Source: a virus
Reading direction: 5' to 3' (one strand)
Virus record (IMG/VR): IMGVR_UViG_3300021373_001684
Span: 1 to 25,027 of that record
DNA: 25,027 nucleotides
Below are positions 1-25,027 of the stretch, piece by piece. The translations under genes and the position numbers were made by a program. Numbering within the stretch: the stretch's first letter is position 1; each line of letters opens with the position of its first letter. The notes below the pieces were generated by a model. It made no database searches and was not told where the DNA came from. It was given only the letters and a program-made list of their open reading frames with translations.

Positions 1-197
1 GTTAATCGTCTGTAAATCGAAACAATATACATACCCCTATCTATATGTGTTGATGCGTACCTATATAATTTATTGTATGTATTAAGGTGGTCTATTCTCT
101 ATATATATTAAGGTAATACCAAACGTTTGAAATAAGGCTATTTTTAATTGATTTGTGAAAGTTTAAGTAGGATTGTATACTAAGATATAACAAGCAT

Positions 198-221
198 AAA
201 AAAAAGCCCTTAGATAGGCTT
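198..221 (-). terminator. Second (distal) terminator of the left operon
   Basis: Read on the minus strand, a 5-bp stem AAGCC/GGCTT with an 8-base loop is followed by a run of eight T (the plus-strand A run at 198-205). It lies about 90 bases beyond a better terminator and may act as a back-up. The short stem makes it the weaker of the two. Confidence 0.45.
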
Positions 222-312
222 ATTTTAGCTAAATAGTGAAACAATATAAAAATAAAGTATATTATAATATATTGTAAATAGTTATATTATTATATTCATT
301 ACAATAAGGCAC

Positions 313-340
313 AAAAAAAAGCCTATTGAATTAATAGGCT
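313..340 (-). terminator. Rho-independent terminator of the left minus-strand operon
   Basis: On the minus strand AGCCTATT pairs perfectly with AATAGGCT (8 bp, 5-base loop, plus coordinates 320-340). It is followed directly by eight T. It starts about 20 bases past the stop codon of the last gene of the operon (363-515), which is where a transcript end is expected. Confidence 0.75.
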
Positions 341-362
341 CTCGTTTGTTTTAATTTGGTTA

Positions 363-515
363 TTAGGATATATTAATGATAATTTCTTTGTTATTTATTT
401 CGTCAACTTCGATATAATCAACATTAAAATTATCTTCTATATGTTCGCACCATATAATCACGTCAAGTTCATTATCGTACTTTTTAAGTTCTTTTATAAG
501 TTCTTTTACCTTCAT
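363..515 (-). CDS. Small phage protein, MKVKELI-type (50 aa)
   Basis: This is a 50-codon gene read by hand from the ATG at 513-515 to the TAA at 363-365. The protein begins MKVKELIKELKKYDNELDVI. It continues with WCEHIEDN and ends KEIIINIS. The opening, an amphipathic helix with K-E-L repeats followed by a short strand, resembles small proteins that are very common in Bacteroidetes and other phages and have no assigned biochemical role. It is the last gene of the left operon. Its leader, AAACAAACGATG, resembles those of its neighbours, and a strong terminator follows. It is acidic and has no membrane segment. The coding call is fairly sure; the function is unknown. Confidence 0.7.
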   Translation of the reverse strand: MKVKELIKELKKYDNELDVIIWCEHIEDNFNVDYIEVDEINNKEIIINIS

Positions 516-534
516 CGTTTGTTTGTTTTAGTTT

Positions 535-1065
535 TTAGTTATGATTTATAATTACCTCATCGTATTCAAATTCATTAGAATAAATACTATCATATTCGCT
601 ATATATTTGCTCCTTTGTTGGAAATTCACAATTATATACAGAATAATATCCATTTTCTAAAGGCTTTGAATCATATTCAATTCCATTCAAGGTAATTGTT
701 TCTCTTACCTCAAAATAATAATTACTATTAAAATGTGTAAAAGAATTTTGTAATAGTTCAAATAATTTATTCAAATATTCTCTTTTGAGTTTTGTATCAA
801 TTTCAAATTTATTGTAATAGATTTTATATACCTGATATTCACTTTGGACATATCCTTTACATATTATTGTTTTTGAATACTGATAATCTTCTTTACAAGA
901 ATTATATCTTTTTTCATCTTCAACAATATTCGCAAAATCATTGTTTTCTATTTTACAAAATACATTTAATTCATTTGCTAGGTAGTTTATATCCTCCTTA
1001 AATAAATCGTAAGCATCATTTGAATTATAATCTCTTTTTATTGTAAGGGTTTTTTTAGTTTTCAT
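535..1065 (-). CDS. Hypothetical protein (176 aa)
   Basis: I do not recognise this protein. It is rich in Asn, Tyr, Glu and Lys, has no signal peptide or membrane segment, and ends with a very acidic, tyrosine-rich tail (EYDSIYSNEFEYDE). Cysteines at about 37, 57 and 69 are not arranged as a clear zinc site. The start ATG at 1065 is preceded by AACGAT, the same leader that precedes the next genes upstream. The stop of the upstream gene is six bases away, so the two are probably co-transcribed and translationally coupled. Its place among small accessory genes suggests an early, host-directed role, but this is a guess from context. Confidence 0.7.
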   Translation of the reverse strand: MKTKKTLTIKRDYNSNDAYDLFKEDINYLANELNVFCKIENNDFANIVEDEKRYNSCKEDYQYSKTIICKGYVQSEYQVYKIYYNKFEIDTKLKREYLNKLFELLQNSFTHFNSNYYFEVRETITLNGIEYDSKPLENGYYSVYNCEFPTKEQIYSEYDSIYSNEFEYDEVIINHN

Positions 1066-1071
1066 ATCGTT

Positions 1072-1320
1072 TTAGTTTTGTTTGTTATACCAATTAATAA
1101 ATCTAATTACTTCTATGTATGCGTGTTTTAAATCAAGGTCTAAAACTTCGCATTTTAATGCATCTGTATCAAAATCTAATTTATTAATATCAATTAACAT
1201 TAAAGCCTCTCTTACTACAGGCATAAGCCAGTCCCAAGATGTTTGATATTCTAAATTTGCGTTATCATCTTCAATGCCCATAAATTCAGCTATCAATTTG
1301 TTGTTTTCTGTTGTTTCCAT
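1072..1320 (-). CDS. Small phage protein of the NNKLIAEFMG / SWDWLMPV type (82 aa)
   Basis: The protein opens METTENNKLIAEFMG and contains TSWDWLMPV at about residues 27-35. It ends with a helix (VIRFINWYNKQN). This layout, with N-terminal NKLIAEFMG, central SWDWLMPVV and a C-terminal V-F-I-W-Y helix, is that of a small protein family seen often in Bacteroidetes phages and mobile elements, with no known function. It is a paralogue of the gene at 1563-1835: both share the first 15 residues and the SWDWLMPV core, while the middle and end differ. The DNA of the shared 5' part is 49/50 identical. It is shorter than its paralogue because the segment between the two motifs is reduced. The start is set by the conserved AACGATATG context. 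Confidence 0.8.
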   Translation of the reverse strand: METTENNKLIAEFMGIEDDNANLEYQTSWDWLMPVVREALMLIDINKLDFDTDALKCEVLDLDLKHAYIEVIRFINWYNKQN

Positions 1321-1326
1321 ATCGTT
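1277..1326 (-). repeat. Near-perfect 50-base repeat, copy 1 (leader plus codons 1-15)
   Basis: The 50 bases match 1792-1841 at 49 positions. The block covers the AACGAT leader, the start codon and the first 15 codons of a METTENNKLIAEFMG gene. The single difference is a synonymous T/C in codon 4. Confidence 0.9.
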
Positions 1327-1328
1327 TA

Positions 1329-1556
1329 TTAGTTTTGGTTGTTTATAGGTTTCAAATTCTCTATTTCAGCTATTATGTCGATAGCTATAAATATTTGTTC
1401 TAGTGTAGCTTCGTTTGTTAAAGCCCTTTCTAAGACATATTGAGCCTTATCTTTATCACATTCATACCTACTTTGAACATCCTCAATATTCCAAAGATTG
1501 TCCACAAAGTATCCGTGTGACCTTAATACTTTTCTAGCGCTTTCCGTTGTTTCCAT
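1329..1556 (-). CDS. Small phage protein, METTESARKVL type (75 aa)
   Basis: After METTE this protein reads SARKVLRSHGYFVDNLWNI, then EDVQSRYECDKDKAQYVLERAL, and then an ALTNEATLEQIF helix. The order resembles small proteins of Bacteroidetes phages and mobile elements (LxxxGYxxDNLWxIxDV, YxCxxxxAxxVLxxALTNEATxEQI); no function is known to me. Only the first five residues (METTE) match the flanking genes, so the N-terminal tag is shared while the body is unrelated. The stop codon overlaps the repeated junction (AACTAATAAACGATATG), and the next gene starts eight bases later, which suggests translational coupling. It is acidic and predicted all-helical. Confidence 0.8.
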   Translation of the reverse strand: METTESARKVLRSHGYFVDNLWNIEDVQSRYECDKDKAQYVLERALTNEATLEQIFIAIDIIAEIENLKPINNQN

Positions 1557-1562
1557 ATCGTT

Positions 1563-1835
1563 TTAGTTTTTTTCTTCGTTTTGGTATTTAATAAATTCTA
1601 CTACTGATTCGTATAGGCTTTCTATCGTTAAATCATTAGTAAGGGAAAAGTCTAGACCATCTGTACTTCCGTATGAAGGTGTATCTTTTATTTTTTGTGC
1701 TACTGGCATAAGCCAATCCCAAGATTTGTGATATAAAACACCTTTATTACCTATTTTAGTGTAATCAAATCCATTTTCTTCAGAATATGCTCCCATAAAT
1801 TCAGCTATCAATTTGTTGTTTTCTGTCGTTTCCAT
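1563..1835 (-). CDS. Small phage protein, paralogue of 1072-1320 (90 aa)
   Basis: This is the second copy of the METTENNKLIAEFMG protein. After the shared first 15 residues comes a variable segment (AYSEENGFDYTKIGNKGVLYH), then KSWDWLMPVAQKI at about 37-49, and a C-terminal helix LYESVVEFIKYQNEEKN. The 90-residue length is close to the usual form of this phage family, whose function is unknown. Two divergent paralogues separated by an unrelated gene with the same METTE start suggest duplication followed by replacement or divergence of the bodies. The start is fixed by the AACGATATG context, and the stop lies in the AACTAAAACGATATG junction shared with its neighbours. Confidence 0.8.
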   Translation of the reverse strand: METTENNKLIAEFMGAYSEENGFDYTKIGNKGVLYHKSWDWLMPVAQKIKDTPSYGSTDGLDFSLTNDLTIESLYESVVEFIKYQNEEKN

Positions 1836-1841
1836 ATCGTT
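1792..1841 (-). repeat. Near-perfect 50-base repeat, copy 2 (leader plus codons 1-15)
   Basis: This is the second copy of the repeat at 1277-1326 with one mismatch in 50. Conservation this tight in codons whose third positions could drift freely points to recent duplication or ongoing recombination. Confidence 0.9.
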
Positions 1842-2196
1842 ATGCTTTTCTTAGTTTATGTAATTGCTTTGATTCAAACAAATAAAAATAATATTGTTTT
1901 ATGTTTATTTTTTCAGGGAAGCGTGTACCTAGATAATGAATAGGATTTTTAAAACATATTTTTTTAAATTCAGTTAAAGAGTAAAAATACTTAAAAGGCT
2001 TTCTATATGTGTTTGCCTTGTATTTTTTTCCATTATCATCAACGTGAGTTAAAATACATTTTATTAATGGTATTTGCTCAAATATTGCGAAGGTTAAAGC
2101 TTCTGAATACTTGTTAAAAGTATATACCTTCTGTATTTTTTTGTTTGGTAAATAAAGCCTTTCTTTTGTTTCGGTTTGTGTTATTTCGTATTTCAT
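1840..2196 (-). CDS. Hypothetical protein, MKYEI-type N-terminus (118 aa)
   Basis: I do not recognise this protein. It opens MKYEITQTETKERLYLPN and is basic and rich in aromatic residues (Tyr, Phe), with a K/R-rich C-terminus (LHKLRKA). No transmembrane segment or known motif is visible. The first 11 residues are nearly identical to those of the gene just upstream (2200-2367, MKYEIKQTETKK), and the DNA around both starts is also alike. The stop codon TAA at 1840-1842 sits four bases before the next ATG (1835). A basic, aromatic-rich composition would suit nucleic-acid or protein binding, but that is only a hint. Confidence 0.65.
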   Translation of the reverse strand: MKYEITQTETKERLYLPNKKIQKVYTFNKYSEALTFAIFEQIPLIKCILTHVDDNGKKYKANTYRKPFKYFYSLTEFKKICFKNPIHYLGTRFPEKINIKQYYFYLFESKQLHKLRKA

Positions 2197-2199
2197 AAT

Positions 2200-2367
2200 T
2201 TAGCTATTTAGTTCGTTCAGTTCTTTTTTTAAACTTTCAAGCATAAAGTCAACCGAACCTATCTTAAAAGGGTTAATTTTTTTTTCCAGTTTCTTAATTT
2301 CTTTTTTTAGTTTTTCCTTTTTACACATAGTTTTTTTCGTTTCTGTTTGTTTAATTTCGTATTTCAT
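2200..2367 (-). CDS. Short coiled-coil peptide, MKYEI-type N-terminus (55 aa)
   Basis: This gene of 56 codons was read by hand from the ATG at 2365-2367 to the TAA at 2200-2202. The protein opens MKYEIKQTETKKTM, followed by a strongly helical Lys/Glu/Leu stretch (KEKLKKEIKKLEKKIN). A second helix is MLESLKKELNELNS. This looks like a two-helix coiled-coil hairpin with the turn near PFKIGS. An internal ATG at codon 14 is an alternative start. The N-terminus duplicates that of the next gene downstream (1840-2196). Clean spacing (10 bases after the 2378 stop, 3 bases before the 2196 start) supports it being real. Function unknown. Confidence 0.65.
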   Translation of the reverse strand: MKYEIKQTETKKTMCKKEKLKKEIKKLEKKINPFKIGSVDFMLESLKKELNELNS

Positions 2368-2377
2368 AATTTAGTTA

Positions 2378-3244
2378 TTAAAGAGTTAATAATTTGTTCC
2401 CAATTTGCTCAATGTTTTTGATACAAATATTGTGGCATCCTGCTTTAAGGCTTTTAGAGTTAATATTGTTTATTGTGTAGTAACCTAATTTATAGCCAAC
2501 AATATCAATTTTATTTTGAATAGCTAAATACAGCTTTTTAGCTTCGCTAATTTCAATCTTTATACCTTGAGACGTTTCAACTTTTGTGTTGTCTTTAGAT
2601 AATCTTAAATAATCAAAATTGCCTATTCTAAAAAAGTTGGTTTTATAAGAATTGAATTTGTCTAAAGCTATTTTTAATTGCTCTATTTCTTTTTTACGTT
2701 TCGTTTCTTTTGCTATTTTTTGAGTTTCTTTCAAGTTAGATAAAAACGAATTATAATTTTCTTTCAATTCTTTTACAATGTTTTTTAATTCTATGTATTT
2801 ACTTGTTGATTTTTTAACCACATATTTATGCTTTATTTTATTTGCTTCGGTGTATTCAATCCATTCATTGAGTTGATTGAATAAGCTAAAAATTGAATCC
2901 AAGTAAATTTGAGGCTTTCGGGCTTTACCTAAATTTATCAAATCATTTGAAATTTGAATATATACATTATCTATATGAATATTTGTGACATAAAATTGTT
3001 TGTAATGATTTGTAGCATACATTAATTTACTAATGTGTTTATTTGTTGTAACTGAATAACCTGAGGAATCTATTATGATAGCCTTTCTGTTATTAATAAA
3101 TTCACCCAATAAATAATGATAACCATAAGAATATATTTTATTGGATTCAAAAAATATGCTCCTTGTTGAGTTTCTTCCCTCACTTTGGGTTTGTTGTGCG
3201 TAAACGTGGATTACTTCGTCTGTGTTTGAAAATACTTTTTTCAT
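2378..3244 (-). CDS. Conserved Bacteroidetes phage protein, MKKVFSNTDEVIHV type (288 aa)
   Basis: This protein begins MKKVFSNTDEVIHVYAQQTQ, followed by GRNSTRSIFFE, YSYGYHYLLGEFI and SGYSVTTNKHIS in the first ~95 residues. I recognise this N-terminal block from many Bacteroidetes phage and mobile-element proteins; it may correspond to a DUF8033-type domain, though I am not certain of the accession. The middle (about 140-215) is a long Lys/Glu coiled coil, and the C-terminus is a mixed fold ending IEQIGNKLLTL. The reading frame stays open for 60 more codons upstream. I reject that extension because it would encode a hydrophobic, low-complexity stretch and because the family start is MKKVFSNTDE. 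It is the first gene of the left operon, right behind the probable promoter. Its role is unknown; the family is often placed among early genes. Confidence 0.8.
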   Translation of the reverse strand: MKKVFSNTDEVIHVYAQQTQSEGRNSTRSIFFESNKIYSYGYHYLLGEFINNRKAIIIDSSGYSVTTNKHISKLMYATNHYKQFYVTNIHIDNVYIQISNDLINLGKARKPQIYLDSIFSLFNQLNEWIEYTEANKIKHKYVVKKSTSKYIELKNIVKELKENYNSFLSNLKETQKIAKETKRKKEIEQLKIALDKFNSYKTNFFRIGNFDYLRLSKDNTKVETSQGIKIEISEAKKLYLAIQNKIDIVGYKLGYYTINNINSKSLKAGCHNICIKNIEQIGNKLLTL

Positions 3245-3269
3245 TTGTTTGTGGTTTTTTGGTTTTGTG

Positions 3270-3297
3270 TAAATATAAACAATTTTTGAACAAACAA
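3270..3297 (-). promoter_or_regulatory. Possible promoter of the left operon
   Basis: On the minus strand, TATATTTA at 3277-3270 fits the flavobacterial -7 element TAnnTTTG except for the last base. A TTG (plus-strand CAA at 3295-3297) lies 17 bases upstream. Transcription would start some 15-20 bases before the ATG at 3244. Perfect TAnnTTTG matches also occur at 3389-3396 and 3407-3414 on this strand, but they lack a well-placed TTG. The AT-rich background makes chance matches likely. Confidence 0.4.
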
Positions 3298-3442
3298 CCA
3301 AATAAAAGCAAATATTTTTTTTTGCCTCTATATAGGTACACGCATACACGCGTATATAAATAAAAAAATTAATATCCAAAAAAAACAACAAAATTAACAT
3401 AGACCACAAATTTAATAACTTCATATGTATATTTTTATATAT

Positions 3443-3498
3443 GATAGGGGACTCCTCCCCTCCCCTACCCTCCCCTACCCCACCTCCCCTACCCTATC
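3443..3498. repeat. C-rich tandem repeat with terminal inverted repeat
   Basis: Three exact copies of the 10-mer TCCCCTACCC lie at 3461-3470, 3471-3480 and 3485-3494, preceded by further TCCCC units. The block is bounded by GATAGGG (3443-3449) and its complement CCCTATC (3492-3498). GGGGA (3447-3451) can also pair with TCCCC (3456-3460) around a 4-base loop. The minus strand therefore carries many runs of three or four G with 1-4 base spacers, a G-quadruplex-capable pattern. The surrounding DNA is very AT-rich. The block sits in the divergent region between the left operon and the replication operon, where an origin or control region would be expected. Confidence 0.85.
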
Positions 3499-3543
3499 GA
3501 ACATTTCTCTATTTAATACACATTAATTAAATTGGTGGCGAGT

Positions 3544-3574
3544 TTGGCGGTTTAGAAAAAGTTTATTATATTTG
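3544..3574 (+). promoter_or_regulatory. Flavobacterial-type promoter of the replication operon
   Basis: TATATTTG at 3567-3574 is a perfect match to the Bacteroidetes/flavobacterial -7 element TAnnTTTG. A TTG at 3544-3546 (within TTTGG) lies 20 bases upstream, inside the known spacing range. The first gene of the operon starts 48 bases downstream at 3622. The same two elements recur before 8899 with 19-base spacing. Confidence 0.75.
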
Positions 3575-3621
3575 TAAAACAACAAACAAGTATTAAACAA
3601 TTTAAACTAAAACAACAAGCT

Positions 3622-3885
3622 ATGAAAGATGCTTTATTAAACACAACAAAAAGAATGATACACCAAGCGTGGAATATTAACTACGATGAGAAGTGTACTA
3701 ATGTAGATGCACAACTAAATTATTTTCCGGATAAGTATGATGGTGGTAATCCGCCAATAGTAACTTACACAATTACAATGGAGAGTGGTAGGAAACAGGA
3801 AAGGGCTAATTGTTCTGTAGCATTTATTGAATTGGTAAATCATTTGATTAAGTGTAAATATGAATCGTTACTTGAAAGACAGTAA
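3622..3885 (+). CDS. Hypothetical protein, first gene of the replication operon (87 aa)
   Basis: I do not recognise this protein. It has an N-terminal helix (LLNTTKRMIHQAWNI), a central part with likely beta-strands around PPIVTYTITMESGRKQ, and a C-terminal helix FIELVNHLIKCKYESLLE. The compact alpha-beta-beta-alpha layout suggests a small folded, soluble domain. It is the first gene behind the strong TATATTTG promoter, so it is probably expressed early and strongly. The 97 bases between its stop and the next gene hold only a weak hairpin (GGGAG 3911-3915 with CTCCC 3943-3947, then TTTTT). That could reduce read-through, but I do not call it a terminator. Confidence 0.65.
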   Translation: MKDALLNTTKRMIHQAWNINYDEKCTNVDAQLNYFPDKYDGGNPPIVTYTITMESGRKQERANCSVAFIELVNHLIKCKYESLLERQ

Positions 3886-3982
3886 CATAAAAAGTGAAAG
3901 TTCCATTTTTGGGAGTTGTGTAATTTAGAAAACATACCACCCCTCCCTTTTTAACTAAGTAAACATTAAACAACTATATATT

Positions 3983-4474
3983 ATGCAAGGACATTGGAAA
4001 AAGCAGTTCAATTACGATTATCTAGGGTCGTATTCTTTAGACGGAAAGAAAGAAGCTATAGTAACAATCAGTAAGCTAGATACTGATAAAGTAACCGGAC
4101 AACAAGGTAGAAAAGAGGATTGCTTTGTGGTTTACTTTAATGAATTTGATAAACCTATGATACTCAATCGTACTAACGCAAAGGCAATAGAGAAAGTAGC
4201 CGGAAGTGGTTTAGTTGAGAATTGGGTAGGCACACAAGTAACTCTTTATGTAGAGCAAGGTGTTAAGGCTTTTGGTGAAGTGGTAGATGCTCTTAGAATT
4301 AGAGATAAGAAACCTACTAGGCAAAAAATGACTAAGGAGGTTGAGACAAGTATGCTTGATGCAATTAAATCGGGTAAAGGACTTCAAGTAGAACAAGCTC
4401 TAATTAAGTATGATATGAGTAGTGCTACGCAGGAAAGAATATCTAAAGCGTTAGAAGCATTTTACTTAGGTTAA
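3983..4474 (+). CDS. Conserved phage recombination-module protein (163 aa)
   Basis: The protein reads HWKKQFNYDYLGSYSL near the start, then EDCFVVYFNEFDKPMILNRTN at about 47-67. GLVENWVGTQVTLYVEQGVK and FGEVVDALRIRDKKP follow to about 113. I recognise this series from Bacteroidetes phage proteins that sit directly before a PD-(D/E)XK exonuclease gene, as here. The strand-rich N-terminal two thirds could be an OB-like, nucleic-acid binding fold, followed by a basic linker (KPTRQKMTK) and a helical tail. No catalytic motif is visible. By position it is likely a partner of the exonuclease in strand annealing or recombination, but that role is inferred and the family has no established function that I know. 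Confidence 0.75.
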   Translation: MQGHWKKQFNYDYLGSYSLDGKKEAIVTISKLDTDKVTGQQGRKEDCFVVYFNEFDKPMILNRTNAKAIEKVAGSGLVENWVGTQVTLYVEQGVKAFGEVVDALRIRDKKPTRQKMTKEVETSMLDAIKSGKGLQVEQALIKYDMSSATQERISKALEAFYLG

Positions 4475-4478
4475 AGGG

Positions 4479-4631
4479 ATGATGTTATTAGTTATTGTAG
4501 CGTGGGTTTTAGTGGTGGCTAATGCACCTTGGTGGATTTGGCTATGCTTCACGATACACATCATTGGTAGTTTCGCAGCTTGGGTGTTTAACTACGACTT
4601 TGATAAATTATCAGAAAAACTAAACGAGTAG
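4479..4631 (+). CDS. Small two-helix membrane protein (50 aa)
   Basis: This 51-codon frame, found by hand, runs from ATG 4479 (a second ATG follows at 4482) to TAG 4629-4631. It fills the gap between two replication-type genes, four bases after one stop and three before the next start. The N-terminus (MMLLVIVAWVLVVANAP) is a membrane segment. A second, Trp-rich one follows (WWIWLCFTIHIIGSFAAWVF), and a short charged tail (DFDKLSEKLNE) closes the protein. No signal cleavage site is evident. A two-span membrane peptide among DNA-processing genes is unexpected; anchoring of replication, superinfection exclusion or a holin-like role are all possible. The coding call rests on gap fit and clean hydrophobic pattern. 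Confidence 0.65.
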   Translation: MMLLVIVAWVLVVANAPWWIWLCFTIHIIGSFAAWVFNYDFDKLSEKLNE

Positions 4632-4634
4632 ATT

Positions 4635-5411
4635 ATGAAAACATTTAACACAGATGAGGAATACTACGGAGATTACGAGTATGTAACTAACTCTCAGTTA
4701 GGATATATAAAGAAATCACCTGCTTACTATTGGAAGATGCGTGATGGAGGCAGTTTAGATACACCTGCTTTAAGATTTGGTGCTTTAGTACATACACTTA
4801 TACTTGAGCCGGAAAAATACCAAGAAAACTTTGTGGTGTTTAATCCTGATGATAGACCTGAGAAAGACAAGGGGATGACAAGTAAATTAAATAGAGCTTG
4901 GAAAGTTAAGATAGAGGATGAGTGTTCAAGTGGTCGTAAGTACCTTATGACTATGGACCAATACAACCTAGCTATAAAACTTAGAAACAAGTTATTTGCT
5001 TGTAAAGAGGTTAAGGCAATATTAGATAATTGCAAAACGGAAGTACCTAAATGTTGGGTTGATTTTAACACTATGACTAAGTGTAAAGGTAAAGCTGATA
5101 TAGTGGTAGATAACGGAGATATGTTAGTGGACATTAAGACCACAGGTAAAGACGTATCAGAGTTTAAGAAAAGTGCCTACAGGTATGGTTATAATAGACA
5201 AGCAGCATTTTATTTAGATGGTTTTAACGCAAAAGAGTTTGTATTTATTGTAATAGAAACTAACGCACCACACCAAATAGGTATATTCAGGTGTTCTGAG
5301 ATGTTTTTAGACTCAGGGAGACAAGAGTATATAGATTTATTAGAAAAGAAAAGATTGTATTGTGAAACACAATCAGAAGCAAACAAACATATAATTCACG
5401 AAGAACTATGA
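4635..5411 (+). CDS. PD-(D/E)XK exonuclease, RecE-like (258 aa)
   Basis: This is a putative 5'-3' double-strand exonuclease of the RecE/Cas4/RecB-like PD-(D/E)XK superfamily (PF12684-like). It would process DNA ends for recombination-dependent replication or end repair. Visible motifs in order are YVTNSQLGYIKKSPAYYW (about 16-33), the FGALVHTLILEP helix with His53, and Glu136. They continue with GKADIVV (Asp155), LVDIKTT (Asp166 and Lys168) and YNRQAAFYLDG (Gln189 to Tyr193). Asp155, Asp166 and Lys168 form the metal-binding/catalytic D...DxK core, and the QxxxY motif completes the RecB-type nuclease signature. The length is normal for this phage family. It overlaps the next gene by four bases (ATGA). 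It likely works with the protein at 3983 and the SSB-like protein at 6067. Confidence 0.88.
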   Translation: MKTFNTDEEYYGDYEYVTNSQLGYIKKSPAYYWKMRDGGSLDTPALRFGALVHTLILEPEKYQENFVVFNPDDRPEKDKGMTSKLNRAWKVKIEDECSSGRKYLMTMDQYNLAIKLRNKLFACKEVKAILDNCKTEVPKCWVDFNTMTKCKGKADIVVDNGDMLVDIKTTGKDVSEFKKSAYRYGYNRQAAFYLDGFNAKEFVFIVIETNAPHQIGIFRCSEMFLDSGRQEYIDLLEKKRLYCETQSEANKHIIHEEL

Positions 5412-5821
5412 GAAGGCAAAAAGCTACTCCTTACGGAAAAAGAAGATTAAAAGAAGGTCTAAGTTTAGTAACTAGATTTTGGAATGTAACAAACGAAGAA
5501 GTGTTAGGTAAGTCTAGGTTAAGGCACATTATGAATGCAAGACATTCACTAAGGTACTTCCTTTGTATGAGCAAAGATTTACCTTTAGCTGAGATTGCAC
5601 ACTTAACTAACGGAGACCATTCAGTAGTAATACACTCTAGAAGTATGTTCGATACACTTTGTTTGTACGACCCGAACTTTAGAGAGATGAAGAACATATT
5701 TGTAGGAGATGTTCGGCACGAACACAAGGTAAGTAGGAAAGTTAAGATAGAAGAAATATTAATTTCCGCTTTACCAATTAGAGAGAAACGAATCAAAATA
5801 GAGAGCCTTTATGAAAATTGA
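5408..5821 (+). CDS. Free-standing DnaA domain IV (DNA-binding) protein (137 aa)
   Basis: Residues about 18-80 align by eye with domain IV of DnaA (Bac_DnaA_C, PF08299): VTRFWNVTNEEVLGKSR, then RHIMNARHSLRYFLC, then LPLAEIAHLTN and GDHSVVIHS (69-77). The last two match the DnaA signature, whose usual form is GRDHTTVLHA. In DnaA this domain binds DnaA boxes through its helix-turn-helix and the basic loop. The AAA+ ATPase (domain III) and domains I-II are absent, so the protein can bind DNA but not form the ATP filament. A basic C-terminal extension follows (HKVSRKVKIEEIL, IREKRIKIESLYEN). It starts inside the exonuclease stop (ATGA). It may mark the phage origin or compete with host DnaA. Confidence 0.85.
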   Translation: MRRQKATPYGKRRLKEGLSLVTRFWNVTNEEVLGKSRLRHIMNARHSLRYFLCMSKDLPLAEIAHLTNGDHSVVIHSRSMFDTLCLYDPNFREMKNIFVGDVRHEHKVSRKVKIEEILISALPIREKRIKIESLYEN

Positions 5822-6074
5822 TAGACTAGATGTAGCACACGAAGAAATTACAGAGAACTGCGATGAATACATTATTATATCAGCAGAGTACAAGAGTGAT
5901 GGAGACGTTTTAGACCCTATCGAAGAACTTGTAACAAGGGCTTATGTATCAACTAACGGAGAGATACTTAAAGAAATTTTAATAGATGAGATGCAAAACT
6001 CCAAAAAATTTGCTAACTTTGTTAAAGAAGTTATAAACGAGTATAATCAATTAAATTCAGAAAGAGATGAGTAA
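5811..6074 (+). CDS. Hypothetical acidic protein (87 aa)
   Basis: I do not recognise this protein. It is strongly acidic, with Asp/Glu spread throughout. Predicted strands lie near EYIIISAEYK and TRAYVSTNG, and C-terminal helices at LKEILIDEMQNSKKFANFVKEVINEYNQLN. It starts 11 bases inside the DnaA-like gene and ends 8 bases inside the SSB-like gene, so the three are surely co-translated. No catalytic motif, zinc site or membrane segment is visible. Tight coupling to two DNA-binding proteins suggests a small accessory factor in replication, perhaps a partner that masks or tunes one of them. That is inference only. Confidence 0.7.
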   Translation: MKIDRLDVAHEEITENCDEYIIISAEYKSDGDVLDPIEELVTRAYVSTNGEILKEILIDEMQNSKKFANFVKEVINEYNQLNSERDE

Positions 6075-6426
6075 CTTACAAATTACCGGAACAATTACCA
6101 AAATTACAGATGTAATCGAAGGAACTTCTAAGGCAGGTAAGTCTTGGAAAAAATTAACCTTTGTCATTCAAACTTCAAGCGAATATCCTAAAGATGTAGC
6201 TTTTACTGTATTTGGAGAGGAAAAAGTTGATAATTTTGTTAAATACAACAAGGTAGGTCAATTAGTAGATGTTAGTTTTAATGTAGAGTCAAGAGAGTAT
6301 AACGATAGATTCTATACGGACCTACAAGCGTGGAAAGTATTTACTAACTCAGGGCAAGGCTCTGAGGTAGAAGCAACTTCTAAGGAAGAAGTATTCCACA
6401 AAGTAAATGACGATTTACCATTTTAG
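6067..6426 (+). CDS. ssb: SSB-like DUF3127 protein (119 aa)
   Basis: This is a probable single-stranded DNA-binding protein. The N-terminal 90 residues fit the DUF3127 family (PF11325), an OB-fold typical of Bacteroidetes phages: LQITGTITKITDVIEGTS, GKSWKKLTFVIQT, YPKDVAFTVFGEEKVDNF, then VGQLVDVSFNVESREYNDRFYTDLQAWKV. The C-terminus is a flexible acidic tail ending exactly in DDLPF. That matches the SSB C-terminal tip (DDIPF in bacterial SSB) used to dock partner enzymes. It therefore probably coats ssDNA and recruits host or phage replication and recombination proteins. It overlaps the gene before it and is followed by a clear terminator hairpin. The gene symbol describes the role, not proven orthology with cellular ssb. 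Confidence 0.85.
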   Translation: MSNLQITGTITKITDVIEGTSKAGKSWKKLTFVIQTSSEYPKDVAFTVFGEEKVDNFVKYNKVGQLVDVSFNVESREYNDRFYTDLQAWKVFTNSGQGSEVEATSKEEVFHKVNDDLPF

Positions 6427-6427
6427 T

Positions 6428-6461
6428 TAAAGGGGGTGAAATACCCCCTTTACTTTTTTTT
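6428..6461 (+). terminator. Rho-independent terminator after the SSB-like gene
   Basis: TAAAGGGGGT (6428-6437) pairs perfectly with ACCCCCTTTA (6443-6452) around the loop GAAAT. One C and eight T (6454-6461) follow. The stem begins two bases after the stop codon. The next gene starts only 24 bases later with no clear promoter between, so this may be a partial terminator that lowers expression of the helicase-loading genes relative to the SSB-like protein. Confidence 0.85.
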
Positions 6462-6484
6462 ATTAACCAAACAAAAAAAATCAA

Positions 6485-7102
6485 ATGATGGCTAAAAGAT
6501 TTACAGATACGCAAAAGTGGCAAGAGGATTGGTATTTAGATTTACCAATAGTATATAAAGTATTTTGGATATACATTTGTGATAATTGTAATCACGGAGG
6601 TATATATAAGCCTAATAAAAGAGTATTTGAACTACTTATAGGAGAAAAGATTAACCTTGAGAAGTTTCTTGAGGAAATTAATAGAGACAAAGTAAGAATA
6701 ATTAAGTTAGGTAATGGCAGGTGGTACTTAACGAGTTTTATAGAGTTTCAGTACGGAAACACATTAAACCCTAACAATAGAGTTCATAAATCTATATTAA
6801 AGTTGTTAAATGATAATGACATTAATTGGGATGGAACACAGATAGAATACAAAGAAAAGGATTTTAACGAATCTGCAAAACCTAGAACCATCACCGATGC
6901 TATAGACTACTTCCTAGTAAAAGGTAGCAACAAGCAAGAGGCGGAAAAGTTTTACTTCTTCTACGAGTCTAATGGTTGGAAGGTAGGTAAAAACCCTATG
7001 AAGGATTGGAAGATGGCTGCTTCGGGATGGATTTCTAGGAATAAAAAAAACACACCTGATTCTGACTATTTAGGTGGGCAACTTAAAGCTATTAGAGGGT
7101 AA
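6485..7102 (+). CDS. Replisome organiser / helicase loader-like protein (205 aa)
   Basis: The N-terminal ~90 residues (KRFTDTQKWQEDWYLDLP, then YKVFWIYICDNCNHGGIYK, then GRWYLTSFIEFQYG) match the winged-helix-like N-terminal part common to phage replication initiation/replisome organiser proteins. A charged linker follows. The C-terminal part (EAEKFYFFYESNGWKVG, NPMKDWKMAASGWISRNKK, about 150-190) is a helical motif seen in phage DnaD/DnaT-like and helicase-loader proteins. No Walker motif is present, so it is not a DnaC-type ATPase. The next gene is the replicative helicase, overlapping by one base (TAATG), which supports a loading role. Two adjacent ATG codons open the frame (6485, 6488); the choice is immaterial. 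Family placement is by motif recognition only. Confidence 0.7.
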   Translation: MMAKRFTDTQKWQEDWYLDLPIVYKVFWIYICDNCNHGGIYKPNKRVFELLIGEKINLEKFLEEINRDKVRIIKLGNGRWYLTSFIEFQYGNTLNPNNRVHKSILKLLNDNDINWDGTQIEYKEKDFNESAKPRTITDAIDYFLVKGSNKQEAEKFYFFYESNGWKVGKNPMKDWKMAASGWISRNKKNTPDSDYLGGQLKAIRG

Positions 7103-8019
7103 TGAACTATAGAGTTACTTCTAAGCAAGAGGTCGTAGATTACTGCAAAAATATATATTCTAAAGGATATACAAAAGGAGATTCTACCGGCATTAGTCCA
7201 CTAGACCCACACTACACATTTCGTAAAGGAGAGCTTACGATTATGACAGGTTTTGCCAACATAGGTAAAACAACTACACAACTATTCTTGATGATAATGG
7301 CTTCTAAGCTATATGGCTACAAGTGGCTTATGTATTGTCCTGAGAATGAACCTGTGGGAGATTTAATGATAGATATAGCTGAGATGTATTGTGGTAAAAC
7401 TGCAGATAAAGATTTTGCAGATAGAATAACACAAGACCAATATTTACTTGCTATTGAATGGGCTTATAAACACTTTACAGTAATTACATTTGAAGAAACA
7501 CCTACAGTAGAAGAAGTGTTAGGTGCATTTGACGATTACTTACAAGTAGAACAATACGATGGTATATCTTTAGACCCTTTAAATGATTTAAGGTCAGCAC
7601 AGAGACAATCTAAGTATGAGTATTATTACGATGCTTTAAGTAACATTAGGAGATTTATTAAAAAGCACAATGTTATGTTTTACTTAGTTGTGCATCCGGG
7701 TACTGCTGCAAACAGAAAGAGAAATGAAGATGGGACTAGACCTGCTCCAAATATGAGTGATGTAGAATTTGGTGCTATGTTTGGTAACAGGGCGGATAAC
7801 TTTCTTGTATTTCACAGAAACCCTCAAAGCGATAAGTGGAATGTAACAGAAATTCACGTTCAAAAGATTAAGTTCCAAAAACTTGTTGGTGTGCCTACTC
7901 CCGAAATAGACCCAATACATTTGTTTTATTCATATAAAAAACGTAGATTCGAGTATCTTAATGAAAATGGTAGTCTCATAGACCCATTAGATAAAGTAAA
8001 AACTAACCAAACATTTTAA
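7102..8019 (+). CDS. Replicative DNA helicase, DnaB/Twinkle-type ATPase domain (305 aa)
   Basis: This is a hexameric RecA-fold helicase expected to unwind DNA at the phage fork. Visible motifs are GELTIMTGFANIGKTTTQ with Walker A G50-FANI-GKT57, and WLMYCPENEP (about 75-84), the place of the glutamate motif. A Walker B-like stretch DGISLDPLND has Asp158, and FYLVVHPGTAA has His198 at the sensor position. MFGNRADNFLVFHRNP follows at 226-241, an arginine-finger/sensor region. The VVHP form is closer to phage T7 gp4/Twinkle-type helicases than to cellular DnaB. At 305 residues it is essentially the C-terminal ATPase domain; the helical N-terminal domain of DnaB and any primase domain are missing. 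It follows the loader-like gene by overlap. Confidence 0.87.
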   Translation: MNYRVTSKQEVVDYCKNIYSKGYTKGDSTGISPLDPHYTFRKGELTIMTGFANIGKTTTQLFLMIMASKLYGYKWLMYCPENEPVGDLMIDIAEMYCGKTADKDFADRITQDQYLLAIEWAYKHFTVITFEETPTVEEVLGAFDDYLQVEQYDGISLDPLNDLRSAQRQSKYEYYYDALSNIRRFIKKHNVMFYLVVHPGTAANRKRNEDGTRPAPNMSDVEFGAMFGNRADNFLVFHRNPQSDKWNVTEIHVQKIKFQKLVGVPTPEIDPIHLFYSYKKRRFEYLNENGSLIDPLDKVKTNQTF

Positions 8020-8021
8020 CT

Positions 8022-8357
8022 ATGGCTGACGAAATTACACTAAAAGCATTATGCCTTTTAAGAGAGGCTGACCCAAATCAAGACGAGCTAAATAGTCTAG
8101 ATAAATTTATAGCACATCAAGCAGAGGTGGTTAAGATGTTCGAGCAATTTAAGGACCACCCTAGAGCAAATGAGCTAAAGCCTAGATTAACAGTTTTCGA
8201 GGAAAGTGCCTACGCATTTACTTATGTATATACCAAAATGATGGCATATAAAAGAGAAAAGTTACTTGCTGATTCGAGAGAACTAGAGATGGCTAATGCA
8301 GTCATAGAGCTAAAGCAAGAACTAGATATATTAACTAAACTTAATAAAGATGAATAG
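8022..8357 (+). CDS. Hypothetical helical protein (111 aa)
   Basis: I do not recognise this protein. It is almost entirely helical by composition, with an N-terminal LKALCLLREADPNQDELNSL segment, a central helix, and a long C-terminal helix rich in Glu, Lys and Leu (REKLLADSRELEMANAVIELKQELDILTKL) that could form a coiled coil. No catalytic residues or membrane segments are seen. It sits two bases after the helicase stop and overlaps the next gene by eight bases, so it belongs to the helicase transcription unit. A structural or adaptor role at the replisome is possible but unsupported by motifs. Confidence 0.7.
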   Translation: MADEITLKALCLLREADPNQDELNSLDKFIAHQAEVVKMFEQFKDHPRANELKPRLTVFEESAYAFTYVYTKMMAYKREKLLADSRELEMANAVIELKQELDILTKLNKDE

Positions 8358-8781
8358 CACAGAACTTGAACTATTAGACCGCTTTGCTAAGAAATACGAT
8401 ATAGATTGTAAGCCTAGCGAAAGTCAATATGATTTTTGGGACTTTACCTACGAGTGGGATGATAGAAAGTTCTATTGCGAGATGAAGAAAAGAAATTTTA
8501 CTTTGGATTACGCAAAGGAAAATTATACCGGTGGGTTGCTACTTGAGATGCACAAGTACGAAAGAATTTTAAGACGAGCTAAGAATGAAAAAGGTTCGCA
8601 AGGATTGTATGTAAACTTTTTTGATGATGATAAGGTGCTTATATACAACCTAAATAAAGTAAGAATAAATAAGTGGTTTTGGAAAACTATGCCGGAGACT
8701 ACAGATTTTGGAAGAAGTAAATATGTTTATAAGTATATTACTTTCTTAGATTATGATAAAGGAAAGGTTTTGTATATTTGA
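8350..8781 (+). CDS. Hypothetical protein with possible PD-(D/E)XK nuclease core (143 aa)
   Basis: The family is not certain. The middle reads YDFWDFTYEWDDRKFYCEMKKR with Asp31 in a strand, then Glu44-Met-Lys46. The pattern D followed 13 residues later by ExK, with alternate hydrophobics, is what a small PD-(D/E)XK endonuclease would show. Next come a helix LLLEMHKYERILRRAKN and strands GLYVNFF, KVLIYNL and KYITFLDY, which fits the alpha-beta order of such folds. The length (143) suits small phage junction or restriction-type nucleases. Context, following the helicase and preceding a methyltransferase unit, also suits DNA processing. Against it, an N-terminal acidic helix motif is not obvious. 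The nuclease reading is a hypothesis. Confidence 0.6.
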   Translation: MNSTELELLDRFAKKYDIDCKPSESQYDFWDFTYEWDDRKFYCEMKKRNFTLDYAKENYTGGLLLEMHKYERILRRAKNEKGSQGLYVNFFDDDKVLIYNLNKVRINKWFWKTMPETTDFGRSKYVYKYITFLDYDKGKVLYI

Positions 8782-8851
8782 CTTGTTGTGATTTTATAGT
8801 AATCATAGCTTGGTTTTCATTGTTTGGTTAATTGGAAAAGGAGGGGTCATT

Positions 8852-8881
8852 TTGATTCTTCCTTTTTTTTATTTATATTTG
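8852..8881 (+). promoter_or_regulatory. Flavobacterial-type promoter of the methyltransferase unit
   Basis: TATATTTG at 8874-8881 is identical to the element at 3567-3574. A TTG at 8852-8854 (within TTTTG) lies 19 bases upstream. The next gene starts 18 bases downstream at 8899. The 117-base gap also contains AAAAGGA (8836-8842) and TCCTTTT (8860-8866), a weak hairpin ending in a T run that overlaps the promoter and could end the upstream transcript. Confidence 0.7.
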
Positions 8882-8898
8882 TTTAAAACCGAAAGATT

Positions 8899-9120
8899 AT
8901 GACGAAAAAGAAACTCACACCGAAGTACAATGACAACAAGTCTATTAGAGCTAGAATAGACAAGTTGTTAGAAAAGAACACATCTAATGTAGCCAATTCC
9001 GGTACAGGAAGTAAATTAGATGTAGGAGATGATAGTAAGGTCAAAGAGGCTTGGCAAGAAATACAAGCTAAGATAAAGGAGATAGACCCTGTGTTTTACG
9101 ATATAATTAAGGAGAGATGA
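8899..9120 (+). CDS. Hypothetical small protein (73 aa)
   Basis: I do not recognise this protein. The N-terminal half is basic (MTKKKLTPKYNDNKSIRARIDKLLEKN). A Ser/Gly/Asn-rich flexible stretch follows (NVANSGTGSKLDVGDDS), and then a helix VKEAWQEIQAKIKEIDPVFYDIIKER. The layout, basic tail plus linker plus helix, could suit a DNA-binding or adaptor peptide. It is the first gene behind the second TATATTTG promoter and overlaps the methyltransferase start by four bases (ATGA), so it may regulate or accompany that enzyme. No helix-turn-helix is clear. Confidence 0.65.
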   Translation: MTKKKLTPKYNDNKSIRARIDKLLEKNTSNVANSGTGSKLDVGDDSKVKEAWQEIQAKIKEIDPVFYDIIKER

Positions 9121-9821
9121 AGATAACCAACGAAGATAATATGGAGTTAATGGCTAGGTACGAGGACAATCATTTTGATTTAGCTATTGTAGACCCCCCT
9201 TATGGGATTGGTGCAAGTAAAGTCAGTAAAAAAAAATACAAAATAAAACAATCAAACGGAAAAATAAGTAATACACCAAATAATAACTATAAAAATAAAG
9301 ATTGGGATAATGAAACACCAAAAAAAAATTATTTTGATGAGTTATTCAGGGTTAGTAGAAATCAAATAATTTGGGGAGTAAATTATTATGATTATAGTTT
9401 GTTAGGTGGCAGAATAATATGGGATAAATTAAACGATAATTGCGACCAATACGATTGTGAAATTGCCTATAATAGTTTTAATAAAAGAACTGATATAATA
9501 AGGTATAAGTGGATTGGTATGTTTCAAGGTAAACAAATTAGTAAAGACTATGGAAAAGCTAACAGACAACAAGGCAATAAATCACTTAACGAAAAACGAA
9601 TACATCCAACTCAAAAACCTGTTAAATTATATGAGTGGCTATTAATGAACTACGCCAAAGAGGGCGATAAAATACTCGATACACATTTAGGTAGTGGGAG
9701 TATTGCAATAGCTTGTCATAATTTAGGCTATGATTTGACTGCTTGTGAAATAGATAAAGATATTTATCTTTCTGCAATGAAACGTACTAAACAGCATCAA
9801 GCACAATTAAGATTAATATGA
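9117..9821 (+). CDS. DNA methyltransferase, beta-order N6-adenine type (234 aa)
   Basis: This is an S-adenosylmethionine-dependent DNA methyltransferase (N6_N4_Mtase, PF01555-like). The catalytic motif IV is DPPYGIG at 26-32, and DPPY points to N6-adenine methylation. IHPTQKPVKLYEWLL (162-176) is the motif X region, and motif I is DTHLGSGSIAIAC (188-200), followed by the acidic cofactor-binding LTACEID at about 207-213. Motif IV before motif I gives the beta-group order. The target-recognition part in between (about 35-160) is short and Asn/Lys-rich, so the enzyme is compact. No restriction endonuclease sits beside it, so it is probably an orphan enzyme that protects phage DNA from host restriction or alters host expression. 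Its target site cannot be read from sequence. Confidence 0.9.
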   Translation: MKITNEDNMELMARYEDNHFDLAIVDPPYGIGASKVSKKKYKIKQSNGKISNTPNNNYKNKDWDNETPKKNYFDELFRVSRNQIIWGVNYYDYSLLGGRIIWDKLNDNCDQYDCEIAYNSFNKRTDIIRYKWIGMFQGKQISKDYGKANRQQGNKSLNEKRIHPTQKPVKLYEWLLMNYAKEGDKILDTHLGSGSIAIACHNLGYDLTACEIDKDIYLSAMKRTKQHQAQLRLI

Positions 9822-10048
9822 GTAGTATAGAAGAACAAGTGTGCTTTAAGATTTTAAAGCGTTCTGAGGTGGGCAAAGTAAAATATGGCGTTACGATGGA
9901 CCGGCAGGATTTAAACCGCTTAGAGTGGCTTAAACACGCACAGGAGGAAGCTATGGATTTAGCAGTCTATCTGCAAAAGTTGATAGAGCTTGAGGAGCAA
10001 AAACCATTTAGGTACGAGTGGAATATAACTAATGAAGGGGACAAATAG
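9818..10048 (+). CDS. Small helical phage protein, possible MazG/NTPase-like fold (76 aa)
   Basis: The core KVKYGVTMDRQDLNRLEWLKHAQEEAMDLAVYLQKLIELE (about 20-58) is a pattern I know from many small phage proteins, usually annotated as hypothetical. The EExxDxxxYLxK helix looks like the metal-binding helix of all-alpha NTP pyrophosphohydrolases (MazG-like), here EEAMDLAVYLQK. A nucleotide pool role would suit a replication operon, but only one such helix is seen and the protein is short, so the match is tentative. It overlaps the methyltransferase stop by four bases (ATGA). It is the last plus-strand gene, and its stop codon lies in the loop of the terminator hairpin. Confidence 0.7.
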   Translation: MSSIEEQVCFKILKRSEVGKVKYGVTMDRQDLNRLEWLKHAQEEAMDLAVYLQKLIELEEQKPFRYEWNITNEGDK

Positions 10049-10063
10049 TCCCCCTTTTCTTTT
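10037..10063 (+). terminator. Terminator of the replication operon
   Basis: GGGGAC (10037-10042) pairs with GTCCCC (10048-10053) around an AAATA loop that contains the first part of the stop codon. TTTTCTTTT follows at 10055-10063. It lies where the plus-strand and minus-strand operons converge. Read on the minus strand the hairpin is not followed by a T run, so it probably works in one direction. Confidence 0.75.
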
Positions 10064-10199
10064 AGCTTCCACAAGCCTCGCAATCCTCATCGTCAATACT
10101 ACAGGCTTCGGGTTGTTCTTTTTCTTCCAAATCCTGAATCCAACTTCCAAATACATCTTCTGCTACTTCTTCGGCACTTTTTTGTTTTCCTTTATCCAT
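10062..10199 (-). CDS. Small acidic cysteine-containing peptide (45 aa)
   Basis: Read by hand from the ATG at 10197-10199 to the TAA at 10062-10064. The protein starts MDKGKQKSAEEVAEDVFGSW and ends ACSIDDEDCEACGS. It has a basic start, an amphipathic helix and an acidic tail with three cysteines, including a CxxC at the end (CEAC). It overlaps the 3' end of the endonuclease gene by 37 bases in another frame, which is more than usual here, and is the last gene of the late operon. The frame is open and ends just before the plus-strand terminator. Protein-like composition supports it; function unknown. A CxxC tail might bind a metal or form a disulfide. Confidence 0.55.
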   Translation of the reverse strand: MDKGKQKSAEEVAEDVFGSWIQDLEEKEQPEACSIDDEDCEACGS

Positions 10200-10561
10200 T
10201 CTATTGGTACTTGTTTATCTGCCCACTTGATGTTGTGTTTCTCACACCATTCAGAGTAGGTCGTTTTACTTCCTTTAAATAATTTATTAGTGTGTCTTTG
10301 AAAGACCATACGAATATCTAAGTCCGGGTGTTGTTTGATAACTAGCAACATCTTTTTTCTATCTGATGCCGAGAATCTACCTTTTAGCTCTAATATGATT
10401 CCGTTAGGTAGTATTACATCCGGAGTGTATTTTCTTTGCTCTGAAACTTCATAATAAAGATTTCTAGTTTCATATTCAAAATCAATATTAAGATTATCAA
10501 GCTCACCGCAAACAGTTTTCTCATAACCACTTCTATATCTATTTTTTTTCCTAGTACCCAT
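10163..10561 (-). CDS. Holliday-junction resolvase, phage T7 endonuclease I family (132 aa)
   Basis: This is a structure-specific nuclease (Phage_endo_I, PF05367) that cuts four-way and branched DNA, clearing recombination intermediates before packaging. The catalytic set of T7 gp3 (Glu20, Asp55, Glu65, Lys67) is matched here by Glu14 (RSGYEKTV), Asp48 (YTPDVILPNG) and Glu58 with Lys60 (ILELKGRF). The downstream DRKKMLLVIKQHPDLDIRMVF, KLFKGSKTTYSEWCEKH and KWADKQVPIEWI are family-typical. T7 endonuclease I acts as a domain-swapped dimer; at 132 residues this one is slightly shorter than T7's 149. It overlaps the HNH gene by 11 bases. Its place at the end of the late operon suits a role late in infection. 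Confidence 0.92.
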   Translation of the reverse strand: MGTRKKNRYRSGYEKTVCGELDNLNIDFEYETRNLYYEVSEQRKYTPDVILPNGIILELKGRFSASDRKKMLLVIKQHPDLDIRMVFQRHTNKLFKGSKTTYSEWCEKHNIKWADKQVPIEWIKENKKVPKK

Positions 10562-10853
10562 TTGCCTTGTTTTCTTCTCTTGTTTTTCTGTTATGACAAG
10601 AATGGCAAAGAGATTGTAGATTATCTAAGTCATACATATCCCCACCTTGCTTTACAGGCTTTTTGTGGTCCACCACATCACAAGAAACTGTCCTACCCTC
10701 ACTCTCGCAAATAACGCACAAAGGGCTTTGTTGTACCCACCAAGCTCGTAGCTTCCGCCATTTAGATTGTCGGTAAACAGAGGTATCTCCACCCCAAGAC
10801 TTGTTTTTATCTGCAGGAGCTTTTCTTCTCCTACCTTTTGGTAATGTAGGCAA
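10551..10853 (-). CDS. HNH endonuclease (100 aa)
   Basis: This is a zinc-containing HNH nuclease. The first zinc pair is CVIC (46 and 49) and the second is CHSC (83 and 86). The catalytic motif runs from VVDHKKPV (Asp62-His63) through NLQSLC (Asn78) to CHNRK (His87, Asn88, Lys90). The basic N-terminus (LPKGRRRKAPADKNKSWGG) and YRQSKWRKLRAWWVQ fit the form of phage HNH proteins. In HK97-type phages such a protein works with the terminase during DNA packaging. Here it lies far downstream of the capsid genes, next to the resolvase, so it may be a packaging factor or a free-standing endonuclease. It has no intron context and interrupts no gene. Confidence 0.9.
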   Translation of the reverse strand: MPTLPKGRRRKAPADKNKSWGGDTSVYRQSKWRKLRAWWVQQSPLCVICESEGRTVSCDVVDHKKPVKQGGDMYDLDNLQSLCHSCHNRKTREENKANGY

Positions 10854-10858
10854 AATAG

Positions 10859-11263
10859 TTAAGATATAATTAGTTCAAATCCTTTTCCTTTGGTGGTTTC
10901 CAATAGCTCAAGGAGAGTTCGTCTAGATGCTGCAATATCCAATAAGGAGTCATTGTTGATTTTTGCAAACCTACTGCCAACAAGAATACACCCTCTTGTG
11001 TCGGTATTAAAGTTTCCTTGATGAATAAGTATGAATTTTCTATTGGGAACATTCTCTAATATAAAATGATTTTTGTATTTAGGCGAAGTTCTAGGCACAA
11101 CTTTATAAACACCTTTTGGAATGCAACTAACATTTCTCATATTAGCTAACCACGGAAGTTCTAAAGTTACACATTCAAAAACTTTCTCTAAGCCATCATA
11201 CAAAGTAAGATAGCCTAGAGTCTGTTTATCTGATTCGTTTACCCTGTTAAGATAAGCCCTCAT
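10859..11263 (-). CDS. DUF5675 family protein, probable lysis or cell-wall protein (134 aa)
   Basis: The sequence TLGYLTLYDG, VFECVTLELPW, NMRNVSCIPKGVYKV, RTSPKYKNHF, then FILIHQGNFNTDTRGCILVGS matches the DUF5675 family (PF18925) found in Bacteroidetes phages. The segment with His and Gly-Cys (His81 to Cys92 counting from this start) recalls the His...(S/T)xGC active site of L,D-transpeptidase folds. That would suit peptidoglycan cleavage or binding, but the family has no proven activity I know of. I chose the ATG at 11263 rather than 11311: it sits five bases after the upstream stop, behind GAGG, while the longer form would overlap the membrane gene by 44 bases and add a lysine-rich leader. 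Its neighbours are three short membrane proteins, as in a lysis cassette. Confidence 0.8.
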   Translation of the reverse strand: MRAYLNRVNESDKQTLGYLTLYDGLEKVFECVTLELPWLANMRNVSCIPKGVYKVVPRTSPKYKNHFILENVPNRKFILIHQGNFNTDTRGCILVGSRFAKINNDSLLDIAASRRTLLELLETTKGKGFELIIS

Positions 11264-11267
11264 CCTC

Positions 11268-11537
11268 CTATTGTTTTTTGTTGAATATTTTTTGCAACTT
11301 GTTTTTATCACAAGTACAGGGTTTAGGGTCTCCCATAAAACACAAGGGTAGAACCGCTATCATAGCCAAGCATAAAACTTGCCAATTAATCCCGGTAGAG
11401 TCAATTTGACTTACTGCTGCAACTGCTAATACACCTGATACTGTTCTTTTAGAGGACCATTTACCTTTGTGGTCTTTAAACATCTCAGGTACAATAGCAA
11501 ATATTCCTTTTACTGCTAATTTAGTAAATAATCCCAT
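11268..11537 (-). CDS. Holin-like small membrane protein (89 aa)
   Basis: The protein has an N-terminal amphipathic part (MGLFTKLAVKGIFAIVPEMF) and a charged KDHKGKWSSKRT segment. Two hydrophobic stretches follow (VSGVLAVAAVSQI and WQVLCLAMIAVLPLCFMG), then a cysteine-containing tail (CTCDKNKLQKIFNKK). The KGKWSSKR block followed by two membrane spans is a layout I know from Bacteroidetes phage proteins beside lysis genes. A holin or holin-like role, forming membrane lesions at the end of infection, is likely from size, topology and place beside DUF5675. It is not proven by a catalytic motif, since holins have none. Confidence 0.7.
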   Translation of the reverse strand: MGLFTKLAVKGIFAIVPEMFKDHKGKWSSKRTVSGVLAVAAVSQIDSTGINWQVLCLAMIAVLPLCFMGDPKPCTCDKNKLQKIFNKKQ

Positions 11538-11539
11538 AA

Positions 11540-11719
11540 TTACTTTTTATCTTTCTTCTCGTTGTTCTTAATAAAGAAAGATATAAGTTCGTCAATGTAG
11601 CCGAATATTTTATCGTCTTTTACAGATGGAGTCAATCTAACTACAATCTTAGCAGTAGCCAAAATCGCTATTAGTAACTCAGCACCATTGTCTAATAAAT
11701 AACCTAATACTTCTTGCAT
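11540..11719 (-). CDS. Small single-span membrane protein, holin-like (59 aa)
   Basis: A 60-codon frame read by hand from ATG 11719 to TAA 11540-11542. The start is MQEVLGYLLDNGAELLIAIL, followed by ATAKIVVRLTPSVKDDKIFG and IDELISFFIKNNEKKDKK. One membrane helix (about residues 13-28) is followed by an amphipathic helix and a lysine-rich cytoplasmic tail. The pattern with NGAE, one span, RLTP and KDxK is common in small proteins next to holin genes of Bacteroidetes phages. The stop is two bases before the start of the next gene. It may be the antiholin, a second holin, or a spanin-like helper. Confidence 0.7.
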   Translation of the reverse strand: MQEVLGYLLDNGAELLIAILATAKIVVRLTPSVKDDKIFGYIDELISFFIKNNEKKDKK

Positions 11720-11780
11720 AACTCTTTTTTTTAGTTAGTAAAGGAAAGTGAAAAAGCAGGGGAAAAGGTAGCGGTAAAAC

Positions 11781-11960
11781 CTACTTCCTCACTCCTTTAC
11801 GTTTGTTTTTAATTTTTATAATCTCTGCTACCCATTTATATATACCGAATGTAACCGCTAATACAAGCGAAGTTATCTGTAGAGATTGTTCTACATCGGA
11901 TAGGCTTAAACCTATTGCTGTTAATTGTGCTATTGCCACTTCTGTTGTATTGCGGTCCAT
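11781..11960 (-). CDS. Small single-span membrane protein, holin-like (59 aa)
   Basis: A 60-codon frame read by hand from ATG 11960 to TAG 11781-11783. It reads MDRNTTEVAIAQLTAIGLSL, SDVEQSLQITSLVLAVTFG and IYKWVAEIIKIKNKRKGVRK. The protein has one membrane span (about residues 28-45, SLQITSLVLAVTFGIYKW) and ends in a highly basic tail, the positive-inside end expected in the cytoplasm. It starts three bases after the fibre gene stop, so it is coupled to the tail genes. With the two membrane genes downstream and DUF5675 it forms a likely four-gene lysis cassette. The 61 bases between its end and the next gene hold no clear element. Confidence 0.7.
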   Translation of the reverse strand: MDRNTTEVAIAQLTAIGLSLSDVEQSLQITSLVLAVTFGIYKWVAEIIKIKNKRKGVRK

Positions 11961-11963
11961 AAT

Positions 11964-13301
11964 TTAATCTTCTATAATTTGTACACTATCTATTGCTAAG
12001 TCACCTACAAATCCTGTTGCGTTTTGACTAACAAAGTAAATATAGTAATCTGTTGAATTGTCTCTGTAGTTGTTTAGACTAATAGTTTTTTGTTGGTATG
12101 GGCTATATTGTGAGCTAAAATTACTCCAACTTTCATAGGCAGCCAATTCGGTTGCGTTAAGATGATTAGATGTTGCTGCATCATCTATATAAACGTATAA
12201 ATCTCCTATTTGACTTCCGTAAGCGTGTACCCAAAATTTTAATGTTAAATCATTAGATGTGTTATTCATTTGTGGTATAACAGGTGTTCTCGCAACAAAG
12301 CAATAAGAGTTTCTACCACTAGAAACTTCTGTATATAAATATTTTGTGTTGTATTTAAAATATCCTGAGCTACCATCTGCAACACCATCTGATGGACCCG
12401 TACCTGCCGATGGCGTACTTAAGTTATCGCAATTCCATCCCTTTGTAGTTTTATTAGATGTTCTTCCCCAATATACGCCATTTGTAGCTAAAGCACCATT
12501 TACCCAACCATTTTGAGGACTCCAATTACCCGACGGACTTGTATTTGTTGTTTCTCCCTCAAATTTATAAATCAAGTTTATCAATGGTAAATAATTACCC
12601 GGAAAACTTCTATGTAAAACACTAGTTCTTAAAACATTTGTTATACTATATATATCTCCGGGAGCAACACCATCAACTCTTTTGTTATAACCAGGTGAAG
12701 TATATGTAATCCTTAATCCCATATCACCTCTACCCGATATAATACCTACAGGTGTATCTACTTGTGCGTTAGTTAAGATAACAAACCCAAAATCTTGTTG
12801 GTCGCTAGGATTCCAAGTTAAACCAAATAGCTCAGTAGAAGAACCTGCTAAAATATCTGTACCATAAGAGTTGTTTTTATAATATCTGTTAGAACCTGTC
12901 AAAGTAAGCTCCATAGAATCTGAACTAAGAGAGCCACCGGCAGGGGTTGCCAAAAAAGCTGCTTCTGCATAACTAGACCCATTGTAAACATACATTCTAT
13001 ATGTTAGTGATTCACTAAAACCTGTAGAACCTGCATTACCAAATCTAGCATTATGTGAACTACTAGCATTGGCTACTAACTCAACCCCTGTAATTGTAGC
13101 ACCGGTAGGTATTTCTGTGTTGAAACAACCCTTCCACAAGTTCCCTCTATTACCTGCAGTAGAGCCTGATGCCACACATACATTAGTTCCGCTTGAAAGC
13201 ATCCGTTCAGGATAAGTCCAAGAAACATAATTGTTACCATCGCCTAATGCAGTACCTAAAGTATTATAAGTAGTTGGTCCTTGTACGTTTGTAGTTGGCA
13301 T
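11964..13301 (-). CDS. Tail fibre / receptor-binding protein with C-terminal MAM-like domain (445 aa)
   Basis: This is a probable host-recognition protein exposed at the tail. Residues 1-200 form a strand-rich, Gly/Ser/Thr-rich region (LWKGCFNTEIPTGATITGVELV, TYRMYVYNGSSY, DFGFVIL, MGLRITYTSPG), probably a jelly-roll. A short linker (KRVDGVAPGDIYSITNVLR) leads to about 245-445. That part carries MAM hallmarks: WNCDN, TPSAGTGPSDG (297-306), LTLKFWVHAYGSQIGDLYVYI (352-372) and a closing GFVGDLAIDSVQI (430-442). MAM domains are adhesive beta-sandwiches best known from animal receptors and also found in bacterial surface proteins. It follows the other fibre genes with tiny gaps. I place it as a fibre or tip adhesin; the exact position on the virion is inferred. 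Confidence 0.75.
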   Translation of the reverse strand: MPTTNVQGPTTYNTLGTALGDGNNYVSWTYPERMLSSGTNVCVASGSTAGNRGNLWKGCFNTEIPTGATITGVELVANASSSHNARFGNAGSTGFSESLTYRMYVYNGSSYAEAAFLATPAGGSLSSDSMELTLTGSNRYYKNNSYGTDILAGSSTELFGLTWNPSDQQDFGFVILTNAQVDTPVGIISGRGDMGLRITYTSPGYNKRVDGVAPGDIYSITNVLRTSVLHRSFPGNYLPLINLIYKFEGETTNTSPSGNWSPQNGWVNGALATNGVYWGRTSNKTTKGWNCDNLSTPSAGTGPSDGVADGSSGYFKYNTKYLYTEVSSGRNSYCFVARTPVIPQMNNTSNDLTLKFWVHAYGSQIGDLYVYIDDAATSNHLNATELAAYESWSNFSSQYSPYQQKTISLNNYRDNSTDYYIYFVSQNATGFVGDLAIDSVQIIED

Positions 13302-13302
13302 A

Positions 13303-13497
13303 CTAAATTAATTTTAAATAACCTGTAGGGTCATCAAAAAGACCATCAGGTATAAAAATGTTTTGTTCGTTATCCCAAACCCCTTCAAGGTCGTTTACAC
13401 CATCTTGGGTTTTCCAATATTTATGTTGTTCGTGCGTAACATCGTTCACTAAACAAGTTTCCGTTTCAGGACTATATGTTGCTCGTATATATCTCAT
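13303..13497 (-). CDS. Hypothetical small tail-region protein (64 aa)
   Basis: I do not recognise this protein. It begins MRYIRATYSPETETCLVNDV and ends DPTGYLKLI, with Trp-rich middle parts (YWKTQDGVNDLEGVWDNE). It is acidic, soluble and lacks membrane segments. Single-base gaps on either side tie it tightly to the two fibre genes. Short proteins between fibre genes are often fibre chaperones or minor tip components, but no motif here decides that. Confidence 0.7.
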   Translation of the reverse strand: MRYIRATYSPETETCLVNDVTHEQHKYWKTQDGVNDLEGVWDNEQNIFIPDGLFDDPTGYLKLI

Positions 13498-13498
13498 A

Positions 13499-14896
13499 TT
13501 AATCGTGTATTACCCAATCTTGAGAAGGATTAAAATATATTACGCTTGAATTACTAGATAAAGCGTAACCTATTACTCTAACTACATCATATTGACCTGA
13601 TGGATTTGTAGTTGTACTAGTTCCGGGTGTATTTGAAACATATAAAACATTACCTGTTTGTTGCGACCCCTCTATACCACTTACATTTACCATACCTCTA
13701 ATACACATACCATTACTTGTAGGGCTAGTTCCAAGAGCTACTGCTAAAAATCCAAGAGCACCTACACTATAATCTGAATCAACTGCTACCCATCCTGAAC
13801 TACTATAGTAATAAATTTGACCTGCTGCTGTTGTTCCTGTTCCAAAGTAAACAACTTCTGCTCCTAAACCAACAGCTCCAGCGTTAGTGTAAGTAGGTTG
13901 TGCTATTTTTATAGTAGTAGTTGCATTATCTAAAACCCATTCTGTTGAAGCTACTTTTTTAGAGTCATCTCCAGCAGGTGGTGAAGTGTTTAGAACAGTG
14001 TTTTGAGCTAAAGAACCGGATAAATTCGCAGCAAATAAATTCCCTACTGATAATATCTGTGAAGCAGGGTTATATTGAAAGCTAGTATCTCCACCAAAAC
14101 TACCGTTGTCGTTATATTGTACGCTTTTAAAAGCTGTACTCCCAGTACCACCTGGAGTTCCACCCCCAGTTCCTGCATTTGCTATTACGAATGCAGTTGT
14201 AGCAATTTTTGTAGAATTATCTCCTACTGCTTGAGTGTTAGCCTCGCAATCCGTTAATGTTTTATTTGTGAGAGTTTGTGTATCTGTTAATTGTACTATG
14301 TTAGAATTTGTTATACTAGCTATCTTAGTAGCAGTAGCAGCGTTACCTGTGCAACTACCCGAAGAACCACTAACATTTCCTGTTACATCTCCTGTTATTG
14401 TTCCTGAAACTGTCGCATTAGTAACCTCTAGTGTTTCTGTTGCGGTCTCAAATGTAAAGTTAGAATTAGCAGCTAACTGACCTGACCCATTGTATTGAAC
14501 CTCTGTTGTGTTACCTGCTGCAAATTGAGAATCATTAGTTGCATAGTTAGCGGAAGATATTAATGAACCTACAGGATAAGGAACATCAGCAGTTACAACT
14601 TGTGATACAGTTATACTAGTAGTTCCTGCTGCTAAATCAGCTCCTTGGTTCTCTATAGCTTTAGGCAAAGAGCCATCAGGATAACTTAATAGGAAAAAAG
14701 CACCACTAGGTATTTTACCCTTTAACCCTGTACCGGCTAAAGATATGGTGCTTATTTGTTGTCCACCTGTTATAGCTACACTTGTTTCGGCAAATGATTG
14801 ACCTGCTAATATTTCATTTAGCCTTTCATTTACTTCTCTAACACCTGCATTTACCGCAAGTAAATCACTTTGTATTTTTTTAATTTTTTCCGCCAT
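13499..14896 (-). CDS. Tail fibre protein with repeated modules (465 aa)
   Basis: The protein is rich in Gly, Ser, Thr, Ala and Asn, like fibrous tail proteins. A coiled-coil N-terminus (about 1-32, KIKKIQSDLLAVNAG) probably trimerises or docks. Repeats follow: TEVQYNGSGQLAANSNFTF (131-149) pairs with KSVQYNDNGSFGGDTSFQY (257-275), and VGDNSTKIATTAFV (224-237) pairs with AGDDSKKVASTEWV (308-321). The latter is the short repeat known from many phage tail fibres, as is LTDTQTLTNKTLT (203-215). The C-terminal ~135 residues are a compact beta-rich domain (VGALGFLAVALGTSP, GMVNVSG, VVRVIGYAL) likely to form the tip. It sits downstream of the tail-tip gene and upstream of the MAM-bearing protein. 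Confidence 0.8.
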   Translation of the reverse strand: MAEKIKKIQSDLLAVNAGVREVNERLNEILAGQSFAETSVAITGGQQISTISLAGTGLKGKIPSGAFFLLSYPDGSLPKAIENQGADLAAGTTSITVSQVVTADVPYPVGSLISSANYATNDSQFAAGNTTEVQYNGSGQLAANSNFTFETATETLEVTNATVSGTITGDVTGNVSGSSGSCTGNAATATKIASITNSNIVQLTDTQTLTNKTLTDCEANTQAVGDNSTKIATTAFVIANAGTGGGTPGGTGSTAFKSVQYNDNGSFGGDTSFQYNPASQILSVGNLFAANLSGSLAQNTVLNTSPPAGDDSKKVASTEWVLDNATTTIKIAQPTYTNAGAVGLGAEVVYFGTGTTAAGQIYYYSSSGWVAVDSDYSVGALGFLAVALGTSPTSNGMCIRGMVNVSGIEGSQQTGNVLYVSNTPGTSTTTNPSGQYDVVRVIGYALSSNSSVIYFNPSQDWVIHD

Positions 14897-14898
14897 AA

Positions 14899-17706
14899 TT
14901 AATCAGATTTTAGTCTAAACCATTCACCATCCATAGTTTCGCTTGAGGCTTTAAAATTACCACCCAAAAACATATAATATTCATATACACCATCATTATT
15001 TATAGAATATTTAACTATATCTAATGGGCTAATATTGGTACTTATTATACTACCCTGTAATATCTTTAGTGGGCTTTTTTGTAACTCTAAAAATTCTTTG
15101 GTTAAGAATTGTGTAAATGGTTCTTGCCCTGATGTAGCACCATCTCTGTATATATTTGAAGTTATAGGAATATTATCCCTGTCTGTTATAGAGAAAGTAG
15201 TGTCTGTTTCAGTAACACCTATTATAACATCCCCTAAATCATAGTTTTCAACTGCGGTTGTACCTGTAGAATATTCTGTGTACCTAGCCTCATTTGTATC
15301 TAAAGAGTTTGTTTCTTTAACTGTCAATGTAACACTTTCAACTACAGAATCTTTATCAACTAAATTTGAATTTGTTACAGAGGCAGCTCTGATTCCGTCT
15401 ATTGCTTTTTGTTTTTGGTATCTAGTTTCTGTTAAAACCTTTACAAAGATTGTGCTTGTTTCTGACAATGTTGGGAGTTGGCAGTTAAATCTAAGGTCTT
15501 GAGTAGTAACGTAATCACTACCGACTGTCTTTACTTTAATAATATCTCCGTCTCTTTCTTGAAATTTCTTAGCATTTTTTATAGAACCAACAAAAGTAGA
15601 GTCGTTAAATTCTTTACTAAATAAACTATTGTATGGTGAATAAGTACCCGGAACTCTAGACAAACCTCTAGATAAAACGATTTGATTTTCGTTAGAAACC
15701 CATTCTAATTCATCGTCAGAGTTTACTGTTAAGTATTTTGTAGAGTTTGATGATACTGCTTTAATAGTTACAAAAGAATCAAAATTTTGTATACCTGAAA
15801 ATAAACTAAACCCTGTTCCTAAAGTAAAATTACTTGTAGGTGTTGTCTCTGTGTATATGCTAAACCAATCTAAAGTATATATTTGGTCCTCTATAATTTG
15901 TCCTCCATAAGTGTAATTTTCGTCAGTTGTAATTTCAGGTCTATCTGTTATATTATCTCCTTGAGCTAATTCAAAGGCATTTTTCACAGATGTATATGTA
16001 GCTGAAACTGACCTATAAGGAGCTTCAAAAGTAAACGTAGAGCCACCTAAAAGTATTTCGTTTGTTTGGTCTATTGTAACTAAGTTTGTTTCTGTAATTC
16101 TATCAGCTACTGTAGCAATTTGTGTTGATTTATCAAATGGAGAGTATTTAACTATATTAGATGAGTTATCTACATAACTATTAGGTTGAACAAAATAATA
16201 TTCTCCCCTCGCTAAAAAACCAACTAAATTAAATATTTTTAGACATTCTTTAAAAACATCTGAATCTTTATATTCTAAAGGAAAATTTCTGTCTGTTGCA
16301 AATGCTCCTTTACATATATAAAACTGTGAGCATTTAGCGATACCTGATGAAAAACCTGAATTGTTCCAATCTAAATTGATTTTCATAAAATCGTTTGTAG
16401 ATGGCACTAAAAAATCTTCAGTAGAATATGCTATTACATTTGCTATAGTTCCTTCAAAATCATCAGACCAAAAGTGTAAACCATTAAGTTCAGCAGGTGA
16501 TTGAATAGAATTGTCTGATTGTGTCCAAGTAAATTCTTGACCTGCACCACTACTTGTTATAGTCCCTATTGTTGCACTATTACCGCCACCATCTTTTATA
16601 TATAGTGTTCCTGTTGTATATGAAGTACAATCAACTGATAAATAATATCCGTTACCAGGAACTAACACATCTCCTTCGCAAGATATTGGGTATCTTCTTC
16701 CTGTATCTGTAGCTGCATCTATAGTCAGAGCATTTACAGAAACCGAGTCGGCATCTTTTATTTCCCAACCTCTACTAGAACCACCTACAAAGTTACCATT
16801 CTTAACTAAGTTAGTCGCAGCAATATCCATATTCCTAAAGAAATCTTCAAAAACTCTAGCTACTTGATAGTTACTTTGTTTGTCTGTTTCACTTAGAAAT
16901 GTTTTAAATTGTTCTTTTTCATAATATCCGTATGAATCAGTAGCGGTTAGAGAACAAACATATGGGTATGGTAAGTTTTCTATTGTGTCAAATCCGGGTT
17001 GTATGTAACCATACCACCATAAACTTGTGAGATTAGTATCGTTCTTGTATATTCTAATAAAAAAATCTTTAAAACCACCATCTAACACATCATACATAAA
17101 CGATTCTTCATCATCATTTCTTGTAAATGTATTTAGTTTACACTCAGAGCCTAAAAATATTCTATCTCTAGTTGAACCCTGTCCGTTCCAAGTTATTTCA
17201 AAACCTTCACCGGCTAGTGATAAATCTTGAGTATTATATTCTGTTTCATTAACTGATATAGACTCAATAGTAAATGTAGAATAAACTCCACCACCGGCGT
17301 GATTTGTTATATATATTTTTGATGTTGATGAATTTCCTGCAACTATTTGAGCTTTATGAGTTCCGTTTCCTGTAAAATAAGTGTAAGCACCATCACTTAA
17401 TCTAACACCGAAAGACCCATTACTATCCTTAACCTTTATCGTTACATAATATGTATCGTTATAAACAAACTCATTATTTATAGGTGTTGTTTGTTGTAAT
17501 GTAGAAAGATTATTAGCATTTACACCTAACTTTAAACCACCATCAGATTGTATTGATGAATTATATGCACTCCAAAATGTTAAGCCATTTATGAATGTAT
17601 TGTTTCTTATATATTCGTTACAATCTTTTTTAAATAAAAAGACGAACCAATCCGTACCTCTTTCGCCTTTAATTTTAGTTTCTTTAAATTGTCCGTATGA
17701 TGCCAT
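14899..17706 (-). CDS. Large tail-tip protein with two carbohydrate-binding-like inserts (935 aa)
   Basis: This is the first gene after the tape measure, the usual place of the distal tail/tail-tip hub in siphoviruses. The backbone starts MASYGQFKETKIKGERGTDW and resumes at ITWNGQGSTRDRIFLGSEC (171-189), WWYGYIQPGFD, VCSLTATDSYGYYEKEQF and on to the C-terminus. The C-terminal section (SPLKILQGSIISTNISPLDIVKYS, YMFLGGNFKASSETMDGEWFRL) is beta-rich. Two jelly-roll modules interrupt it: about 31-155 (NTFINGLTFWSAYNSS to FTIESISVNE) and about 298-430 (TNLVKNGNFVGGSSRGWEI to VIAYSTE). Both have the NxxF...W opening of CBM_4_9-type domains. They probably bind surface sugars of the host. Tail-tip assignment rests on position and fold pattern, not on a clear family match. 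Confidence 0.75.
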   Translation of the reverse strand: MASYGQFKETKIKGERGTDWFVFLFKKDCNEYIRNNTFINGLTFWSAYNSSIQSDGGLKLGVNANNLSTLQQTTPINNEFVYNDTYYVTIKVKDSNGSFGVRLSDGAYTYFTGNGTHKAQIVAGNSSTSKIYITNHAGGGVYSTFTIESISVNETEYNTQDLSLAGEGFEITWNGQGSTRDRIFLGSECKLNTFTRNDDEESFMYDVLDGGFKDFFIRIYKNDTNLTSLWWYGYIQPGFDTIENLPYPYVCSLTATDSYGYYEKEQFKTFLSETDKQSNYQVARVFEDFFRNMDIAATNLVKNGNFVGGSSRGWEIKDADSVSVNALTIDAATDTGRRYPISCEGDVLVPGNGYYLSVDCTSYTTGTLYIKDGGGNSATIGTITSSGAGQEFTWTQSDNSIQSPAELNGLHFWSDDFEGTIANVIAYSTEDFLVPSTNDFMKINLDWNNSGFSSGIAKCSQFYICKGAFATDRNFPLEYKDSDVFKECLKIFNLVGFLARGEYYFVQPNSYVDNSSNIVKYSPFDKSTQIATVADRITETNLVTIDQTNEILLGGSTFTFEAPYRSVSATYTSVKNAFELAQGDNITDRPEITTDENYTYGGQIIEDQIYTLDWFSIYTETTPTSNFTLGTGFSLFSGIQNFDSFVTIKAVSSNSTKYLTVNSDDELEWVSNENQIVLSRGLSRVPGTYSPYNSLFSKEFNDSTFVGSIKNAKKFQERDGDIIKVKTVGSDYVTTQDLRFNCQLPTLSETSTIFVKVLTETRYQKQKAIDGIRAASVTNSNLVDKDSVVESVTLTVKETNSLDTNEARYTEYSTGTTAVENYDLGDVIIGVTETDTTFSITDRDNIPITSNIYRDGATSGQEPFTQFLTKEFLELQKSPLKILQGSIISTNISPLDIVKYSINNDGVYEYYMFLGGNFKASSETMDGEWFRLKSD

Positions 17707-17712
17707 ATCCGC

Positions 17713-19890
17713 TTACCTTCTATTTTTTCTTCTACTTGCTCTGTCAAACACAATTAGTAAATCGTCTCCTGATATTCTTACATCAGGTATAACAGTACCA
17801 CCACCTAAAGCGTGGTTAGGTATTATCGTACCTGCAGTATCAGGAACAAACAACTCCGGTCCTCTTTCTCCTACTAAGCTCATTTTACCTAAAGGCGGTC
17901 TACCTCCGTTAGCAAATTGACCCCCCATAAGACCTGTAAGTATCTCCTTAAAACCTGTTGCTTTTTTTGGTCCAATACCGCCTAAAGTTGGAAAAAGAGA
18001 GAATATAGCAGCTAATACTGCTGCTTTTATCACTAACTGAGCTAACATTTTAGCAATATCTATAAATATGTTTTCAAGACCTCTACCTAAATGCTCTCCA
18101 CTAACAAGTAAATCACTAAAAGCATCTGAAAAGCTAGTTGAAATAGTTCGACCTAACTCTTTTGTAGCATTTACCCATTTTTGAGTAGTGGCTAGTTGTT
18201 TTCTTTTAAGCCTTTCATCTTCTTGATAAGCCTCCCAAGCCCCTTCACCAAAAATCATATCATAAGCCCTTGCTATATCAGCCTTGCTTCCACCACCCGA
18301 ACCTGCTTTTTGTTTTTTGGATTCCGTTCCACTTTCGCCACCAAAGTCGAATTTGAACATATCTTTAACACTACTTGCTATATTCTTCTTTAAGTTATTG
18401 TACTTTTCATTAGCCTTATCAAATGAATCGCCTAAACTAACTATTTTAGTTAATTCCTTATCGGGTATAATTTCAAATTCTTTACTCGGTGTAAAGTCCT
18501 CAAATATTTTTATACCCCAAAGAGCAGCCATATCTCTTATAAGCGTTACTGTGTCATTAAAAGTTCTAATAAAAAAGTTGGCTACTGAATTTGCGGTATT
18601 TTTTAATCTTTCTGTAATTGCTTTTCTGTTTACATCAGCGAAATAAGCTAAAGTAGAAAATGCTTTAACAATTAAATCAATTAGTATTAATATTGCAGCT
18701 AGTTTAATTGCAAAAACACCTAAAGCTACTAAAAATGGTGCTAAAGCTGCTACACCTGTTGCGATTACACCACCAAGACCACCAATCAACAACACAAGTG
18801 GTCCAATAAGAGATAGTAGCGTACCTACTACAACTATAATTTTTTTAGTTCTATCGTCTAAGGTTTTAAACTTAGAAGCTAAACCTGTAACAAACTCTAT
18901 GAGTGGTAAAAATACTTTTGCTATTGTTGCACCAAGCTCTATTCGTAAACCCTCGATAGCTGACTTAAACTTCATAACCTTTGCAAAAGTGGTTGCACCC
19001 ATCGCTTTTGCCATTTCCTTAAGCCTACCTGTGTTTGTTTCATACTCGGAAGTAAGCTCGGTTATTTTATCTAAGTTTTGTGATAGTATAAGTAATTGGT
19101 TGGCTGCAGTACGACCTACAAGTTCTTGTGCTTGTTCAAGGTCCATAGTACCATCTGCCATAGCGTGTAGTGTCTCGTTAAAAGGTATTCCCTTTTCGTG
19201 GAGGTCCATAAAGACCCTTCTAAGACCTGTACCTGCTTTTGATGCCTTAATACCATTATCCATTAAAACACCCATCATAGCAGATAGTTCTTCTACCTCT
19301 ACACCTACTGCATTTGCTGAAGCTCCTGCGTGTCCAAATGCGGTTGCAAATGTACTAAGTTGCATAGATGAATTAGCTGCTGCACTAGCCAAGGTATTAG
19401 CTACCCTGTTAGAATCTTTAGCCTCTAGATTAAAGGCATTTATTGAAGATGAAACTGTTTCTGCTGCTAAAGATAAATCCTCTCCTGTTGCTAGAGCTAA
19501 ATCTAATATAGCTTCTTCCATCCCCACGATTGCCTTGGGACTGAAACCTTTACGACCTAAAACTAATTGTAAATCTGATACTTGCCTTGCAGTAAATTGA
19601 GTAGTAGAACCCAATCTTTTTGCTTCATCTGTGAGCATTTTAAACTCATCTGCAGTAGCGTTGGTAACTGTCATTACCTTTGTCATACTATTTTCAAATT
19701 CAGAGAATGTATCAAAGGCTGCGTTACCTAAAGCGGTTAGAGGTGCAGTTATACCAAATGTTAAAGTAGAACCAATACGAGCTGCACTAGCAGCAAAACC
19801 ACCTAGAGATTTGTTAGCTTTACCTAAACCTGCCTCTAAGCCCTTTATATTGGCTGCTACAATTATAGATATAGTTTTAAGTCCACCCAT
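17713..19890 (-). CDS. Tail tape measure protein, TP901 family (725 aa)
   Basis: This protein sets tail length and is packed inside the tail tube until DNA ejection. The N-terminal core (about 60-330) has the TP901-type tape-measure pattern: FENSMTKVMTVTNATADEF, LTDEAKRLGSTTQFTARQVSD, LADATGE-like LALATGEDLSLAAETVSS and LSTFATAFGHAGASANAVG. It continues with ELSAMMGVLMDNGIKASKAGTGLRR. Hydrophobic membrane-like stretches follow (about 345-415, IIVVVGTLLSLIGPLVLLIGG and FLVALGVFAIKLAAILILIDLI). A long linker and the typical C-terminal RPPLGKMSLVGERGPELFVP sequence come last. At roughly 1.5 angstrom per residue, 725 residues predict a tail near 110 nm. The start is five bases after the chaperone stop. 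Confidence 0.92.
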   Translation of the reverse strand: MGGLKTISIIVAANIKGLEAGLGKANKSLGGFAASAARIGSTLTFGITAPLTALGNAAFDTFSEFENSMTKVMTVTNATADEFKMLTDEAKRLGSTTQFTARQVSDLQLVLGRKGFSPKAIVGMEEAILDLALATGEDLSLAAETVSSSINAFNLEAKDSNRVANTLASAAANSSMQLSTFATAFGHAGASANAVGVEVEELSAMMGVLMDNGIKASKAGTGLRRVFMDLHEKGIPFNETLHAMADGTMDLEQAQELVGRTAANQLLILSQNLDKITELTSEYETNTGRLKEMAKAMGATTFAKVMKFKSAIEGLRIELGATIAKVFLPLIEFVTGLASKFKTLDDRTKKIIVVVGTLLSLIGPLVLLIGGLGGVIATGVAALAPFLVALGVFAIKLAAILILIDLIVKAFSTLAYFADVNRKAITERLKNTANSVANFFIRTFNDTVTLIRDMAALWGIKIFEDFTPSKEFEIIPDKELTKIVSLGDSFDKANEKYNNLKKNIASSVKDMFKFDFGGESGTESKKQKAGSGGGSKADIARAYDMIFGEGAWEAYQEDERLKRKQLATTQKWVNATKELGRTISTSFSDAFSDLLVSGEHLGRGLENIFIDIAKMLAQLVIKAAVLAAIFSLFPTLGGIGPKKATGFKEILTGLMGGQFANGGRPPLGKMSLVGERGPELFVPDTAGTIIPNHALGGGTVIPDVRISGDDLLIVFDRASRRKNRR

Positions 19891-19895
19891 TATAA

Positions 19896-20554
19896 TTATT
19901 TATTTAATTTTTTTAATATTTCTTCGTGTCTTGCTTTGACATCTTGTATGTGTTCGGGAGAAGAAGGTTTTAATTTAGTGTTTTTATCCCACGGAAAAGG
20001 TAATATTTCTTTAGGCTTAAGTTTCTTTTTAGAGTGTGGTGATAGCGTAGAGTGTACGACCATCCTAGTTCTCTCCCAATCGTTTTGGATTTTATGCTCT
20101 TGAAAAGAGTTAAATCCTACTAGCTTGTTGTTAAAGGCTCGTGGAGTTAAATCATAAAGTTCATCATAACCTAACCCCACTCTGCCTAAACCTATTTGTT
20201 CGAGTTTATCCCAATTAATATCACCGGATTCTTCATCGTATTCTTCCCCCTTACTTACTTTCCCTCACTTTGAGGTTGGTCTAGTTGGAAAGCCTCAAAT
20301 ATCTCGTTGATTTTTGAAAAGTCCTCGTTATCAAGCCATTCTTCAATATCGCTTATTTTGTGATTAAATGGTTCGCCAATTTTCTTAGCACCATACTTTA
20401 ATCCAAAAAAAGTGATAATTCCAATGTGGTCTATCTCCGAACCTAACTGATTCATTTCGCTTAACTTCAAACCACATTTATTACAAATATCTTTTAAAGC
20501 TAAATAACTAAATCTTATAGGTCGTTCCTGACCTCCTAATTCTACCTTTTTCAT
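19896..20554 (-). CDS. Tail assembly chaperone GT, made by -1 frameshift (219 aa)
   Basis: This is the fusion product of the two chaperone frames. The ribosome reads gene 20255-20554 to its end, slips back one base on GGGAAAG, and goes on in the -1 frame. After EGK it reads VSKGEEYDEESGDINWDKLEQ, then IGLGRVGLGYDELYDLTPRAFNN, and on to HEEILKKLNK, a further 120 residues. The frame is open from the slip site to 19896 without a stop. In lambda and many siphoviruses the GT protein carries the T domain that binds the tail tube protein, while G coats the tape measure. The GTG at 20180 is not a likely independent start because the frame continues upstream in a conserved-looking way. Confidence 0.8.
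20255..20554 (-). CDS. Tail assembly chaperone G (99 aa)
   Basis: A small, mainly helical protein (MKKVELGGQERPIRFSYLAL, DICNKCGLKLSEMNQLG, ISDIEEWLDNEDFSKINEIFEAF) located between the major tail protein and the tape measure gene. This is the fixed position of gpG-type chaperones in siphoviruses. The opening V-E-L-G-G-x-x-R-P-I-R-F-S is typical of Bacteroidetes phage versions. It ends ...QPQSEGK with the stop directly after a slippery site, so it is made as the abundant short form. It should bind the tape measure protein during tail building and be absent from finished virions. Confidence 0.82.
   Translation of the reverse strand: MKKVELGGQERPIRFSYLALKDICNKCGLKLSEMNQLGSEIDHIGIITFFGLKYGAKKIGEPFNHKISDIEEWLDNEDFSKINEIFEAFQLDQPQSEGK
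20258..20264 (-). promoter_or_regulatory. Slippery heptamer G GGA AAG for -1 frameshifting
   Basis: On the minus strand the last codons before the stop of the G frame are GAG GGA AAG TAA. G GGA AAG is a perfect X XXY YYZ site and is the same heptamer used for gpG/gpGT in phage lambda. Shifting by -1 enters the open T frame. No stable downstream structure was checked. Confidence 0.85.
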
Positions 20555-20573
20555 TTTACCCTTTTTAAGTTAA

Positions 20574-20987
20574 TTATGCTACTACTTGAGTCAAGTCCTC
20601 TGTTCCTGTACAAGTGATAGAGTACGTTGTATTGTCCTCAAATCCTGCATCAGCAGATAAACTTGTGATGTAAGCCTGACCTGTGTAAGTATCACCACTA
20701 TCGCCAACTGTAAAAACTACTGTTACTTCAGGGTCGGTTGCTACATTTGTCATAGTTGTAAAAGCATCTGAGAAAATAGTTTTACTTGTACCATCTGTTA
20801 AATCTACAAAACCATCTCCTGATACTTCCCAAGAAATAATACCTGCTAAGTTTTTAGTAAAACCTCCTGATTGCTTAGAAGAAGCATCTCTTAGTTCTCT
20901 AGAAATTGATAGACTACAAGAAGTAGCGTGAGAAATAACTTGCCCACCTACACTTAATGTTACGTCTGTTGCATTTTGAACTGCCAT
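20574..20987 (-). CDS. Major tail (tube) protein, TP901-1 type (137 aa)
   Basis: The protein reads MAVQNATDVTLSVGGQVISHATSCSLSISRELRD in two parts, then SGGFTKNLAGIISWEVSGDGFVD, TIFSDAFTTMTN and VTVVFTVGDSGDTYTGQAYI. It closes with LSADAGFEDNTTYSITCTGTEDL. The beta-sandwich pattern and motif order fit the TP901-1-like major tail protein family (Phage_tail_2, PF06199), which stacks in rings to form the tail tube. Length is normal for that family. It sits between the tail completion protein and the chaperones, as expected, and should be one of the most abundant virion proteins after the capsid protein. Confidence 0.88.
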   Translation of the reverse strand: MAVQNATDVTLSVGGQVISHATSCSLSISRELRDASSKQSGGFTKNLAGIISWEVSGDGFVDLTDGTSKTIFSDAFTTMTNVATDPEVTVVFTVGDSGDTYTGQAYITSLSADAGFEDNTTYSITCTGTEDLTQVVA

Positions 20988-20993
20988 TTTATT

Positions 20994-21851
20994 TTAGTTT
21001 TTAATTATTAAACAATCGAAATTAATGTTTTTGTAGAACTTTTCAGCGTTCTTATAATAGTCATCGTCTAGGTCTATAAACCTAAATTTAGCAGTATAAG
21101 ATTGCCCATCCTCGGTATAAGTAACCGAATACAAGTCCAAAGCCTCTACAATTGCTTTAGCTTGATTATATGTTGTTCCGTAAGAGTCAGCAAAACAAGC
21201 TAACCTAACAGATAGATTACAAGAATTTAAAGAAGCACCTTTAGACATAAAGTTAGTTACATTTGTTATTTCGTAAGTAACTGCAGGGTAATCTACTTCT
21301 TGTGGTATAATAACAGGAAATACTTTTTTATCTCCAATCTCTTTAACTGATGCAAAACTAAGCACAAATTGTCTGTTAGTACCCGGCTCGTCTTGGTCTA
21401 ACTCAAAATTCACATAACGAATATTTCCATATTGACCTGATTTGAACGTAAAACTATAGGTTATATATTCTTCTTGAGCTGTAGTTGGCAGCCATTCACC
21501 TTGTAAGACTTCGCTTCCATAAGTAGTAGTACCAACATTAACTCTAATTGGATAGAATGGAGCCGAATATTTTATTGTTACAATATATTCTTTATTTGCA
21601 TCTGCAACAAAACCGGATGATACAATTGGGTTTCCTACATCTAAAGGGTGAATACCACCCTGTACAAATAGATTTCCCTCTGATGTTATTGATACTTCAG
21701 TAGGTGGGTCTACCGAATTCCAACTATATGTATTAGATAAAGGAAATGTTGCATTAAACAATTCTTGCGATTTGCCTGAATCGTTAGCTACATTAAATGC
21801 TGCGTTTCCGTTTAACCTATCTACTATTTTTTTACCTATTACTGCAAACAT
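20994..21851 (-). CDS. Tail completion/terminator protein split by a carbohydrate-binding-like domain (285 aa)
   Basis: Residues 1-25 (MFAVIGKKIVDRLNGNAAFN) and 174-285 together give a DUF3168/tail completion protein: VFPVIIPQEVDYPAVTYEIT, NLSVRLACFADSYGTTYNQAKAIVEAL, then FIDLDDDYYKNAEKFYKNINFDCLI. This family caps the tail at the head-tail joint and normally has about 120-140 residues. Here about 145 extra residues (26-172) sit between helix 1 and the first strand. The insert starts LFNATFPLSNTYSWNSVD, includes NLFVQGGIHPL, EYIVTIKYSA and IRYVNFELDQDEPG, and ends FVLSFASVKEIG, the layout of a CBM_4_9-type jelly-roll. Ring position predicts an outward display of sugar-binding modules at the tail neck. 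The insertion is clean and in frame. Confidence 0.82.
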   Translation of the reverse strand: MFAVIGKKIVDRLNGNAAFNVANDSGKSQELFNATFPLSNTYSWNSVDPPTEVSITSEGNLFVQGGIHPLDVGNPIVSSGFVADANKEYIVTIKYSAPFYPIRVNVGTTTYGSEVLQGEWLPTTAQEEYITYSFTFKSGQYGNIRYVNFELDQDEPGTNRQFVLSFASVKEIGDKKVFPVIIPQEVDYPAVTYEITNVTNFMSKGASLNSCNLSVRLACFADSYGTTYNQAKAIVEALDLYSVTYTEDGQSYTAKFRFIDLDDDYYKNAEKFYKNINFDCLIIKN

Positions 21852-22373
21852 CTAAAATCCTGCTTTTCTTATCATTTTTTCTAATAACCTACCTAAGTCC
21901 TTTTGAGCTTTATTTGATACTTGTTCGCCCATCCTTTCAGCAGTTGCCCTAAAAACATCAGGGTATTGAATAAACTTTTTACCCCTATAATAGCCCTCAA
22001 TTTGCATAGCAGCTAAATTTCTACTAGCTCCTTTTCTCCAATAGTGAGGGTTTACTTTTTTCGCCATTGGACCAACGAATAAGCCCGGTTCTCTAGATTT
22101 TCTTGCAGTAGTAATCCCTATAGTGTCTGCGGTCCTTTTACCAAAAACATAACTCTTAGATGTAGGGTTATATCTTCTACCCGGATTTTTACTTGCAAAC
22201 TGCTTTTTATAAGCCTTTTGCATACCTCTAGCAAGTTGATTAGCTGCAGGTCTCAAAGACTTGTTTATTTCAGTCCTTGATTTTCTAGCAGTTAAGCCTA
22301 AAGACATAAGCCCTTTTTTAACCTCATTTATACCCTTGACCTCTATGCGAAAATTTTGCTTCTTGCTTGACAT
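21852..22373 (-). CDS. Head-tail joining protein, HK97 gp10 family (173 aa)
   Basis: A basic protein with an N-terminal FRIEVKGINEVKKGLMSL and helix INKSLRPAANQLARGMQKAYKKQF. A loop-rich middle (GRRYNPTSKSYVFGKRTADTIGI, LFVGPMAKKVNPHYWRKG) leads to a C-terminal helical pair (FRATAERMGEQVSNKAQKDLGRLLEKM). The order is that of HK97 gp10-like proteins (PF04883), which act in the neck between head closure and tail completion proteins. Length is typical. Its start overlaps the stop of the head closure gene by one base (TAATG), and one gene later comes the tail completion protein, the order seen in HK97-like phages. Confidence 0.85.
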   Translation of the reverse strand: MSSKKQNFRIEVKGINEVKKGLMSLGLTARKSRTEINKSLRPAANQLARGMQKAYKKQFASKNPGRRYNPTSKSYVFGKRTADTIGITTARKSREPGLFVGPMAKKVNPHYWRKGASRNLAAMQIEGYYRGKKFIQYPDVFRATAERMGEQVSNKAQKDLGRLLEKMIRKAGF

Positions 22374-22747
22374 TATACTACGTTTTGTGTAGGCAAGTCC
22401 TGTTTAACAAAAATTTCTATATATTCTTTTCTAGGGTCAATAACAAAACCTACAATATCGTAAACATCTCCGGTTGATACTTCTTCAACTATCCAATTTG
22501 AGGCAATTCTTTTTGTTGCACTTGAATATCTTACAGTATAAACAAATCTACCATAAGATTGGAGTTGCTCACCTTCAAACTTTTCCTCTATATCTCTTAG
22601 GGTTTTTACATTTTTGTTTGCCCAAACAGTAGTCTGAGTAACATAACTCTTTTCAGAACCTCCAAAAGAATCAATAGTAGTTGCTATAGACTTAATCTTT
22701 ATTCTTTGATTAAAGTCCCCTGCTTTTATTTTGCTAATAAATGCCAT
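22373..22747 (-). CDS. Head closure protein, SPP1 gp16 / Phage_H_T_join family (124 aa)
   Basis: The protein reads AGDFNQRIKIKSIATTIDSFGG, then TVWANKNVKTLRDIEEKF, GRFVYTVRYSSATKRIAS and VYDIVGFVIDPRKEYIEIFVK. The opening (D-F-N-x-R-I-x-I), the WANxxxLxxxE stretch and the closing Y-x-I-x-G-x-x-x-D-x-R-x-x-Y-I-E-I strand match head-tail adaptor/stopper proteins (PF05521). These close the portal after DNA packaging and receive the tail. Length is normal. It lies between the connector and gp10-like genes, the usual order. It is beta-rich and small, with no odd features. Confidence 0.88.
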   Translation of the reverse strand: MAFISKIKAGDFNQRIKIKSIATTIDSFGGSEKSYVTQTTVWANKNVKTLRDIEEKFEGEQLQSYGRFVYTVRYSSATKRIASNWIVEEVSTGDVYDIVGFVIDPRKEYIEIFVKQDLPTQNVV

Positions 22748-22750
22748 ATC

Positions 22751-23356
22751 TTAGTGGTAGCATTTATAAGGTTGTAGTAATATTTCAGAAGCCATAGGGA
22801 ATCTACGTTTTCTATCTTCTCTGAAATAATACATATCACTAACTATAAGTTTTAATGCTTGTTTTATTGCTTGTGGCACATCACTAGCTGCATCCCCAAA
22901 ACCTGTAATAAATTCCACCCAAAACACATTAGCAGCATCCTCTTTCAAAGTTACATTAGGAAATGAACTTGTAAGATAAAATATAGATGGATTAGAATAT
23001 GTATCTACATATGCTGCATCAGAGCTTTGAGTAACTCCGTTTTCATCTATGTACCAAATTGGATGTTGGTCGTTACCTCCGTGTTGTAATTTCAACCTAG
23101 AGTTAGGGAATATTAACGAACCCTTTTTAATAACCTCGTTATAATAAAGTCTATATTCGTGGTCTATAAAATGCCGACCACAGTAATTTTCTGCCATTTC
23201 AGTAGCAGAATCTATATATAGACCCAATAAAGTATCTTCATCTGTCGTATCAATACGAAGATGTGATTTAATTTCATCTACAGTAACGACCTTAGTTGTT
23301 GGGTTATCTAATACCGATAAATCGCCTTGTTTGTAGGTGTTTGGGTCTAAATACAT
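22751..23356 (-). CDS. Head-tail connector, gp6-like (Phage_connect_1) (201 aa)
   Basis: The protein starts after a short leader with VVTVDEIKSHLRIDTTDEDTLLGLYIDSATEMAENYCGR in two adjoining pieces, the classic start of HK97 gp6/SPP1 gp15-type adaptor proteins (PF05135): helix, RID, D-D-x-x-L, I-x-x-A-x-x-x-x-E-x-x-x-G-R. The middle is an extended strand region longer than in the minimal family. The end has FITGFGDAASDVPQAIKQALKLIVSDMYYFRED, also typical (P-x-x-I-K-x-A-x-L-x-x-x-x-x-x-Y). It forms the ring that binds under the portal. It is the first gene after the internal terminator, separated from the capsid gene by 73 bases. Confidence 0.87.
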   Translation of the reverse strand: MYLDPNTYKQGDLSVLDNPTTKVVTVDEIKSHLRIDTTDEDTLLGLYIDSATEMAENYCGRHFIDHEYRLYYNEVIKKGSLIFPNSRLKLQHGGNDQHPIWYIDENGVTQSSDAAYVDTYSNPSIFYLTSSFPNVTLKEDAANVFWVEFITGFGDAASDVPQAIKQALKLIVSDMYYFREDRKRRFPMASEILLQPYKCYH

Positions 23357-23369
23357 AGATTAGTTTTTA

Positions 23370-23408
23370 TTAAAGTTAAATAAAGGGAAGTCCCGAAGGA
23401 CTCCCTTT
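23370..23408 (-). terminator. Terminator behind the capsid gene, with a C(UUCG)G tetraloop
   Basis: On the minus strand AAAGGGA-GTCC pairs with GGAC-TCCCTTT (one extra A bulged) around the loop TTCG closed by C-G (plus coordinates 23382-23408). TTTATTTAACTTT follows. C(UUCG)G is an unusually stable RNA loop. It lies 22 bases after the capsid stop and 26 bases before the connector start, so it should reduce transcription of neck and tail genes relative to the capsid gene. Confidence 0.75.
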
Positions 23409-23429
23409 TATTAATTTAAGCTATACTTA

Positions 23430-24665
23430 TTATGATTGGATGCTCTTTTGGAAGATAGAATCTGCTTGAGCTACTACACCATCTACAAGACCGGTAGCTA
23501 CCATTCTAGCACCACCTTTACCTGCAAGAGTGTAAGGGTCAAACAAAATATCCAATCCACCGAATACTCCTAAGTGTACTTTAGAGAAGTCACCACAAAG
23601 AACTTTGTCTTTACCTGCAGTACCATCAGAACCTAAAGCAGAAGTTACAAAGTAAGGTGTGTTGTTGATTACTTTCTCAGCTAAGTTTAAGTAACCTGCA
23701 GTGAAGTCAGCACCTGCTGCAGTAGCGATTGCACTCCAAGCATCAGGGTTCATAATGTAAGCAATTCTAGCGTCTAAACCTGCTCCTGCTCCAACTACTT
23801 CAGCTTCAAGACCTGCTAATACTCCTATAGAAGCTGCAGTTGTACCTGTTCCTCCTGCTGCTGCAACAATAGATTCAGGTGCAGAAGTAACATTTCCTTC
23901 AGCCAATAAAGCTGCTTCCATCTTAGCCATCATAGAAGCTGCGATGTTTTTTCTCAAAGCACCTTCAAGACCTGCGTTTTGTACTAAAGACTCAGGACTC
24001 ATTTCTACTAGAGAAATAACCTTTTTAGGTTGTAGAGTTTTTTGTGCGATAGAACCTGATGCAGGAAGGTTTGTTGCTGCGGTTGCCTCTGCTGCCCAAG
24101 AAGAAGTGATACCTTGTACGATAGGGAATTTTCTATCTGCACTCAATCCTGAGTAGAAGTTAGAACCTGCACCTACCAATACAGAAGCTGCCTGTAGTTG
24201 GTCTATAAAGCTAGATACTTCAGTACCTGCAGAGTTAGCAGTAGTTACTGCACGTTGCTCTGAACCATTCAATACAGAGTAAGGAATAGCGATACCTTTG
24301 AATTGTTGGTGTGGGTTCTCGTTACGAGCTTCTTGGTCCATCTCAGCAACAAGACCTGTTACACGACCTGTGTAAGCTGCTTTAGCTGCATCTACAAAAG
24401 AAAATTCTCTGATTTCTTTAGACTCTTTTACATTCTGAGTTCCAAAAGAAACAGGTGCAGAAGCGATTTCAGCGTTAAGTTTTTCTTGTCTCTCAACCAA
24501 TTCAATGTTTTTCTTTAGAGAGTCGATTTTATCCATTTTTGTATCGTAAGATACTTGCTCGTCATCATTGAAGTTACGAGACTCAGTTTTACAAGTTTCA
24601 AGCATAGTGTTTGCTTCTTCAATCAAACCTGCTCTTTCTTGACGTAATTCTACGGAATTTTTCAT
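23430..24665 (-). CDS. Major capsid protein, HK97 fold (411 aa)
   Basis: A Phage_capsid (PF05065) protein that builds the icosahedral head. The first ~105 residues form a coiled-coil delta/scaffold domain (LRQERAGLIEEANTMLE, DDEQVSYDTKMDKIDSLKKNIE), which the prohead protease should remove. The mature part carries family features: GIAIPYSVL, SFIDQLQAASVLVGAGSNF, FPIVQGI, ATAATNLPASGSIAQKTLQP, KKVISLVEMSPESL, MAKMEAALLAEGN, then YIMNPDAW, YLNLAEKVINNTPYFVTSAL, VHLGVFGGLDILFDPYT. Length is normal. The DNA here is somewhat richer in optimised, repetitive codons (many GCA/GCT/CCT), as expected for a highly expressed gene. It follows the protease by four bases and is closed by a stable terminator. 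Confidence 0.95.
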   Translation of the reverse strand: MKNSVELRQERAGLIEEANTMLETCKTESRNFNDDEQVSYDTKMDKIDSLKKNIELVERQEKLNAEIASAPVSFGTQNVKESKEIREFSFVDAAKAAYTGRVTGLVAEMDQEARNENPHQQFKGIAIPYSVLNGSEQRAVTTANSAGTEVSSFIDQLQAASVLVGAGSNFYSGLSADRKFPIVQGITSSWAAEATAATNLPASGSIAQKTLQPKKVISLVEMSPESLVQNAGLEGALRKNIAASMMAKMEAALLAEGNVTSAPESIVAAAGGTGTTAASIGVLAGLEAEVVGAGAGLDARIAYIMNPDAWSAIATAAGADFTAGYLNLAEKVINNTPYFVTSALGSDGTAGKDKVLCGDFSKVHLGVFGGLDILFDPYTLAGKGGARMVATGLVDGVVAQADSIFQKSIQS

Positions 24666-24669
24666 CTTT

Positions 24670-25027
24670 TTAAAGTTTACTTTTAAGTGTTAATTCATTT
24701 TGTAATAAAGTGATTTTATTAAGTGTTTCTTCACTATCGCATATTTGTTCTTGCTCTACTACTTCCTCATCCTTCTCGGAAATTTCTTCCTTGATTTGTT
24801 CCAAAGCCCTTAGAGCAACATCAGTATTGGCATAAGCACCAACACCTACTATAGAAACATCAAATAGTCTAGCAACTTTTTTAATGTTTCTTTTATGGAC
24901 ATCACCATCTTGAGTCCACTCATCATCTTCAACTGTAAAAGCAAAAGACGATTCGTACAATAAACCTCTACGCATAAGTTCAGCGACATCGTTACCTGTA
25001 GAAGTGTTTGGTAAAGTTCCATCATAT
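24670..25027 (-). CDS. Prohead protease, HK97 type (partial, N-terminus outside the window)
   Basis: The frame stays open to the window edge, so the gene is cut there; 118 C-terminal residues are visible. The protein reads YDGTLPNTSTGNDVAELMRR, GLLYESSFAFTVEDDEW, then HKRNIKKVARLFDVSIVGVGAY and ANTDVALRALEQIKEE. The RRGLLYESSFAFTV segment contains the serine region of the HK97 prohead protease (peptidase U35), and VARLFDVSIV is its usual C-terminal core. An acidic, glutamate-rich tail and helix follow (ISEKDEEVVEQEQICDSEE), perhaps a capsid-targeting part. An internal ATG at 24975 is not the true start because the family sequence continues upstream. It cleaves the capsid delta domain and itself during head maturation. 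Confidence 0.9.
   Translation of the reverse strand, partial: YDGTLPNTSTGNDVAELMRRGLLYESSFAFTVEDDEWTQDGDVHKRNIKKVARLFDVSIVGVGAYANTDVALRALEQIKEEISEKDEEVVEQEQICDSEETLNKITLLQNELTLKSKL

Follow-up and report, generated by a model that had tools for sequence, protein, structure and literature searches.

The gene order at the head-tail joint and the interrupted terminator

The window, i.e. the whole stretch of 25,027 nucleotides analysed here, is a virus record from IMG/VR and may be a fragment of a longer genome. The genes and features that concern us all lie on the minus strand:

20574..20987, minus strand: tail tube protein gene (Phage_tail_2, 8.1e-11; PHROG 1407 major tail protein, 8e-24)
20994..21851, minus strand: predicted tail terminator gene with inserted domain, 285 aa (ORF; PHROG 347; IMG/VR relatives)
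20997..21335, minus strand: terminator core, second part, residues 173-285 (identity among relatives; match to 9lbn_K)
21336..21782, minus strand: inserted domain, residues 24-172, predicted CBM4-type jelly-roll (alignment with insert-less relatives; match to 4bj0_A; swapping)
21783..21851, minus strand: terminator core, first part, residues 1-23, helices 1 and 2 (alignment with insert-less relatives; model)
21852..22373, minus strand: neck-region protein gene, directly upstream of the terminator (position between head closure and terminator)
22373..22747, minus strand: head closure (stopper) gene (Phage_HCP, 1.3e-14; PHROG 25 head closure, 1.1e-13)
23430..24665, minus strand: major capsid protein (MCP) gene (Phage_capsid, 5.5e-21)

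The terminator ORF starts with ATG and is followed downstream by the tail tube gene, two short ORFs and the tape-measure gene; a tail tube ring is expected beneath the terminator ring. The neck-region gene has no Pfam or PHROG family match over threshold. An N6_N4 DNA methylase gene (9117-9821; 1.9e-17) runs in the opposite direction to the structural genes.

The 285-aa protein matches PHROG 347, 'tail terminator', with an E value of 1.1e-5, which improves to 2.8e-6 if residues 28-173 are cut out, and the same excision lowers the E value for Pfam PF11367 (Tail_completion_gp17) from 0.037 to 0.0048. The corresponding PF11367 scores, 14.6 bits for the whole protein and 17.4 bits without the insert, are both below the curated cut-off of 24.5, as are those of insert-less relatives (14.7 and 16.9 bits). 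The profile evidence for a terminator is modest, and the window protein is not filed in PF11367. Structural comparison points in the same direction: AlphaFold2, run on a 34-row alignment of the window protein and the proteins of the related loci, returned a two-domain model (pLDDT 82, pTM 0.76), which was compared with solved structures by VIA-align on Foldseek's top 1000. The split core of this model matches 9lbn_K, part of the phiXacJX1 head-to-tail connector, over 112 of 117 residues in the range 4..285 (Z 13.2, rmsd 2.9). The core modelled for the relative L006 matches the solved terminators of RcGTA (6tba_4A, Z 15.6), phage Mu, T5 (p142, Z 12.0), the SaPI1 neck and lambda (tail cap, Z 11.5); 8bcu and 8iyd are likewise among the matches. 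Published work, on RcGTA, describes the siphophage-type terminator as hexameric and located between the stopper and the tail tube, with the N-terminal helix 1 facing the stopper and helix 2 packed on helix 3 (PMC7296036). The protein of the window would form a hexameric ring between the head-closure ring and the tail tube.

The inserted domain and its predicted fold

Searches of IMG/VR yielded 30 and then 142 relatives of the terminator, and 80 of these 142 loci (labelled L) were kept by a profile search. Uninterrupted terminators among them have 136-138 aa and for the most part share 71-76% identity with the protein of the window (76% in L009, L015 and L016; 58% in L028, the most distant insert-less relative). 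They display the empty site: aligned to them, the insert comprises residues 24-172, between N23 and G173-DKKVFPVIIPQ, and departs right after helix 2 of the model, ahead of the first core strand. The initial annotation, which had proposed that a terminator is split by an inserted domain from about residue 25 to residue 172, is thereby borne out, with limits correct to within two residues. Because natural insert-less relatives show the empty site, the insertion is established independently of the weak terminator profiles. Including the window, the N-terminus is complete in 59 distinct relatives, and 25 of these carry an insert, invariably at this one site, a proportion that is not a population frequency since the profile search favours close relatives. 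Among the insert-bearing relatives the second core part is 72-100% identical. As 25 distinct relatives possess an insert at exactly this position, neither chance nor faulty assembly explains it; an assembly chimera was dismissed on the same grounds, the identical junction being seen in many contigs. An intein or intron was likewise rejected, given that the insert is in frame, lacks splice-junction residues (N23/D24, I172/G173), has a CBM jelly-roll fold and has in-frame homologues. Taken together, profiles, alignments and models describe the 285-aa protein as the tail terminator of a siphophage, into which some 149 residues have been inserted.

Outside this group of loci, a scan of genome contigs found no relative of the window terminator, and a phage genome collection contained no full-length match, only weak C-terminal ones (Caulobacter phages, E ~0.006) and one at E 0.3. 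A 281-aa viral protein in BFVD, A0A516M9I3, aligns with nearly all of the model (E 3.6e-10, TM 0.41) and might be another insert-bearing terminator.

In the AlphaFold2 model strands run all through residues 26-172, and the helices and strands of the terminator occupy the remainder. Residues 29-172 superimpose on CBM4-2 (4bj0_A) with Z 15.5 and rmsd 2.2 over 137 aligned residues, and the insert also matches the porphyran-binding CBM 8xmz (Z 14.5) and many CBM4/16/22/29/61 modules; its best 50 structure matches are mostly CBMs or CBM-like domains, with Z > 12. The model of L006, whose insert is only ~20% identical to that of the window, has a lower confidence (pLDDT 77), but its insert again matches CBMs (8xmz, Z 13.7), so that very different inserts share a common predicted fold. 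At the level of sequence profiles, the insert found at the same site in L003 exceeds the Pfam cut-off for CBM_4_9 (PF02018; 29.7 against 25.9 bits), the insert of the window matches neither a Pfam family (it remains under those 25.9 bits) nor a PHROG family, and a profile of the insert alignment retrieved from solved structures only sub-threshold matches, mostly CBMs or polysaccharide enzymes. In the models, then, residues 24-172 are an independently folded CBM4-type jelly-roll. The suggestion of a CBM-like jelly-roll in the initial annotation has thus held, and the fold search on the full protein recovered the terminator fold and the jelly-roll as separate units. A CBM4-like fold need not mean sugar binding, and the ligand is not readable from the fold, because the CBMs that it resembles most differ widely in specificity (xylan, xyloglucan, cellulose, galactan).

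Exchange of the insert and selection acting on it

Inserts on near-identical cores can be as little as 16-35% identical. In the pair L002/L006 the C-terminal flanks are 99% identical and the inserts 21%, in L008/L013 the respective values are 100% and 31%, and the reverse case is found in L006/L008, with flanks of 75% and inserts of 88% identity. L046 combines an L037-like insert (85%) with an L004-like core (95%). On the DNA level L002 and L006 are 97-100% identical just outside the insert and mostly 32-55% within it, and identity changes sharply at the two ends of the insert. Discordance in both directions is seen in synonymous divergence, a measure that selection on the protein should leave undistorted: dS of insert and core is 1.41 and 0.06 in L033/L042 and 1.02 and 0.06 in L032/L033, the insert being more diverged, but 0.27 and 1.32 in L006/L008, where the core is. 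This discordance implies that inserts have been transferred between lineages by recombination. The insertion site is, as far as can be read from these alignments, a swap locus at which a cassette is exchanged by recombination. The insert may have been gained once or several times: the carriers form three supported clades in the core tree (three changes by parsimony), but the AU test does not reject their union in one clade (p 0.295).

The MCP of L002 and L006 is 39% identical, in contrast to 99-100% in portal, protease and head closure, and that of L004 and L011 is 41% identical against 100% in the terminator core; the major capsid protein (window 23430-24665 and its homologues) looks to have been swapped as well. 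The neck-region gene may belong to some of the exchanged segments: its versions in L059 (974-1465) and L069 (5451-5996) are 35% identical, as opposed to 100% for the head closure of the same pair.

It is conceivable that the domain is a promiscuous passenger, moved by recombination and tolerated in a permissive loop with little function. Its presence in some relatives and absence from others fits this idea, as do two pairs of very close relatives with insert dN/dS values of 0.96 and 1.46. In the other 12 of 14 pairs, however, insert dN/dS is 0.18-0.75, the inserts are in frame and free of stops (even though the search itself favours intact reading frames), and very different inserts have kept the same predicted fold. 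We therefore regard a passenger as highly improbable; the dN/dS values indicate that the insert is maintained under looser constraint than the core, and the inserts appear to be mostly under purifying selection.

Alternatively, the domain could be a structural brace that stiffens the head-tail joint, or seals it, by packing on the capsid, the neck protein or the tail tube. It is located at this joint, some terminators have additional domains, for instance sheath-binding ones (PMC11784142), and the Ig-like domain on the adaptor of the marine siphophage R4C has been interpreted as stabilising rather than adhesive (PMC10276861), which counts at the same time against an adhesive role here. On the other hand, L004 and L006 are 94-97% identical in capsid, neck, head closure and terminator core (MCP 97%, neck 95%, head closure 94%), yet only 34% in their inserts (16% in the multiple alignment, as identities from pairwise alignment are the higher ones), whereas L004 and L011 have inserts of 93% identity on virions with capsids of 41%. 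Insert-less relatives, mostly 71-76% identical, evidently manage without the domain. The insert thus varies apart from capsid and neck proteins, which favours an external ligand, and a brace seems to us unlikely.

Similar modules are also found elsewhere in these genomes. In many relatives the normal tail tube gene is followed by an enlarged paralogue of ~250-590 aa with extra domains inserted (e.g. L012, L016, L019, L026, L043, L046, L071, L088 and L089); the window has the short tail tube gene only. In several insert-less relatives the insert profile matches the C-terminus of this second copy (E 6e-7 to 3e-5), for example in L084 (6853-8562). That locus hinted at a mutual exclusion between terminator insert and CBM-bearing tail-tube paralogue, which was rejected because L001, L043 and L046 carry the insert together with an enlarged second tube gene. 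A fibre-like protein of 555 aa (L123, 2324-3988; also L124 and L125) contains a module of 27% identity beside a Laminin_G_3 domain, and the terminator inserts could plausibly derive from proteins of this kind. Judging from their genes, these uncultured phages seem to equip several components of the virion with such modules. A second copy of the window insert alone was not found in IMG/VR with exact 8-residue patterns, a search of limited sensitivity. Near the tail end of the operon the window encodes a 445-aa protein (11964-13301) whose marginal match to the MAM domain (26.8 bits; cut-off 26.4) may point to a second module for adhesion.

A possible glycan-binding ring at the neck

The reading that we prefer, and consider rather probable, is that six CBM-fold modules ring the neck and provide a weak, exchangeable adhesion to glycans. 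The number follows from the expected hexamer, with one jelly-roll per terminator copy. The six jelly-rolls would project outward from the ring and bind, weakly and multivalently, a glycan of the host capsule or EPS, LPS, or a particle polysaccharide; this grip would keep the virion close to the cell during the receptor search of the tail tip and aid capture. Recombination in the conserved flanks would exchange the domain and leave the ring intact, so that ligand specificity could change with assembly undisturbed. The hexamer, glycan binding, outward display at the neck and the benefit for adsorption are what we infer. Many relatives lack the insert, which speaks against glycan adhesion, and the neck-proximal position limits the reach to the cell. 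A more far-reaching proposal, in which the terminator ring is a receptor-recognition site fed by recombination and a swap of the internal cassette alters which cells or surfaces the neck grips, without involvement of the tail tip, is rather doubtful.

As a variant of glycan adhesion, the ligand could be an environmental or third-party polysaccharide (algal, particle-borne or mucus-like) that retains virions near their hosts, in place of a host receptor. Porphyran- and alginate-related CBMs (8xmz, AlyQ 7d29, 8zqf) are among the weak matches by profile and fold, and the neck position would then require no contact with the cell envelope. Given that the best fold matches span many CBM specificities, and that the neck and tail CBMs of the 936 lactococcal phages bind host cells (PMC6669499), such a ligand seems to us rather doubtful.

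Tail terminators are usually seen as conserved parts of assembly, but here the ring is the docking site of a CBM-fold cassette that can be exchanged and whose evolution is separate from that of ring, capsid and neck, which suggests a fast-evolving, glycan-grasping collar. If the modules do bind glycans, the neck is a second site of adhesion, missed by adsorption models that consider tail tips and fibres alone. The natural empty and swapped alleles constitute a ready-made test set for the role of neck-borne sugar-binding modules.

In the literature searched, which is incomplete in coverage, no tail terminator is described as containing a CBM. Lambda gpU, SPP1 gp17, T5 p142 and RcGTA g8 share the core fold, and their genes likewise precede the tail tube gene, but as described they lack a jelly-roll at the corresponding position, after helix 2 and before the first strand of the core; the extra domain of larger terminators is sheath-binding or a repeat of the terminator fold (PMC11784142, PMC13324602). 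The CBM4-, CBM22- and CBM16-type modules of glycoside hydrolases (Pfam CBM_4_9) resemble residues 29-172 in predicted fold (Z 13-15.5 over ~125-138 residues), whereas the insert is only ~10-17% identical to them and resides outside any enzyme, in a virion ring protein. Promiscuous Ig-like domains, including that of the R4C adaptor, are similarly accessory beta-sandwiches on a conserved head-tail protein; the insert differs in belonging to the CBM jelly-roll family, in being internal at a single fixed site and in being swapped as a cassette. The closest parallel are the 936 siphophages, in which CBM-fold modules on neck and tail proteins (neck passage structure, TpeX extension of the major tail protein, evolved Dit) are diverse between close relatives, as they are here, and whose neck passage proteins are a hotspot of domain exchange (PMC10684548). 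Host-cell binding has been shown for the 936 modules, and the group of the window is known from sequences and predicted structures. The 936 neck modules are carried by a dedicated fibre-like neck passage protein or a C-terminal extension, in contrast to a location inside the terminator ring protein. CBM-decorated siphophage virions are therefore already known; what is new here is the terminator as the carrier of the CBM-fold module, together with its clear exchange as a cassette.
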